DNA from: Chelativorans multitrophicus
GTDB taxonomy: Bacteria; Pseudomonadota; Alphaproteobacteria; Rhizobiales; Rhizobiaceae
Assembly: GCF_011317445.1 (NCBI RefSeq)
Contig: NZ_JAAAPL010000002.1
Coordinates: forward strand, 248,001-312,000
Direction: 5' to 3'
Length of the DNA stretch: 64,000 nt
In this document: positions 1 through 64,000 of the stretch, one piece after another
Position numbering within the stretch: position 1 is the first letter of the stretch
Layout: every line of letters starts with the position of its first letter
Position numbers and translations under genes: made by a program
The notes under the pieces: generated by a model
The model's database searches: none
What the model was told of the DNA's origin: nothing
The model's input: the letters and a program-made list of their open reading frames with translations, nothing else

Positions 1-216
1 CTGGTGGACGAGAAGGCAGAGATCATCCGCCAATGGATTCGGCAGGGGAAGCTAAGGGAGGCCGACCCCCACCACTTCATCTTCGCCATCTGGGCCACCA
101 CCCAGCATTATGCCGATTTCGACGTGCAGGTGCGTGCCGTGCTGGGACCGGAAAAGGGCGGGGAAAGCCGCTTCGAGGACGCGGCGGCATTTCTGGAGAA
201 GCTGTTTTTGGGGTGA
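1..216 (+). CDS. TetR-family regulator, C-terminal part (cut by window edge)
   Basis: An open frame enters from the left edge and stops at 214-216. The last 70 residues resemble the ligand-binding C-terminal domain of TetR regulators of the RutR/YcdC type, with the run IWATTQHYADFDVQVR near its middle, typical of that subfamily. The DNA-binding domain lies outside the window, so neither the regulated pathway nor the ligand can be read. RutR itself senses pyrimidines, but this subfamily is broad and the match is to the fold, so the exact role is inference. The gene is followed by about 150 bases without a clear gene and then the DUF2019 array. Confidence 0.7.
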   Translation: MVDEKAEIIRQWIRQGKLREADPHHFIFAIWATTQHYADFDVQVRAVLGPEKGGESRFEDAAAFLEKLFLG

Positions 217-369
217 GATCTCCCTTCCGGAGGGGATAGATTTCTTGGTACAGCAAGAAAGATGACGAATTCGGAGGGTTGTCTCCAAGAGAGTATCTTA
301 GGGGAAAAAGTTGGGAAGAGAGAGGGCGGATAGGTCCCATGGCCTTCAAAGGTTCGGGGTACTCAAACC

Positions 370-744
370 GTGAAGATCCGTCAGAACCTTGCACGTTTTA
401 CGAGCGAACATTTGGTCATGCGCTTTGCAGAGATCGGGATCGAGCAGGATAACGCGTTGCTTCGAAACGAAATTGGCAGTTTCAACAAGCTTTATGACGA
501 AAAGGCCGCTATCTTGGCAGAATTGAAGAGCCGAGAAGGCGACCAGCGAACGCTCTTGCTCCGGTTATATAGCCATCCCAATATGCAGGTGCGTCTCAAT
601 GCTGCTAAGGCGACGCTGGCTATCGAACCAAACGAAGCACGCAAACAGTTGGAAGCAATCGCAGCGTCAGGCCAAGGTCCGCAGGCCGGCGATGCCGGAA
701 TGTCACTGTGGACGCTCGACGAAGGGATTTTCAAACCAACCTGA
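370..744 (+). CDS. DUF2019 domain protein, copy 1
   Basis: A 124-residue protein with a GTG start. The core from RFAEIGIEQD (about residues 18-27) through RLYSHPNMQVRLNAA (about 66-80) to the tail TLDEGIFKP is the DUF2019 pattern: short helical repeats resembling a HEAT or armadillo unit, common in rhizobia in small paralogous sets. No catalytic residues or signal peptide are visible, so it is probably cytoplasmic. A second, frameshifted copy lies at 1051-1380, and a chimeric fragment with a toxin-like motif lies between them. The arrangement suggests immunity proteins to a contact or polymorphic toxin; that role is inferred from context, not shown. No strong ribosome-binding site was seen for the GTG. 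Confidence 0.75.
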   Translation: MKIRQNLARFTSEHLVMRFAEIGIEQDNALLRNEIGSFNKLYDEKAAILAELKSREGDQRTLLLRLYSHPNMQVRLNAAKATLAIEPNEARKQLEAIAASGQGPQAGDAGMSLWTLDEGIFKPT

Positions 745-768
745 TACGATCTCTAGCGGAGAGAGTAG

Positions 769-996
769 GTGGTTTCCGCCTGCCGACGAGCCGGTCATAC
801 TATAGGATCATATTTCGACAAGGCTGAGCCCCTTGACGTACTCCGGCGCAGTGCACACCAGCCACGGCCCGCCTATGACGTTCACCATATCGTCGAGAAG
901 ACGCCTGCTGAAGCCATGACGAAGTGCAAACAGGAAGGCCTTAAAACGAAGGGCATGCTGGATGCTATCAAAGAAGGGCGGTACATGCCGGAATGA
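769..996 (+). pseudogene. Chimeric remnant: toxin-like HHIVE fragment joined to a DUF2019 tail
   Basis: A 75-codon frame starting at GTG. Its first half contains RPAYDVHHIVEKTPA (about residues 32-46). The HHIVE motif preceded by an aromatic/aspartate pair is characteristic of the C-terminal nuclease-like domains of large polymorphic toxins. The second half, ending GMLDAIKEGRYMPE, matches the end of the DUF2019 protein downstream (GILRALDEGTYVPE). Neither domain is complete, and in-frame stops lie at 742, 754 and 766 just before it. It is best read as a fusion scar left by recombination in a toxin-immunity array, not as a working gene. A small functional product cannot be excluded. Confidence 0.55.
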
Positions 997-1050
997 CGGC
1001 GTCTCGGGCGACAAAGATGAAACCAGGAGCACTTTCCACCGAGGAACTCG

Positions 1051-1380
1051 TTGCCGCGCTTCGCGGAAATCAGCATAGCACAGTATAATGCAAATCTCGA
1101 CCTTGATACCCGCCGCTATAATCGCCTCTTCGATCAGATGATGATTATTTCGGATGAGTTAAAGCGGCGGCCCGGGGACCACCGCAGATATCTATCGTCG
1201 CTGTACCAACATCCTAATACAAAGGTGCGGGCGAAGGCTGCAATCCATACGCTTGCAGTGCTTCCCGAAGAAGCTCGAAAGGTGCTGGAGGAGGTCGGCA
1301 GCTTGAAGGGTTATTCTGGACCCATGGATGCGCGTGGGATTTTGAGGGCATTGGATGAGGGAACGTATGTCCCTGAATAG
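1051..1380 (+). CDS. DUF2019 domain protein, copy 2, N-terminus frameshifted
   Basis: A 109-residue frame (TTG at 1051) with the DUF2019 core: RFAEISIAQYN, a YQHPNTKVRAKAA helix pair and the tail GILRALDEGTYVPE. It is clearly paralogous to 370-744. The expected beginning is present in another frame: an ATG at 1017 gives MKPGALSTEELV, which would run into the core if one base were removed around 1048-1053. The gene is therefore either a recent one-base frameshift pseudogene or is started internally at the TTG. Function unknown; immunity to a lost toxin is a contextual guess. Confidence 0.6.
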   Translation: MPRFAEISIAQYNANLDLDTRRYNRLFDQMMIISDELKRRPGDHRRYLSSLYQHPNTKVRAKAAIHTLAVLPEEARKVLEEVGSLKGYSGPMDARGILRALDEGTYVPE

Positions 1381-1511
1381 AGTGCAACCGGCACGAACTG
1401 CAATCCCCTACACGGTATGACGGGTGTTACGCCATTCCCGATCCAGGCTGACTTTTAATCGATGTTCTAGTCGCCCTTGCATCTTCTCGACCTGCCCCTA
1501 GTTCCCGGCAC

Positions 1512-1673
1512 ATGAACGATCAGTATTCCGCCATGGCTCTTGGTATGGCGCTCGGCATCGGCGTGGGCGCGGCAATAGGCGCGGCGATGGACAATGTCGC
1601 CATTGGAATAGCCGTCGGGATTGCACTCGGGGCGGCCGCCGGCGCCGCCTATCATGCCAGAAGAGGCGGTTAG
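1512..1673 (+). CDS. Glycine-zipper miniprotein (53 aa)
   Basis: The ATG at 1512 opens a 53-residue frame that is almost wholly small and hydrophobic: repeated G-x-x-x-G/A-x-x-x-G spacing (for example GMALGIGVGAAIGAAMD) over two probable membrane helices, ending in a basic tail HARRGG. This is the layout of glycine-zipper membrane proteins. No enzyme motif is present. It stands alone between the DUF2019 array and the convergent thiamine-diphosphate enzyme. A good ribosome-binding site is not obvious, so the start and expression are uncertain, but the composition is not what a random frame in GC-rich DNA gives. Confidence 0.5.
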   Translation: MNDQYSAMALGMALGIGVGAAIGAAMDNVAIGIAVGIALGAAAGAAYHARRGG

Positions 1674-1704
1674 GCGGCGCTCACATCCCCTGAGGTCAGA
1701 AGAA

Positions 1705-3354
1705 TTATCGCCCCTCACGGATCTGCGTCAGCGTCTTTGTCGGCGTGATCGCTTCCGGGTCGAGCTTTATCTCAATGATCGCCGGCTTTCCGCTTTCCCG
1801 CGCGCGCTCGAAGGCAGGCGCGAAATCCTCCGTCTTCTCCACCGTCTCGCCATAGCCGCCATAGGCGCGGGCGAGCGCCGCAAAGTCAGGGTTCTTCAAG
1901 TCGGTGCCGGAGACACGGCCGGGATATTCGCGCTCCTGGTGCATGCGGATTGTGCCATAGGTCCCGTTATTGACGACGATCACGATGATGGGCAGGTCAT
2001 GTTGCACGGCGGTGGCAAATTCCTGCCCGTTCATGAGGAAACAGCCGTCGCCCGCGAACGCCACCACGAGGCGGTCTGGGAAAAGATCCTTTGCCGCCAC
2101 CGCGGCCGGCGTGCCGTAGCCCATCGAGCCCGATGTGGGCGCGCTCTGCGTGCCATAGCGGCGGAAGCGGTGGAAGCGGTGGATCCAGGTCGCGTAGTTG
2201 CCCGCGCCGTTGGTGATGATCGCATCCTCCGGCAAGACGCTTTCGAGGTGGTTCCAAATCGGTCCCATATGCACGGCGCCGGGGCCGGTCTCAGGCGGTG
2301 TCGACCATGTGAGATAGGCGCCGTGGAGTCGCGTCGTCTCATCGGCCCAGTCGGGCGTGGCGCCGGGATCGAGTTCCGCGAAAGCCGCGGCGAAGGCCGC
2401 GGGCGAGGCATTGATGGCAAGCGTCGGGCGGTAGACGCGGCCGAGTTCGTTCGCGTCGGGGTGCACATGCACCAGCTTCTGGTCGGGGTAGGGGCTCTTC
2501 AGAAGCGTGTAATCTGAAGACGGGATCTCCCCGAAACGTCCGCCGACGAGCAGCACGAGATCGGCGCTCTTGATCGCCTCGGCCAGCTTCGGGTTCGGGC
2601 CGATGCCGATATCGCCTGCATAGCAGGGGTGCAGGTGATCGAACAGCATCTGGCGGCGGAAGGAGACGCCTACGGGAAGCGCCCAGCGCTCCGCCGCCTT
2701 CTGGAAGGCCGACACGGAGGCTTCGTCCCAGCGGGTGCCGCCAAGGATGACGAAGGGACGTTTCGCTGTGCCCAGAAGCTCTTCCAGCTTCTGCATCTCG
2801 TGATGGCCGGGGCGGGTTTCCACCGGCGTATAGGGCAGGGCGGCGGGCGCCTCAGCCGTTTCCGTCAGCATGTCCTCGGGAAGGGAGATGACCACCGGGC
2901 CGGGCCGGCCGGAGGTGGCGACCGAAAAGGCGCGCGTGACGATTTCGGGAATGCGGGCCGGATCGTCGATTTCCGTCGCCCATTTGGCGAGCGGCCCGAA
3001 CAGGGCGCGGTAATCCACTTCCTGAAAGGCCTCGCGCTCGCGGGCATGGCTTGCCACCTGGCCGATGAAAAGGATCATCGGCACCGAGTCCTGCCTTGCG
3101 ATATGGATGCCGGCCGTCGCGTTCGTGGCGCCTGGCCCACGCGTGACGAAGCAGATGCCGGGGCGGCCGGTGAGCCTTCCGTGGCAATCGGCCATCATGG
3201 CCGCGCCGCCTTCCTGGCGGCAGACGATGGTGCGGATCTTGGAATCGTGGAGCGCGTCGAGCACTGCCAGATAGCTTTCGCCCGGCACGCAGTAGAGGCG
3301 ATCCACGCCATTTGCTTCCAAGGCTTCGACGATGAGTTGACCGCCGCTCTTCAC
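1705..3354 (-). CDS. Thiamine-diphosphate-dependent enzyme, acetolactate-synthase-like
   Basis: A 549-residue member of the IlvB/2-oxoacid decarboxylase superfamily with the usual three domains. The catalytic glutamate that activates thiamine diphosphate is E48 in CRQEGGAAM. The cofactor/Mg motif begins GDGCFLMNGQEF at about residue 435 and ends at VVNN near 462-463. The central domain is the FAD/ADP-like Rossmann region. There is no ilvN-type regulatory subunit nearby, so biosynthetic acetolactate synthase is unlikely. Its GTG start overlaps the stop of the CaiB-type gene by 4 bases (GTGA), so the two are one translational unit. Candidate activities are decarboxylation or lysis of an acyl-CoA (oxalyl-CoA decarboxylase or 2-hydroxyacyl-CoA lyase type) or of another 2-oxoacid; substrate unknown. 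Confidence 0.85.
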   Translation of the reverse strand: MKSGGQLIVEALEANGVDRLYCVPGESYLAVLDALHDSKIRTIVCRQEGGAAMMADCHGRLTGRPGICFVTRGPGATNATAGIHIARQDSVPMILFIGQVASHAREREAFQEVDYRALFGPLAKWATEIDDPARIPEIVTRAFSVATSGRPGPVVISLPEDMLTETAEAPAALPYTPVETRPGHHEMQKLEELLGTAKRPFVILGGTRWDEASVSAFQKAAERWALPVGVSFRRQMLFDHLHPCYAGDIGIGPNPKLAEAIKSADLVLLVGGRFGEIPSSDYTLLKSPYPDQKLVHVHPDANELGRVYRPTLAINASPAAFAAAFAELDPGATPDWADETTRLHGAYLTWSTPPETGPGAVHMGPIWNHLESVLPEDAIITNGAGNYATWIHRFHRFRRYGTQSAPTSGSMGYGTPAAVAAKDLFPDRLVVAFAGDGCFLMNGQEFATAVQHDLPIIVIVVNNGTYGTIRMHQEREYPGRVSGTDLKNPDFAALARAYGGYGETVEKTEDFAPAFERARESGKPAIIEIKLDPEAITPTKTLTQIREGR

Positions 3355-4523
3355 GTGCTTTCCTCCAGTTCGCGCAGGATTTCCTCGGTATGTTCGCCCA
3401 GCCGCGGGCTTGGGCGCGTATAGGCAAGCGGGGTTTGCGACATGACCATCGGCGCGCGCACGGAGGGAAGCGCGTTGCCGTCCGCGTCCTTCAGGTCGAG
3501 CCGCATTCCGCGGGCGATGGTCTGCGGGTCGGCGAACATGTCGGCGATCGTGTTAATGGGGCTTGCCGGCACGCCCGCCTCTTCGAGGCTTTTAAGGAGC
3601 AGATCGCGTGCGAATGTCTTCAGCCTCAGCGCGATTTCGCTCCTGAGCCGCTCGCGGTTGGCGACGCGCGCGGCGTTGGTGGAGAATTCAGGATTGGCCG
3701 CCAGTTCCTCGCGGCCTATTACGGCGCAGAAACGCTCGAACTGCCTGTCATTGCCGACAGCCAGGATGAAATGCCCGTCCACCACCTCGAAGACCTCGTA
3801 AGGGGAGATATTGGGATGCGCATTGCCCATGCGGACCGGGGCGATGCCGGAGACCAAATAATTCAGGTTCTGGTTGGCGAGCACCGAAACCTGCGTATCG
3901 AACAGCGCCATGTCGATATGCTGCCCCTCGCCGGTCTTTTCCGCGTGGCGGAGCGCCGCCTGAATTGCGATGACGGAATAAAGGCCGGTGAAGATATCGG
4001 TGACGGCAACACCCACCTTCTGCGGCTCGCCGTCGGCGGGCCCGGTGATCGACATCAGGCCGGACATGCCCTGTATGATGAAATCATAGCCCGCACGCGG
4101 AGCATAGGGTCCATCCTGCCCGAATCCGGTGATGGAGCAGTAGACGAGGCGCGGGTTGATCGCCTTCAGGCTCTCGTAATCGAGGCCGTATTTTTTTAGG
4201 CCGCCGAGCTTGAAGTTCTCGATCAGCACGTCGGCCGAGGCGATCAGCTTCAGGAGAACCGCGCGGTCTTCCTCCCTCGTGAAATCAAGCGCGATCGAGC
4301 GCTTTCCCCTGTTGCAGGAATGAAAATAGGCGGCCGAAAGGTTCTCTCCGTCCTTTCCCGTCACGAAGGGCGGGCCCCATTTGCGGGTGTCATCGCCCCC
4401 GTCCGGGTTTTCGACCTTGATAACTTCGGCGCCGAGATCGGCCAGAAGCTGGCCTGCCCAGGGGCCTGCGAGAATGCGGGCAAGCTCGATGACACGGATA
4501 TTGGAAAGCGGCGGTTCGGCCAT
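3351..4523 (-). CDS. CaiB/BaiF-type (family III) CoA-transferase
   Basis: A 390-residue protein beginning MAEPPLSNIRVIELARILAG, the standard opening of family III CoA-transferases. It has the GAEVIKVE strand near residue 32 and a GVAVTDIFTGLY segment whose aspartate (about D176) aligns with the catalytic Asp of formyl-CoA transferase. These enzymes move CoA between carboxylic acids through an acyl-aspartyl intermediate in interlocked dimers. The frame is open far upstream, but this ATG is where the family homology begins. It is the first gene of a two-gene unit with the thiamine-diphosphate enzyme, echoing the frc-oxc pairing for oxalate, though the partner is not a clear oxalyl-CoA decarboxylase. 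Substrate is inferred only. Confidence 0.9.
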   Translation of the reverse strand: MAEPPLSNIRVIELARILAGPWAGQLLADLGAEVIKVENPDGGDDTRKWGPPFVTGKDGENLSAAYFHSCNRGKRSIALDFTREEDRAVLLKLIASADVLIENFKLGGLKKYGLDYESLKAINPRLVYCSITGFGQDGPYAPRAGYDFIIQGMSGLMSITGPADGEPQKVGVAVTDIFTGLYSVIAIQAALRHAEKTGEGQHIDMALFDTQVSVLANQNLNYLVSGIAPVRMGNAHPNISPYEVFEVVDGHFILAVGNDRQFERFCAVIGREELAANPEFSTNAARVANRERLRSEIALRLKTFARDLLLKSLEEAGVPASPINTIADMFADPQTIARGMRLDLKDADGNALPSVRAPMVMSQTPLAYTRPSPRLGEHTEEILRELEEST

Positions 4524-4652
4524 CGTCCTTGCTGCTCCATTCTCTCGGTGAGAGGCACGGAAAGGGCGATTTCGCCCCCCAACGCCATGAAACATCAAAG
4601 CCCTACCGTCGTTTGTGTTGGAAGACAACTGGTTGAGGCAGGAGGACAGGTC

Positions 4653-5084
4653 ATGCAGATCCAGGAAATCATGACAAGGTCGGTCGATCTTATCGACCCC
4701 AACGCCACCATCCGCGAAGCCGCCCGCAAAATGCGCGAGGACAATGTCGGAGCCCTGCCGGTGGGCGAAAACGACCGGCTGATCGGCATGGTAACCGACC
4801 GCGACATCACGGTTCGCGCGGTGGCCGAGGAACGGTCTGCCGGCAATACCAGTGTGCGGGAGGTTATGTCGGAAAGGGTGGCCTACTGCTATGAGGATGA
4901 CGATGCGGAACGCGCAGCCGCAGTCATGGCGCGGCATCAGGTCCGGCGGCTGCCGGTGATCAATCGCGATAAGCGGCTCGTTGGCATCGTGGCGCTCGCA
5001 GATCTCGTCCGCGGGGATGGCCTGGCCGCCGGACACGCGTTGGAAGGCATATCGGAGCCGAGCGATCAGCCGAGGCTGATGTAG
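4653..5084 (+). CDS. Tandem CBS-domain protein
   Basis: A 143-residue stand-alone pair of CBS domains. The first starts MQIQEIMTRSVDLI and includes GALPVGENDRLIGMVTDRDI; the second includes SERVAYCYEDDDAERAA and RRLPVINRDKRLVGIVALAD. CBS pairs bind adenosine nucleotides or SAM and act as energy or stress sensors; here no effector domain is attached. The ATG at 4653 is preceded by AGGAGG at about 4640, which fixes the start although the frame is open further upstream. It is divergent from the CoA-transferase. Similar small CBS proteins in rhizobia are often stress-induced, but the target here is unknown. Confidence 0.9.
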   Translation: MQIQEIMTRSVDLIDPNATIREAARKMREDNVGALPVGENDRLIGMVTDRDITVRAVAEERSAGNTSVREVMSERVAYCYEDDDAERAAAVMARHQVRRLPVINRDKRLVGIVALADLVRGDGLAAGHALEGISEPSDQPRLM

Positions 5085-5102
5085 AACTGATAGCGGGCGC
5101 TT

Positions 5103-6038
5103 TCAGGTTCGCGACAGCACCTTTTCAGCCCAGTTCGCGAAATCGCGCATGATGAGATTTCGATTCAGCTCGTTGAGAGGTTCGTGCCGGCTTTCCGGGT
5201 AAATCGTTGTTTCCAGGTCTGAAAAGCCGTTCCTGCGAAGGCGCTTTTCAAGCCTTCTGAGCGCAATGCCTCCCGCTGTCGAAGGGTCCGCGCCGCCCCC
5301 CGTAAGCTGGATCGGAAGCGTCTTCGGGATCGCCCGGAGCGCACGGTCGTTCACCGCTATCAGATTGAAATTGAAGACAGCGCGCCATAAGCCCACCGTC
5401 GCATCCCAGCCGCAGAGCGGATCGGCGATATAGCGGTCCACTTCGCTTGTGTCTTGCGAGAGCCAGTCGAAGGGCGTTCGCGCATCCGGGACAGCCTTCG
5501 CCCAGGCGCGGAAGGTGAGGCGCGGCATGATCCGCGAGGGAACGTCCGAGCCGAGCCGGAAGCGCTCCCAGGCAAGGAAGGCCTTTGCCGCCTGCGCTTC
5601 GATCCGCGTCGCGAGCGGCATGTTCCAGAGTGCTGCCGCGCGCACGCGCTGCGGATGGCGTGCCAGAAAGGCAAGCGCGATCATCGCCCCCATGGAATGG
5701 CCGAAGAGGATGACCGGCAAGCCCGGATGCTTCTCGGCGATATGGTCGTGGACGGCCAGAACGTCCGCCAGCACGTTATCCGCCGCGGGCTCCGGCCCGA
5801 AAGAGCCGAGCGCCGCCCGCGGCGCCTCAGTATGGCCGTGGCCTCGGTGGTCATGCGCGTAAGTATGGAAGCCGTGCCCTGCAAGAAATGCGGCGAAGCG
5901 GCCATAGCGGCCGGCATGCTCGGCCAATCCGTGATTGATCTGGACGACAGCGCGCGGACTGCCTTCGGCGCCTTGCATGTAAAGCCGGAGCGTTGCCCCG
6001 GTCGGGCTGTTCAATGTCGTCTCGGTCTTGAATGCCAC
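5103..6038 (-). CDS. Alpha/beta hydrolase, monoacylglycerol lipase / lysophospholipase type
   Basis: A 311-residue alpha/beta hydrolase of the serine aminopeptidase/lysophospholipase L2 class. The oxyanion-side motif is NHGLAEHAGRY (about 35-45); the nucleophile elbow GHSMGA places Ser at about 115; an Asp near 251 (GGADPST) and His near 285 (SRHEPLN) complete the triad. It has no signal peptide, so it is probably a cytoplasmic esterase acting on mono-acylglycerols or lysolipids. The GTG start is supported by GGGGAG just upstream. It faces the CBS gene tail to tail and is divergent from the ABC-F gene. Exact substrate unknown. Confidence 0.87.
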   Translation of the reverse strand: MAFKTETTLNSPTGATLRLYMQGAEGSPRAVVQINHGLAEHAGRYGRFAAFLAGHGFHTYAHDHRGHGHTEAPRAALGSFGPEPAADNVLADVLAVHDHIAEKHPGLPVILFGHSMGAMIALAFLARHPQRVRAAALWNMPLATRIEAQAAKAFLAWERFRLGSDVPSRIMPRLTFRAWAKAVPDARTPFDWLSQDTSEVDRYIADPLCGWDATVGLWRAVFNFNLIAVNDRALRAIPKTLPIQLTGGGADPSTAGGIALRRLEKRLRRNGFSDLETTIYPESRHEPLNELNRNLIMRDFANWAEKVLSRT

Positions 6039-6207
6039 GTTGCTCCCCGGGCGTCTTTGGCCTACATACGCGGCGAAAAAGCAAACAGGGGGTAGTGAAT
6101 AGCAAGTAGGGAAAGATGTGGCCCCGAGCGCCTGTTCGAGATCCCTATTGGCTACTTCCTATTCGCTGTTTGCGTCCATTCCCACACCACGGAGCAGTTT
6201 CGCCCCC

Positions 6208-7857
<1,650 letters not shown>

Positions 7858-7998
7858 GCTAAGATTTGCTTAGGAACCAAACGGCTCCTTCGGCGTTAGA
7901 GAACCTAATGCGTCTGGCGGGGACCGAGCGATGACAATTTCACAGCATCAACCGGAAGAACGGCTCCCGCTTTGCCGCCTGGCATTCCGCGCCGTTCC

Positions 7999-8391
7999 AT
8001 GGTGATGAACAATATGTCCGCCGATTCCAGCAGTCTCGAAGGTCTCCGTGTCTTTATCGTCGAAGATGAGGCGCTGGTCGCCATGAATCTCGAGATGATT
8101 CTGGAGGATCTTGGTTGCCTTGTCGTTGGCCCCGCCATGCGCTTCGACCGCGCCGAGGAGATGGTGGATGGCGATCTGGCCGCCGATATCGCCATTCTGG
8201 ACGTCAATGTCAGCGGCAAGCAGGTCTTCCCGCTGGCACACCGGCTCGCGGACAGGATGCCGGTAATCTTCGCCACCGGCTACGACCAGTCGGGAATACC
8301 CGCCGAGTGGCACAGCCGCCCCATGCTGCAAAAGCCCTACACGAGCGATGAAGTGATGCGCGTTCTTTCCCAAGCGTTAGGGGATAAGTAA
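7999..8391 (+). CDS. Single-domain response regulator
   Basis: A receiver domain with no output domain (130 residues from the ATG at 7999). The acidic pair is E22-D23 (VEDEALV), the phospho-acceptor is D68 (AILDVNVSG), the switch Thr is in FATGYD and the conserved Lys is in QKPYTSDE (about 112). Such lone receivers often act as phosphate shuttles or sinks in general stress or chemotaxis-like circuits of rhizobia. No kinase gene is adjacent. In-frame starts at 7972, 8005 and 8014 are also possible; none has a strong ribosome-binding site, so the first few residues are uncertain. Confidence 0.85.
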   Translation: MVMNNMSADSSSLEGLRVFIVEDEALVAMNLEMILEDLGCLVVGPAMRFDRAEEMVDGDLAADIAILDVNVSGKQVFPLAHRLADRMPVIFATGYDQSGIPAEWHSRPMLQKPYTSDEVMRVLSQALGDK

Positions 8392-8465
8392 GCCTAGCCT
8401 CGTTGCGCCGTCGCAAATAAACCTTATTCCATTCCCTTCCTCGGCAGTAAGCGGTATCCAACAGG

Positions 8466-9689
8466 ATGGAGCCGAGTGCGGCTTCGGTGCGAAGGGCATG
8501 GAAGATGCTACGCCGGATTAGCGAGCGTGAGTCGGAAAATCCTGCACCAGACCGGGAGCGGGAAGGATTTGGCCGCGTCTGCCTTTCCGGCCTCGGCGTC
8601 GAGATTCCGCGCGCAGTCATTTCCAACGAAGAACTCGTCGACAGCTTCAACCGATGGGTGGAAACACAAAATATCCGCAGGGCAGCGCTGGGCGAGGAGC
8701 CGCTGCCGCGTTCCGATGCGGATTTTATCGTCCAGGCGTCGGGCATCCGGCAGCGCCATGTTTATGAGCGGGAAGGCATTCTGGACCCGGCGCGGATGGC
8801 TCCGCGCATTCCGGCAAGGCGCGACGACGAGCTTTCCGTCATGGCCGAGTTCGGTCTCAAGGCCGCGCGGAAGGCGCTCGATCATGCGCGGCTCTCCCCG
8901 CGCGATATCGATCTCGTAATCTGCTCCGCCGCGCATCATCAGCGTCCCTATCCGGCCATCGCCATCGAAATCCAGCAGGCTTTGGGCGCCGAAGGCGCTG
9001 CATTCGACATGGGCCTCGGCTGCTCCTCGGCACTTTTGGGCCTCCACACGGCAGCCAATCTGGTGCGGACCGGCGCGCACCGCCGCGTGCTCGTGGTGAC
9101 CCCGGAGCTGATCACGGCACATCTCGACTTCCGCGACCGACAGACGCATTTCATCTTCGGCGACGCAGCCACCGCCATGGTGGTGGAGGGTATGGATTCC
9201 GGCGGCAGCTATTCCGGCCGATTTGAAGTGATCGATACGCGGCTCTGGACCCAGTTCTCAAGCAATATCCGCACGAATTTTGGGTTTCTCAGCCGCCTCG
9301 CCCAGGACGATCCCTATAACCTCGCCGTCGAAGGCCAGCTCATCAAGCAGGCGGGCAGCAAGGTCTTCAAGGAGGTCACACTGGCGGGGCACCAGTTCAT
9401 CGTGGATTTCCTGGGCGAATATGGGCACACGCCGCTCACCATGCGCCGATTTTGGCTGCACCAGGCGAATGCCCGCATGAACAAGATGATTCTCAAGCTC
9501 GCTTTCGGCGAGGAGGTGGGGCAGGACCGTGCGCCCACCGTTCTTGAACGGCTCGGCAATACGGCGGCCGCGGGCGCCATCATCGCGCTCGCTGAAAATT
9601 ACGAAGACATGCAGCCCGGCGAATTCGGCCTCCTCTGCGCCTTCGGCGCCGGCTATTCCATAGGCGGCGCGCTGTTAAGGATGATGTAA
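8466..9689 (+). CDS. Beta-ketoacyl-ACP synthase III family protein (long, PA3286-like)
   Basis: A thiolase-fold enzyme of 407 residues, longer than housekeeping FabH (about 320). The active-site Cys is C186 in GLGCSSALLG; His is in HQANARMN (about 332) and Asn in GNTAAA (about 365). The N-terminal segment with SDADFIVQASGIRQRHVYEREGIL is the hallmark of the subgroup described in Pseudomonas as a beta-ketodecanoyl-ACP synthase, which takes medium-chain acyl-CoA into fatty acid synthesis. It probably links beta-oxidation products to lipid synthesis. It stands alone, so the substrate chain length is inferred from family only. The ATG at 8466 or 8511 could start it. Confidence 0.87.
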   Translation: MEPSAASVRRAWKMLRRISERESENPAPDREREGFGRVCLSGLGVEIPRAVISNEELVDSFNRWVETQNIRRAALGEEPLPRSDADFIVQASGIRQRHVYEREGILDPARMAPRIPARRDDELSVMAEFGLKAARKALDHARLSPRDIDLVICSAAHHQRPYPAIAIEIQQALGAEGAAFDMGLGCSSALLGLHTAANLVRTGAHRRVLVVTPELITAHLDFRDRQTHFIFGDAATAMVVEGMDSGGSYSGRFEVIDTRLWTQFSSNIRTNFGFLSRLAQDDPYNLAVEGQLIKQAGSKVFKEVTLAGHQFIVDFLGEYGHTPLTMRRFWLHQANARMNKMILKLAFGEEVGQDRAPTVLERLGNTAAAGAIIALAENYEDMQPGEFGLLCAFGAGYSIGGALLRMM

Positions 9690-9743
9690 GGGCTCCTGCG
9701 CGATGCCCTTGCGTGATGCGCACGCATTCAGGACCGAGGAAAG

Positions 9744-10058
9744 CTATTCGTCCTCCTCATCCGGCTCCAGCAGCCTTGTCGCGCGCCATCGGGTCAACAC
9801 CTCGTTGATCTGGTCCACCACGAAGAAGCGCGCGGCGTCGCGGTCGTAGCCCTCGGCGAGGAGCTGATCGTAATCGCTGTGCTCATGGCGCACATGGCTG
9901 ACGGTCGCGAGCCATACTGCCACCGAAGCGGGCAAGGAGCGGAGCTTGCGGTCATTGGCAAGCGCGCGAATTTTTTCGGTATCCGAGAATGGCGCCTGCG
10001 GCAGCAGCGCCGTCAGAGCTTTGTTCACGGAGCGCTGGCGCGTGGTGGAGACCTTCAT
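9744..10058 (-). CDS. DUF2293 domain protein
   Basis: A 104-residue cytoplasmic protein with the DUF2293 pattern: basic N-terminus (RQRSVNKAL), LPQAPFSD, RKLRSLPASVAVWLATVSHVRHEHSDYD, then ARFFVVDQINEVLTRWR and an acidic tail PDEEDE. Function unknown; the domain is found in many alphaproteobacteria as short single-domain proteins. The ATG at 10058 is chosen because AAGGAGAA lies about 8 bases before it on this strand, rather than the upstream in-frame ATG at 10100. It is convergent with the FabH-like gene and divergent from the SahR-like gene. Confidence 0.8.
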   Translation of the reverse strand: MKVSTTRQRSVNKALTALLPQAPFSDTEKIRALANDRKLRSLPASVAVWLATVSHVRHEHSDYDQLLAEGYDRDAARFFVVDQINEVLTRWRATRLLEPDEEDE

Positions 10059-10183
10059 CCCATTCTCCTTTTCAGTCGGATATAGGAGAAAGGCGGTCAT
10101 CAGTAGGCAAAAGACGGGCGCCGCCTTAGATGTTCACAAAATGATCGGTGGCGGGCATGCATGCTTGCCAAGGAGAGCAGGCT

Positions 10184-10208
10184 CATATAAACATATCTTT
10201 ATATGTTT
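10184..10208. promoter_or_regulatory. Overlapping palindromes, probable SahR-type operator
   Basis: Two perfect inverted repeats overlap just ahead of the ArsR-like gene. CATATAAA (10184-10191) and TTTATATG (10198-10205) have a 6-base centre; AAACATAT (10189-10196) and ATATGTTT (10201-10208) have a 4-base centre. The site is strikingly AT-rich in a GC-rich background and ends 12 bases before the start codon, so binding would block the ribosome-binding site region or the promoter. ArsR-family dimers bind such palindromes, and SahR sites in proteobacteria are of similar AT-rich character. Assignment to SahR is inference. Confidence 0.7.
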
Positions 10209-10220
10209 TTGGAGAAAGCG

Positions 10221-11234
10221 ATGCTGACGCGCCCGAGAATTCAGCTCGACGTGATGGTCGATATCCTGAAGGCTGCCGCCGAGCCCAGCCGGCTGCGCAT
10301 TCTGGTGTTGCTTTCCCATGCCGACCTTACCGTCTCCGACCTGACCGAAATCCTGAACCAGTCGCAGCCGCGCGTCTCGCGCCATTTGAAGCTCTTGCTC
10401 GAAGCGGACCTCATCGCGCGCTATCAGGAGGGTTCCTGGGCATTCTTCCGCCTCTCCGATACGGAGACCGCGCGTGAATTCGTCGATAGCGTCGTGGCGC
10501 GCGTCGACCGGGCCGATCCGGTGGCTGACCGCGACCTGGAACGCCTGGAGGCGATCAAGCGGCGGCGGCAGGAGAGGGCGGTTGAATATTTCCGCAGGAA
10601 TGCGGTGAGCTGGGACCAGATCCGCTCGCTTCATGTGCCGGATGCAGCCGTCGAAGCAGGCCTAAGGGCGATGGTGGGCGAAAAGAGTTTCCAATCCATG
10701 GTGGATCTCGGCACGGGCACCGGCCGGCTTCTTGAAATCTTCGCGCCGCTATATCGACGCGGGCTCGGCATCGACTTGTCCCGTGAAATGCTCGCGGTTG
10801 CGCGCGCCAATCTGGAGCGCGCGGGCATAGCGCATGCGCAGGTCCGGCAGGGCGATATCTATGCGCCGCCGGTGGAACGCGGCGCCCATGATCTTGTGAC
10901 CATTCATCAGGTGCTTCATTATCTGGAAGATCCCGCCGCCGCGATCCGCGAGGCGGCTCGGCTGCTGAAACCCGGCGGACGGCTGGTGATCGTCGATTTC
11001 GCGCCACACAATCTTGATTTCCTGCGGGAGGAACATGCGCATCTGAGGCTCGGCTTTGCCGACCGTCAGATCGCCGAATGGCTCAAGGAAGCCGAACTCG
11101 ACCTTGAGACCACCCGCAGTTTCGTGCCGGAAGGCGGGACAAAGAAGGGACTGACAGTGAAAATGTGGCTGGCCCACGACCGGCGCGTCGCAGTGGCATC
11201 AGAAGAAATCACCGCGCGCAAGGAGATGGCGTGA
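10221..11234 (+). CDS. ArsR-family regulator fused to a SAM-dependent methyltransferase domain (SahR-like)
   Basis: A 337-residue fusion. Residues about 15-85 are an ArsR winged helix with the recognition region SDLTEILNQSQPRVSRHLKLL. Residues about 140-300 are a class I methyltransferase fold with motif I VDLGTGTGRLLE (about 161-172) and GIDLSREML. This domain pair immediately before metF is the layout of SahR, which senses S-adenosylhomocysteine and represses methionine-cycle genes. The ATG at 10221 has GGAGAAAG directly upstream. Its stop overlaps the metF start by one base (TGATG), so both are one transcript and are probably autoregulated through the palindromes at 10184-10208. Whether the methyltransferase domain still catalyses is unknown. 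Confidence 0.88.
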   Translation: MLTRPRIQLDVMVDILKAAAEPSRLRILVLLSHADLTVSDLTEILNQSQPRVSRHLKLLLEADLIARYQEGSWAFFRLSDTETAREFVDSVVARVDRADPVADRDLERLEAIKRRRQERAVEYFRRNAVSWDQIRSLHVPDAAVEAGLRAMVGEKSFQSMVDLGTGTGRLLEIFAPLYRRGLGIDLSREMLAVARANLERAGIAHAQVRQGDIYAPPVERGAHDLVTIHQVLHYLEDPAAAIREAARLLKPGGRLVIVDFAPHNLDFLREEHAHLRLGFADRQIAEWLKEAELDLETTRSFVPEGGTKKGLTVKMWLAHDRRVAVASEEITARKEMA

Positions 11235-12151
11235 TGACGAACTACCGATTCGCGCGGCGGCACGAGGCGGCCGAGAAGATCCGCGTATCCTTTGAATTTT
11301 TCCCGCCGAAGAGCGATGAGATGGCGGAAAAGCTGTGGGAGACCGTAGTGCGTCTCGCCCCGCTCCAGCCCGCTTTCGTGTCGGTCACTTATGGTGCCGG
11401 CGGCTCGACGCGCGAGCGAACGGCCCATACGGTGCGCCGGATCCTGCAGGAGACGGAGCTGACCCCGGCGGCGCACCTTACCTGCGTGGATGCTTCGCGC
11501 GAGCAGGTCGATGGCGTCATTTCCGAATTCGCCGCCATGGGCGTGAAACGTTTCGTGGCGCTGCGCGGCGATCCCGTGGAAGGTGCCGGTGCAGCCTATC
11601 GGCCACATCCGGACGGCTACATCAACGGGGCGGACCTCGTCGGCGCGCTGGCCCGTCAAGGAGATTTCGACATCTCGGTTTCCGCCTACCCGGAAAAGCA
11701 TCCGGAAAGTCCCGACTTCGCAACCGATATCGAGATGCTCAAGCGCAAGGTGGACAATGGCGCCACGCGCGCGATCACCCAATTCTTCTTCGACAACGAC
11801 GTCTATGATCGATACGTGGAGCGCGTGCGCCGGGCAGGCATTTACGTGCCGATCGTGCCGGGAATCCTGCCCGTCCATAATTTTACGCAGGTTGTCCGCT
11901 TCGCAAGCCGCTGCGGCGCGTATGTGCCGCCTTGGCTGGCCGAGCGCTTTCATGGCCTGGAGAACGATCCCTCGACGCATCAGCTGGTGGCGGCGGCGGT
12001 CGCGGCCGAACAGGTGCTGGACCTCGTTGAACGCGGCGTCAGCGATTTCCACTTCTATACGATGAACCGGGCTGACCTTCCTTTTGCCATCTGCCACATG
12101 ATCGGCGTCAGGCCGGCGGCGCAGCCTTCAGGCGAGGTAGCCGTCGCCTAA
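11234..12151 (+). CDS. metF: 5,10-methylenetetrahydrofolate reductase
   Basis: A 305-residue TIM-barrel flavoprotein. The N-terminal VSFEFFPPKSDEM (about 18-30) carries the catalytic glutamate; VTYGAGGSTRERT (about 54-66) and the ALRGDP segment are FAD-contacting family motifs. It reduces methylene-THF to methyl-THF, the methyl donor for methionine synthase, with NAD(P)H via FAD. The length matches the bacterial family. It is translationally linked to the SahR-like regulator upstream and followed by a strong hairpin, so the two form a complete operon. Confidence 0.95.
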   Translation: MTNYRFARRHEAAEKIRVSFEFFPPKSDEMAEKLWETVVRLAPLQPAFVSVTYGAGGSTRERTAHTVRRILQETELTPAAHLTCVDASREQVDGVISEFAAMGVKRFVALRGDPVEGAGAAYRPHPDGYINGADLVGALARQGDFDISVSAYPEKHPESPDFATDIEMLKRKVDNGATRAITQFFFDNDVYDRYVERVRRAGIYVPIVPGILPVHNFTQVVRFASRCGAYVPPWLAERFHGLENDPSTHQLVAAAVAAEQVLDLVERGVSDFHFYTMNRADLPFAICHMIGVRPAAQPSGEVAVA

Positions 12152-12167
12152 AAAAACGGAATTGAAA

Positions 12168-12191
12168 AAGGCCGGGTTTTCACCCGGCCTT
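12168..12191 (+). terminator. Hairpin terminator after metF
   Basis: AAGGCCGGGT and ACCCGGCCTT form a perfect 10-base stem with a 4-base loop, starting 17 bases after the metF stop. There is an A-run before it but only a weak T-run after, so it may also serve the small gene on the opposite strand. Confidence 0.75.
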
Positions 12192-12229
12192 CCCGTCTAT
12201 TCAGCTTTGGCTCTTGCGGCTGTAGCTGC

Positions 12230-12316
12230 TTACGGCAGGACCCCCATGATGAGCGCTCCGATGAATGCGAAGGTCACACATATCGCAAGCGCATTCAGTG
12301 GCCGTGTCAGTCCCAT
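12230..12316 (-). CDS. 28-residue single-span membrane peptide
   Basis: On the minus strand an ATG at 12314-12316 opens a 28-codon frame preceded by a strong GAGGAGGC ribosome-binding site 8 bases upstream. The product starts MGLTRPLNALAICVTF and ends GALIMGVLP: a short basic head, then one uninterrupted hydrophobic helix of about 20 residues. This fits a small membrane protein. It is convergent with metF, and the metF hairpin lies downstream of it. The Shine-Dalgarno match and the clean membrane-span composition support it; the function is unknown. Confidence 0.6.
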   Translation of the reverse strand: MGLTRPLNALAICVTFAFIGALIMGVLP

Positions 12317-12656
12317 AAGCAAAGCCTCCTCTGCTGACTGGAAGGCCGGATTCTAGAAATTAATGAACCGTTGCCAAGAAGATTAATTGTTGCAGTGCAG
12401 CGAAATTGTGGAATGATTTTCCAAAGACTCGCGTCTGAGGCTTGATTCGGCTGGAGAATGTTGCCCCCATCACAAAATATTTACGAGCAATATTAGGAGC
12501 GGCAATTTACCGATGTAAACATGTTGGGCGGAGATACCCAGCCCTCTTGATTGCGGCACTGGCAAGACGGGCCTTGCTTTTCCGGGTGAACTTGACGGCG
12601 GCGGTTTCCCTTGCAGCAACCGCGGACTAGTTTCTTCCAGCACCGGAGAACCCGCC
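12317..12656. other. Intergenic region before the PLP decarboxylase
   Basis: About 340 bases without a supported gene, more AT-rich than the surroundings. It holds an inverted pair AATTAAT (12358-12364) and ATTAATT (12382-12388), and GANTC sites at 12347, 12426 and 12444. The left end must contain the promoter of the small membrane peptide and the right end that of the decarboxylase; no convincing -35/-10 pair was identified. A 62-codon plus frame here has no family character. Confidence 0.5.
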
Positions 12657-13877
12657 ATGCAGCGATTCGAGACCGCCCGCGACGTTGCGCTCAACATGCG
12701 CCCCGACGAATCCGTCTATTGCTTCCGGCCGGAGGTGCTGAAGGCGGATGCGCGCGGCTTCATGGGCCTTTTCCCCGGCAAGACCGCTTATGCCGTGAAG
12801 ACCAATGGTGAGCCGCTTGTGTTGAAGACGCTGGCTGAGGCCGGCGTTACCGCCTTCGACGTGGCGTCGCCAGCGGAGTTCGCCGCCGTGCGTGCCGTCG
12901 CTCCATCAGCCGAGATGCTCTACATGCATCCCGTCAAGGCGCAGGCGGATATCCGCCTGGCGCTCGAAGGCTATGGCATCCGAAAAATCGCCGTGGATCA
13001 CGAGGACGAGGTGACGAAGCTTACGCGCGTCGTGCGCGCGCTCGATATCGATCCGGGCAGGCTCACCGTCTTCGTGCGCATCCAAACCAAGGGGCAGGCG
13101 ACCTATGAGCTCTCGAAGAAGTTTGGCGCGGGGCCGGCCCAAGCGGTACAGCTTCTGCAGCGTCTTCATCGCAACGGCTATAAGGTAGGCATCTGCTTTC
13201 ACGTCGGCAGCCAGATCGAGGAGCCCTATGTCTATGAGCGGGCGCTCGCCTCGGCAGATTGGGTGCGGGGCAGGGCGGGCGTGCCGCTTGCGGCGCTGGA
13301 TATCGGCGGCGGGTTTCCGGCTGAATACGGCCACGACCCAAATCGCCGAAAGTCCGAAATGCCTTCGCTGGAAGAGCTCATGGCGCGGGTGAGGGCCGAC
13401 ATTGCCGAATGGGGCTTCGATACGCTGCCGCTGGTGGCCGAGCCCGGCCGCGTGATCGTCGCACGCGCCTTCTCACTGATCGTGCGGGTGCTTCTGCGCA
13501 AGGGCAGGCGGCTCTACATCAATGACGGCATCTGGGCATCATTGTCCGATTCCTGGACGGGCAAGATAACGCTGCCCGCCCGCTTCATCCCCGACCCGGC
13601 CATTCGCTCGCGCAGCGGCAGTGCCGAGAATATCGTGCCGTTTCGTGTCTGCGGCGCGACCTGCGATTCGGTCGACATTCTCTCACGGCCCTTTTGGCTC
13701 CCCGAAACCGTCGACACGGGCGACTGGATCGAGATCGGCCATATCGGCGCCTATTCCATGGCGCTGCGGACCCGCTTTAACGGATTTTATCCCGACACCT
13801 TCGTCGAGGTGGAAAGACCATTCGACGAAGGCGCTGCTCCTGAGGGGATGGCGAGCCTGGAGACGATGGCCGACTAA
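12657..13877 (+). CDS. Type III PLP-dependent decarboxylase (ornithine/lysine decarboxylase-like)
   Basis: A 406-residue alanine-racemase-fold decarboxylase. The PLP lysine is K48 in AYAVKTNGEP; HVGSQ (about 182-186), the glycine loop LDIGGGFPAEYG and the phosphate-binding AEPGR follow in order; the C-terminal CGATCDSVD provides the catalytic cysteine of the partner subunit. This is the eukaryotic-type ornithine decarboxylase class used by alphaproteobacteria to make putrescine; some members also act on lysine. GGAG lies 8 bases before the ATG. No other polyamine gene is adjacent, so ornithine is the likeliest but not proven substrate. Confidence 0.9.
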   Translation: MQRFETARDVALNMRPDESVYCFRPEVLKADARGFMGLFPGKTAYAVKTNGEPLVLKTLAEAGVTAFDVASPAEFAAVRAVAPSAEMLYMHPVKAQADIRLALEGYGIRKIAVDHEDEVTKLTRVVRALDIDPGRLTVFVRIQTKGQATYELSKKFGAGPAQAVQLLQRLHRNGYKVGICFHVGSQIEEPYVYERALASADWVRGRAGVPLAALDIGGGFPAEYGHDPNRRKSEMPSLEELMARVRADIAEWGFDTLPLVAEPGRVIVARAFSLIVRVLLRKGRRLYINDGIWASLSDSWTGKITLPARFIPDPAIRSRSGSAENIVPFRVCGATCDSVDILSRPFWLPETVDTGDWIEIGHIGAYSMALRTRFNGFYPDTFVEVERPFDEGAAPEGMASLETMAD

Positions 13878-13907
13878 GGCCGCAAGGCAGTATGCTTATG
13901 GTGCCTG

Positions 13908-13927
13908 GACAACCCTAGTGAGTTGTC
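13908..13927. terminator. Weak hairpin between convergent genes
   Basis: GACAAC and GTTGTC form a 6-base stem with an 8-base loop followed by TTT, in the 55-base gap between two convergent genes. It may end the decarboxylase transcript; the stem is short, so confidence is low. Confidence 0.4.
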
Positions 13928-13932
13928 TTTCC

Positions 13933-15117
13933 CTACTGTCCTAGCCCGATCAGCAGCGTCTGCGTTGGCCATCCATCAGCGGGAAGGCCCTGCCGGAGTT
14001 GCTCCTGGCGAACCGCCTCGCGCGTGTTGAAGCCTAGGATGCCATCCACCTCGCCCACGTGATAGCCGAGGGCCTGAAGCTTCTGCTGCAGGATTTTCAT
14101 GTTTTCCGGCTCCAGTCCCTGCTCGGGATTGCGCGCATCGAAGGCCGGTGCGCCGGCATAGCGCGAGGCCAGATGCGCTGCCGTGAGCGTGTAGATCAGC
14201 GACTGGTTCCATTCGAGATAGATGTCGAAATTGTCGTAGGCGAGAAAGGCCGGCCCCTTGTAGCCCATGGGCAGCACCAGCCCGGCCATCAGGCCGTCCG
14301 CGGGAAGGGGGCTGCCGTCACGGCCGGTCACGCCGAGCGTTGCCCATTCGGAACGCGGGATCTTGTTGACGCGGCCTGTCTCATGCCAGTCCAGCGTTTC
14401 TGGCACGCGCACTTCGTCCAGCCACGGCTGGCCGGCCTTCCAGCCGAGTTTGGCAAGCTTATTGGCCGCCGTCAGAATCGCGTCGGCAGCACTGCCTTTC
14501 AGGTCGACGCGGCCGTCCCCGTCACCGTCGACGCCTTTCTCCAGATAGTCGCTCGGCAGCACCTGGAGCTGGCCGATTTCGCCCGCCCAGGCACCCGTGG
14601 TATCTGTGGTGACGAGACCCCGGTCGACGAGCTTCAGGAAAGCCACAAACTCGGGACGGAACAGCTCCGGCCGGCGGCAGTCGTGCGAAAGCGTCGCCAG
14701 CGCGTTCAGCGTGTTGAAATCGCCCTGAACAGCGCCGAAATCCGTCTCCAGCGCCCAGAAGGCGGCGATCACCGGCCCCGGCACGCCATATTCGCTTTCG
14801 GCGCGCTGGAACACGCTGGCATATTTTGTCAGGTTTGCCGCGCCCCGCTGCATCCGGTCGCGGCTGATCATCCGGTTCGCGAATTCGCGGAAGGTTTGCG
14901 TGAAAACCCCCTGGGAGCGATCCCGGTCGAGAACGCGCTGGTCGATTCGCGCGCGCTGAAGCGCGTCGAGACCTGCAGGGCCGACGCCCTGACTCTGCGC
15001 CTCTGCTTCGACGCCCGCGCGCCAGGCCGCAAAATCGCCGCCGCATTGCTGGGCCGCCGCCATGGAAGGCAGCGAAAGCGCAAGAACCGCTCCAAGCAGG
15101 CCATATTTCACTTGCAT
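13933..15117 (-). CDS. Lytic murein transglycosylase (MltB/SLT_2 type) with peptidoglycan-binding domain
   Basis: A 394-residue exported protein. Residues 1-22 are a cleavable signal ending SMAAA. The MltB-like catalytic domain contains the acid Glu in AFWALETDFGA (about E124), followed by QGDFNTLNALATL and GAWAGEIGQLQVLPSDYL. Residues about 335-394 are a PG_binding_1 domain (LQALGYHVGEVDGILGFNTREAV). It cleaves glycan strands to 1,6-anhydro ends in the periplasm. The start at 15117 is chosen because AAGGAG precedes it and the signal peptide begins there. It lies just downstream of the GH25 lipoprotein on the same strand, so the pair probably form a murein-hydrolase operon. Confidence 0.9.
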   Translation of the reverse strand: MQVKYGLLGAVLALSLPSMAAAQQCGGDFAAWRAGVEAEAQSQGVGPAGLDALQRARIDQRVLDRDRSQGVFTQTFREFANRMISRDRMQRGAANLTKYASVFQRAESEYGVPGPVIAAFWALETDFGAVQGDFNTLNALATLSHDCRRPELFRPEFVAFLKLVDRGLVTTDTTGAWAGEIGQLQVLPSDYLEKGVDGDGDGRVDLKGSAADAILTAANKLAKLGWKAGQPWLDEVRVPETLDWHETGRVNKIPRSEWATLGVTGRDGSPLPADGLMAGLVLPMGYKGPAFLAYDNFDIYLEWNQSLIYTLTAAHLASRYAGAPAFDARNPEQGLEPENMKILQQKLQALGYHVGEVDGILGFNTREAVRQEQLRQGLPADGWPTQTLLIGLGQ

Positions 15118-15146
15118 TCCTCTACTCCTTACTCGATCGGGCCGCT

Positions 15147-15938
15147 TCACCCGGCATGGGCCTTGAGCCAGCCCCTCCAGGCTGCCGCATTTCCGTGGAA
15201 CACGTTGATGTCCGCGTTCCCCTTGATGCCGGGCAGCACGCCCGTTCCCGTATATTGCCAAAACACCCACGGGTGGTTTTCATATTTCTCGTCCGGATGA
15301 CCGGCGACCGAGCGCAGCCAGAACGGATAGCCCTTGAAGCGCCACAGGCCGTTGTCGTCGAAGAAATCGATAGATGTGTAAATAATAGGGCGCTTGCCGT
15401 AATGCCGTTCGATTATGTCGAGGAAAACCTGCATTTCCGCGCGAACCGTCTCGGCCGGCGGCCTTAGCTTGCAAGAGGGGGAGAGATGGTTCCACTCCAT
15501 GTCCAGCACGGGCGGGAGCGCCGAATTATCTCTTGGAACATGCGATATGAACCAACGCGCCTGCTCGATCGCCGGCCGGCAGAAGTAATAGAAGTGGTAG
15601 GCGCTGCGTGGAATTCCCGCCGCCCGCGCTTCCTGCCAGTTGCGGTGGAACATGTCGTCCACCCGGTCGCCGCCCTCTGTCGCCTTGATGAAGGCGAACT
15701 GAATTCCGCCCCGTCTCAGGGCGTGCCAGTCCACCACACCCTGATATTTCGAAACATCCGTGCCATGGACCGGATAATGCCAGGGCGCACGGCCATCCCA
15801 CTCGTGCGGGTCGTTGTCGGCAAAGCGCAGACCGCCGGACGGCGCCGAAGCGGAGGGGGCGAGATCGGAAAAATCGTAGCTCAGGCTGGAACAGCCGGCG
15901 AGCAGAAGCGACGTCAGCAAAAATGCCATCAGGCGCAT
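15147..15938 (-). CDS. GH25-family muramidase lipoprotein
   Basis: A 263-residue lipoprotein: signal peptide with lipobox LLAGC (Cys at 16), a short linker, then a glycoside hydrolase 25 barrel. GTDVSKYQG (Asp about 61), FIKATEGGD (Glu about 88), YHFYYF and VLDMEWN (Asp/Glu about 147-148) are the four characteristic strands and hold the catalytic acids. It should hydrolyse the beta-1,4 bond between MurNAc and GlcNAc from the membrane-anchored side. It is the first gene of the pair with the transglycosylase downstream and is divergent from the serine hydrolase. Confidence 0.9.
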   Translation of the reverse strand: MRLMAFLLTSLLLAGCSSLSYDFSDLAPSASAPSGGLRFADNDPHEWDGRAPWHYPVHGTDVSKYQGVVDWHALRRGGIQFAFIKATEGGDRVDDMFHRNWQEARAAGIPRSAYHFYYFCRPAIEQARWFISHVPRDNSALPPVLDMEWNHLSPSCKLRPPAETVRAEMQVFLDIIERHYGKRPIIYTSIDFFDDNGLWRFKGYPFWLRSVAGHPDEKYENHPWVFWQYTGTGVLPGIKGNADINVFHGNAAAWRGWLKAHAG

Positions 15939-15999
15939 GTTAGAGAGGGCCTCCCGGTGCGCGAATCGCTATCATGATCTTTTTTTTATGGGATAGGCT

Positions 16000-17406
16000 A
16001 TGCGGAGAACTCTTTCCATCACCAAGTGGGTTTTGAGCCTCGTCATCCTGGTTGCGGCAGTGGCAGCCCTTTGGTTCTGGTACACCCCGCCCGAACTGAT
16101 CCGCGTCGGCTCCAATTATGCGGCCAAGATCATCTGTTCCAACGTTTTCCTTGCCAATCGCGATCCTTCGGCGGTGCTGGACGAAGATGTGCAGGCGCCG
16201 GGCAACCCGCTTCTCAGGCTGATGCGCGTTGAGGTCGATGCCGCCCATGCTACGGTGCGCACCGGCCTTTTCGGATCGATCGGCGATGGACTTGCTCTTT
16301 TTCGCGGGGCAACAGGATGCGCCGCCGTGCCGGACGGGGATCTGGCGGCAGCGCGCGGCATCGTCGCGGATCTGCCGACCGCCACGGGCAACGTGGAACT
16401 TTGGCCGGCGGGAGACCGTATCGAAGTCTCGGCCAACCCTGCCATGGCAGAGGTTCTCGACGATCCAGGCATGACCGGGCCGGGCATGCGCGCCATCGTG
16501 ATCGTGCGCGACGGGCGGATCATCGGCGAGCGGTTCGGGCCGGGTGTGGAGGGATACGACCAGCCGCTTATCGGCTGGTCCATGACGAAAACGGTGAACG
16601 CGGCCATTGTCGGGACGCTGGCCGGGGCGGGAAGACTTTCGGTCGAGGAGGGGAACCTTCTTCCCCAATGGGCGGGTGACAGCCGGGCAGAGATAACGCT
16701 GGCTCAATTGCTCGGCATGGAGAGCGGGCTTGCCTTCAACGAGAATTACGGAAACGTCAGCGACGTCACGCGCATGCTCTTCCTGGAGCCGGACATGGCG
16801 GCCTTCGCGGCCAACCAGCCGCTGCTTTACCGGCCAGGAACGCATTTTTCCTATTCGAGCGGCGCCAGCGTGATTGTCTCTCGCATATGGCAGAACGCCT
16901 TTGAAAATCCGGAGGAGGCGTTCGCATGGCCGCGTGAGGCGCTGTTCGAACCCATCGGGATGAACACGGCCGTTTTCGAGACCGATGCGCGGGGCACCTT
17001 CGTCGGTTCCTCCTATCTCTATGCTTCCGCACGCGACTGGGCGCGCTTCGGCCAGTTGCTTCTACAGGACGGGGTCTGGAACGGCCGGCGCATCCTGCCG
17101 CAAGGCTGGGTGGAATGGATGGCCAGGCCGACGGAGGCTTCCGACGGCGATTATGGCAGGGGCGTCTGGCTGCACGGACCGCGCGTCGGGTTTTCACCCA
17201 GCCCAGACCCCGATGCCGGGTTCGACCTGCCGCAGGATACCTATTGGCTGATCGGCCATGACGGTCAGGTGATTGCGATCATTCCTTCACGGCGGCTTGT
17301 TGTCGTGCGCATGGGTCTGACACCCTCAAAGCTCGCCTATAAGCCTCAGGCGCTGGTGGAGGCAATGGTGAAGGTGCTGGATGCGGAAAGTGGCGGGGAC
17401 GATTAG
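16000..17406 (+). CDS. Membrane-anchored serine hydrolase, class C beta-lactamase family
   Basis: A 468-residue protein with one N-terminal transmembrane anchor (about 9-27) and a large periplasmic domain of the beta-lactamase/esterase fold. The nucleophile motif is SMTK (Ser about 194, Lys about 197), the second element YSSGAS (Tyr about 285), and the third HDGQ (His about 420) replaces the KTG of true beta-lactamases. Family members are esterases, D-aminopeptidases or carboxypeptidases rather than drug-resistance enzymes, and substrate prediction is not possible. The setting next to two murein hydrolases makes a cell-wall role plausible but unproven. Confidence 0.87.
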   Translation: MRRTLSITKWVLSLVILVAAVAALWFWYTPPELIRVGSNYAAKIICSNVFLANRDPSAVLDEDVQAPGNPLLRLMRVEVDAAHATVRTGLFGSIGDGLALFRGATGCAAVPDGDLAAARGIVADLPTATGNVELWPAGDRIEVSANPAMAEVLDDPGMTGPGMRAIVIVRDGRIIGERFGPGVEGYDQPLIGWSMTKTVNAAIVGTLAGAGRLSVEEGNLLPQWAGDSRAEITLAQLLGMESGLAFNENYGNVSDVTRMLFLEPDMAAFAANQPLLYRPGTHFSYSSGASVIVSRIWQNAFENPEEAFAWPREALFEPIGMNTAVFETDARGTFVGSSYLYASARDWARFGQLLLQDGVWNGRRILPQGWVEWMARPTEASDGDYGRGVWLHGPRVGFSPSPDPDAGFDLPQDTYWLIGHDGQVIAIIPSRRLVVVRMGLTPSKLAYKPQALVEAMVKVLDAESGGDD

Positions 17407-17483
17407 CGCCGCATGCTTTAATGACCGATCTCCCGAAACGGCTTACCAGTGCAACATTCCTCAAGCGGCCGCGTTGGGGAAGC

Positions 17484-17582
17484 ATGTTTTTCTTCTTCTC
17501 AAATCGCATCGGCTGTTTAGGATCGCTCATTATCTCGGTCGTGTTGACGCTCGTGGTGCTGTCGGTGCTCGGCGTGTTCTGA
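17484..17582 (+). CDS. 32-residue membrane miniprotein
   Basis: The ATG at 17484, preceded by GGGGA, gives MFFFFSNRIGCLGSLIIS followed by a hydrophobic run ending VLSVLGVF: a single membrane helix with almost no polar part. Small proteins opening with several phenylalanines and NRxGCLGS are, from memory, recurrent in rhizobia. The same frame is open from an ATG at 17421, which would add 21 basic residues. Function unknown. It heads a group of tiny genes that runs to 18331. Confidence 0.55.
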   Translation: MFFFFSNRIGCLGSLIISVVLTLVVLSVLGVF

Positions 17583-17637
17583 CCGCGCAGTTCACCTTGA
17601 TGCGAGAGACTGCCTAATCCTCCGCCTCATAGCCGGA

Positions 17638-17835
17638 TCACTTGCCGCCCTTGCTGGCGGGTTTGTGCGTGTGGTGGCGATCTCGTTCACCACCGCCGCC
17701 GGATACGCGGCTCTGGTTACGCCGGTCATCGTCTGCGCCTGGTTTGGGCACACGGAGCGGCTCTTTTGCATTTTCGTGCGCCGCGCCAGGCCCTCCTTGC
17801 CGGATGCTGGCAGGCGTCTTTTTCGAGGTGGACAT
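17638..17835 (-). CDS. Small hydrophilic protein (65 aa)
   Basis: A very polar, probably disordered protein: it starts MSTSKKTPASIRQG and is rich in Arg, Lys, Gly, His and Pro, ending KPASKGGK. AGAGGAG lies about 7 bases before the ATG on this strand. No domain is recognised. It sits immediately downstream of another small hydrophilic gene on the same strand (17849-18034), with 13 bases between them, so they are probably co-transcribed. The composition resembles stress-induced hydrophilins; this is only compositional. Confidence 0.6.
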   Translation of the reverse strand: MSTSKKTPASIRQGGPGAAHENAKEPLRVPKPGADDDRRNQSRVSGGGGERDRHHTHKPASKGGK

Positions 17836-17848
17836 CTGTCTGCTCCTC

Positions 17849-18034
17849 TCAGCGGTCCTGCTGATAACCTTGGTGCGTCGTATTCACCTTCGAGTTGCCC
17901 TGCTGGGCCTGCCGGTCGGGATCCGGGGCTCCGTGGGTGCCGTGCTCAGTGTCATCGGGGCGGGGAGGATTCGTGCCGCCGGGTCCTTTATGACTCTGGT
18001 TTTCCGGCGGGACAGGGGGCAGCTTGCTCGACAT
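17849..18034 (-). CDS. Small hydrophilic rhizobial protein ending NTTHQGYQQDR (61 aa)
   Basis: A 61-residue disordered protein starting MSSKLPPVPPENQSHKGPGG and ending KVNTTHQGYQQDR. AAGGAG lies 8 bases before the ATG, an excellent ribosome-binding site. The proline-rich opening and the glutamine/asparagine tail are, from memory, recurrent in short conserved proteins of rhizobia, but I know no function. First gene of a two-gene minus-strand unit, divergent from the small gene at 18152. Confidence 0.65.
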   Translation of the reverse strand: MSSKLPPVPPENQSHKGPGGTNPPRPDDTEHGTHGAPDPDRQAQQGNSKVNTTHQGYQQDR

Positions 18035-18151
18035 TGCGGTATCTCCTTTGAAAGTAAAAACCGCGTTCGGCGAGGCAATGTTCCAGGGACGGTCCCCGAG
18101 GAACCTTCCTCCTTATCGATCAGTTCGGTCGTTTCGAATGGAGGATGCACC

Positions 18152-18331
18152 ATGCCCACAAATCCACATCCGGATGACCCGGCAGAAGGCTCGCGCGAAG
18201 TGATCGATCGCCAATTGGAACGGTCAGAACACAAGAAGGGCGAAAAAGCAGAAAAGAAGCAGGGCTCCGAAACGGATCAGAAAGGAGCCAAGCGAGGCGG
18301 CGTCGGGAGCGAGGAAGCCGGCCGCGACTAG
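18152..18331 (+). CDS. Small charged protein (59 aa)
   Basis: A 59-residue, strongly charged protein: MPTNPHPDDPAEGSREVIDR then a lysine/glutamate-rich stretch (EHKKGEKAEKKQG) and a glycine-rich end. GGAGGATGC precedes the ATG at an ideal distance. No domain, no signal peptide. It is divergent from the two other hydrophilic miniproteins and probably belongs to the same stress-type set; function unknown. The longer in-frame opening upstream has no ribosome-binding site and overlaps the opposite-strand gene. Confidence 0.65.
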   Translation: MPTNPHPDDPAEGSREVIDRQLERSEHKKGEKAEKKQGSETDQKGAKRGGVGSEEAGRD

Positions 18332-18357
18332 GGGAGAGCGCTCAGCGGGCGCCGCGG

Positions 18358-19020
18358 TCAGGATACCTGAACGATCGCATGCACCGCATAGCCGCCGAAA
18401 CGCGAATCAAAACTGAGGCTTGCGCGACGTTTTTTGCACTCCGATTCAAGTACCTCGCGCAGAGAATCGCGCGGGGTGACATGAAAGGCTTCAAGCCAGC
18501 GATGCAGGCCGTGGCGGAACCAGCCGGGCAGGCGCTCCTGCCGTCCGAAATCCACGATGTGAAGAGAACCACCCGGCTCAACGCAATCAAGGGCTGCTGA
18601 GACCGTCCGCTCCCAAGGCGGGATCATAGACAGCGCGTAAGAGAGGAAAACGCGGTCGAAGTGCTGGCGACCAAACAGTGCCCCCGCATTGAAAGCGGAC
18701 GCGTCGCCCTGGGCCAGCCGCACGATATCGTGGATATGCTCGCGGTGGAGCCGCTTCTGCGCGGTTTGCAGCATCACGCTGGAAATATCGAGCCCATAGA
18801 AAAGCGCTTTCGGGTAGCGCTCCGCAGCGAGCGCCAAGTTCCGGCCCGTGCCGCAGCCCAGTTCCAGCACCGACCCGCCGCGCGGCACGCCCAAGCCCGC
18901 GATCAGGTCGTCGCGGCCGAGCAGGTAAAATTTGCGGGTGAGGTCGTAGATATGGCGCTGATGGCGATAGACGCCGTCCATCAGGCGCGCATGGGAAGGG
19001 CTGTCGGCGGCCGCGCTCAT
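18358..19020 (-). CDS. btaB: Betaine-lipid N-methyltransferase BtaB-like
   Basis: A 220-residue class I SAM methyltransferase. Motif I is VLELGCGTGRNL (about 51-62); YGLDISSVML and FLSYALSMIPPWE follow. Directly after btaA it matches BtaB, which trimethylates diacylglyceryl-homoserine to DGTS, the phosphorus-free betaine lipid used by alphaproteobacteria when phosphate is short. The opening RLMDGVYRHQRHIYDLTRKFYLLGRD is typical of the family. Its start overlaps the btaA stop by 4 bases (ATGA), so the two enzymes are made together. Confidence 0.92.
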   Translation of the reverse strand: MSAAADSPSHARLMDGVYRHQRHIYDLTRKFYLLGRDDLIAGLGVPRGGSVLELGCGTGRNLALAAERYPKALFYGLDISSVMLQTAQKRLHREHIHDIVRLAQGDASAFNAGALFGRQHFDRVFLSYALSMIPPWERTVSAALDCVEPGGSLHIVDFGRQERLPGWFRHGLHRWLEAFHVTPRDSLREVLESECKKRRASLSFDSRFGGYAVHAIVQVS

Positions 19021-20264
19021 GCGTCGTTCTTCACATAAAGGTGGAAGCCGCCATAGATAGCGGAGCGGTCATGCGCGGACAGCTCGCGCGAGCGCGCGAA
19101 CTTGTAGCTCCACTGGTCGAGGAGCGCATCCGAGAGGCGACCTGAAAGCAGGGTCGGCTGTGCGGCGGTGCGGAAAATGACGCGGGCACCGGGAGCGGCC
19201 GTGCGCGTGATCTCGCTCCAGAGCGTGTTGAGTTGCTGGTCGTTCATCCAGTCCTGGGCGTCCAGAAGCACAAAACGGTCGACGCTGCCTGCGGGCTTTC
19301 CCGCCAGAAGCTCCACGAAATTGGCGTGGTGAACCGAGACACGGCCAGTATTGGCGCGGATCGTCGCGAAATTCTCGCGCTTGAGATAGGCAGGCAGCTC
19401 CGCCTCGCCCTCGCGCGGATAGCGGCGGGCGAAAGCGGCCCAGGCAAAGTAGTTCTGCTTGAGCGGGAAATGGCAGGCGAGCTTTTCAAGCCGTGTGGAA
19501 AGCACCTCGGCCATGTTGCCGTCGCCAGAGCCGAGCAAGGCGTCATACTGCGCGGGAGGAATGCCCAGCCCGAAGAGCGAGGCCTTCCGCGAGGTCGCCC
19601 AGCGGATGAGCGGCTTTTCGAATAAAGGCTGCAACTGCTCGTCAAAAAAGCGGCGCTGCTCGCGCAAATTGACCGATTGCATGATTTCCGAAGGATCAAC
19701 GCCGTGGAACTTTGCCACACGGTGGCCCATGGATATGAAGAAGCCGAGAAGCCCTGTCCGGTAAAAGTCGCGGCCAAAAGCGGAAATCCGCCGCCGGCCC
19801 ATGAGATCGCGTCCTTCCCAATAGCGGCGGGAGGGAGCATCGAGCTTCTGCGCGATGAAACGGTCATAGGCCGGCACATTGGCGCTATGGCCGGGCTCGC
19901 CGAAGAAGCGCAGCACATCCTCGAAGTTGGGGAGCGCGGCGAAGGCGGTGAGCTTCAGCCTGTTGAGCGCCACATGAGCGGCGTTGAGGTCCACGACGTC
20001 AATATGCGCGGGCGAGCGCGTGAGATAGGCGAGCATGTTGCAGCCGCCAGAGGCGATCGTTACCACCCGGTGGCCTTCGCCCAGCTCCATGGCGGCCATA
20101 TCCACTTCGGGATCTTCCCAGATCTGCGGATAGACCAGTCCGGAGAAAAGCAGCGCGAACAGCCGCTCCGAAAGCCCGTCTTTGGAAAAAAGCTTGTTCT
20201 GGTAGACGGCCTTGCCGATGCGGCGGCGGGAGGAGAAGCCGATATCGGCGGAAAGATCTGTCAT
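19017..20264 (-). CDS. btaA: S-adenosylmethionine:diacylglycerol 3-amino-3-carboxypropyl transferase BtaA
   Basis: A 415-residue DUF3419/BtaA protein: QNKLFSKDGLSERLFALLFSG leads into VYPQIWEDPEVDMAAMEL, then VTIASGGCNMLAYLTRSPAHIDVVDLN, a SAM-binding-like segment, and the late LLDAQDWMNDQQLNTLW. It transfers the homoserine moiety from SAM to diacylglycerol, the first step of DGTS synthesis, at the inner membrane. Together with btaB it suffices for betaine lipid. In known species the pair is induced by PhoB on phosphate limitation; only a poor Pho-box-like sequence is visible upstream (see findings). Confidence 0.95.
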   Translation of the reverse strand: MTDLSADIGFSSRRRIGKAVYQNKLFSKDGLSERLFALLFSGLVYPQIWEDPEVDMAAMELGEGHRVVTIASGGCNMLAYLTRSPAHIDVVDLNAAHVALNRLKLTAFAALPNFEDVLRFFGEPGHSANVPAYDRFIAQKLDAPSRRYWEGRDLMGRRRISAFGRDFYRTGLLGFFISMGHRVAKFHGVDPSEIMQSVNLREQRRFFDEQLQPLFEKPLIRWATSRKASLFGLGIPPAQYDALLGSGDGNMAEVLSTRLEKLACHFPLKQNYFAWAAFARRYPREGEAELPAYLKRENFATIRANTGRVSVHHANFVELLAGKPAGSVDRFVLLDAQDWMNDQQLNTLWSEITRTAAPGARVIFRTAAQPTLLSGRLSDALLDQWSYKFARSRELSAHDRSAIYGGFHLYVKNDA

Positions 20265-20347
20265 CGCCTAGAGTCCCCTTGGGCATTCCCCGACCGGTTA
20301 GCGCAACTCGATGACAGGCGATTGAAGAAGATGTGACGCTGTGTGAC

Positions 20348-20366
20348 GGCGCTGTGGATCAGCGCC
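20348..20366. terminator. Hairpin between 5-oxoprolinase and btaA
   Basis: GGCGCTG and CAGCGCC form a perfect 7-base stem with a 5-base loop in the 155 bases between the 5-oxoprolinase stop and the btaA start. It could end the long minus-strand transcript before btaA; no T-run follows on either strand. Confidence 0.45.
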
Positions 20367-20420
20367 GATGCTTAAGAGAGAGAGCCGGCAGCAGCCCTCA
20401 TGATCGATGGGTTTGCCCTC

Positions 20421-23400
20421 TCAACCCTTCCCAAATCCTCCCGCGGTGGGCGTGGTGACGATCACCGCCTCGCCGGCCTCGATCTTGGTCTGGTCGCATC
20501 CCTTCAAGACTTCGATGCGGCCATCCTTGCGGCGCACCTCGGTTCGGCCCAGTTGTCCATCGCCGCCGCCATCGATGCCTCGCGGCGCAGTGGTGCGATG
20601 GGAGGAGAGGATTGCGCATTCCATATTTTCGAGGAAGCGGATCGTGCGCCTGGTTCCGTCACCCGCATTCCACTTGCCCTTGCCGCCCGAGCCGCCACGG
20701 ATATGGAAGTCCTCCAGCAGAACGGGGAAGCGCAGCTCAAGGATCTCGGGGTCCGTGAGGCGGGAGTTCGTCATATGGGTGTGGACGCCCGACGTGCCGT
20801 GAAAGCCTCGGCCGTTGTTCATGCGGCCGGCGGGGGAGCCTGAGCAGATCGTCTCGTAATATTGATAGGTCTCATTGCCGAAGGTGAGATTGTTCATCGT
20901 CCCTTGGGCATTCGCAAGCGCGCCCATGGCGGCAAAAAGCGCGTTCGTGACGTGCTGCGAGGTCTCCACATTGCCCGCCACTACGGCGGCCGGATAGGAG
21001 GGGTGCAGCATGCATCCCTCGGGGATGACGATGTTTATCGGCCGCAGGCATCCGGCATTCATCGGGATCGAGCCCTCGACCATGACGCGGAATGCATAGA
21101 GCACCGCCGCGCGCGTGACCGGCTCCGGCGCGTTGAAATTGTTCTCCTCGACCTTCGAGGTGCCGGTGAAATCAACGGTTGCTTCCCGTTTCTGGCGATC
21201 CACGGTGATTTTCACCTTGATCACCTGGCCGGTGTCCGTGGGGTATTCGTAAGAAGATTCGTCCGGCAGGCGCTCCAGCACGCGGCGCACGGCTTCGGCC
21301 GCGTTGTCCTGTACATGGCCCATATAGGCCTCGACGACATCCAGCCCGAAATCTGCCACCATCTTCTTCAATTCGGCCGCGCCTTTTTCGTTGGCGGCGA
21401 TCTGCGCCTTCAGGTCGGCGATGTTCTGGTGCGGGTTGCGGGCGGGGTAGGGGTGGTTCGTCAGGAGCTCGTAAAGCTCCTTCTCCCGAAACCTTCCCCG
21501 CTCCACCAGACGGAAATTGTCGAAGAGCACGCCTTCCTCGTCCACGGTCGTGGCCAGCGGCGTCATGGAGCCGGGCGCCGTACCGCCCACATCGGCGTGA
21601 TGCCCGCGCGAGGCCGCCCAGAAGAGGATCTCCTTACCCTTCTCATCGAACACCGGCGTCACCACCGTAATGTCCGGCAAGTGCGTGCCGCCGTTATACG
21701 GCGCGTTGAGTGCGAAGACGTCGCCGGGATGGATATCGCCCTCGTTCAGGCGGATGATCGTTTCCACCGAACGGTCCATCGAGCCCAGATGCACCGGCAT
21801 ATGCGGAGCATTCGCCACCAGCGCGCCATGGCGGTCGAAGACGGCGCAGGAGAAATCAAGCCGCTCCTTGATGTTCACCGAATAGGCCGTGTTCTGCAGC
21901 GTTACGCCCATCTGCTCGGCGATGGACATAAATAGGTTGTTGAAAACCTCCAGCATCACAGGATCGGCTTCGGTGCCGATCGCGGCCTGGCGCGCCTTCT
22001 TCTCCACTCGGCGCATCAGCACATGGTTGCGCGCGGTGATTTCGGCCTGCCAGCCCGGCTCCACCACGATGGTCTGATGGTCCTCGATTATAAGCGCGGG
22101 ACCCGCGACGCGATTGCCGGGCGAAAGCTGCGAACGCAGGAAGATGCCGGCATCGTGCCACGCGCCCTCGCAGAAGATCTGCCGTGTGAGATGTGGCGCC
22201 GGCGTCTCGTCGTTCAGGGGGAAAAGCTGCTCCTCGGGCGAAGCATGCCCCGTATCGACGCCTTCGACATTCACCGCTTCTACGATAAGGGGTTTATCGT
22301 CATAGACGAAGCCGAATTGCGCTTTGTGGGCTGCCTCGAAGCGCTTCCTGGCCTCCTCCAGCGACCGGTCGTCGAAGGGAATGGAGAGCGTGGTGTCGGT
22401 GCCCTCATAGCGGATTTCCAGCCGGATGCGCCACTTGGTCGAGCCGGACTCGATCCCCTGTTCCTTGAGTTCGCTGGAAACTTCGGTCTGCAGCTCCGAA
22501 ATCATCGCTTCGATGTCGGACCGCGCGGCGCGAGACAGCGGCCTCAAGAGCGCTTTCTGGCGTGAGGCGGAAACGGTCGCCAGCCCAATTCCATAGGCCG
22601 AAAGTAGGCCGGAGAAGGGATGGATCAGCACGGCTTCCATGCCCAGCGCGTCCGCCACCAGGCAGGCATGCTGCCCGCCAGCCCCGCCAAAGCAGTTGAG
22701 AAGATAGCGTGTCACGTCGTAGCCACGCTGGACGGAGATCTTCTTCACCGCATTGGCCATGTTGTCCACGGCGATGGTGATGAAGCCTTCCGCCACCGCT
22801 TCCGGGCTGCGTCCCTCGCCGATCTTATCGGCAAGTTCGGAAAAGCGCCGGCGCACGATTTCCGCGTCTAGCGGAAGGTTCTGCTCAGGCCCGAAGATCG
22901 CGGGGAAGAAGTCCTGCTGGAGCTTGCCCAGCATCACATTGGCGTCGGTCACGGCAAGCGGCCCTCCGCGGCGATAGCAGGCAGGACCGGGATTGGCGCC
23001 CGCCGAATCCGGGCCGACCTTCAGCCGCCCGTCCTCGTAATGCAGGATCGAGCCGCCGCCCGCCGCCACCGTGTGGATGCGCATCATCGGCGCGCGGATG
23101 CGCACGCCCGCCACTTCCGTGTCGAAAGCCCTCTCATATTCGCCCTCGTAATGGGCGACATCTGTCGAGGTGCCGCCCATATCGAAGCCGATGACCTTAT
23201 CAAAGCCGGCGATGCGCGCCGTCTCCACCATGCCGACCACGCCGCCGGCGGGGCCGGAAAGGATCGCATCCTTGCCCTGGAACATGTTTGCGGCGGTCAG
23301 CCCACCCGAGGACATCATGAATTTGAGGCGGGGAGTGTGCGGCTGGCCGATCTCCCCCACGAGGGGGGATAGGGGACCCATTCCCAACTCTCCTCCCACC

Positions 23401-24077
23401 AGCCGCACATAGCGGGCGAGGATCGGCGAGAGATAGGCATCCACGACAGTCGTGTCGCCGCGCCCGACAAGCTTGATCAGCGGCGAGGTCTCATGGCTGA
23501 CGGAGATCTGCGTGAAGCCCAGATCGCGTGCAAGCTCCGCTGCCTTCTGCTCATGTGCGGGGTATTTCCAGGCATGCATGAAGACGATCGCCACCGCCGC
23601 AATGCCCTCGCGCCGTGCCTGCTCCATCTGGTGCCGCACGGATTCCAGGTCGAGCTCCGTCTCAACGAGGCCGTCCACGCGCACGCGCTCCGGCACCTCG
23701 ACAACCCGTTCATAAAGCTGCTCGGGCAGGATGATCTCCTTGGCGAAGATGTCCGGCCGCGCCTGGTAGGCGATACGCAACGCATCGCGAAAGCCCCTGG
23801 TGATCAGGAGAAGCACGCGGTCGCCCTTCCGCTCCAGGAGAGCATTGGTGGCGACAGTGGTGCCCATCTTCACTTCGCCGATCCTGTCGGAGGGGATACG
23901 TCCGTGCGGCGGCAGGCCCAGCAGTTCGCGTATGCCCTGGATGCCGGCATCGCGATAGGCTTCTGGAATTTCCGACAAGAGCTTCCGTTGGTAAAGGCTA
24001 CCGTCGGGATCCCGGCCGATTACATCGGTGAAAGTGCCTCCACGATCGATCCAAAAGTCCCATTTTCCGGCAGCCAT
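20421..24077 (-). CDS. 5-oxoprolinase / hydantoinase A-B fusion (with in-frame insert)
   Basis: A 1218-residue fusion of HyuA-like (about 1-690) and HyuB-like (about 700-1210) domains, as in ATP-dependent 5-oxoprolinase, which opens 5-oxoproline to glutamate. N-terminal phosphate loop: DRGGTFTDV (about 11-19); DMGGTSTD (about 299-306); SGPAGGVVG; the B half begins near [24 protein letters not shown] precedes the ATG at 24077. About residues 232-249 ([18 protein letters not shown]) look foreign: they interrupt a conserved strand-loop before KFMMSSGG and coincide with a palindrome at 23350-23370. N-methylhydantoinase or acetophenone carboxylase-like substrates cannot be excluded. Confidence 0.92.
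23331..23384. repeat. Palindromic element translated inside the 5-oxoprolinase gene
   Basis: Within the coding region, ATCTCCCC and GGGGGGAT flank ACGA-type centre bases (23350-23370) to form a nearly perfect GC-rich hairpin. On the coding strand the surrounding 54 bases read SPLVGEIG, a peptide I associate with dispersed palindromic repeats of rhizobia when these are translated. Length is a multiple of three, so the frame is kept. Borders are estimated from where family-like sequence stops and resumes. Confidence 0.6.
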
Positions 24078-24272
24078 TCATTCTCTCCAAACGACGACAC
24101 GAGGCAAACAGCAATATGTCGCTCGGAACGTCAACACCCAGTGCAGCAGCCGCCTCGGCGGTCGGGAACCATAACAGACTGTCATCGAATGTGAGGAAAC
24201 CGCGCTGGTTTCCGCGCATTTCCGAAGCGGCTGCCCAAAGATTGGGCTGCATTGGCAAGGGAGACATATTCC

Positions 24273-24461
24273 ATGAAGAAGATCCTGACCGGTCTGGTTT
24301 GCGGCGCTGCCCTGCTGGGCTTGGCCGCTTGTGGCGATTCCGACAACACCACCACGCAGAGCGTGGAGCCGGATGGAACGCAGACCTCGCCCACCACGCC
24401 TCCGGCAGCTACGCCTCCGGCCGACACCGGTGGCACGACGGGCGGCGATACGGCGCAGTAA
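24273..24461 (+). CDS. Small threonine/proline-rich lipoprotein
   Basis: A 62-residue lipoprotein: MKKILTGLVCGAALLGLAAC is a signal peptide with lipobox LAAC (Cys 20), followed by a short low-complexity tail of Thr, Pro, Ala, Gly and Asp with no folded domain. AGGGAG lies ahead of the ATG. Probably anchored in the outer membrane or the periplasmic face of the inner membrane. Function unknown. It is divergent from 5-oxoprolinase and lies about 230 bases before the TerB/DnaJ gene. Confidence 0.7.
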   Translation: MKKILTGLVCGAALLGLAACGDSDNTTTQSVEPDGTQTSPTTPPAATPPADTGGTTGGDTAQ

Positions 24462-24688
24462 GAAACGGAAAGTGCCTGAAGCTCCCGGTATCTCGCCGGC
24501 GGAAAATCCTTGAGTTATGCTCGGATGGCTTCAGGAAAGAGCAGAAGGGCCGGATATCCGGCCCTTCTCTTCAAGGAAAGGTCGATACCACGTCCCCGCG
24601 CAAGAGAACTGAATTTTCCGCACCGGCCCGAGTGCGACGAAAAGCTGCCTCGAAATCAGCCTCAAATGACCTTAGAAGTGCGGATCAG

Positions 24689-25399
24689 ATGTCTATGCTC
24701 CGCCGCATTTCCGAATATGTCGCATCCGCCTCGAGCGGCGCGCTTTCAGCTATCATCGAGGCTGTCCGCACGATTTTGCAGGGAGATCCGGAGCTGCGCA
24801 GGCGCGTGGCATTCTCCATCGCGATGATCGCCCTTTCCGCCAAGATGGCCAAGGCAGACGGTGTTGTGACCCCTAACGAGGTGCACGCCTTCCATGACAT
24901 CTTTTCCTTTCCTCGTCATGAAATGCACAATGTCACGCGCCTCTATGATCTCGCCAAGCAGGATGTGGCGGGATTCGAGGCCTATGCGAGGCAGATGGCG
25001 GGTCTCTGCGGGTCGGGCTCGGCGGATTGCCCGATGCTGGAAGACATCCTCGACGGGCTTTTTCACATCGCCAAGGCGGATGGCGTTTTGCATGAGCGCG
25101 AGAACAGCTTTCTCGCGCGGGTGGCTGACATTTTTTCCATCAGCGAGAGCCATTACGCCCGTATCCGTGCGCGCCATGTCCTGGGAGACAGGGCGGATCC
25201 TTACGTCCTGCTGGGGGTGAGCCCCGACATGCCGTTCCCCGAAATCAAACGGCGTTATCGCGAGTTGGTGATGGAAAGCCACCCGGACAGGCTGGTTGCA
25301 CGCGGAGTGCCCATGGAGTTCCTGGCCATTGCTAATGCCCGGCTTGCGGCGATCAATGCCGCTTTCGAGCAGATCGAGAAGAGCTGGCTACCGGTATGA
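24689..25399 (+). CDS. DjlA-like protein: TerB domain plus C-terminal J domain
   Basis: A 236-residue protein. Residues about 35-155 form a TerB-type helical domain, with KMAKADGVVTPNEVHAFHDIF and the repeat IAKADGVLHERENSFL, each a DGxxxxxE metal-binding-like unit. Residues about 172-232 are a J domain with the HPD motif in MESHPDRLV. This architecture is that of DjlA/TerB-DnaJ co-chaperones that recruit DnaK. The ATG at 24689 is chosen because homology starts there; the frame is open about 570 bases further but covers the lipoprotein gene in another frame. Overlaps the amidase start by 4 bases. Confidence 0.9.
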   Translation: MSMLRRISEYVASASSGALSAIIEAVRTILQGDPELRRRVAFSIAMIALSAKMAKADGVVTPNEVHAFHDIFSFPRHEMHNVTRLYDLAKQDVAGFEAYARQMAGLCGSGSADCPMLEDILDGLFHIAKADGVLHERENSFLARVADIFSISESHYARIRARHVLGDRADPYVLLGVSPDMPFPEIKRRYRELVMESHPDRLVARGVPMEFLAIANARLAAINAAFEQIEKSWLPV

Positions 25400-26151
25400 C
25401 CGGTTTTCCGCCCGATTTTCCCGAGGCGGCGGTGCGGCCCTCTCCAAATTTCGGCGAGAGGCGAAAGGGGCGCAAGCCCGATGCTATCATCTTGCACTAC
25501 ACCGGAATGACGAGCGGCCAGGCGGCGGAGGATTGGCTTTGCAATCCGACCAGCGAAGTTTCTTCGCATTATCTGGCGCACGAGGATGGGCGCGTGGTCC
25601 AGATGGTTCCCGAAGCAGCGCGCGCCTGGCATGCGGGCAGGGGCAGCTGGAAGGGCGAGGACGACGTCAATTCGTTCTCCATCGGAGTGGAGATCGTCAA
25701 TCCGGGTCACCAGTTCGGCTATCGCGACTTTCCCTCTGTCCAGATCGACGCCGTGGCCGCTCTTTGCCTGGATATCTGCCGCCGGAACGCAATTCTGCCA
25801 CAAAGGGTGCTCGCCCATTCCGACACCGCACCCGGCCGCAAGGTCGATCCGGGCGAAAAATTTCCATGGAAGCGACTCGCCGAGATGGGCGTTGGCCATT
25901 ACGTCGATCCGGAGCGGGTCACCGGCGGCGAGGTGCTTGCGCCCGGTGATCGGGGCTCTGCGGTCGCGGGGCTACAACGCCGCTTGGCTGAATATGGCTA
26001 CGGAATTGAAAAAACGGGCGTTTTCGATGCCGAAACCGAAACGGTCGTTGCTGCGTTCCAGCGGCATTTCCGCCCTTCAGCCGTCAATGGCATTGCCGAT
26101 TCTTCGACATGCTCGACACTCGAAAAGCTGATTTTGGCCCTGCCGAAATAG
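25396..26151 (+). CDS. N-acetylmuramoyl-L-alanine amidase (AmiD type) with peptidoglycan-binding domain
   Basis: A 251-residue Amidase_2 enzyme. Zinc ligands are visible as H34 (IILHYTGM), H141 (LAHSDTAPGRK) and D151 (VDPGEKFPW); the remaining residues about 190-250 are a PG_binding_1 domain (LQRRLAEYGYGIEKTGVFDAETE). It cuts the bond between MurNAc and the stem peptide, often of anhydro-muropeptides in recycling. No signal peptide is apparent, which suggests a cytoplasmic AmpD-like role or an unrecognised export route. Translationally coupled (ATGA) to the TerB/J protein upstream. Confidence 0.92.
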   Translation: MTGFPPDFPEAAVRPSPNFGERRKGRKPDAIILHYTGMTSGQAAEDWLCNPTSEVSSHYLAHEDGRVVQMVPEAARAWHAGRGSWKGEDDVNSFSIGVEIVNPGHQFGYRDFPSVQIDAVAALCLDICRRNAILPQRVLAHSDTAPGRKVDPGEKFPWKRLAEMGVGHYVDPERVTGGEVLAPGDRGSAVAGLQRRLAEYGYGIEKTGVFDAETETVVAAFQRHFRPSAVNGIADSSTCSTLEKLILALPK

Positions 26152-26338
26152 ATGAATTAAGCGGCCTTTTCGTCGAGATATTACAACCTGTATTGTTTTT
26201 TTATCAAGTCAGCCCTTTTTGGTTCATCTTCCACCTTAAAACCGAGCCTCATCGGTGGCGGGCGGTATCACTCCGACCGACAAAAGAGAAACCAAGAAAC
26301 GCAGTTGTCGAAACAGCGGCGATAAAAAACGGGTAACT

Positions 26339-26956
26339 ATGAAAATCAGGGTCTTTATTGCGACAGCAATCGCTGTCGGGGCGATGACTATTGTCTCGAG
26401 TGCAAAGGATGCTTCTCCTAGGGAAAGTTTAGCGACGGCAAATGCAGAAGCTGCTCCTAGCACTCTGTCGCAAGCAATGAAGCGGGCGCAGGCCAAAAGC
26501 GCCGGGGGCGGTCAAGAGAAGGCGTTGGACGAGACGATCACTGCTTCCACGCGGGTGCCGAAGCAGCCCGCGAAACAGGATGGGCGCCCCTTTCACTCGA
26601 TAATCTCCCGCTATGCGGCTCAATATGGCGTGCCTGTTTCGCTCGCCCACGCGGTGGTATCGCTGGAAAGCAGCTATCGCCCCACTGTCAGGGGAAGAGC
26701 GGGCGAAATCGGCCTGATGCAGATCAAGCCGGCAACCGCGCGAATGATGGGCTATACCGGTTCCGCAAAGGGCCTTTACGAGCCCGAAACCAACATCAAG
26801 TACGGCATGAAATATCTGGGTAAGGCATTTGAACTGGGGGGCGGTAAAACCTGTTCCGTCATCTTGAAATACAATGCCGGCCATGCGGCAAAGCGCATGA
26901 ACCCCGTTTCCTCTGCTTATTGCGCAAAGGTTAAGCGCCTGATTGGCGGGAAATAA
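26339..26956 (+). CDS. Soluble-type lytic transglycosylase
   Basis: A 205-residue exported protein: signal peptide about 1-21, a polar linker (about 22-85), then a compact SLT domain with the catalytic Glu in VVSLESSYRPT (about E110), GLMQIKPATARMMG and the late ILKYNAGHAAK. It cleaves glycan strands in the periplasm. The domain is of minimal size, as in VirB1-like or Slt70 C-terminal units, but no secretion genes are near. Start at 26339 is taken because the signal peptide begins there. It follows the amidase by about 190 bases, giving a second murein-hydrolase pair in the window. Confidence 0.88.
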   Translation: MKIRVFIATAIAVGAMTIVSSAKDASPRESLATANAEAAPSTLSQAMKRAQAKSAGGGQEKALDETITASTRVPKQPAKQDGRPFHSIISRYAAQYGVPVSLAHAVVSLESSYRPTVRGRAGEIGLMQIKPATARMMGYTGSAKGLYEPETNIKYGMKYLGKAFELGGGKTCSVILKYNAGHAAKRMNPVSSAYCAKVKRLIGGK

Positions 26957-26966
26957 GCAAAGCCCA

Positions 26967-26995
26967 TTGCCTTTTGCCTTCGGAATGCCTTTATA
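26967..26995 (+). promoter_or_regulatory. Probable promoter of RNase P RNA
   Basis: TTGCCT (26967-26972) and TTTATA (26990-26995) are 17 bases apart, an ideal housekeeping-sigma spacing, and the RNA begins about 6 bases after the -10 box. Confidence 0.6.
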
Positions 26996-27000
26996 CGCAC

Positions 27001-27441
27001 TACCAGCCGGTCGGACGGCCGCACGCGCAAGCGCCGAAAGGCCGCGCGTGAGGAAAGTCCGGGCTCCACGGAAATACGGTGCCGGGTAACACCCGGCGGG
27101 GGTAACCCTAGGGAAAGTGCCACAGAAAGCAGACCGCCCCGCCGGTAAATCGGCCTTTGAAGCCGGCCTCGGTTCGAAGGCCGATTTACAGGCGGGGTAA
27201 GGGTGAAAGGGTGGGGTAAGGGCCCACCGCGTTTCTGGCAACAGGAACGGCACGGTAAACCCCACCGGGAGCAAGACCGAATAGGAACGGCGCGAAGGGC
27301 AACCTTCAGGGCATTTCCGGCCCGGCCGTTCGGGTAGGTTGCTTGAGGCCGGCGGCGACGCCGGTCCCAGAGGAATGGCCGTCACGTCGCGCCGTCTCGG
27401 CGGCGCGGCCATACAGAACCCGGCTTACAGACCGGCTGGTA
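27001..27441 (+). ncRNA. rnpB: RNase P RNA (class A)
   Basis: The catalytic RNA of RNase P, which matures tRNA 5' ends. Its ends, TACCAGCCGGTC at 27001 and GACCGGCTGGTA at 27430, pair perfectly over 12 bases as helix P1. The near-universal GAGGAAAGTCCGGGCTCC (starting about 27050), the ACAGAAA segment (about 27122), and the late CAGAACCCGGCTTACAGACC are all present in the expected order. A long hairpin (about 27136-27199) arms the specificity domain, as in alphaproteobacteria. The convergent/overlapping reading frames here are not genes. Confidence 0.95.
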
Positions 27442-27870
27442 TTTATTCATTTCAGTTATTTGCAGATCTTTCCTCCGGCGGGGATACATATTCTTCCCGC
27501 GTTCGAATATCGCTCGAGCGCCCGCGATTGGGCAGGTCTGCCGCCAGGCGACGCCCCCCTCCGTCCGTTCTCCTAACCCTTTGTTAGCGTTAACGCCGCA
27601 TAATCAGGCCTCGTTGTGAAGCCCGGAGAGCTCGGTTTCCGGGCGCCTATTGTGGGGCTTGTTCCCGTTGACGCCCATGATGTCCCATGCTATCCCATGA
27701 CTTCATCAGTTTTCGTTTCAGTCAGGCGTCGAGGGGTGTTCTGCCCGCGGTTTGGGCGGGTGCGGGTGTGCATTTGCGCGTGAGGGCGCGCAGATCGCTT
27801 GAGGAGCCGCAATTTCCTGCGGTCGGAGCAATGCAGAGGGGCAGGACGTCGCCAGTCGCCGTCATAGGAT
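27442..27870. other. Intergenic region between rnpB and mraZ
   Basis: About 430 bases with no supported gene. It starts with an AT-rich stretch after rnpB and contains GTTAGCGTTAAC-like sequence near 27584-27594 and the triple MraZ box at 27673-27697. The promoter of the dcw cluster must lie here. An upstream in-frame extension of rsmH that runs across mraZ is a shadow. Confidence 0.6.
27673..27697 (-). promoter_or_regulatory. MraZ operator: three TGGGN boxes at 10-base spacing
   Basis: On the minus strand TGGGN occurs three times (27693-27697, 27683-27687, 27673-27677), each separated by 5 bases. This is the site recognised by MraZ in E. coli (TGGGN direct repeats with 5-base spacers). It lies about 175 bases before mraZ, so MraZ probably autoregulates the whole dcw cluster here. 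Confidence 0.75.
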
Positions 27871-28341
27871 ATGGACCGGTTTTTATCGAGCGCCGTCAAC
27901 AAGATCGACACGAAGGGTCGGGTTTCCGTTCCGGCGCATTTCCGGTCCGTGGTGCAAAGGCGCGGCTTTGCCGAACTCTACGCGTTGCGTGCCCTGGACG
28001 TTCCGGCAATGGATGTCGGCGGGCCGGATCTGCTCGACCGGTACGAGCAGCGCATTGCGCTGGAGGATCCGTTTCTGCAAACGGCGGACGACATGTCCTT
28101 TTTCGTGCATGGGGATGGCAGCTTCCTGAAGCTGGATCAGGACGGGCGGATCAGCATTACGGATTTCATCCGGGAGCACACAGGCATCGCCACGGAGGTG
28201 GCGTTTGTGGGGCGCGGATTGTTCTTCCAGATGTGGGAGCCGGAGCGGCTCAAGGCTCATGCCGCGGCCGTGCGGTCGAGGCTTCTCAAGCTGCGGCAGC
28301 AGGCATCAGAGGCGCGGGCTGCGGCCCTGCCGGAAACATGA
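27871..28341 (+). CDS. mraZ: Transcriptional regulator MraZ
   Basis: A 156-residue MraZ with two AbrB-like SpoVT repeats. The first starts [22 protein letters not shown]; the second includes [20 protein letters not shown], both with the DxxGR signature. MraZ forms a ring and represses the dcw operon through TGGGN repeats, which are present upstream at 27673-27697. First gene of the cluster; its stop overlaps the rsmH start by 4 bases (ATGA). Confidence 0.95.
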
Positions 28342-29357
28342 CGGGCTCTGGCGGATATGGCGCTGGCGCCGTGCCGGCTCCTCATCTTCCGGTTCTTCTG
28401 GCGGAGGTGCTGGAAGCGCTTGAGCCCGCACGGGGCAAGCTGATCCTCGACGGCACGTTCGGCGCGGGCGGTTACACCCGCGCATTGCTGGAAGCAGGAG
28501 CCGACGTGATCGCGATCGACCAGGATCCCGACGCGATTGCCGGCGGCAAACCACTTGCCCAGGAGTTCGCCCCAAGGCTGCGGTTGGAGCGCGGGCGTTT
28601 TTCCGAGATGGAGGAGATTGCCGGAGAGATGCTCGACGGCATTGTGCTCGATGTCGGGGTCTCGTCCATGCAGCTCGATCAGGCCGAGCGCGGCTTCTCT
28701 TTTCGCAGGGAAGGGCCGCTCGACATGCGTATGGGCCAGGAGGGAACAAGCGCGGCCGACGTGGTCAATAAATTCAAGGCGGGCGATCTGGCCCGCATCT
28801 TCGGCCTTTTGGGCGAGGAGCGTCACGCAGGCCGCATTGCCCGCGCCATTGAAAAGGGCCGCGCCGAAAAACCGTTTCGGACGACGGGCGATCTGGCGGA
28901 GCTGGTTGAGCGTGTCATCGGCCATAGGCCGACTGACAAAATTCACCCGGCGACGCGCGTCTTTCAGGGATTGCGCATCTTCGTCAATGACGAATTGGGC
29001 GAACTCGCCCGCGCGCTCTTCGCCGCCGAGCGGCTTTTGAAGCCGGGCGGCATTCTCGCCGTGGTCACTTTCCACTCTCTTGAAGACAGAATCGTGAAGC
29101 GCTTTTTGCAGGCCAGATCGGGACCGCAGGCACAATCGCGGCATCTGCCGGAAAAAGCCGCGGCGCAGCCGGTATTCGAGAAGCCGATGAAGCCAGTCTC
29201 TCCCGGCGAGGCGGAGACGGCGGAAAACCCTCGCGCCCGCTCTGCGCACCTGAGGGCGGCGCGGCGCACGGCTCATCCGGCTGGCGTCCAGGATTTCAAA
29301 CTGTTCGGTGTTCCTGCGCTGTTCGTCACTGAACAGCTCGGCGAGAAAGCAAGGTAG
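28338..29357 (+). CDS. rsmH: 16S rRNA (cytosine(1402)-N(4))-methyltransferase RsmH
   Basis: A 339-residue SAM methyltransferase (MraW). [16 protein letters not shown] (about 34-49) is motif I, DQDPDA follows, then [20 protein letters not shown] and [15 protein letters not shown]; all are family signatures. It methylates C1402 in the ribosomal P site. The start at 28338 overlaps mraZ by 4 bases; longer upstream frames run across mraZ and are artefacts. Usual second gene of the dcw cluster. Confidence 0.96.
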
Positions 29358-29361
29358 GCGC

Positions 29362-29748
29362 ATGTTGTTTCGGACCAGCGACGTCGTCCTGATTGCGGTG
29401 ATGCTCTCGGCAGCCGCGTTCACCTACAAGACCAAGCATGACGCGGAAGCCATGATGGACCGCATCGGCAAGCTGGAAACGAACATTCAGCTCGAGAAGG
29501 ATTCGATCGACATTCTCAAAGCCGATTGGAGCCTGTTCACCCAGCCCGGGCGTCTGCAGAAGCTGGCTGAAGCATACCAGACCGAACTCGGGCTTCAGGT
29601 GACGCAGGCGCAGCAGATCGTCGATTTCTCGGCGCTCGGGAGCATTCCCTTCCCGGTCGACAAAGTGGGCGATCTGATCGCTGAACTTGGTGTTGCCGAT
29701 CCCGCGCAAGAAATCGATCCCACCGCAACCGGCGGAGTACGCCCATGA
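29362..29748 (+). CDS. ftsL: Cell division protein FtsL
   Basis: A 128-residue bitopic protein: a short cytoplasmic start MLFRTSD, one transmembrane helix (VVLIAVMLSAAAFTY, about 8-22), then a periplasmic coiled coil (IGKLETNIQLEKDSIDILKADW). Sequence is poorly conserved in this family, so the assignment rests on topology and on its position between rsmH and ftsI. In the divisome it pairs with FtsB and FtsQ and activates FtsW-FtsI. It ends in an ATGA overlap with ftsI. Confidence 0.9.
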   Translation: MLFRTSDVVLIAVMLSAAAFTYKTKHDAEAMMDRIGKLETNIQLEKDSIDILKADWSLFTQPGRLQKLAEAYQTELGLQVTQAQQIVDFSALGSIPFPVDKVGDLIAELGVADPAQEIDPTATGGVRP

Positions 29749-31469
29749 AGCTTCTTCCCTGGCGTTTCAAGCGCTCCGCGCCGACTGCGGAGCAAGCTTC
29801 GATCGTGCTGCAGGGGCGGCGAAAGGCGACGTCCGGCCGGGCGCAGAGCCGCATTGTCCTGGCGATGGCCATGATCCTCGGCATTTACGGTGCGATCGGC
29901 GCCAGGCTTGTGCATCTGGGGCTGATTGAGGAGGCACCCGTCAACCTGCCGCAAACAAGACCCACTGCCTCGCGGCCCGATCTGCTCGACCGGAACGGCG
30001 AAGTGCTCGCCACCGACATCAAGACATCTTCGCTCTTCGCGGAGCCTCGCCACATCATCGATATCGATGAGGTGATCGAGAAGCTGCAAAAGGTGCTGCC
30101 GGACCTCGACTATGAGCAGACCTACCGCAGGCTCGACAGCGATGCCGGCTTCGTCTGGCTGCGCCGGCAGCTTTCGCCGCGTCAGCAGAGCGATATCCTG
30201 GCGCTGGGTATCCCCGGCCTCGGTTTTCGCACCGAGAAGACCCGCTTTTATCCCGGCGGCGCGACCGCTTCGCACATCCTGGGGCTGGTCAACATCGATA
30301 ACAAGGGCATCGCCGGCATGGAGCAATATGTCGACGATCAGGGCCTGGCGGATCTTCAGGCCTTGGGCCTCGCCGGACCGGACACGCTCGAACCCGTTCG
30401 CCTCTCCATTGATCTGAGAGCGCAATACATCCTTCACGACGAGCTCTCCCAGGCCATGGACCGCTATCACGCGATCGCGGCGGGCGGCGCAATCCTCAAT
30501 GCGCGCACCGGCGAGGTGGTGGCGATGGTCTCGCTCCCGGACTACGATCCCAACAATCCCTATAACGCGCTTGAGAAGGACCGGATCAACCGCATGACGG
30601 CGGGCGTGTTCGAAATGGGGTCCACGTTCAAGCTCTTCACGACGGCCATGGCGCTCGATTCCGGGCATGTCAAAATGACCGACCGTTTCGACGCGTCGCG
30701 TCCGCTGCGCCTCGGCGGTTTCACCATCAATGACTTTCACGGCAAAGGGCGTGTGCTGTCTGTGCCGGAGGTGTTCATCTATTCCTCCAATATCGGCACG
30801 GCGAAGATGGCCGATGTGGTCGGCATTGAAGGGCACCGCGCATTTCTCAAGAAGGTCGGCCTTCTCGACAAGATGAAGACCGAGCTGCCCGAGGTTGCTC
30901 AGCCGACCGAGCCCAAGGTGTGGAAGAAAATCAATTCCGTGACCATTTCCTTCGGCCACGGTGTGGCCACCACGCCGCTTCAGACGGCGGTTTCCGCGGT
31001 CGCCATGGTCAATGGCGGCAAGCTCATTCCGCCCACCTTCCTGCCGCGCACCGAGGAAGAAGCGCAGGCCGTCGCCACCCAGGTGATCTCGCCGGAAACC
31101 AGCGCCCAGATCCGTTACCTCTTCCGCCTCAACGTGCAGAAGGGAACGGGCGGCTCCGGTTCGCGCGCCGATGTGCCCGGCTTTTATGTGGGCGGCAAGA
31201 CCGGCACCGCGGAGAAGGTGGTCAACGGCCGTTACTCAAACGACAAGCGCTTCAACGCCTTCCTCGCGGCCTATCCGATCAACGATCCGGAATATGTCGT
31301 TGTGGTCATTTTGGACGAACCGAAGGGCGAAAAACCCGGCATGTCCGCCACATCCGGCCTCAATGCCGCACCAGTTGTGGGGAATGTTATCCGGCGTACC
31401 GCGCCGCTACTTGGCGTGGAGCCGGATTTCAGCCATGAAAGTGACGCTTTGCTGGTCTCCTACCGGTGA
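29745..31469 (+). CDS. ftsI: Septal transpeptidase FtsI (PBP3)
   Basis: A 574-residue class B penicillin-binding protein: N-terminal membrane anchor (about 38-58), a pedestal domain ([11 protein letters not shown] near 80), then the transpeptidase with STFK (Ser about 293), SSN (about 347-349) and KTGTAE (Lys about 485). It crosslinks septal peptidoglycan with FtsW. No PASTA domains. It overlaps ftsL at the start and murE at the end. Confidence 0.97.
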
Positions 31470-31516
31470 TTCCGGACACAACGAGCGGAACGGACCGCAG
31501 AGAGTACTGGGATGCG

Positions 31517-32968
31517 ATGAAGCTGGGCGAATTTGCCGATATCCTGCCGCTGAGCGGATCCATAGCGGGTGAAACGACGATCTCCGGTCTTGCATCGGAT
31601 TCCCGGCGGGTGAACGCCGGGGATCTTTTCTTTGCGTTGCAAGGCTCAAAAGCCGACGGCGCCGCCTATGCGGCTGATGCCGCGGGCCGGGGCGCCGTGG
31701 CCATCATCGCCAGGCCGGGGACGGTTGGCGATGTCGGGGTGCCCGTCATCGAAGCCGATGATCCCCGACATGTGCTGGCGCTTGCTTCAGCCCGGCTCTA
31801 TGGCGCTCAGCCTGCCACTATGGTCGCAGTGACCGGAACCAGCGGGAAAACCTCGGTCGCCGCCTTCACGCGCCAGATCTGGGAGAAGGCGGGCCTTGCC
31901 GCCGCCTCGATCGGAACCACCGGTGTCGTGGCCCCCGGCCGCGATGAATATGGCGAGCTTACAACGCCCGATCCGGTCTCCCTTCACAAGCTCCTGCGCG
32001 AGCTTGCGGATGCGGGTGTCACCCACGCCTCCATGGAGGCTTCGAGCCACGGGCTCGACCAGCGCCGGCTCGACGGTGTGAAGCTTGCCGCGGGCGGCTT
32101 CACCAATCTGGGCAGAGACCATATGGATTACCATCCAACGGTCGAGCACTATCATCAGTCTAAGATGCGGCTGTTCAAAACGCTGCTGCCAAAGGGCGCT
32201 CCTGCGGTCATCTTCGCCGACGATCCGTGGTCGGAACCTACGGAAAAGGTCGCTCTTGCGGCGGGCCTCCAACTTCTCACCGTCGGCCGCAGGGGAACCT
32301 TCCTGACGATCAAGCGCGTAGAGCACGAGCGTCACCGGCAAAGGACGGAGATTGAACACGAGGGCATGATCTATGACATCATGCTGCCGCTCGCCGGCGA
32401 TTTCCAGGTCGGCAACGCGCTCGTGGCGGCGGGGCTCGCCATCTCCACGGGTCTTCCCGCCGACAAGGCCGTTGCGGCGCTGGAGCACCTGAAAGGTGCT
32501 TCCGGGCGGCTGGAACTCACCGGCACAACGGAAGACGGCGCGCAGATCTATGTGGATTACGCGCACAAGCCCGACGCGCTTGAGAATGTGCTCCAGGCGG
32601 TGCGGCCCTTCACGACCGGCCGCGTCATCGTCGTTTTCGGCTGCGGCGGCGACCGCGATCCCGGAAAGCGGCCAATCATGGGGGAAATCGCGCGTCGGCT
32701 TGCGGATGTGGTGATCGTGACCGACGATAACCCGCGCTCGGAAGTACCCGCGGAGATCCGCAGGGCGATCCTGGAGGCGGTGCCGGAGGCAACCGAAATC
32801 GGCGACCGGCGCGAGGCCATACGGACCGCTGTCGCGATGCTTAACTCAGGCGATACATTAATTGTCGCGGGCAAGGGCCATGAAATCGGCCAGGAAATCG
32901 CGGGCACAAAACTCCCGTTTTCCGATCACGAGGAGGTGCGGCGGGCGCTGAAGGAGAGGACTGCGTGA
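31517..32968 (+). CDS. murE: UDP-MurNAc-tripeptide synthetase MurE
   Basis: A 483-residue Mur ligase adding meso-diaminopimelate to UDP-MurNAc-L-Ala-D-Glu. ATP loop TGTSGKTS (about 104-111); [14 protein letters not shown]; and the DNPRSE motif (about 402-407), whose Arg marks meso-DAP specificity. Two starts compete: the ATG at 31517, where homologues usually begin, and a GTG at 31466 that overlaps the ftsI stop by 4 bases as GTGA, a pattern used repeatedly in this cluster; the latter adds 17 residues. It overlaps murF (GTGA). Confidence 0.95.
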
Positions 32969-34398
32969 CGCTTCTATGGACTTCGGACGACCTTGTGGCG
33001 GCTGTCGGCGGCCGCCCCTTCGGGGCGCTGCCCGAAGGCGTGACGGGCATTTCCATCGACAGCAGAACCCTCCAGCGTGGCGAAGCCTTTTTTGCCATCA
33101 AGGGTGACCGTTTCGACGGGCACGACTTTGCCACCCTGGCCATGGCCGCCGGCGCCGGCCTGCTCGTCATTTCGGAGGAAAAGCTTCCGGCGCTGGGGCG
33201 GCTTACCGTGCCGAAGGTCGTGGTTCCCGATGTGCTGAAGGCGCTGCGCGACCTTGCCGCCGCCGCCCGCGCGCGCAGCCGGGGCAAGGTGATCGCCGTC
33301 ACCGGTTCAGCGGGCAAGACCACCACCAAGGAGATGCTGCGCCACGCTCTCTCGAGCGTGGGGACGGTGCATGCCGCCGCCCGCTCCTTCAACAATCATT
33401 GGGGTGTGCCCCTCTCGCTCGCCCGTCTGCCTGCCGGTGCAGATTTCGCCATTTTCGAGATCGGGATGAACCATGCCGGGGAGATCGAGCCGCTGACGCA
33501 GCTCGTAAAACCCCATATAGCGATCGTTACGTTGATTGCGGCCGCGCATCTCGGCCATTTTAAAAGCCTGGACGAGATCGCCGAGGCCAAGGGCGAGATC
33601 TTTGCCGGCGTGGTCCCCGGTGGCCACGCGATCATCAACCGGGACGACCAGCGCTTCAAACTTCTTGCCGATATGGCGGCCGAAGCGGGTATCAGGAATG
33701 TCTGGGGCTTCGGCGAGAATGTGCGTTCCCATTTCCGCCTGGCCCAGCAAGAGCCCCAGGGCGATCATTCGGTGGTCACGATAAAGGTCGCCGGTCAGGA
33801 GCTCATCGGCCGGATCGGCGCGCCCGGGCGGCACATGGTGCAGAATGCTCTCTCGGTGATCGGCGCGGGATATCTCGCCGGCGCGGACGTGTCGAAGCTT
33901 CTTGCCGCGCTCGGCGATTTCTCTGCCGAGGCGGGAAGGGGCAAGCTCCATCATCTGGGGATCGGCGAGGGCATGTTCACCCTCATCGATGAAAGCTACA
34001 ACGCCAATCCCGCCTCCATGAAGGCAGCCTTGCAGGTGCTCGACAGCTCGCCCGTTTCGAACGGGGGGCGCCGCATCGCCGTGCTTGGCGATATGCTTGA
34101 GCTGGGCGTCCATTCGGAAAAGCTGCACGCGGCGCTTGGCGATATCATCGCCGGAACCAAGACGGATATCCTCCTTCTGGCAGGGACGGAGATGAAGGCG
34201 CTTGCGGACAATGCGCCGCCCGGCCGCCTCGTAGAGTACCGGCCGACAGTGGAGGAATTGCAGCCGCTTCTCCTTGAGCTGCTGCAGCCCGGAGATGCGA
34301 TCATGGTGAAGTCGTCGAACGGCATCGGCCTGTCCAGGCTGGTCGACGTACTTTTGAAGAATTATCCGGCGGCGGTCGATGAACCGGGCCGGGTTTGA
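32965..34398 (+). CDS. murF: UDP-MurNAc-tripeptide:D-Ala-D-Ala ligase MurF
   Basis: A 477-residue Mur ligase. ATP loop [13 protein letters not shown] begins near residue 111; [17 protein letters not shown] and [15 protein letters not shown] are family blocks; [12 protein letters not shown] lies in the C-terminal domain. It attaches D-Ala-D-Ala (made by DdlB of this cluster) to complete UDP-MurNAc-pentapeptide in the cytoplasm. The GTG start overlaps the murE stop by 4 bases. Confidence 0.96.
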
Positions 34399-34428
34399 TA
34401 GCGCGGACAGGCGCGGGGGCTGTTTTCG

Positions 34429-35511
34429 ATGTTGATGCTGCTGGTTGCACTCGCCGATGAATTCTCGGTGCTAAATGTTTTTCGCTACATAACCTTTCGC
34501 ACCGGAGGCGCGCTGATAACGGCTGCATTCATCGTCTTCCTCTTCGGGCCAGCGATCATCAGCTCGCTGCGGCTTCGCCAGGGCAAAGGCCAGCCGATCC
34601 GGGCTGACGGGCCGCAGACCCATTTCAAGAAGGCCGGCACGCCCACGATGGGCGGACTGATGATCTTTTCCGGTATCCTGGGCTCATCCATTCTGTGGGG
34701 CAATCTGTCCAGCGTTTACGTCTGGGTGGTGCTGATGGTCATGGTCGGTTTCGGCGCCATCGGCTTCTACGACGATTATCTGAAGGTCACGAAGCAGTCG
34801 CATCTGGGCTTTTCCGGGAAATCCCGTCTGGCGCTCGAATTCGTGATAGCGGGCTTTGCCGCCTGGATCATCATGAGCGCGGGGCAGGAGCCGTTCTCCT
34901 CCTCGCTCACTTTCCCATTCTTCAAGGAACTGCTGCTCAATCTCGGAATCTTCTTCATCCCCTTCGCCGCCTTCGTGATCGTCGGCGCAGGCAACGCGGT
35001 CAATCTCACCGACGGCCTTGACGGGCTCGCCACGGTGCCGGTGATGGTGGCGGCCGCCTCCTTCGGCGTGATCGCCTATCTGTCGGGAAATGCGATCTTC
35101 GCGGATTACCTGCAGATCCATTTCGTGCCGGGAACGGGCGAACTCTCGGTCATCCTTGGCGCGGTGATCGGCGCCGGGCTCGGCTTCCTCTGGTTCAACG
35201 CGCCGCCGGCGGCGATCTTCATGGGCGATACCGGTTCGCTGGCGCTCGGCGGGCTTATCGGCACCGTGGCGGTAGCGACCAAACACGAGATTGTGCTTGC
35301 CATTATCGGTGGCCTTTTCGTGATCGAGATTCTGTCCGTCATCATCCAGGTCGCCGTCTTCAAGATGACCGGCAAGCGCGTCTTCCTCATGGCGCCGATC
35401 CACCATCACTTCGAAAAGCTCGGCTGGACGGAGAGCCAGGTCGTGATCCGGTTCTGGATCATTGCCGTCGTCCTGGCGCTGATCGGGCTTTCAACGCTGA
35501 AGCTGCGGTAG
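34429..35511 (+). CDS. mraY: Phospho-MurNAc-pentapeptide transferase MraY
   Basis: A 360-residue integral membrane enzyme with about ten helices. The conserved aspartates lie in YDDYLKV (about D115-D116); NLTDGLDGL (about 192-200) and the cytoplasmic histidine motif APIHHHFE near the C-terminus are present. It transfers phospho-MurNAc-pentapeptide to undecaprenyl phosphate, giving lipid I. Unlike its neighbours it is separated from murF by 30 bases and from murD by about 44. Confidence 0.97.
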
Positions 35512-35555
35512 GGGGTGGGAATGGTCCGGCTGTGTATCCAGGTGGGGCTTTTCCA

Positions 35556-36959
35556 ATGATCCCCGCCACCACCTTCCACGGCAGACAAGTCGCGCTGTTC
35601 GGCCTCGGCGGTTCGGGCATCGCGACCGCCCAGGCGATTATGGCCGGCGGTGGCGAGGTGCTTGCCTGGGACGATAATCCCGAAAGCGTGGCCAAGGCCA
35701 AGGCCGAAGGCATTAAGACCGGTGATCTGCGCGATGCGGACTGGCGCTCAATCCACACGCTCTTGCTCGCTCCCGGCGTGCCGCTCACCCATCCCCACCC
35801 GCATTGGAGCGTGGAGCTGGCGCGATCGGCGGGCGTCGAGATCATCGGCGATATCGAGCTTTTCGTGCGGGAGCGGCGGATGCATGCCGCGCACGCCCCG
35901 CTGGTGGCGATCACCGGCACGAACGGGAAATCGACGACGACGGCGCTCACGGCCCATGTGCTGAAGGCCGCCGGACGCGATACCCAGATGGGGGGCAATA
36001 TCGGCCGCGCGGTGATGACGCTCGATCCGCCCGTTGCGGATCGTCATTACGTGCTCGAATGCTCCTCCTATCAGATCGACCTTTCGCCGACGCTCAATCC
36101 CACTGCCGGCGTGCTCCTCAACATCACGCCCGACCATCTCGACCGGCATGGCACGATGGAGAATTACGCTGCCATCAAGGAGCGGCTGGTGGCGGGCAGT
36201 GACACGGCGATTATCGGGGTGGACGACGAATATTGCCGCGCCGTCGCCGACCGGCTGGAGAAGGCTGGCCGGAAAGTTTCGCGGATTTCCCTGACCGGCA
36301 CGCTGGAGGACGGTTTCTTCGCTGATGGAACCCAGTTGTTTCGCGCCGGGCAGGGCAAGGCCGAGCCGCTTTTCTCGCTCGAAGGCATCGGGTCCCTGCG
36401 CGGCCGGCACAACGCCCAAAATGCGTTGGCCGCGGCGGCCGCATGCCTTGCCTGCGGTCTCTCGCCTGCGGAAATCCAAACGGGGTTCAGGAGCTTCCCG
36501 GGGCTTGCTCACCGCATGGAACAGGTGGGCAAGTTGGGACACGTGCTCTTCGTCAACGATTCGAAGGCCACCAATGCCGATGCCTCGGCTCCGGCCCTCT
36601 CGTCCTTCCCGCGCATCTATTGGATCGCCGGTGGATTGCCCAAGGCCGGCGGTATCGCGAGCCTGAGACAGTATTTCCCGCGCATCGCCAAGGCCTATCT
36701 CATTGGCGAGGCGGCACCCGCCTTTGCCGCCACGATCGGAGAGGCGACAAATTACGAGATCTCCGGTACCATCGCAGCCGCAGTTCAGCACGCCGCGCGG
36801 GATGCGGCCGATGATCCCGCCGGCGATGTGGTGGTCCTGTTGTCACCGGCCTGTGCGAGTTTCGATCAGTTCAGAAATTTCGAGGTCAGGGGTGAAGCGT
36901 TTCGCGATGCGGTGCGCGCCCTGCCGGGCATTGAGCTTATTGGGGAGAAGAGGGCATGA
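35556..36959 (+). CDS. murD: UDP-MurNAc-L-alanine:D-glutamate ligase MurD
   Basis: A 467-residue Mur ligase starting [21 protein letters not shown], a Rossmann UDP-binding start. ATP loop [13 protein letters not shown] near residue 119; [19 protein letters not shown] in the C-terminal domain. It adds D-glutamate in the second amino-acid step of the precursor. The ATG at 35556 is preceded by AGGTGGGG; an in-frame GTG at 35532 is less likely. Its end overlaps ftsW by 4 bases. Confidence 0.96.
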
Positions 36960-38110
36960 TCAGCCGTACCGACCGCTCCATGGTGGCGAACTGGTGGTGG
37001 ACTGTCGACCGATGGTTCCTTGCCGCATTCCTCTTTCTCATGGGACTCGGCGTCGTGCTTTCCTTCGCCGCGAGCCCGGCGGTGGCCGAGCGCATCGGCC
37101 TTGAGAGCTATCATTTCGTGACACGCCAGATCGTCTACATGATCCCGGCGCTGGTGGTTCTAATCGGCATTTCCTTCCTCAATCCGCGCCAGGTGCGTCG
37201 GGTCGCCCTCGCGATGCTCTGCATCGCGCTCCTGCTCATGGTGGCGACGCTCTTTTTCGGCATGGAGGTTAAGGGCTCGCGGCGCTGGATCCATCTTTTC
37301 GGCCTGTCGATCCAGCCTTCCGAATATATGAAGCCTGCTTTCGTGGTGATCTGCGCGTGGCTCTTCGCCGAGCACGCGCGGCAGCCGGAGATTCCCGGCA
37401 ATCTCTTTGCCATGCTGCTCCTCGGTCTCGTCGCGGCCTTGCTTGTCGCCCAGCCGGATCTCGGGCAGACCATGCTCGTTCTTGCCACCTGGGGCGCGAT
37501 GTTTTTCATCGCCGGCATGCCATGGCTGTGGATCCTCGTGCTCGGCGCGCTGGGCGCTGCCGGTGCGGTCGCCGCCTATGTCGTTTTTCCGCATGTGGCC
37601 GAGCGTATCGATCGCTTCGTCACCGGGGAAGGAGACACCTATCAGGTGGATATGAGCCTGGAGGCGCTGACGCGCGGCGGCTGGCTCGGCCAGGGTCCGG
37701 GCGAGGGCTCAGTCAAGCGCATCCTGCCCGACAGCCACACAGACTTCGTCTTCGCCGTGGCGGGAGAGGAATTCGGCCTCATCATGTGCCTCATCATCCT
37801 CGCCCTTTTTGCCTTCGTCGTGCTGCGGGGGCTTTCGATCGCGCGGCGTCAGGAAGACGATTTTACGCGCTATGCGCTTTCCGGCCTCGTCGTGCTTTTC
37901 GGCCTGCAATCCATCATCAACATGGCCGTCAATGTCCGCATGATGCCGGCCAAGGGCATGACGCTGCCATTCATCTCCTATGGCGGCTCCTCGCTCATTG
38001 CCATGGCCATCTCGATGGGTTTTGTGCTGGCGTTGGCGCGCCGCCGGCCGGAGAAGCGCCGGCCGGTGAGCTTCTCCGCTATTTCCGGCAGGGCCGCGGC
38101 TGCGGGCTGA
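36956..38110 (+). CDS. ftsW: Septal peptidoglycan polymerase FtsW (SEDS)
   Basis: A 384-residue SEDS glycosyltransferase with about ten membrane helices. Family blocks: [24 protein letters not shown] (about 100-123), [45 protein letters not shown] in the long periplasmic loop, and [12 protein letters not shown]. It polymerises lipid II with FtsI. ATGA overlap with murD; murG follows after a single base. Confidence 0.96.
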
Positions 38111-38111
38111 A

Positions 38112-39239
38112 ATGGCTGGACGAACCATTCTTCTCTCCGCCGGTGGGACGGGCGGCCATCTCTTTCCGGCAGAGGCCCTAGCGCATGAATTGCGGGCGCG
38201 GGGCTGGTCGGTGCATCTTGCCACCGACAAGCGCGCGACCCGCTTTGCCGGCACATTTCCCGCTGACGAAATCCACGCGATAGACTCCGCAACGTTCGGC
38301 TCGCGCAATCCCTTAGCACTTCTCAAAAGCGGGCTTTCCATCTGGCGCGGTTTCAAACAGTCCACCGCCTTGATCAACCGCCTGAAGCCGGCGGCGGTGG
38401 TGGGATTCGGCGGCTATCCCACCCTGCCGCCGCTCTATGCGGCGACCAGGCGCCAGGTGCCCACCCTTGTTCATGAGCAGAACGCCGTAATGGGCCGCGC
38501 CAACAAGGCGCTCGCGCCGCGCGTGACGGCCATTGCCGGGGGATTCCTGCCCGAGAGCGACGGCCCCTTCGCATCGAAGACCGTCCTGACCGGCAATCCG
38601 GTTCGCCCAGCGGTCATCCAGGCGTCCGGCACACCCTATGCGCCTTCCAGCGGGCGAGGGGTCTTCCGCCTGCTCGTCTTCGGCGGCAGCCAGGGCGCGC
38701 AGTATTTCTCGCAGGTGGTGCCCGAGGCCGTCCGCCTGCTGCCTGCGACCCTGCGGTCCCGACTCAGGATCGTGCAGCAGGCTCGACCGGAGGACGAAGG
38801 ACCAGTCCGCTCCGCCTACGACGAACTGGGCGTGAAGGCGGAGGTTTCCCCCTTCTTCACCGATCTTGCCAGCCGAATCGCCGATGCGCATCTGGTTATT
38901 TCCCGTTCAGGCGCTTCCACGGTATCCGAGATTGCAGTCATAGGCCGTCCGGCCATTCTCGTGCCTTATCCTTACGCGCTCGATCACGACCAGGCCGCCA
39001 ACGCGACTGCGCTCGAACGCGCGGGCGGCGCAGAGATCGTGCCGCAGGAGAAGCTTTCGGCCGAGCGGTTGCGCGGGCTCCTGGAAGTGGCCATGGGTGC
39101 GCCGGATAAACTCGCCGCCATGGCCGCGGCGGCGAAAAGCGTCGGCCGGCCGGATGCTTCGAGATTGCTGGCGGACGTTACGGAAGCTATTGCATCGGGG
39201 GAGACTGTTACAGAGTTCAAACGGAGAAGAAGCGCATGA
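38112..39239 (+). CDS. murG: Lipid II synthase MurG
   Basis: A 375-residue GT-B glycosyltransferase that adds GlcNAc to lipid I on the cytoplasmic face. The glycine loop GGTGGH is at 11-16; [28 protein letters not shown] and [12 protein letters not shown] follow; [19 protein letters not shown] is the UDP-GlcNAc site. It begins one base after the ftsW stop and overlaps murC by 4 bases. Confidence 0.97.
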
Positions 39240-40633
39240 AAATGCCGCAGACAATCGGAGTGGTGCACTTTGTGGGCATCGGCGGCATCGGCATGAGCGG
39301 CATCGCAGAGGTTCTGCACACGCTCGGCTACCATGTGCAGGGCTCCGACCAGGCCGAAAATGCCAATGTGGTGCGCCTGCGCGAAAAGGGCATCAAAGCC
39401 TTCATCGGCCATGCAGCGGAGAATCTGGGCGATGCGGAGGTCGTGGTGATCTCCAGCGCCATCAAGCGCGACAACCCGGAATATGTCGCCGCGCGCGAAA
39501 GGCACCTTCCCATCGTGCGCCGCGCGGAAATGCTCGCCGAGCTCATGCGTTTCCGTCAGGCGGTCGCCATCGGCGGCACGCACGGCAAGACCACGACCAC
39601 CTCCATGGTGGCCGCCCTCCTGGATGCGGGCGGGCTTGACCCGACGGTCATCAATGGCGGTATCATCAACGTCTACGGCACCAATGCCCGCATGGGAGAG
39701 GGCGACTGGATGGTGGTGGAAGCCGATGAGAGCGATGGCACCTTTCTCAAGCTCCCCGCCGATATTGCGGTGATAACCAATATCGACCCGGAGCATCTCG
39801 ATCATTACGGCTCCTTCGACAAGGTCCGCGAGGCCTTCCGCCAGTTCGTCGAGAACGTGCCGTTCTACGGTCTCGGCGTCATGTGCATTGATCACCCGGA
39901 AGTGCAGGCGCTTGTCTCCCGCATCGAGGACCGGCGCGTCGTCACCTATGGCGAGAACCTTCAGGCGGATGTCCGGTTCGAGAACCATCGGATGGAGAAC
40001 GGCCACTCCGTATTCGACGTCATCATCCGCGCGCGCAAGAGCGATGCTGTGAAAGCAATGCGCGACCTGCGCCTTCCGATGCCCGGCCGGCACAATGTAT
40101 CCAACGCCACCGCCGCCATTGCCGTCGCCAACGAACTTGGTATGGGCGAAGAGGCTATCCGCAAGGGCCTTGCCGCCTTTGGCGGAGTCAAGCGCCGTTT
40201 CACGCTGACCGGCACCTGGAATGGCATCAGCATCTTCGACGATTACGGGCATCACCCGGTGGAGATCCGCGCCGTGCTGAAAGCTGCGCGCGAGGCCACG
40301 TCGGGCCGCATCATCGCGATCGCCCAACCGCACCGCTATACGCGGCTGCGCGATCTGTTCGATGAATTCTCCGCCTGCTTCAACGATGCCGATACGGTTT
40401 TGGTGGCGCCGGTCTATGCGGCGGGCGAATCGCCGATCGCCGGCATCTCCTCCGAAGCGCTGGTGGCTAGTCTGCGCGCTGCCGGGCACCGCGATGCACG
40501 CTTTATACCGGGCCCGGAAGCGATTGCTCCCATCGTGCGCGAGGCGGCCAATGAAGGCGATTTCGTCGTCTTTCTCGGCGCGGGCAATATCACTCAATGG
40601 GCCTATGCCCTGCCCAAGGAACTCTGTTCGTGA
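39236..40633 (+). CDS. murC: UDP-MurNAc:L-alanine ligase MurC
   Basis: A 465-residue Mur ligase. The N-terminal [15 protein letters not shown] (about 13-27) binds [15 protein letters not shown] (about 116-127) is the ATP loop; [18 protein letters not shown] and [10 protein letters not shown] are MurC-specific blocks. It adds L-alanine, the first residue of the stem peptide. ATGA overlap with murG and GTGA overlap with murB. Confidence 0.97.
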
Positions 40634-41595
40634 CCCGCGGCTCCGTACTCCTTGAAAAGCTCGGCGACCGGCTATCCGGCCTGCGCGGGCGGCTCACGCC
40701 GGATGCCGGCATGGACAAGATCACCTGGTTCCGCGCGGGTGGAGAGGCGGACCTGCTTTTCCAGCCGCAGGATGAGGAGGATCTCGCGGCCTTTCTTAAA
40801 GCGGTGCCTGAAGAAATCCCGGTGACGATTGTCGGCATTGGCTCCAATCTTCTGGTTCGCGACGACGGCATGCGCGGTTTCGTCGTGCGGCTTTCAGCCA
40901 AGGGCTTTGGTGAAGCCGAGGTGATTTCGCCCACCCGTATCCGAGCAGGCGCGGCGATACCGGACAAGCGGCTTGCCGCCTTCGCGCTCGAAGCAGGCAT
41001 CGGCGGCTTCCATTTTTTCCATGGCATTCCCGGAGGTTTGGGCGGTGCGCTGCGCATGAATGCCGGCGCGAATGGCGTGGAGACGAGCGAACGTGTCGTG
41101 GAGGTGCGCGCGCTCGACCGTCGGGGCGAGCTGCACGTGTTTTCCAATGCCGAGATGGGGTATTCCTACCGCGCATCGGCGGCATCGCAGGGGCTTATCT
41201 TCACATCGGCTGTGCTTGAAGGCTACGCGGAGGATCGCGAGGCCATCCGGGCTGCCATGGATGCCGTTCAGCATCATCGCGAAACGGTCCAGCCCATCCG
41301 GGAGAAGACAGGAGGCTCGACCTTCAAAAACCCGGAGGGCACCTCCGCCTGGAAGGAGATCGACAGGGCCGGCTGCCGCGGCCTGATGATTGGCGGCGCC
41401 CAAATGTCGCCCATGCATTGCAATTTCATGATCAATACCGGCACGGCAACCGGCTACGATCTCGAATATCTGGGCGAAACGGTTCGCGCACGCGTTTTGG
41501 AGAATTCCGGCATAAAGCTGGAGTGGGAGATCAAGCGTATCGGCGCCTTTAAGCCGGACCATTCGGTCGATCCGTTCCTCGGCCAATTGCTTTAG
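40630..41595 (+). CDS. murB: UDP-N-acetylenolpyruvoylglucosamine reductase MurB
   Basis: A 321-residue flavoenzyme. FAD-binding [17 protein letters not shown] (about 66-82), [23 protein letters not shown] and the late [10 protein letters not shown] with the catalytic Ser, then the Glu-containing end typical of type I/IIa enzymes. It reduces enolpyruvyl-GlcNAc to MurNAc. The GTG at 40630 overlaps the murC stop by 4 bases. The cluster then breaks for 370 bases. Confidence 0.96.
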
Positions 41596-41965
41596 TTTCT
41601 CAGGGGTGTGCTGTCGGCACTTGAATGCCGATCCGCATGTTCACCGTTCAGGAGCACCGGGGCTCTCGTTGCGCGGAGGCTATGGCTGCGTCTGCCGCGT
41701 TGTCACCCCAAGGTCCGCCGCGGCCGTGTTCACTGTTTTTGGTCTCCCGAAAGGGGCATGCGTCGATCACTTTTGGCAAATTTTAGCAAAAATTGAATCC
41801 TTCGGAATCTCAAGGCCTTGCCACGGAATCAACTCTCTGATTCTTTAGCTAGAAGTATTTCCTGATTTGAGTCGGCGCGTTTGTAGCCGGGGGCTTTCAT
41901 CCAAGTGGCAGTTTTGTGTTGCGAGAGCGCTGCGCTTGTCGCGGCTGGGAAAAGGGCATCGGTGA
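41596..41965. other. Intergenic break in the dcw cluster (murB-ddlB)
   Basis: A 370-base gap where neighbouring genes otherwise overlap. The left half is GC-rich and featureless; the right half (about 41760-41880) is AT-rich, with GCAAATTTTAGCAAAAATTG-type sequence, and holds five GANTC sites. Plus-strand frames of 60-80 codons here have no family character. It probably contains the promoter of ddlB-ftsQ-ftsA-ftsZ. Confidence 0.6.
41795..41873. promoter_or_regulatory. Cluster of five GANTC methylation sites
   Basis: GAATC at 41795-41799, 41805-41809 and 41826-41830, GATTC at 41839-41843 and GAGTC at 41869-41873. By composition about one site per 250-300 bases is expected. GANTC is the CcrM adenine-methylation site, which together with GcrA controls cell-cycle promoters in alphaproteobacteria. 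Position ahead of ddlB-ftsQAZ fits such a role; the role is inferred. Confidence 0.65.
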
Positions 41966-42892
41966 ATGAAGAAAAAGCACGTGGCCGTGCTCATGGGCGG
42001 GTTCTCGTCAGAGAGGCCTGTTTCACTGTCTTCAGGCAATTCCTGCGCCGACGCCCTGGAGGCGGAGGGCTACCGCGTCTCGCGCGTTGACGTCTCGCGT
42101 GATGTCAGCCGTGTCCTTTCTGAATTGAAGCCCGACGTCGCATTCAATGCGCTGCATGGTCCCTTCGGTGAAGATGGTACCGTTCAGGGCGTATTGGAAT
42201 ATCTGGGAATTCCCTACACGCATTCGGGCGTGCTCGCTTCGGCTCTCGCCATGGACAAGGACCTGGCGAAGACCGTCGCTAAATCCGCCGGTATTCCAGT
42301 GGCTTCCTCCCGAGTCATGAACCGCTTCGAGATCGGTGATAAACATCCGATGGAGCCGCCTTATGTCGTCAAGCCGGTAGCCGAGGGGTCAAGCTTCGGC
42401 GTGGTGATCGTTCGCGAGGGACAATCGCATCCGCCGCAGGTCCTGGGCTCTGCCGAATGGGGTTATGGCGAGCGTGTCATGGTCGAGCGCTATATCCCCG
42501 GGCGTGAGCTCACCTGCGCGGTCATGGGGGACCGGGTGCTCGGGGTCTGCGAGATCGTTCCGGTCGGGCACAGCTTCTATGATTACGATTCGAAATATGC
42601 TCCGGGCGGATCAAGGCATGTTTGTCCGGCGGAAATTTCACCGAATATTTACCAAAAAATAGAAAGACTGGCCCTTAAGGCGCACCAAGCGATTGGTTGC
42701 CGGGGCGTGAGTCGTTCGGACTTCCGCTATGACGACCGGCTTCCTGGGGAAGAAGGGATCGTCTGGCTGGAGATCAACACGCAGCCTGGCATGACACCAA
42801 CCTCCTTGGTGCCGGATATCGCCGCTCAGGCGGGGATTGGCTTTGGGGCACTCTTGAGTTGGATGGTGGAGGACGCGTCTTGTCCGCGGTGA
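41966..42892 (+). CDS. ddlB: D-alanine-D-alanine ligase
   Basis: A 308-residue ATP-grasp ligase: [19 protein letters not shown] at the N-terminus, [27 protein letters not shown], the KDLAK segment, [12 protein letters not shown] (grasp loop), and [15 protein letters not shown] with the Mg-binding residues. It makes the D-Ala-D-Ala dipeptide used by MurF. First gene after the dcw break, so it probably heads a separate ddlB-ftsQ-ftsA unit. Overlaps ftsQ. Confidence 0.96.
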
Positions 42893-43773
42893 GCTCAGTG
42901 GGGAAGTGGCGCTCCGGCGTTGCCGGCTTCATATTGCCGCGCCTGCTGCGCAGGCCGATGCGCGTGCTTCAGCGCCTGAGCGAGCGGGAGCTTCCGCCTT
43001 TTGCGGCGAGCGGGGCGAGCTTTGCCTTGTTTGCGCTGGCCGGCCTCTATGGCGTCGTGGAGGGCGGTCATTCAGAAGCGGTGCTGAAGGCCATTACCTC
43101 CCGTGTGGGCTTCGCCATCAATGACGTGCAGGTGTCCGGGAACGAGGAGACGTCCGAGATCGACGTGCTGCAGCAGGTCGGGCTCGATGGATGGACCTCG
43201 ATGGTGGGCTTCAATGTGCGCGAGGCCCGGGCGCGGATCGCGGAACTTCCCTGGGTCGAAAGCGCAACGGTTCGCAAGGTTTATCCGTCGACGCTCGCGA
43301 TCGAGATGGTCGAGAAGGCGCCTTTTGCCCTGTGGCAGCAGGGGAACCAGCTTTCCATTATCGAAGCGGATGGCGACGTAATTGCGCCCTTTGCCGGCGG
43401 GCGTTATGCCATGCTGCCCGTTGTCATCGGCGAGGGTGCCGACAAGGCCGGGCCCGACTTCGTCTCGAAGGTGCAGAAGGTACGGGGGCTTGAGGGGCGC
43501 GTGAAGGCGTATATCCGCGTGGCCGGCAGGCGGTGGGATCTTCGGCTCGACAATGGCGTGACGATCAAACTGCCGGAGAAGGATGTCGAGACGGCGCTCG
43601 CTGAGGTCTCGCGGCTCGATGCGGAATATTCGCTCCTCTCCCGTGACATTACAACGGTCGATCTCAGATTGCCGGATCGGCTGACCGTGGCCCTTGCCCC
43701 GGAGGCGGCTGAAGCGCGTAAGAAAGAGTTCGAGGAAATGGAGCGGAAACGCAAGAAGGGAGCCAGGACATGA
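42880..43773 (+). CDS. ftsQ: Cell division protein FtsQ
   Basis: A bitopic protein of about 297 residues: a basic cytoplasmic start, one transmembrane helix ([18 protein letters not shown]), then a POTRA domain ([27 protein letters not shown]) and the FtsQ domain ([29 protein letters not shown]). It links FtsB-FtsL to the septal synthase. A TTG at 42880 sits 6 bases after GGAGGA and is preferred; a GTG at 42889 makes the GTGA overlap common in this cluster, and an ATG at 42859 is also in frame. ATGA overlap with ftsA. Confidence 0.94.
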
Positions 43774-45083
43774 GCTGGCTTCTCGGAAAAGGCGGAGCGG
43801 CCCAACGTTCAGGTATCATCACCGTGCTCGATGTGGGGTCGAGTAAGGTTTCCTGCATCATCGCCAAACTGTTGCCCGACGAAAATATGCGCGCGCTGCC
43901 GCATCGCACCCATCGCATTAGGGTGGTGGGCATCGGTCATCAGAAATCCCAGGGTGTGAAGTCCGGTGTGGTGGTCGATCTCGACCGCGCGGAGCAGGCG
44001 ATCCGGCTTGCCGTGGACGCTGCGGAGCGGATGGCGGGCCTCACGGTCGACTCGCTCATCGTCAATGTTTCAGCGGGGCGGATCCGCAGTGAGACCGCAT
44101 CCGCCACCATCAATCTCGGCGGGCACGAGGTGGCCAATGCCGATATCGCGCGTGTGCTGCTTGCGGGTGCCCGCCAGGCCCTGCGTGCGGAGCGCGAGGT
44201 GGTGCATTCCCTAGCTGTCGGCTTCTCGCTCGACGTGGAGCGCGGCATTCGCGACCCGAGGGGCATGATGGGCGATGCGCTCGGCGTCGACATGCATGTG
44301 GTCACCGCCGATGCCGTGCCGCTGAGAAATCTGGAACTGTGCATCAATCGGGCGCATCTGTCGGTCGAGCGCATGGTCGCGACGCCTTATGCCAGCGGGC
44401 TCGCGGCTCTGGTCGACGACGAAGCGGAGATGGGAGCAGCCTGCATCGACATGGGCGGCGGCACCACGACCATGTCTGTGTTCGTCGACGGCAAGTTCGT
44501 TCACGCCGATGCCATCCCCGTGGGCGGCAATCATGTGACGATGGATCTGGCGCGCGGCCTCTCAATAAGGCTTTCCGATGCTGAGCGGCTCAAGGTCATG
44601 CAAGGATCCGCACTGCCCGTGACCACCTCCGATGACCGCGAGATGGTCTCGATACAGCCCATCGGCGGCGACGAGATGGACCAGCCGTTGCAGGTGCCGC
44701 GCTCGGTCATGACCCGCATCGTTCGGGCACGGGTCGAGGAAACCCTGGAGCTGGTTAGGGACCGGCTCAATCGTTCGGGTTATGGCGCCCTGGTCGGGCG
44801 CCGGGTTGTGCTCACGGGCGGCGCAAGCCAGCTTTCGGGGTTGCCGGAAGCCGCGCGCCGGCTTCTGGGCAGGAATGTTCGCCTCGGGCGGCCGCTTGGT
44901 GTCGCCGGTTTGCCGGAGGCGGCTAAGGGCGCGGCCTTTGCAGCGCCTGTCGGTCTTTTGATCTATCCGCAGGTTGCGGAATTCGAGAGCCGGGCGGCGG
45001 CAAAGGGTGGCCTGTTCATGCGTGCCACAGGGACAGCAGGCAGGTTTCAGCGTGTCGGACAGTGGTTCCGAGACAGTTTTTGA
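43770..45083 (+). CDS. ftsA: Cell division protein FtsA
   Basis: A 437-residue actin-like ATPase that tethers FtsZ to the membrane. [19 protein letters not shown] (phosphate 1), [11 protein letters not shown] (phosphate 2) and [13 protein letters not shown] (adenosine) are in order; the C-terminus ends in an amphipathic segment ([14 protein letters not shown]), the membrane-targeting helix. ATGA overlap with ftsQ; ftsZ follows after 62 bases. Confidence 0.96.
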
Positions 45084-45145
45084 CGGGGGAAAGCCATCAA
45101 CACCGCGGCGGCGAGGCAGCGGGCAAGGCGGAAAGGACGAAACTT

Positions 45146-46804
45146 ATGACCATCAATCTTAAGAAGCCGGACATTACCGAGCTTAAGCCGAGGATCACGG
45201 TCTTCGGCGTTGGAGGCGGGGGCGGCAACGCAGTCAACAATATGATTACCGCGGGGCTTCGCGGCGTGGAATTCGTCGTCGCGAACACGGATGCGCAGGC
45301 CCTGACCATGTCGAAAGCCGAGCGCATCATTCAACTCGGCGCCAATGTTACAGAGGGACTTGGCGCGGGGTCTCAGCCGGAGGTGGGCCAGGCCGCGGCC
45401 GAGGAATGCATCGACGAGATCATGGATCATCTGTCGCATACGCATATGTGCTTCGTCACCGCCGGAATGGGCGGCGGCACGGGCACGGGTGCTGCCCCGG
45501 TGGTGGCGCGGGCCGCGCGCGAGAAGGGTATCCTTACCGTCGGTGTGGTCACCAAGCCGTTCCATTTCGAGGGGCAGCGGCGCATGCGCATCGCCGATCT
45601 GGGCATCGAGGAGCTGCAGAAATGCGTCGATACGCTCATCGTGATCCCGAACCAGAACCTCTTCCGCATTGCCAATGACAAGACCACCTTCGCCGACGCC
45701 TTCGCGATGGCGGACCAGGTGCTCTACTCGGGTGTTGCCTGCATCACCGATCTGATGGTGAAGGAAGGCCTCATCAATCTCGACTTCGCCGATGTGCGCT
45801 CGGTCATGCGCGAAATGGGCAAGGCCATGATGGGCACGGGCGAGGCTTCCGGCGAAGGCCGCGCGATGGCGGCGGCGGAAGCTGCGATCGCCAATCCGCT
45901 GCTGGACGAGACCTCCATGAGGGGTGCCAGGGGCCTCCTCATCTCCATCACCGGCGGCCGCGACCTCACCTTGTTCGAGGTGGACGAGGCTGCGACCCGT
46001 ATCCGCGAGGAAGTCGACCAGGATGCGAACATCATCCTCGGCGCGACCTTCGACGAGGAGCTGGAGGGCGTCATCCGCGTTTCGGTCGTCGCCACGGGCA
46101 TCGACAAGGCTGCGCACGACATTTCCGCGCCGCCCTCGGCAACTCGCCAGCCGCCGCGCCCTCAGGGCCTGTCGAAGCCCACGGCCGGTTTCGAAACGCG
46201 CGCTCCTGCCCCGCAGCCAGCTCCTCAGCCGGCAAGGGAGATCCAGCCCGAACCACAGGCGGACGCCCATCACGAGATGGTTGCTGACGCCCTCAGGGTT
46301 GCGCAAGGAGGCGGTGCACCGGCAGCCCAATCTGCCGGGTTCCAGCCGCAGAGCAAGCTTTTCAGGCCTGCCGCCCCTGCGCCGGAGCCGGCGCCCATGC
46401 GGGCGGCCGCCGTCGCGCAACATCAACCCCAGCCGCAGCCGGTTCATGCTGAGCCTGCGCCCGCGCCGCGCATGCCTCGCGTGGAGGACTTTCCGCCGGT
46501 CGTCCAGGCGGAGATCCAGGCTGGCGCTGCGCATGCCGCTCCCGAGCAGGAGGACCGCGGCCCGATGGGTTTGCTGAAGCGCCTGACAACCGGGTTGTCG
46601 CGCCGCGACGAGGATAGCCACGCCGGCCAGGCTCCCGAGCCGCGCTTGCGCCAGGCCGATCCGCGCCGTACCGCGCCGGAAAGCAACATCTACGCGCCGC
46701 GCCGCGGTCAGCTCGACGAGCAGGGCCGGGTCGTACAGCCAAGGGCCTCGCAGGAGGATGACCAGCTCGATATCCCCGCCTTCCTGCGGCGCCAGGCGAA
46801 CTAG
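45146..46804 (+). CDS. ftsZ: Cell division protein FtsZ with long C-terminal linker
   Basis: A 552-residue tubulin homologue. The GTPase core (about 10-320) holds the tubulin signature [14 protein letters not shown] near 110 and the synergy loop segment [11 protein letters not shown]. Residues about 325-535 are a proline/glutamine/alanine-rich disordered linker, and the end [13 protein letters not shown] is the conserved peptide that binds FtsA. Most bacterial FtsZ are 350-420 residues; long linkers are usual in rhizobia. GAAAGGACG precedes the ATG. Confidence 0.97.
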
Positions 46805-47127
46805 CGCATTGGGCCGAAGGCGGCACCGGTTGTCGGAAAGGGCGCACGACGCTGAAGGTCTGCGCGCAAGTGATGGAGCGGAGGCGGGCGCATTCCGCTC
46901 CATGACGTGCCTTAACATTGGTTAAACGAAAACCGGGCGCGCGAGCGCCCGGTGTCGTTTGAAAAAGCTTTGGAAACAAGGGATTGGGCCTAGTTCGCGA
47001 ATCAGTTAGCCGGTAACAGAGGGTAAGAAAGCGTGATTTGGCGCGGGCCGGCGGCATCACTATGTTCCTGCTGTTTTCAGGCAGGGTGCCTTCAGCAGGC
47101 CTGCCAACGTACAGAGCCGGCCGGAAC
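46805..47127. other. Intergenic region between ftsZ and lpxC
   Basis: About 320 bases without a supported gene. It contains TTAACATTGGTTAA at about 46912-46925 (two TTAA units), the strong hairpin at 46932-46953, and one GANTC site near 46999. The lpxC promoter must lie to the right of the hairpin. A 623-codon minus frame across ftsZ that begins here is an antisense shadow. Confidence 0.5.
46924..46960 (+). terminator. Strong hairpin terminator after ftsZ
   Basis: ACCGGGCGC (46932-46940) pairs with GCGCCCGGT (46945-46953) around a GCGA tetraloop, and outer arms AAACGA/TCGTTT extend the stem after a small bulge. It lies about 120 bases after the ftsZ stop and probably closes the dcw transcript. 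Confidence 0.75.
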
Positions 47128-48111
47128 ATGAGACACGGGCAAAGGCTGTGGGCAAGCTCGCTGGGGGTAGAATTGCTGGAATATCAAACGACTCTCAAGT
47201 CGCGCTTTACGCTGTCCGGCGTCGGTGTCCACACCGGCAAGGCCGTATCCATCCATTTCAGTCCCGCCGAAGCTGATACCGGCATTGTCTTTCAGCGCAT
47301 CGATAGTGGCGCGTCTGGAAAGGTGATCCGCGCCCTCGTATCGGATGTTGGCGCAACGGACCTTTGCACTGGCCTCGGCGATCCGGCGGGCGACCATGTC
47401 GCCACCGTCGAGCATCTGATGGCCGCGCTGCTCGGCATGGGCGTTGACAATGTCTCGATCGAGATAGACGGTCCCGAGGTGCCCATCATGGATGGCAGCG
47501 CCGCGGCTTTTGTCGACGCTTTTACGCAGACCGGCCTCGTCCAGCTTTCGGAGAAGCGGCGCTATATTCGCATCGTGAAGCCGGTGCGGTTCGAATCAGG
47601 AAGCTCATGGGCCGAGTTCCAGCCCTATAACGGCACGCGCTTCGAAGTGGAGATCGATTTCGAAAGTCCAGCCATCGGGCGCCAGTCCTTCGCCACCGAT
47701 TTCACGCCCGAGATCTTTAAACGGGATATCTCTCGTGCGCGCACCTTCGGTTTCATCAAGGATGTGGAGCGGCTTTGGGCCGCGGGATATGCGCTTGGCT
47801 CTTCGCTCGAAAATTCCGTGGTGATCGGCGAGGATCACCGCGTGATCAATATGGAAGGGCTGCGTTACCCGAACGAGTTCGTCCGTCACAAGATGCTGGA
47901 CGCCGTGGGCGATCTGGCGCTTGCAGGGGCGCGCTTCATCGGCTGCTTCCGCTCCTATCGGGGCGGTCATCGCGTCAATGCGGCGGCGCTGCGCCATCTG
48001 CTCACAGACCGTTCCGCGTTCGAAATCGTGGAGGCAACTCGCGTGGGCCGTGGCCGCGGTGCCGAAATGATCGCCGTCAACGCGCCGCTATACGCGCCCT
48101 GGATGCTTTAG
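47128..48111 (+). CDS. lpxC: UDP-3-O-acyl-N-acetylglucosamine deacetylase LpxC
   Basis: A 327-residue zinc deacetylase, the committed step of lipid A synthesis. LLEYQTTLKSRFTLSGVGVHTGK is the usual opening; TVEHLMAALLGMGVDN carries the first zinc His; VRHKMLDAVGDLALAGA has the remaining ligands. The start is uncertain: ATG at 47128, or a TTG at 47173 that lies nearer the conserved sequence. Preceded by the ftsZ hairpin, so it probably has its own promoter, though its position after ftsZ is standard. Confidence 0.95.
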   Translation: MRHGQRLWASSLGVELLEYQTTLKSRFTLSGVGVHTGKAVSIHFSPAEADTGIVFQRIDSGASGKVIRALVSDVGATDLCTGLGDPAGDHVATVEHLMAALLGMGVDNVSIEIDGPEVPIMDGSAAAFVDAFTQTGLVQLSEKRRYIRIVKPVRFESGSSWAEFQPYNGTRFEVEIDFESPAIGRQSFATDFTPEIFKRDISRARTFGFIKDVERLWAAGYALGSSLENSVVIGEDHRVINMEGLRYPNEFVRHKMLDAVGDLALAGARFIGCFRSYRGGHRVNAAALRHLLTDRSAFEIVEATRVGRGRGAEMIAVNAPLYAPWML

Positions 48112-48125
48112 GGGCGCTGCTTTCT

Positions 48126-48166
48126 TCTGTGGATTGCGGGGCGGCAATACCCTCTCAATCCACAGA
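48126..48166. terminator. Long-loop inverted repeat after lpxC
   Basis: TCTGTGGATTG (48126-48136) and CAATCCACAGA (48156-48166) are perfect 11-base inverted repeats around a 19-base loop, 15 bases after the lpxC stop. They may form a terminator or a protein-binding site; no T-run follows. Confidence 0.5.
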
Positions 48167-48296
48167 CACAGATGGTCCCTCTGGTCTTTCGCCACAAAAA
48201 TGTGCCAATAGCGCCAGATAGCGTTGCCGCGTCTTTGCTTTCTGCATATGACTGCGTGCACATCTTGGTTCCCCCATCCAGAGGAACGGACTGCGA

Positions 48297-49163
48297 ATGC
48301 TTTTGACACGCCCTGCCAGCAGTCTCCGCCGGCCACGGCTCCCCGCGTTGGCTTTGGCCGCGCTCGCCGCTCCCCTTTTGCTCGCCGGCTGCAACGCCGA
48401 AAAAGATCTGGACCTCTCGACCTATGTCGAGCAGACCGAGCCCGCCGACGTGCTTTACAATCAAGGCCTTGCCAATCTCAATGCCGGCCGCATGAGAGAA
48501 GCGATCGCGAAATTCGAGGCGGTCGACCGGCAGCATCCCTATTCGGAGTTTGCCCGCAAGGCGCTCATTATGAACGCCTTTGCCAATTACCGGCAGGGTA
48601 AGTATACCGAGGCGATCAATGCCGGCAAACGCTATGTCACGCTCTATCCTACGAGTGAGGACGCGGCCTATGCCCAATATCTCGTAGGCCTCAGCTATTT
48701 CCGCCAGATCAAGGACGTCACGCAGGATCAGCGTGAGGCACGGCTGACCATCGAGGCCATGCAGCAGGTGGTCGATGTCTGGCCCGAATCGGAATACGTG
48801 ACCGACGCCCAGGCGAAGATCCGCTTTGCGCGCGACCAGCTCGCAGGCAAGGAGATGCAGGTCGGCCGGTATTATCTGGAGCGGCGCGAATATATCGCTG
48901 CCGTGCGCCGGTTCCGCGGCGTGGTGGAGAATTACGGCAACACGCGCCATGTCGAAGAGGCGCTGGCGCGGCTGGTGGAAGCCTATCTTGCGATGGGCAT
49001 TGCCTCCGAGGCGCAGACCGCCGCAGCCGTTCTCGGGCATAACTTCCCAGACAGCCAGTGGTACAAGGATTCCTACACGCTTCTGCAGTCCGGCGGCCTT
49101 GAGCCGCGGGAAGACAGGGGTTCCTGGATTTCCAGGGCCGCGTCGATCATTACGGGGGGCTAG
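48297..49163 (+). CDS. bamD: Outer membrane assembly lipoprotein BamD
   Basis: A 288-residue lipoprotein with signal peptide and lipobox LLAGC (Cys about 32), followed by about five tetratricopeptide repeats starting [27 protein letters not shown]. This is the essential scaffold of the BAM complex that inserts beta-barrel proteins in the outer membrane. GAGGAAC precedes the ATG. recN follows after 14 bases, a gene pair conserved in rhizobia. Confidence 0.95.
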
Positions 49164-49177
49164 CGCCCGGCGCGCCG

Positions 49178-50854
49178 ATGCTGTCGCACCTTTCGATCCG
49201 CGATATCGTCCTGATCGAGCGGCTCGACATCGATTTTTCGGCTGGGCTTTCGGTGCTGACCGGCGAGACCGGTGCGGGCAAATCCATCCTGCTCGATTCG
49301 CTCTCGCTTGCGCTTGGGGCCCGAGGGGATGCGTCGCTGGTTCGCCATGGGGCGGAGCAGGGGCAGGTGACAGCCGTTTTCGACGTGCCGCTGATCCATC
49401 CCGCGCGGGAGATCCTGCGTGATAACGCCATAGACGACCAGGGCGACATCATCCTGCGCCGCACACAGGCGGTGGACGGACGCACCCGCGTTTTCATCAA
49501 CGATCAGCCGGCGAGCGTGGCACTGATGCGGCAGGTGGGCCGTGCGCTCGTGGAAATTCACGGCCAGCACGACGAGCGGGCGCTGGTGGATGCGGCGGCC
49601 CATCGCGATCTCCTGGATGCGTTCGGCGGTCTTGGCGCCCGTGTGGATGCCGTGCGCATGGCTTGGCGTGCCTGGCGGCAGGCGGAGCAAGAGCTTGCGC
49701 GTCACCGCGCCCGGGTGGAGGCGGCAGCGCGCGAAGCCGACTTCCTGCGCGCGTCCGTGGATGAGCTTTCCAAGCTCGACCCACAGCCGGGCGAGGAGAC
49801 AGAACTTGCCGAAGAGCGCGCGCGCATGATGCGGGCGGAGAAGATCGCCGCCGACATATCCGACGCGCAGGAGGTGTTGTCCGGCAACAATTCTCCGGTT
49901 CCTGCGCTCGCGAGCCTTTTGCGCCGGCTTCAGCGAAAATCGCAGGAAGCGCCTGGCCTGCTCGAGGAGATCGTTGCCTCCCTCGATGAAGCGCTTCTAT
50001 CGCTCGACGCCACCCAGAGTGCCGTAGATGCCGCCATGCGGGCGAGCGAGTACGATCCCGACCGGCAGGAGAAAGTCGAGGAGCGTCTGTTCGCGCTGCG
50101 CGCCGCCGCCCGCAAGCACAATGTGCTGGTGGATGATCTTGCCGCCTTGCGCGACCGGATGGACGCGGACCTTGCCGATCTCGACGCGGGCGAGGAAAAG
50201 CTTCTCCTCCTTGAGAAGGAGGCTAGGACCCGCCGCACTGCCTATGACGAGGTCGCGGCGCTTTTGTCTGAGGAGCGGCGGCGCGCGGCGGAGGTGCTGG
50301 CCGAGGCCGTCATGGCAGAGCTGCCGGCGCTGAAGCTGGAGCGTGCGCGCTTCATCGTGGAGATCCAGAGCGAACCGGACGATCGAACGGAAGAGGGGAT
50401 CGACCACGCGGAGTTCTGGGTGCAGACCAATCCCGGCACGCGGCCAGGCCCGATCATGAAGGTCGCCTCGGGCGGCGAGCTTTCGCGCTTCCTTCTTGCC
50501 CTAAAGGTCGCCCTAGCAGACAGGGGCTCTGCCCCTACGCTTGTTTTCGATGAGATCGACACCGGCGTGGGCGGCGCCGTGGCCGATGCCATCGGCCAGC
50601 GCCTGGCGCGCCTGTCGGAGCGCATCCAGGTGCTTTCCGTAACTCATGCGCCGCAAGTGGCCGCCCGCGCAAGTACGCATTACCTGATCGCCAAGGACGG
50701 CGGTCATGACCGGGTGACCACCGGAGTTTCCGTGATGGACCTCGTGCAGCGTCAGGAGGAGATCGCACGCATGCTCGCCGGCGCCACGATCACGGACGAA
50801 GCCCGCGCTGCCGCGGAGCGCCTTTTGCGCGAGAACGCTGCCGTGGCCGGGTAG
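49178..50854 (+). CDS. recN: DNA repair protein RecN
   Basis: A 558-residue SMC-like ATPase. Walker A GETGAGKS (about 29-36) follows MLSHLSIRDIVLIERL; GQHDERALVD is the Q-loop area; the middle is a long coiled coil; KVASGGELSRFLLALK is the ABC signature and LVFDEIDTGVGG the Walker B. It acts early in double-strand break repair with RecA. Immediately downstream of bamD. Confidence 0.96.
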   Translation: MLSHLSIRDIVLIERLDIDFSAGLSVLTGETGAGKSILLDSLSLALGARGDASLVRHGAEQGQVTAVFDVPLIHPAREILRDNAIDDQGDIILRRTQAVDGRTRVFINDQPASVALMRQVGRALVEIHGQHDERALVDAAAHRDLLDAFGGLGARVDAVRMAWRAWRQAEQELARHRARVEAAAREADFLRASVDELSKLDPQPGEETELAEERARMMRAEKIAADISDAQEVLSGNNSPVPALASLLRRLQRKSQEAPGLLEEIVASLDEALLSLDATQSAVDAAMRASEYDPDRQEKVEERLFALRAAARKHNVLVDDLAALRDRMDADLADLDAGEEKLLLLEKEARTRRTAYDEVAALLSEERRRAAEVLAEAVMAELPALKLERARFIVEIQSEPDDRTEEGIDHAEFWVQTNPGTRPGPIMKVASGGELSRFLLALKVALADRGSAPTLVFDEIDTGVGGAVADAIGQRLARLSERIQVLSVTHAPQVAARASTHYLIAKDGGHDRVTTGVSVMDLVQRQEEIARMLAGATITDEARAAAERLLRENAAVAG

Positions 50855-50948
50855 GAGATTTTCCAGGTCCAGGGCATGGACATTCGGGACGAGCCCGAGC
50901 ATGGCGACTGGCATGGGGCGTATCTGGCAGCTATTCGCATCGCTTTGA

Positions 50949-53162
<2,214 letters not shown>

Positions 53163-53251
53163 GACGATACATCACCGCTGTTCATCCTCCCCTCAAACGA
53201 ATTGATGTGACGGGTCAGTATCACTGACCTACCTTCCGCGCGGAGGTTTCA

Positions 53252-53977
53252 ATGAGTGCAGAATGTTTGGCCGAACCACGGCCATCGAGTTACTTCCTTT
53301 CCGGCGTGCGGGAGAGTATTCCCATTACCCTGGCGGTCCTGCCATTCGGGCTGCTGTTCGGCGCGCTCGCGACAGAGCACGGCCTTTCCCTTTTTGAGAC
53401 CGTACTGATGAGCGCCACGCTTTATGCCGGCGCCAGCCAGATGGTGGGGATCGAGCTCTTTGACGCCCCCATCGCGCCGTGGGTGGTTGTGCTGTCAATC
53501 GTTGCGGTCAACTTCCGGCACGTGCTCTATTCGGCCACCATCGGCCGCTATCTCGACCACTGGACACCGCTGCAGCGCGCCTTCGGCTTCTTTTTCCTCA
53601 TTGACCCCCAGTTTGCCGAAGCCGAGCGCAGGATGGAAAACGGCCGGAGGATAAGTTTCGCCTGGTATATGGGGCTGGCCCTTCCGGTCTATATCGGCTG
53701 GGTTGGGGAGTCTTGGCTGGGCGCGCTCTTTGGGCGGTTGATCCCGGATGCCCATGCATTCGGGCTCGATTTCATCCTGCCCATTTATTTTCTCTCGATG
53801 GTGATGAGCTTCCGCAAGCGGCCGCTATGGCTGCCGGTCGTCGGTGTCAGCGCCATTGCCTCCATAATCGCCTACCGGACGATCGGTTCACCCTGGCACA
53901 TTTCTATCGGCGCAATTGCCGGAGTAATGCTTGGCGCGCTTCTCGCATCGACGGCGACGAAGGAGCAAGAACAGTGA
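53252..53977 (+). CDS. azlC: Branched-chain amino acid exporter, large subunit AzlC
   Basis: A 241-residue membrane protein with about five to six helices. The opening GVRESIPITLAVLPFGLLFGALATEHGLSLFETVLMS and YAGASQMVGIEL are typical of AzlC/YgaZ. With AzlD it forms an LIV-E family exporter of branched-chain amino acids or analogues. GGAGG precedes the ATG. The small subunit gene overlaps its end by 4 bases (GTGA). Confidence 0.92.
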   Translation: MSAECLAEPRPSSYFLSGVRESIPITLAVLPFGLLFGALATEHGLSLFETVLMSATLYAGASQMVGIELFDAPIAPWVVVLSIVAVNFRHVLYSATIGRYLDHWTPLQRAFGFFFLIDPQFAEAERRMENGRRISFAWYMGLALPVYIGWVGESWLGALFGRLIPDAHAFGLDFILPIYFLSMVMSFRKRPLWLPVVGVSAIASIIAYRTIGSPWHISIGAIAGVMLGALLASTATKEQEQ

Positions 53978-54279
53978 CCGCTACAACCACATTCTGGATC
54001 ATCATCGTCGGCGCGGTCTTCACCTATCTCACCAGGATCGGGGGCCATCTGGTGCTGTCCCGCTTTGATCGCGTCCATCCGCGCGTGGAGGCGGGGCTGA
54101 ACGCCGTGCCCGCAGCGGTTCTGACGAGCCTCGTCGCGCCTGCCGCCATGGAAGGCGGGCCGGCAGAAATCGCGGCGCTCGCCACCGGCGCGGTCGTTTC
54201 GTTCCTCGGCGGCGGCATGATGACGATCTTTTTCAGCGGCGGCGCCGTGCTGATCGCGTTGCGGCATTTTTTGAGCTAG
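53974..54279 (+). CDS. azlD: Branched-chain amino acid exporter, small subunit AzlD
   Basis: A 101-residue protein with about three to four helices: FWIIIVGAVFTYLTRIGGHLVLSRF followed by GLNAVPAAVLTSLVAPA, the AzlD pattern. It partners AzlC directly upstream, to which it is translationally coupled (GTG overlapping TGA). Its stop overlaps the stop of the convergent aminopeptidase (shared CTAG). Confidence 0.9.
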   Translation: MTATTTFWIIIVGAVFTYLTRIGGHLVLSRFDRVHPRVEAGLNAVPAAVLTSLVAPAAMEGGPAEIAALATGAVVSFLGGGMMTIFFSGGAVLIALRHFLS

Positions 54280-56102
54280 ACGGGCGACGTTGCCTGCTCT
54301 AGCCAGTCCGCTGTTTCGCCGTCGACCAATGGACCGATCTCCTCCCAGACGCGCCGGTGATAGGTATTGAGCCAATCGCGTTCCTGCTCTGTCAGCAGAG
54401 CGGGATCGATCAGCCTACGGTCTATCGGGACCAGCGTTAGGGTTTCGAAGCCGTGCATGTCGATCTCGCCGCCTGGAATCGGTTCAGGGGACGAGACGAC
54501 AATCAGGTTTTCGATGCGGATGCCGTAATGTCCCTGACGATAATAACCCGGCTCGTTGGAGATGATCATGCCTGACAGCAGCTTCTCCTTCCCGGTTCGG
54601 GCAATCCGCTGAGGCCCCTCGTGCACGCCGAGATACGATCCGACGCCATGGCCCGTCCCATGACCATAGTCGAGACCGGCTTTCCAGAGATTCGCCCGGG
54701 CAAATGCGTCGATATCCAGGCCGCGTGTGCCGGGAGGGAAACGCAACATCGAGATGGCAATCATCCCCTTCAGGACCAGCGTGAAGCGGTTGCGCATCTC
54801 CTCGCTCGGAGAACCGAGGGCTATCGTGCGGGTCACGTCCGTGGTCCCGTCTTGAAACTGGGCTCCGGAATCGACCAGAAGAAGCTCTCCGGCGGAGAGC
54901 CGGCGGTTGGTCTTTTCCGTCACGCGGTAATGCACGATTGCACCATTCGGCCCGGAGCCGGATATAGTGTCGAATGAGATGTCGCGGAGGGGCATCTGAG
55001 TTTCCTCGCCCATGCGGCGGCGGAATTCCTCCAGTTGCTTCACAATCGTGATCTCGTCCAAGGTTTCAGGCTTCTGCGCGTCCACCCAGGCAAGAAACCG
55101 CGCAAGTGCGGCGCCGTCCCGCAGATGTGCTGCGCGCGCGCCCCTCAGCTCCGTTTCATTCTTGATGGCGCGGGGAAGCGTGGTCGGATCGGTGAAATCC
55201 ACGACCGAGCCGCCGTTTTCTTCAATGAGAAGGCGCAGGCGCTCGGATGCGAGCCCGAAATCCAGCCCGAACTTCACCTTCTCGCCGGCAAGGGAGGATA
55301 ATGCCGGCTCAAGCTCAGACGGCGTATGAAGATCCGCAAGGCTGGCGAGGTAGGTTTTCGCTTCACCATCAAGCTTCCTTGCGTCGAGGAAGAGTTTTGG
55401 CCGAGCCGAAGCGGAGAGCACCGCGAAGCCAAGCGACAACGGCGTATGGGCCACGTCTCCGCCTCGAATGTTGAAAGCCCAGGCCAATGAAGCCGCATTT
55501 GTAAGAACGGTATGGTCGACGGCCTCCTCCGCCAGGCGGGAGGCGAGGCGCTTCAGCTTCTCCTCCGCCGGTTCGCCCGCGAATTCCAGCGGGTGGATGC
55601 GCACGGGCTCGGCGGGAGGCGCAGGACGATCTTCCCAAATCGTATCGATGGGATTGCGATCGAGCGGTACGAGCTCGACCCCGATCTTGTCCGCGACCTT
55701 TCTCAGGCCCGTCACATCGTCGATCGTGTGTAGCCATGGATCGAAGCCGACCCGCGACCCCCTTGAAGGATTGGCCTTCAGCCACTCGCGCGGTGGATTT
55801 TCGACGAGATTTTCGATCTCAAATAGGTTTGGATCCACCTGTTCGCGCGCCTGCAGCGTATAGCGGCCATCCACGAAGAGAATGGCCCGATCCCGCAGAA
55901 TGAGCGCCGCGCCCGCCGAGCCGGTAAACCCGGTCAACCATGCCAGCCGCTCGGCGCTGGACGGAAGGTATTCGCTCTGATGCTCGTCGCTGTGGGGAAC
56001 AAGGACTATGTCGTGCCCGGCCGTGGCCATCAGCGCCCGAAGGCGCTCCAGCCTTGGTCCCGCCTGCGTGGGATCGGACTTGCTATCGAAGGATTGGAAC
56101 AT
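54276..56102 (-). CDS. pepP: Xaa-Pro aminopeptidase (M24B), three-domain type
   Basis: A 608-residue M24B metallopeptidase of the long aminopeptidase P type: two creatinase-like N-terminal domains (LRALMATAGHDIVLVPHSDEHQSEYLP at the start) and a pita-bread catalytic domain with LLVDSGAQFQDGTTDVTRT (two Asp ligands), GHGTGHGVGSYLGVHEGP (His), MIISNEPGYY (Glu) and the final ENL block. It removes N-terminal residues before proline. The start at 56102 is where homology begins; the frame is open upstream. Gene symbol by general family. Confidence 0.9.
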   Translation of the reverse strand: MFQSFDSKSDPTQAGPRLERLRALMATAGHDIVLVPHSDEHQSEYLPSSAERLAWLTGFTGSAGAALILRDRAILFVDGRYTLQAREQVDPNLFEIENLVENPPREWLKANPSRGSRVGFDPWLHTIDDVTGLRKVADKIGVELVPLDRNPIDTIWEDRPAPPAEPVRIHPLEFAGEPAEEKLKRLASRLAEEAVDHTVLTNAASLAWAFNIRGGDVAHTPLSLGFAVLSASARPKLFLDARKLDGEAKTYLASLADLHTPSELEPALSSLAGEKVKFGLDFGLASERLRLLIEENGGSVVDFTDPTTLPRAIKNETELRGARAAHLRDGAALARFLAWVDAQKPETLDEITIVKQLEEFRRRMGEETQMPLRDISFDTISGSGPNGAIVHYRVTEKTNRRLSAGELLLVDSGAQFQDGTTDVTRTIALGSPSEEMRNRFTLVLKGMIAISMLRFPPGTRGLDIDAFARANLWKAGLDYGHGTGHGVGSYLGVHEGPQRIARTGKEKLLSGMIISNEPGYYRQGHYGIRIENLIVVSSPEPIPGGEIDMHGFETLTLVPIDRRLIDPALLTEQERDWLNTYHRRVWEEIGPLVDGETADWLEQATSPV

Positions 56103-56326
56103 GGGAGCGTCCTGTCGGCAAAGATTTGGCGACCCTAAACGGCCTCGCGGGCACAAGCAATCGGACCAATGAGCCGTTCCAAAGGCGCTCATGCTGCGTT
56201 GCAGCATTTACTTCGCATATGCAAAATAAGATGGCAGTCATGCGTATTACGCGCTGGTAAGTAACGACAGCATTGCTTACCTATTTTCCCGTGGAGGACG
56301 GATTGCACAGGCATAGGAGACTTCAC

Positions 56327-56503
56327 ATGGCACGGGTCGGCGGATATTTTCGTAGCGCATTTAACGCTTTAGTTGCGGCGCGGCAGCTTCAAGCTGCGCG
56401 CTATGTTAATGGCGCGCTGCTGATGCTCGACGACGAGAGCTTAAGGGCTCTCGGTTACGACCGTAAGGAGCTGCAGCGCAGGAGTTCCGCATTTCCTTAC
56501 TGA
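56327..56503 (+). CDS. DUF1127-like small protein (58 aa)
   Basis: A basic 58-residue protein: MARVGGYFRSAFNALVAARQLQAARYV then LLMLDDESLRALGYDRKELQRR. The last part follows the DUF1127/YjiS pattern (Leu-x-D-x-x-L-x-x-hydrophobic-G-hydrophobic-x-R-x-E/D). In agrobacteria members of this family affect RNA turnover and phosphate or carbon metabolism. AGGAG lies about 7 bases ahead of the ATG, and a terminator follows, so it is a compact monocistronic unit. Confidence 0.75.
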   Translation: MARVGGYFRSAFNALVAARQLQAARYVNGALLMLDDESLRALGYDRKELQRRSSAFPY

Positions 56504-56523
56504 CTTCTGCTCAGATAGATTGA

Positions 56524-56555
56524 AGAAGGCGGCTGGAAACGGCCGCTTTTTGTTT
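56524..56555 (+). terminator. Terminator after the DUF1127-like gene
   Basis: A GCGGC/GCCGC stem with a short loop followed by a T-run (CTTTTTG), about 20 bases after the stop. It lies tail to tail with prmA and may work in both directions. Confidence 0.75.
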
Positions 56556-56559
56556 GTGA

Positions 56560-57432
56560 TCAACGCTTCATATGGATGGTAACCCATTCTTCGCGATGAA
56601 GCGTGGTGAGGTGCCTGAAGCCTTGGCCAACATAGCCGGCAATGACTTGGCGGCGCTGGTGTGTGAGAATACCCGAAAGGATCAGCGAGCCGCCTGGCGA
56701 AAGGTGACGCGCCATTGCCGGCGCCAATCCGATAAGCGGTCGGGCAAGGATATTCGCCACAATAAGGTCGAAGGGCATGCGGCGCGCAAAAGCCGGGTGA
56801 TGAAAGCCTGGGGCAGCGGCGGTCTCGACCCATTCCGCCGCTCGGTTCAGCCGTACATTCTCGCGAGCCACGCGCACGGCTACCGGGTCGATATCGGTGG
56901 CGAGCACCGGGATATGCGCCAGGCGCGCGATCGCGATGGCAAGGACAGCGCTGCCCGTCCCAAGGTCAAGCGCATTTCGTGGATGCTCGCGCGGGACCAC
57001 ACGGCTGATCATTTCCAGGCAGCCGGAGGTGGTTCCGTGATGGCCGGTGCCGAAGGCGAGGCTTGCTTCAATCTCGATGGGGATCTCGCCGGCGCGGTGT
57101 TGCCCTCTTTCATGGGAACCATGAACGAAGAAGCGGCCAGCGCGCACCGCCTTGAGGCCAGCCAGCGAATGAGCGACCCAGTCGATCTCCGGCAGTTCTT
57201 CCGTCTCGATCTCGCTCAGGCCGGCAATGGAAGTAAGGCATGAACGCATGCGATCGGCCACGCCTTCCCAATCCTCGGAAGCATAGATGGAGACCTCGTG
57301 GATGTCGCGCTCCTCATCAAGCTCGCGGATAGCGAGCGGAAGGCCATCCTCTTCGAATGCCGCTTCCAGCCGGGAAAATGCTTCCCTGGCGGGGGCGCCG
57401 TTCGAGCGAAAAAAGAGGCGTGTCTGAGGCAT
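56560..57432 (-). CDS. prmA: Ribosomal protein L11 methyltransferase PrmA
   Basis: A 290-residue SAM methyltransferase that trimethylates ribosomal protein L11. The N-terminal substrate-binding domain is followed by [34 protein letters not shown] (motif I, about 148-164), ATDIDPVAV and [17 protein letters not shown] with the PrmA-typical NILA block. About 20 bases separate its start from the SCO1-like gene's stop upstream on the same strand. Confidence 0.93.
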
Positions 57433-57456
57433 TGGGGGAGATGAGAATGAGGCGGA

Positions 57457-58035
57457 TCAGCCTTCCCTTATCAGCCGGCGAAGCTTTGCGATAGCCGTTT
57501 CCTGGTTCTCTTCGTAGGATATGGTGCCGAAGAAATCGCCGCTGCTGTCGAGGAGCATTACAGAGGCGGTGTGATCCATCGTATAGCCGCCCCCTTCCAG
57601 CTCGACCTTACGAAAATAGATCCGATACGCTTTCACCATCTCCTCGACTTTTTGAGGATCGCCGGTGATGCCGACCACCCGATCGGAAAAATTGCTGAGA
57701 TAGGTCTTCATCACCTCGGGCGTGTCCCGCTCGGGATCGACGGTGACGAAAAACGCCTGCAAATCCTTCCCCTCGTCGCCAAGCTGATCCAGCCAGCCCT
57801 GCATCTCGAAAAGAGTGGTCGGACAAACGTCGGGACAATGGGTGAAACCGAAGAAGAGGGCGGTGGGGCGCCCCTGGAGCGCCTTCTCGGTGATCGGCTG
57901 CCCCTCGTGATCGATAAGCTCGAAGGGCGCGCCGAACGCAACCGCCTGGTTCTGGCCGCTGTAGAAATTGAAAGCGATGGCGCCGAACGCCCCCGCTGTA
58001 AGAAGGATGATGCCAACCAAGATATAGCGCATCAT
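57457..58035 (-). CDS. SCO1/SenC-family copper chaperone
   Basis: A 192-residue membrane-anchored thioredoxin-fold protein: one N-terminal helix (about 4-24), then FFGFTHCPDVCPTTLFEM with the copper-binding pair C67 and C71, DPERDTPEVM, and MDHTASVMLLD with the third ligand His (about 155). It inserts copper into the Cu-A centre of cytochrome c oxidase on the periplasmic side. AGGTGG lies ahead of the start; a second ATG directly follows (58032). A small membrane protein gene lies just upstream. Confidence 0.93.
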   Translation of the reverse strand: MMRYILVGIILLTAGAFGAIAFNFYSGQNQAVAFGAPFELIDHEGQPITEKALQGRPTALFFGFTHCPDVCPTTLFEMQGWLDQLGDEGKDLQAFFVTVDPERDTPEVMKTYLSNFSDRVVGITGDPQKVEEMVKAYRIYFRKVELEGGGYTMDHTASVMLLDSSGDFFGTISYEENQETAIAKLRRLIREG

Positions 58036-58063
58036 GAGATAACCACCTGGTTCCGAGTTTGAT

Positions 58064-58222
58064 TTAGAAGCACCAGGCGAGGCCTGCTTCCGCGAGGGAA
58101 AGGAAAATCGCTGCCCCATTGTCGACCCACATGGCGAGCCCAAGCCCACCCAGGCCCGCCAGCAATGTGCCCGCAGCGGCAAGTTTGAAAAGAAACGAAG
58201 TGTTTTCAGGCATCGGCCACAT
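58064..58222 (-). CDS. Small membrane protein next to SCO1 (about 52 aa)
   Basis: A short protein with two hydrophobic segments: LFKLAAAGTLLAGLGGLGLAMW and AAIFLSLAEAGLAWCF, joined by VDNG. Same strand as, and 28 bases upstream of, the SCO1-like gene, so probably co-transcribed. In-frame starts at 58264, 58222 and 58213 are possible and none has a clear ribosome-binding site. No family recognised with confidence; a role in oxidase assembly is suggested only by position. Confidence 0.5.
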   Translation of the reverse strand: MWPMPENTSFLFKLAAAGTLLAGLGGLGLAMWVDNGAAIFLSLAEAGLAWCF

Positions 58223-58320
58223 GAATGGAACATAATCCCGGATCGTCGCGTAGCAAAGACGCAAACTGTCGCAAAGCGGCGTGGCTTGCTTGCAGAGCCA
58301 AGCCTTCCTAGAGAGGTGTT

Positions 58321-58944
58321 ATGGACGACCTCCGTTTCACCGACCCCGAACCGCGTATCCATCCGACAGCGGAGCTGAAATCCTGCCGGCTTGGACGTTA
58401 CACAGCCATCTGCGAGCGCGTGATCCTGCGCGAGGTCGTCGTGGGCGACTTCACTTATCTGGAGCGGCACGCGGAGGGCATTTATGCCACCATCGGCAAA
58501 TTCTGCTCGATCGCCGCGAATACGCGTATCAATGCGCTGGAGCATCCGATTGAGCGGATCACCACGCATAAACTGAGCTATCGTCCGAATGAATATTTCC
58601 GCTATCGCGGTGTCGACAGCGGGTTTCTGGAGCGCCGAAGGGCAAAGCAGGTGACGGTCGGCAATGATGTCTGGATCGGACATGGGGCCGTAGTCTTGCC
58701 CGGTATTTGCATAGGGCATGGGGCGGTTATCGGCGCCAATGCGGTCGTGACGCACGACGTGGAGCCATATGCCATAGTCGCCGGCGCGCCGGCGCGGATC
58801 GTTCGTTATCGGTTTGCGCCGGAGACTGCCGAGCGACTCCAGTCGCTTGCATGGTGGGACTGGTCCCTCGACCGCCTGTTCGAGGCTGTGCCGGATATGC
58901 AGGCGCTATCGATCGACGAATTCCTGCGAAAGTGGGGAGAATAG
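58321..58944 (+). CDS. Hexapeptide-repeat acyltransferase (xenobiotic/phosphonate-type)
   Basis: A 207-residue left-handed beta-helix transferase. Hexapeptide turns occur at LKSCRLGRYTAICERVIL and in VTVGNDVWIGHGAVVLPGICIGHGAVIGANAVVTHDVEPYAIVAGAPARIVRYRF; the loop HPIERITTHKLSYRPNEYF and the C-terminal helix WWDWSLDRLFE fit the group annotated as phosphonate-metabolism or XAT acetyltransferases. GAGAGGTG precedes the ATG. No phn genes are adjacent, so the acceptor substrate is unknown. Confidence 0.87.
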   Translation: MDDLRFTDPEPRIHPTAELKSCRLGRYTAICERVILREVVVGDFTYLERHAEGIYATIGKFCSIAANTRINALEHPIERITTHKLSYRPNEYFRYRGVDSGFLERRRAKQVTVGNDVWIGHGAVVLPGICIGHGAVIGANAVVTHDVEPYAIVAGAPARIVRYRFAPETAERLQSLAWWDWSLDRLFEAVPDMQALSIDEFLRKWGE

Positions 58945-59021
58945 ACAGCTTGTCATTTTATGTACGGAACACCGTACCCTCGCGGAAGTTGGGCTGATGA
59001 AACCGAAGCAAGGAGCAGATC

Positions 59022-59483
59022 ATGGCGCGCCTTCTTGCACTCACGAATCGTGTGGTAGTATCGGTGGCGATCGCGTGTGCCTTATCTACCGAAGTCTTAG
59101 GACAAGAATCCGGTGCCAGTATACGGCAAGAACCCGGTGCGGGCGTTGATACCGATGCGGGCACGACCGCCGCGACAGGCGCTACAGATTTCGGCACGGT
59201 AATCTCAGCCATCCAGAGCAGCCGCGAACTCTCACAGCAAATCAAGAACTTAAACGATGTATCGGATGTAAGAATCATTCGTGTAAGCGATATCGCAAAT
59301 GAGGATAGCGCCGCCGCGCTCGACAATGCCCTGAGGCAAAACCGGGAGGATGTCGAGGCGCTGCGTTCGGCTATCCAGGAAAACGCCCAGCTATCCGAAC
59401 AGCTTCAGCAGGACGATGTGCAAGCAGACGATGTGCTTGCAGCGGTCGACACGGGAGGACAGCTTGTCGTCTACATCCGTTAG
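59022..59483 (+). CDS. Secreted protein of unknown function (153 aa)
   Basis: An N-terminal signal peptide (about 1-27, ending EVLGQ) is followed by a Gly/Thr-rich spacer and a charged helical domain: FGTVISAIQSSRELSQQIKNL, then a strand-like VSDVRIIRVSDI, a possible coiled coil LRQNREDVEALRSAIQEN and the end GGQLVVYIR. AAGGAG lies ahead of the ATG. I do not recognise the family. It is probably periplasmic. Codon use is slightly more relaxed than its neighbours, and an AT-rich patch follows. Confidence 0.7.
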   Translation: MARLLALTNRVVVSVAIACALSTEVLGQESGASIRQEPGAGVDTDAGTTAATGATDFGTVISAIQSSRELSQQIKNLNDVSDVRIIRVSDIANEDSAAALDNALRQNREDVEALRSAIQENAQLSEQLQQDDVQADDVLAAVDTGGQLVVYIR

Positions 59484-59656
59484 GTTGTGGAAGGCGAAGG
59501 AACAGAATGTAACGTTTGCAGCAATGCAAATTGTTTAAGCTTTGCACGTCTTTTAGGCTAATACGGCTTCATATTATATTGACTTTTATGTCATTTATAT
59601 TGCCATATTCAAGCTAGCTTACCGCGCTTCGGCGCGGCAGCAGATGGGGCGACTAC

Positions 59657-60127
59657 ATGCAAAAGAATTTCCTGGAACTGAAGCGCCAGCTCGCGGAGCT
59701 TTCGGAGACGATCAACAAGTTCGAATCCGAAGCGGTGCAGCTTCGGATTGTCGAGCTGCTGTTTGACCAAACCGGCAGCACGAAATTGACCTTGGAGGAG
59801 AGTCCCCAGGCATATGAGCCTGGACCAAGCCGTAGCCGGCGCGCCGAGAGCACTGTGAAGTCGCGTCCGGCGCCTCGGGCCAGCAGGCAGCGCGGCGAGG
59901 ATACAACGCCGAGCGCCAGCGGCGCGGTGGCGGCACTGGGCAAGCTCGTCGGCAGCGATTATTTCGCTAAGAAGCGGACGATCGGCGATATCGTCAATCA
60001 ATGCCAGCAGGAATATGGCGTTCAGTATAAGTCGAATGCCTTTTCCGGCCCGCTTTCGCGGCTTGCCAAAAAAGGTGTGCTGAAGCGCGAGAAGAGCAGC
60101 GAAGGCAACTACGTTTACTACAAGTAA
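59657..60127 (+). CDS. Unrecognised protein with N-terminal helix, disordered linker and C-terminal winged-helix-like domain
   Basis: A 156-residue protein. Residues 1-36 form a likely coiled coil (ELKRQLAELSETINKFESEA); about 50-95 is a basic, proline/serine-rich linker; about 98-156 resembles a small winged helix (KKRTIGDIVNQCQQEYGVQYKSNAF, SGPLSRLAKKGVLKREK, then a YVYYK strand), the layout of a DNA- or RNA-binding domain with a wing. No catalytic residues. The gene follows an unusually AT-rich intergenic stretch (59520-59620) with a TTGACT at 59579, which suggests acquisition or strong regulation. Function unknown. Confidence 0.7.
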   Translation: MQKNFLELKRQLAELSETINKFESEAVQLRIVELLFDQTGSTKLTLEESPQAYEPGPSRSRRAESTVKSRPAPRASRQRGEDTTPSASGAVAALGKLVGSDYFAKKRTIGDIVNQCQQEYGVQYKSNAFSGPLSRLAKKGVLKREKSSEGNYVYYK

Positions 60128-60157
60128 CGCAGGAGCCGGCAGCTCTAGCCGATTGCA

Positions 60158-62788
60158 TCAATGCGGGAGGCGCTCCACGAAGCCATCGAGGACGCGCTTC
60201 TGTCCCGCTTTGTCGAAATCGACGGTGAGCTTGTTTCCGTCCACCGCGGCAACGTTGCCGTTGCCGAATTTCAGGTGGAATACCCGATCGCCGACCTTGA
60301 AGGCCGACGGACCATCAGAAACGGATTTCGCGACAAGCTCACCCTCGATGGTCCGGCCCTTGACCGAGCCTTTGCCAAGACCGTAGCCGGAGTCCGGCTC
60401 GCCATAGCCGATACGTTCCACCTGATGGCCTGAGCGCGATCCCCAGTTTCGCGCGGTTGCTTCCGTGCGGTTTTTCTGGGCGCGCTGCCAGCCCGGCGTG
60501 GCGTAGCTGTTGGAGAACACCTCGCCCATATTGTCGAAGCGCGATGAGCCGTAGGGGTTTGGCCGGCCCGGCTGCCGGTCCGCAATGGGACGCCCATAGC
60601 CCCCGAAGCTTCCGCCGTCATCCGTAACCTCCACATGCTTTTCCGGCAGTTCATCCAGGAAGCGTGAGGGAATCGTGGACTGCCAAAGCCCGTGAATGCG
60701 GCGGTTGGATGTAAACCAGATGTGCAGGTTCTTCTTCGCCCGGGTGACGCCGACATAAGCAAGGCGGCGTTCCTCTTCGAGCCCCGATCGCCCGCCTTCA
60801 TCCAGGGATCTTTGATGCGGAAAGAGACCTTCCTCCCAACCCGGCAGAAAGACCGTATCGAATTCCAGACCTTTGGCCGAATGCAGCGTCATTAGGCTCA
60901 CGGCGTCGAGTTCCTCGTCGCGCTCGGCATCCATCACCAGCGCCACATGCTCCAAAAAGGCGCGCAGGCTCTCATATTCCTCCATGGAGCGGATCAGCTC
61001 CTTGAGGTTTTCCAGCCTGCCCGGCGCCTCGGCCGAGCGGTCGTTCTTCCACATGTCGGTGTAGCCCGATTCCTCGAGAATCGTCTCTGCGAGCTCGATG
61101 TGCCGCGTGCGGTCGAGAAGGCCCTGCCAGCGCTCGAAGCTTTCCACCAGATTGCGCAGGGAGGCTCGCGGCTTCGGCTTCAGTTCCTCCGTCCCCACCA
61201 AGTCTCGCGCCGCTTGGAGGAGGGGCACGCCGCGCATGCGCGCCACGTCGTGAATCTGACGCACCGCGGATTCGCCCAAGCCTCGTTTCGGCACGTTGAC
61301 GATGCGCTCGAAAGCAAGATCGTCAGCGCCTTGAGCGACGACGCGGAAATAGGCGAGCGCGTCGCGGATTTCCTGCCGCTCGTAGAAGCGGGGGCCGCCG
61401 ATGACCCTGTAGCTCAGGCCAAGTGTAACGAACCGGTCCTCGAACTCGCGCATCTGAAATGAGGCCCGTACAAGAATTGCCATGTCGTTCAGAGCATGAC
61501 CCTTGGCTTGCAAAGCCTCGATCTCCTCACCGAGAGCACGCGCCTCCTCCTCGGAATCCCAAGCGGCATGCACCTTCACCCTCGGTGCGTCGGGATCGGA
61601 GTGCTCGGTGAAGAGCGTCTTGCCTAACCGGCCCTCATTGTGGGCGATGAGGTGGGAAGCGGCTCCCAGAATATGCGCGGTCGAGCGATAGTTGCGCTCC
61701 AGCCGGATCACCGTCGCGCCCGGAAAATCCTTCTCGAAACGAAGGATGTTGTCCACTTCCGCGCCGCGCCAGCCGTAAATCGACTGATCGTCGTCGCCCA
61801 CGCAGCAGATATTGACCTTGTTTGCGCTCGCGCCGCCCGGCCGCTGCCCCGGACTGGCTCCGGGGCCGCCGGCCGCGTGTGCTTGCGAAACGTCGCCCAG
61901 TGCGTGGCCGCGCGCTCTGCCTTCGGCTGGAAGACCGCCCGTGCCTGGGCTGCCGGGCCGCTGTGCGAGAAGACGAAGCCACATATATTGGGCGGTGTTC
62001 GTATCCTGATACTCATCAACCAGGATGTATTTGAATTTGGCGTGATATTCGCGAAGCACATCCGGGTGTTCGCGGAAGATCCGGATCGGGTGCAGCAGGA
62101 GATCGCCGAAATCGGTGGCATTGAGCGTTTTCAGGCGCTGCTGATAGGCGGCATAGAGCGCGCGCCCCTTGCCGTTGCCGAAGGCCCGGGCATCCCCCTC
62201 CGGTATATCGGCGGGGCCGAGACCCTTGTTCTTCCACCCGTCGATCATCATGGCCAGCTGCCGCGCCGGCCAGCGCTTGTCGTCCAGCGCCTCGGCCTGG
62301 ATGAGCTGCTTTAAAAGCCGGACCTGATCATCCGTATCGAGAATGGTGAAAGAGGAGGTGAGGCCCGCAAGTTCGGCGTGGCGGCGCAGCAGCTTTACCC
62401 CGATGGAGTGGAACGTGCCCAGCCACGGCATGCCCTCGATCGCCTGGCCCACGAGAACGCCGATTCGCGTCTTCATTTCGCGCGCGGCCTTGTTGGTGAA
62501 GGTGACGGCGAGAATTTGCGACGGGTAGGCGCGTCCCGTCGCGAGGATGTGGGCGATGCGTGTGGTCAGGACGCGGGTCTTGCCGGTGCCCGCGCCCGCG
62601 AGCACCAGAACCGGACCCTCTGTGGTTTCCACGGCAAGGCGCTGTTCCGGGTTGAGCCCTTCGAGGTAGCGGGGGGCCTGAGCCTGGCGCGCGGCCATGG
62701 CGCGCGCGGCGATGCCGCCCTCGCGCGGAGCGGGGTGGGGTGCTTCGTCATCGCCGAAGAAAGGCAGATCGTCTGGAAAACCTGGCAT
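60158..62788 (-). CDS. uvrD: UvrD/PcrA-type DNA helicase with in-frame insert
   Basis: A superfamily 1A helicase of 876 residues. Walker A AGAGTGKTRV (about 64-73), VDEYQDTN (Walker B), DDDQSIYGWRGA (motif III), TLHSAKGLEFDTVFLPG and VGVTRAKKNLH follow in order; the C-terminus carries a Tudor-like segment (KVGDRVFHLKFGNGNV). It unwinds DNA in nucleotide excision and mismatch repair. About 45 residues (277-322, GSPGTGGLPAEG to PGQRPGGA) separate motif II from III and have no counterpart expected in the family. Start at 62788 fits homologues; an ATG at 62938 with GGAAG upstream is an alternative. Confidence 0.94.
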   Translation of the reverse strand: MPGFPDDLPFFGDDEAPHPAPREGGIAARAMAARQAQAPRYLEGLNPEQRLAVETTEGPVLVLAGAGTGKTRVLTTRIAHILATGRAYPSQILAVTFTNKAAREMKTRIGVLVGQAIEGMPWLGTFHSIGVKLLRRHAELAGLTSSFTILDTDDQVRLLKQLIQAEALDDKRWPARQLAMMIDGWKNKGLGPADIPEGDARAFGNGKGRALYAAYQQRLKTLNATDFGDLLLHPIRIFREHPDVLREYHAKFKYILVDEYQDTNTAQYMWLRLLAQRPGSPGTGGLPAEGRARGHALGDVSQAHAAGGPGASPGQRPGGASANKVNICCVGDDDQSIYGWRGAEVDNILRFEKDFPGATVIRLERNYRSTAHILGAASHLIAHNEGRLGKTLFTEHSDPDAPRVKVHAAWDSEEEARALGEEIEALQAKGHALNDMAILVRASFQMREFEDRFVTLGLSYRVIGGPRFYERQEIRDALAYFRVVAQGADDLAFERIVNVPKRGLGESAVRQIHDVARMRGVPLLQAARDLVGTEELKPKPRASLRNLVESFERWQGLLDRTRHIELAETILEESGYTDMWKNDRSAEAPGRLENLKELIRSMEEYESLRAFLEHVALVMDAERDEELDAVSLMTLHSAKGLEFDTVFLPGWEEGLFPHQRSLDEGGRSGLEEERRLAYVGVTRAKKNLHIWFTSNRRIHGLWQSTIPSRFLDELPEKHVEVTDDGGSFGGYGRPIADRQPGRPNPYGSSRFDNMGEVFSNSYATPGWQRAQKNRTEATARNWGSRSGHQVERIGYGEPDSGYGLGKGSVKGRTIEGELVAKSVSDGPSAFKVGDRVFHLKFGNGNVAAVDGNKLTVDFDKAGQKRVLDGFVERLPH
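61823..61957. repeat. Palindromic insert inside the uvrD gene
   Basis: Inside the extra segment of the helicase, GCCCCGGA (61846-61853) and TCCGGGGC (61859-61866) make a perfect 8-base stem with a 5-base loop, extended by imperfect CGGCCG arms on both sides. Borders are estimated from where family-like sequence stops and resumes; the length is about 135 bases, a multiple of three. Confidence 0.55.
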
Positions 62789-62987
62789 TACCGTCGCATA
62801 TGGTGATTCGAGGCCTAGGCCCCAAGCGTTTTCTTTTTGTACCGGTTTGCGGCGCGTGGGCCAAGGCCGGCCTTGGAGGAAATGAGAGCTTTGCTCCTCA
62901 CGCGGGGTTGATTGGACCAGAACTGCCCCCTTCGTCATCTTCGTTTCTTCCGGAAAGGCGAGTGAAACGAAAACGGGAGTGAGCCGG

Positions 62988-63863
62988 ATGTCCAAACCTC
63001 AAATCACACAAGCGATGATCAAGGCCTATGACGAGTACACGCATCTGACACTCGACCGCCGCGGCTTCATGGAGAAGCTTACAAAGCTTGCGGGATCGAG
63101 CGCAGCCGCGGTGGCTATTGCGCCGCTTCTGGCTGCCAATGCGGCTCGGGCAGCAATCGTGCCGGAGGACGACGCCCGGCTGAATGCGGAGGATGTCACC
63201 TATCCTGGCGCGGAAGGCGAGATGAAGGGGTATTTGGTGCGGCCGGCCGATGCGCAGGGACCTCTCGGGGCTGTGATCGTCATTCATGAAAATCGCGGCC
63301 TCAATCCGCACATCCGCGATGTGGCGCGGCGAGTGGCGTTAGAAGGATTCGTCGCGCTCGCACCGGACTTTCTGTCGCCGCAAGGCGGCACACCGGAAAA
63401 CGAGGACGAGGCGCGGCAGCTTTTCAGCCAGCTCAATCCGGACCAGGCGGTTGCAAACGGCGTTGCCACCATCACCTTCCTTGAAAATCACGACGGCACG
63501 AACGGAAAGGTGGGCGCGGTCGGCTTCTGCTGGGGTGGCGGGACCGTGAACGCACTTGCTGTCAACGCGCCTTCGCTGGATGCCGCCGTGGCCTATTACG
63601 GCTCCCAGCCCGATCCAGAGCAGGTGGAGGAGATCAGTGCACCGCTGCTTCTGCATTATGCGGGGCTGGATGAGCGCATCAATGCGGGTATCGAGACCTT
63701 TCGCAGTGCGCTCGATGCAGCCGGGAAGGAATACACCATCCACATGTATGAAGGCGTGAACCATGCCTTCAACAACGACACCTCGGAAGCGCGGTACAAC
63801 AAGGAGGCAGCCGATCTTGCCTGGGACCGCACAATAGCGTTTTTCAAGGAAAAGCTTGCCTGA
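62988..63863 (+). CDS. Dienelactone hydrolase family protein with Tat signal
   Basis: A 291-residue alpha/beta hydrolase. A twin-arginine motif DRRGFMEK (Arg 24-25) and hydrophobic stretch ending ARAA (about 53-56) indicate Tat export. The dienelactone hydrolase triad is C181 (GFCWGGG), D228 (GLDERIN) and H259 (VNHAFNND), and the VIHENRGLNPHIRDVARR block (about 98-115) is family-typical. GGGAG lies ahead of the ATG at 62988; a GTG at 62979 is possible. Exported members are usually broad carboxylesterases rather than chloroaromatic enzymes. Divergent from uvrD. Confidence 0.92.
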   Translation: MSKPQITQAMIKAYDEYTHLTLDRRGFMEKLTKLAGSSAAAVAIAPLLAANAARAAIVPEDDARLNAEDVTYPGAEGEMKGYLVRPADAQGPLGAVIVIHENRGLNPHIRDVARRVALEGFVALAPDFLSPQGGTPENEDEARQLFSQLNPDQAVANGVATITFLENHDGTNGKVGAVGFCWGGGTVNALAVNAPSLDAAVAYYGSQPDPEQVEEISAPLLLHYAGLDERINAGIETFRSALDAAGKEYTIHMYEGVNHAFNNDTSEARYNKEAADLAWDRTIAFFKEKLA

Positions 63864-63879
63864 AAAAGCGAGGGGCGGG

Positions 63880-64000
<121 letters not shown>

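Follow-up and report, generated by a model that had tools for sequence, protein, structure and literature searches.

What is the function of five GANTC sites that occupy a 79-bp span upstream of ddlB in Chelativorans multitrophicus, in a gap of its dcw cluster? GANTC is methylated at its adenine on either strand. The cluster of such methylation sites described here is conserved in a large family of soil-dwelling and host-associated bacteria, which suggests that DNA methylation may help to switch on the division genes at the right time. The window, i.e. the whole 64-kb stretch of DNA that was analyzed, belongs to a 4.82-Mb genome (G000:C8:248001-312000).

The dcw cluster and its GANTC array

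Family searches yielded the gene order mraZ, rsmH (mraW), ftsI, murE, murF, mraY, murD, ftsW, murG, murC, murB, ddlB, ftsQ, ftsA, ftsZ, and lpxC, in which the identities of the Mur ligases are those that we take from the usual order within the cluster. Where ftsL would be expected, a small ORF (29308-29748) gave no match in Pfam. The genes next to the gap and downstream of it are as follows.

40630-41595, + strand: murB (NF010480, 388 bits); the GTG start, placed by reading the sequence, overlaps the stop codon of murC; in its longest form the ORF extends from 40597
41966-42892, + strand: ddlB, D-alanine--D-alanine ligase (NF002378, 400.8 bits), heading the predicted downstream unit
42859-43773, + strand: ftsQ (POTRA_1 and FtsQ_DivIB_C)
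43770-45083, + strand: ftsA (PF14450 and PF02491)
45146-46804, + strand: ftsZ (Tubulin and FtsZ_C), start taken from the translation

The first-pass annotation had described the cluster as sealed by overlaps apart from one large break before ddlB. Most junctions do overlap, but gaps are present between murF and mraY (30 bp), mraY and murD (20 bp), and ftsA and ftsZ (62 bp). The murB-ddlB gap (41596-41965, 370 bp) is by far the largest between mraZ and ftsZ, and its description as the only large break was confirmed. GANTC was found neither in the ftsA-ftsZ gap nor around mraZ between 26102 and 29089. Ahead of mraZ, the first gene of the cluster, the stretch 27450-27870 has no GANTC; it does contain TTAGCGTTAACG, a possible CtrA-type site.

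The GANTC listing of the 64-kb window placed site starts at 41795, 41805, 41826, 41839, and 41869. These are the sole five in the 370-bp gap, and they occupy exactly the span (41795-41873) first reported, with the rest of the gap empty. The array is the densest in the window, where three other spots reach three GANTC sites. Three GANTC within 37 bp at 51236-51272 lie inside a 706-aa ORF (51042-53162) and thus are probably coding sequence. Across the window GANTC is rare, with 107 occurrences versus a mean of 324 in dinucleotide shuffles; under-representation of GANTC is reported for Alphaproteobacteria having CcrM (PMC3973325). Five sites in 79 bp amount to ~40 times the density of the window itself and, by arithmetic from the window shuffles, to ~13 times the shuffle expectation, so that the fifteen-fold enrichment originally claimed is fair. 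The array is real and beyond chance: five sites in 79 bp were reached in 3 of 20,000 trials when the 370-bp gap was dinucleotide-shuffled and in 2 of 20,000 when the AT-rich 111 bp (41765-41875) were shuffled by themselves.

The element containing the array was divided into the parts listed below, with their occupancy in 16 genomes of the genus and in the 54 genera of the family that bear the core defined in the next section.

41770-41794, + strand: AT-rich stretch bordering the array on its 5' side, a possible UP-like element; most of the 16 aligned genomes are AT-rich here, with drifting letters
41795-41799, no strand: GANTC site 1, GAATC; 14/16 genomes, 15/54 genera (±1 base)
41805-41809, no strand: GANTC site 2, GAATC; 16/16 genomes, 16/54 genera (±1 base)
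41817-41823, + strand: candidate -35, CTTGCCA; C before TTG in 50/54 genera, TTG being fixed by the search pattern
41826-41830, no strand: GANTC site 3, GAATC, between the candidate -35 and -10; 15/16 genomes, 39/54 genera
41836-41846, + strand: TCT-GATTC-TTT with GANTC site 4 (TGATTCT, which fits YGAKTCK), at or adjoining the candidate -10; 16/16 genomes
41868-41874, + strand: GANTC site 5 in TGAGTCG, an exact match to YGAKTCG, the Caulobacter GcrA motif; 16/16 genomes, YGAKTCG in 47 of the 50 genera with a GANTC at +24 to +31

Conservation in the genus and across the family

Sixteen genomes of the same genus were searched, and ddlB was recovered from all 16. In 13 of them all five sites were present upstream of ddlB with a spacing of 10-21-13-30, plus or minus a base; the remaining three kept four sites, site 3 being absent from one (L004) and site 1 from two (L005 and L010). 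Sites 1-5 were accordingly occupied in 14, 16, 15, 16, and 16 of the 16 genomes. Mean pairwise identity was 82% for the ~85-bp element, 48% for four-fold sites of ddlB, 38% for the gap downstream, and 21% for the 70 bp upstream. Within ddlB, 15 GANTC columns were counted, of which 14 were kept in four genomes or fewer and one in all 16. The element is conserved far above neutral in these genomes. The middle base of site 3 is A, G, or C across the genus while GANTC is kept, as selection on the methylation site itself would predict. Bases of the promoter-like element outside GANTC are conserved as well.

A sequence-only model of the element was used for genome searches. In the genome containing the window it found one copy at E up to 10, the scored set being 150 out of 1022 candidates from the first look; within the same bounds no second copy was obtained. 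Across the family, one copy was detected in each of 90 of 199 genomes (E up to 0.01). DNA upstream of ddlB was then chosen by ddlB protein match, so that the loci were not picked by motif. This set covered 80 of 109 genera; of the 29 left out, 25 had no ddlB among the matches listed, and the other four (g8, g16, g34, and g104) do have matches to the sequence model. TTG-N18-GATTC was present upstream of ddlB in 59 of the 80 genera and absent in 21. A GANTC followed at +24 to +31 in 50 of those 59, and 47 of these 50 sites read YGAKTCG. The corresponding means over 30 shuffled sets were 0.97, 0.10, and 0.0. YGAKTCG by itself is common (30 occurrences in the window, both strands) and carries weight only in combination and through its conservation; TTG-N18-GATTC occurs in the window a single time on either strand, at this element.

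The core, defined as TTG-N18-GATTC plus GA(G/T)TC at +26 to +33 (~30 bp on), was found in 54 of 80 genera. In these, a site within one base of the stated position was present in 15 genera at -44, 16 at -34, 39 at -13, 10 at +13, and 49 at +30, the site at 0 being fixed by the search pattern. Thus, sites 3-5 form the conserved core, and sites 1 and 2 are more local. The genera share ancestry, and the counts are therefore not independent. Outside the family, the core was seen in one (in family f41) of 40 ddlB-upstream loci of the order, which comprised one per family (one family twice) out of 103 genomes with a match; in many of the other loci murB runs, by eye, up to ddlB with little gap. The first-pass annotation had looked to conservation of the sites upstream of ddlB in Hyphomicrobiales. 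Such conservation holds for the core at the level of the family and for four or five sites in all 16 same-genus genomes searched; sites 1 and 2 are more local, and elsewhere in the order the core was seen in the one locus of 40. Half of the refuting condition named in that annotation, a lack of conservation of the sites, is thereby answered in favor of its interpretation, which is partly supported overall.

A pattern scan of named genomes, in which 80 loci of at least 117 stretches were examined, located the core in Mesorhizobium, Phyllobacterium, Brucella, Pseudochrobactrum, Shinella, Agrobacterium, Rhizobium, Mycoplana, and others. As these loci were chosen by pattern, they are uninformative on the frequency of the core itself. 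The distance to ddlB was computed for the genus representatives and for the 80 pattern loci; ddlB began 119-299 bp downstream of the core in 76 of the 80, and three loci end too early for a judgment. The remaining locus (L192), from an Acidobacteria metagenome bin, has the core without ddlB nearby and is either a chance match or a misbinned contig. In the 79 loci other than this bin, the site near +30 read TGAGTCG (59 loci), TGATTCG (14), TGATTCT (3), or TGATTCC (1) and was absent from two. A GANTC pair 6 bp apart, e.g. at -60 and -54, was additionally seen nearer ddlB in ~25 of 87 loci (L051, L052, L063, L069, L115, and others); the window does not have this pair.

The element could, alternatively, act at the RNA level, as a leader or small RNA, or be a short coding sequence. 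It lies directly 5' of ddlB, and a weak consensus fold could be drawn. However, only one of 19 predicted pairs showed a two-sided change, the covariation term was unfavorable (+0.22), and Rfam matched no RNA family up to E = 1 in 41400-42200. The distance between sites 4 and 5 differs by single bases (28-31) among the named loci, which argues against coding. With neither an Rfam match nor supporting covariation, the RNA element was rejected, and we regard an RNA or coding function as extremely improbable.

The conserved bases outside GANTC could instead point to a promoter for another regulator whose site happens to hold GAATC or GATTC, methylation being incidental. An inverted repeat, GAATCA-N6-TGATTC, spans sites 3 and 4, and TCT precedes GATTC in all 54 core-bearing genera, although it is outside the search pattern. 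Rhizobium-type loci, however, have no GANTC at site 3 and hence no inverted repeat, yet they keep site 4 and the site near +30. Furthermore, sites 3 and 5 remain GANTC even where their middle base differs. A regulator of this kind is, on balance, an unlikely explanation.

A candidate promoter and the predicted readers of methylation

The genome was searched for the proteins that would write and read the signal. A GcrA gene was found at G000:C10:262630 above the Pfam cut-off, along with a second, weak match below it. By our own count, the DNA-binding domain of the former shares 36 of 44 residues with the Caulobacter domain of known structure, and this protein scores 145 versus an NCBIfam equivalog cut-off of 280. 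A methylase with N6_N4_Mtase and RAMA domains is located at G000:C1:806336 and scores 647 bits with the CcrM model, the equivalog cut-off of which is 830. As judged from these matches, the genome encodes GcrA and a CcrM-like methylase. Among 199 genomes of the family, RAMA was present in 197 and GcrA in 198, and the three misses are assemblies that are 68, 79, and 76% complete.

According to a review, GcrA binds both the sigma-2 domain and methylated DNA, and it makes methylated promoters open faster (PMC7403470). Activation by GcrA has been tied to YGAKTCG/YGAKTCK at Caulobacter promoters (PMC7987155, PMC8725594), and GcrA-activated promoters without any extended motif found are described for Brevundimonas (PMC7987155). 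Brucella GcrA peaks are reported to be 4.4- and 4.7-fold enriched in GANTC (PMC6813329). In the element, two sites fit the published GcrA motif, site 5 as TGAGTCG and site 4 as TGATTCT.

The best reading, and one that we consider probable from the conserved arrangement, is that the element is a sigma-70 promoter of ddlB-ftsQ-ftsA-ftsZ activated by GcrA when methylated by CcrM. RNA polymerase would bind CTTGCC(A) as the -35 and the region of site 4 as the -10. General sigma-70 promoter geometry underlies the assignment of these parts and of the start. A consensus promoter scan of 41500-42050 gave no match, and so the -35 and -10 are assigned by conservation only; a -10 off consensus would be in keeping with a promoter that needs GcrA. 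CTTG-N18-GATTC is a spacing common to both lineages. If TTGCCA (41818-41823) is the -35, transcription would start near 41853. Site 3 would then map to about -27 and site 5 to about +16, and the upstream edge of the -10 would coincide with site 4. If TTGCCA is followed by a spacer of 17 bp, the -10 hexamer is 41841-41846, and the two methylatable adenines of GATTC would be located at about -13 on the top strand and about -11 on the bottom strand.

The strength of such a promoter would depend on GcrA reading the N6-methyladenine made by CcrM. GcrA, bound to the sigma-2 domain, would contact a nearby methylated GANTC and accelerate opening of the promoter. The functional sites would be 3, 4, and 5, with sites 1 and 2 as possible additional contacts in the lineage studied here. 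Once the replication fork had passed, the sites would be hemimethylated until late CcrM activity restored full methylation, and expression of the Z-ring genes would, we propose, in this way be tied to the replication cycle.

An alternative is the opposite direction, in which full methylation dampens the promoter and hemimethylation after the fork opens it, or an action of methylation on RNA polymerase without GcrA. Sites 3 and 4 may be placed where a methyl group could touch RNA polymerase directly, and ctrA P1 of Caulobacter is described as GcrA-activated once the locus is replicated and hemimethylated (PMC4287350). Site 5, on the other hand, reads YGAKTCG in both lineages and fits the motif of activation at methylated promoters. 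We hold these variants to be distinctly improbable. A result that counts against GcrA-dependent activation itself comes from Agrobacterium, in which CcrM depletion is reported to repress ftsZ less than 2-fold in minimal medium, with no significant effect in complex medium (PMC11514494); the term "ddl" is absent from the main text of that paper. A relative, A. rosae, has both the core and a CtrA-like sequence upstream of ddlB. What the sequences show directly is the conservation of the element, its geometry, the motif match, and the presence of the two genes; promoter activity, the start near 41853, methylation, binding of GcrA, the ddlB-ftsQAZ operon, and cell-cycle timing are predictions from these.

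CtrA-like sequences and known systems

In the window, the 400 bp preceding ddlB contain no TTAA at all, and neither TTAA-N7-TTAA nor a close variant was found there. Upstream of ddlB in the family, a CtrA-like TTAA-N7-TTAA was present in 26 of 80 genera, CtrA-like denoting here a pattern match alone, without shuffle control. The 80 genera comprised 43 with the full core alone, 11 with the core plus a CtrA-like sequence, 13 with a CtrA-like sequence alone, three with bare TTG-N18-GATTC, two with the bare pattern plus a CtrA-like sequence, and eight with neither. In one of the 11 double-form genera (g22), the CtrA-like sequence is upstream of the core. Among the named loci the double form was seen in Rhizobium, Shinella, Agrobacterium, and Mycoplana. 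Variants of GTTAAC(G/C)AAAGTAAACG...TTAACC lie between the GANTC core and ddlB in Rhizobium-type loci (L087, L090, L093, L099, L101-L105, and L109).

These variants and the 13 genera with a CtrA-like sequence and without the core hint at a possible hand-over of the same operon from GcrA to CtrA control. In Sinorhizobium meliloti, CtrA is reported to act on division via minCD (PMC4433202). A more far-reaching idea, which we offer tentatively and consider doubtful, is that site 4 lies at the point where RNA polymerase begins to melt the DNA and that the promoter traded a normal -10 for a methylatable one, such that CcrM marks would be built into promoter melting at the Z-ring genes throughout the family, with CtrA combined or replacing in the Rhizobium group.

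In the open-licence literature searched, no paper joined ftsQ, ddl, and GANTC, and none of the titles and abstract beginnings listed concerned the element. Even close relatives are reported to have strongly different GcrA and CcrM regulons (PMC7987155); despite this divergence, the element is kept across the family, including Mesorhizobium, Phyllobacterium, Brucella, Shinella, and Agrobacterium. It may bear on why CcrM matters for viability outside Caulobacter, a role for which the Agrobacterium study proposes repC-Ch2/ori2 rather than ftsZ (PMC11514494). One candidate promoter and three sites can be named, and lineages that have a second, CtrA-like sequence can be compared with those that lack it.

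Three known systems invite comparison. The repABC-Ch2 promoter (PA) of Agrobacterium tumefaciens, a member of the same family, has three clustered GANTC sites and is likened here by description; unlike the element, PA drives replicon maintenance genes. In Caulobacter, CtrA controls ftsQA (PMC4433202), and the shared feature would be cell-cycle control of the ftsQA region as proposed here; in the Rhizobium/Shinella/Agrobacterium group, but not in the window, the interval from the element to ddlB contains CtrA-like sequences. The GcrA/CcrM promoters of Caulobacter crescentus (mipZ, podJ P2, ctrA P1, and ftsZ by CcrM methylation) resemble the element, a candidate promoter, in having GANTC in the YGAKTCG/YGAKTCK form, in having division genes as targets, which for the element is a prediction, and in belonging to a genome with GcrA and a CcrM-like methylase. 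In Caulobacter, a GANTC placed between -10 and -35 is associated with one timing class, and the GANTC at about -27 of the putative start described here compares with -28/-29 in ctrA P1 and -24 in podJ P2 (PMC4287350). Unlike the Caulobacter promoters, the element lies upstream of ddlB rather than directly before ftsZ, and it combines three widely conserved sites in fixed geometry (-13, 0, +30) with two more local ones.
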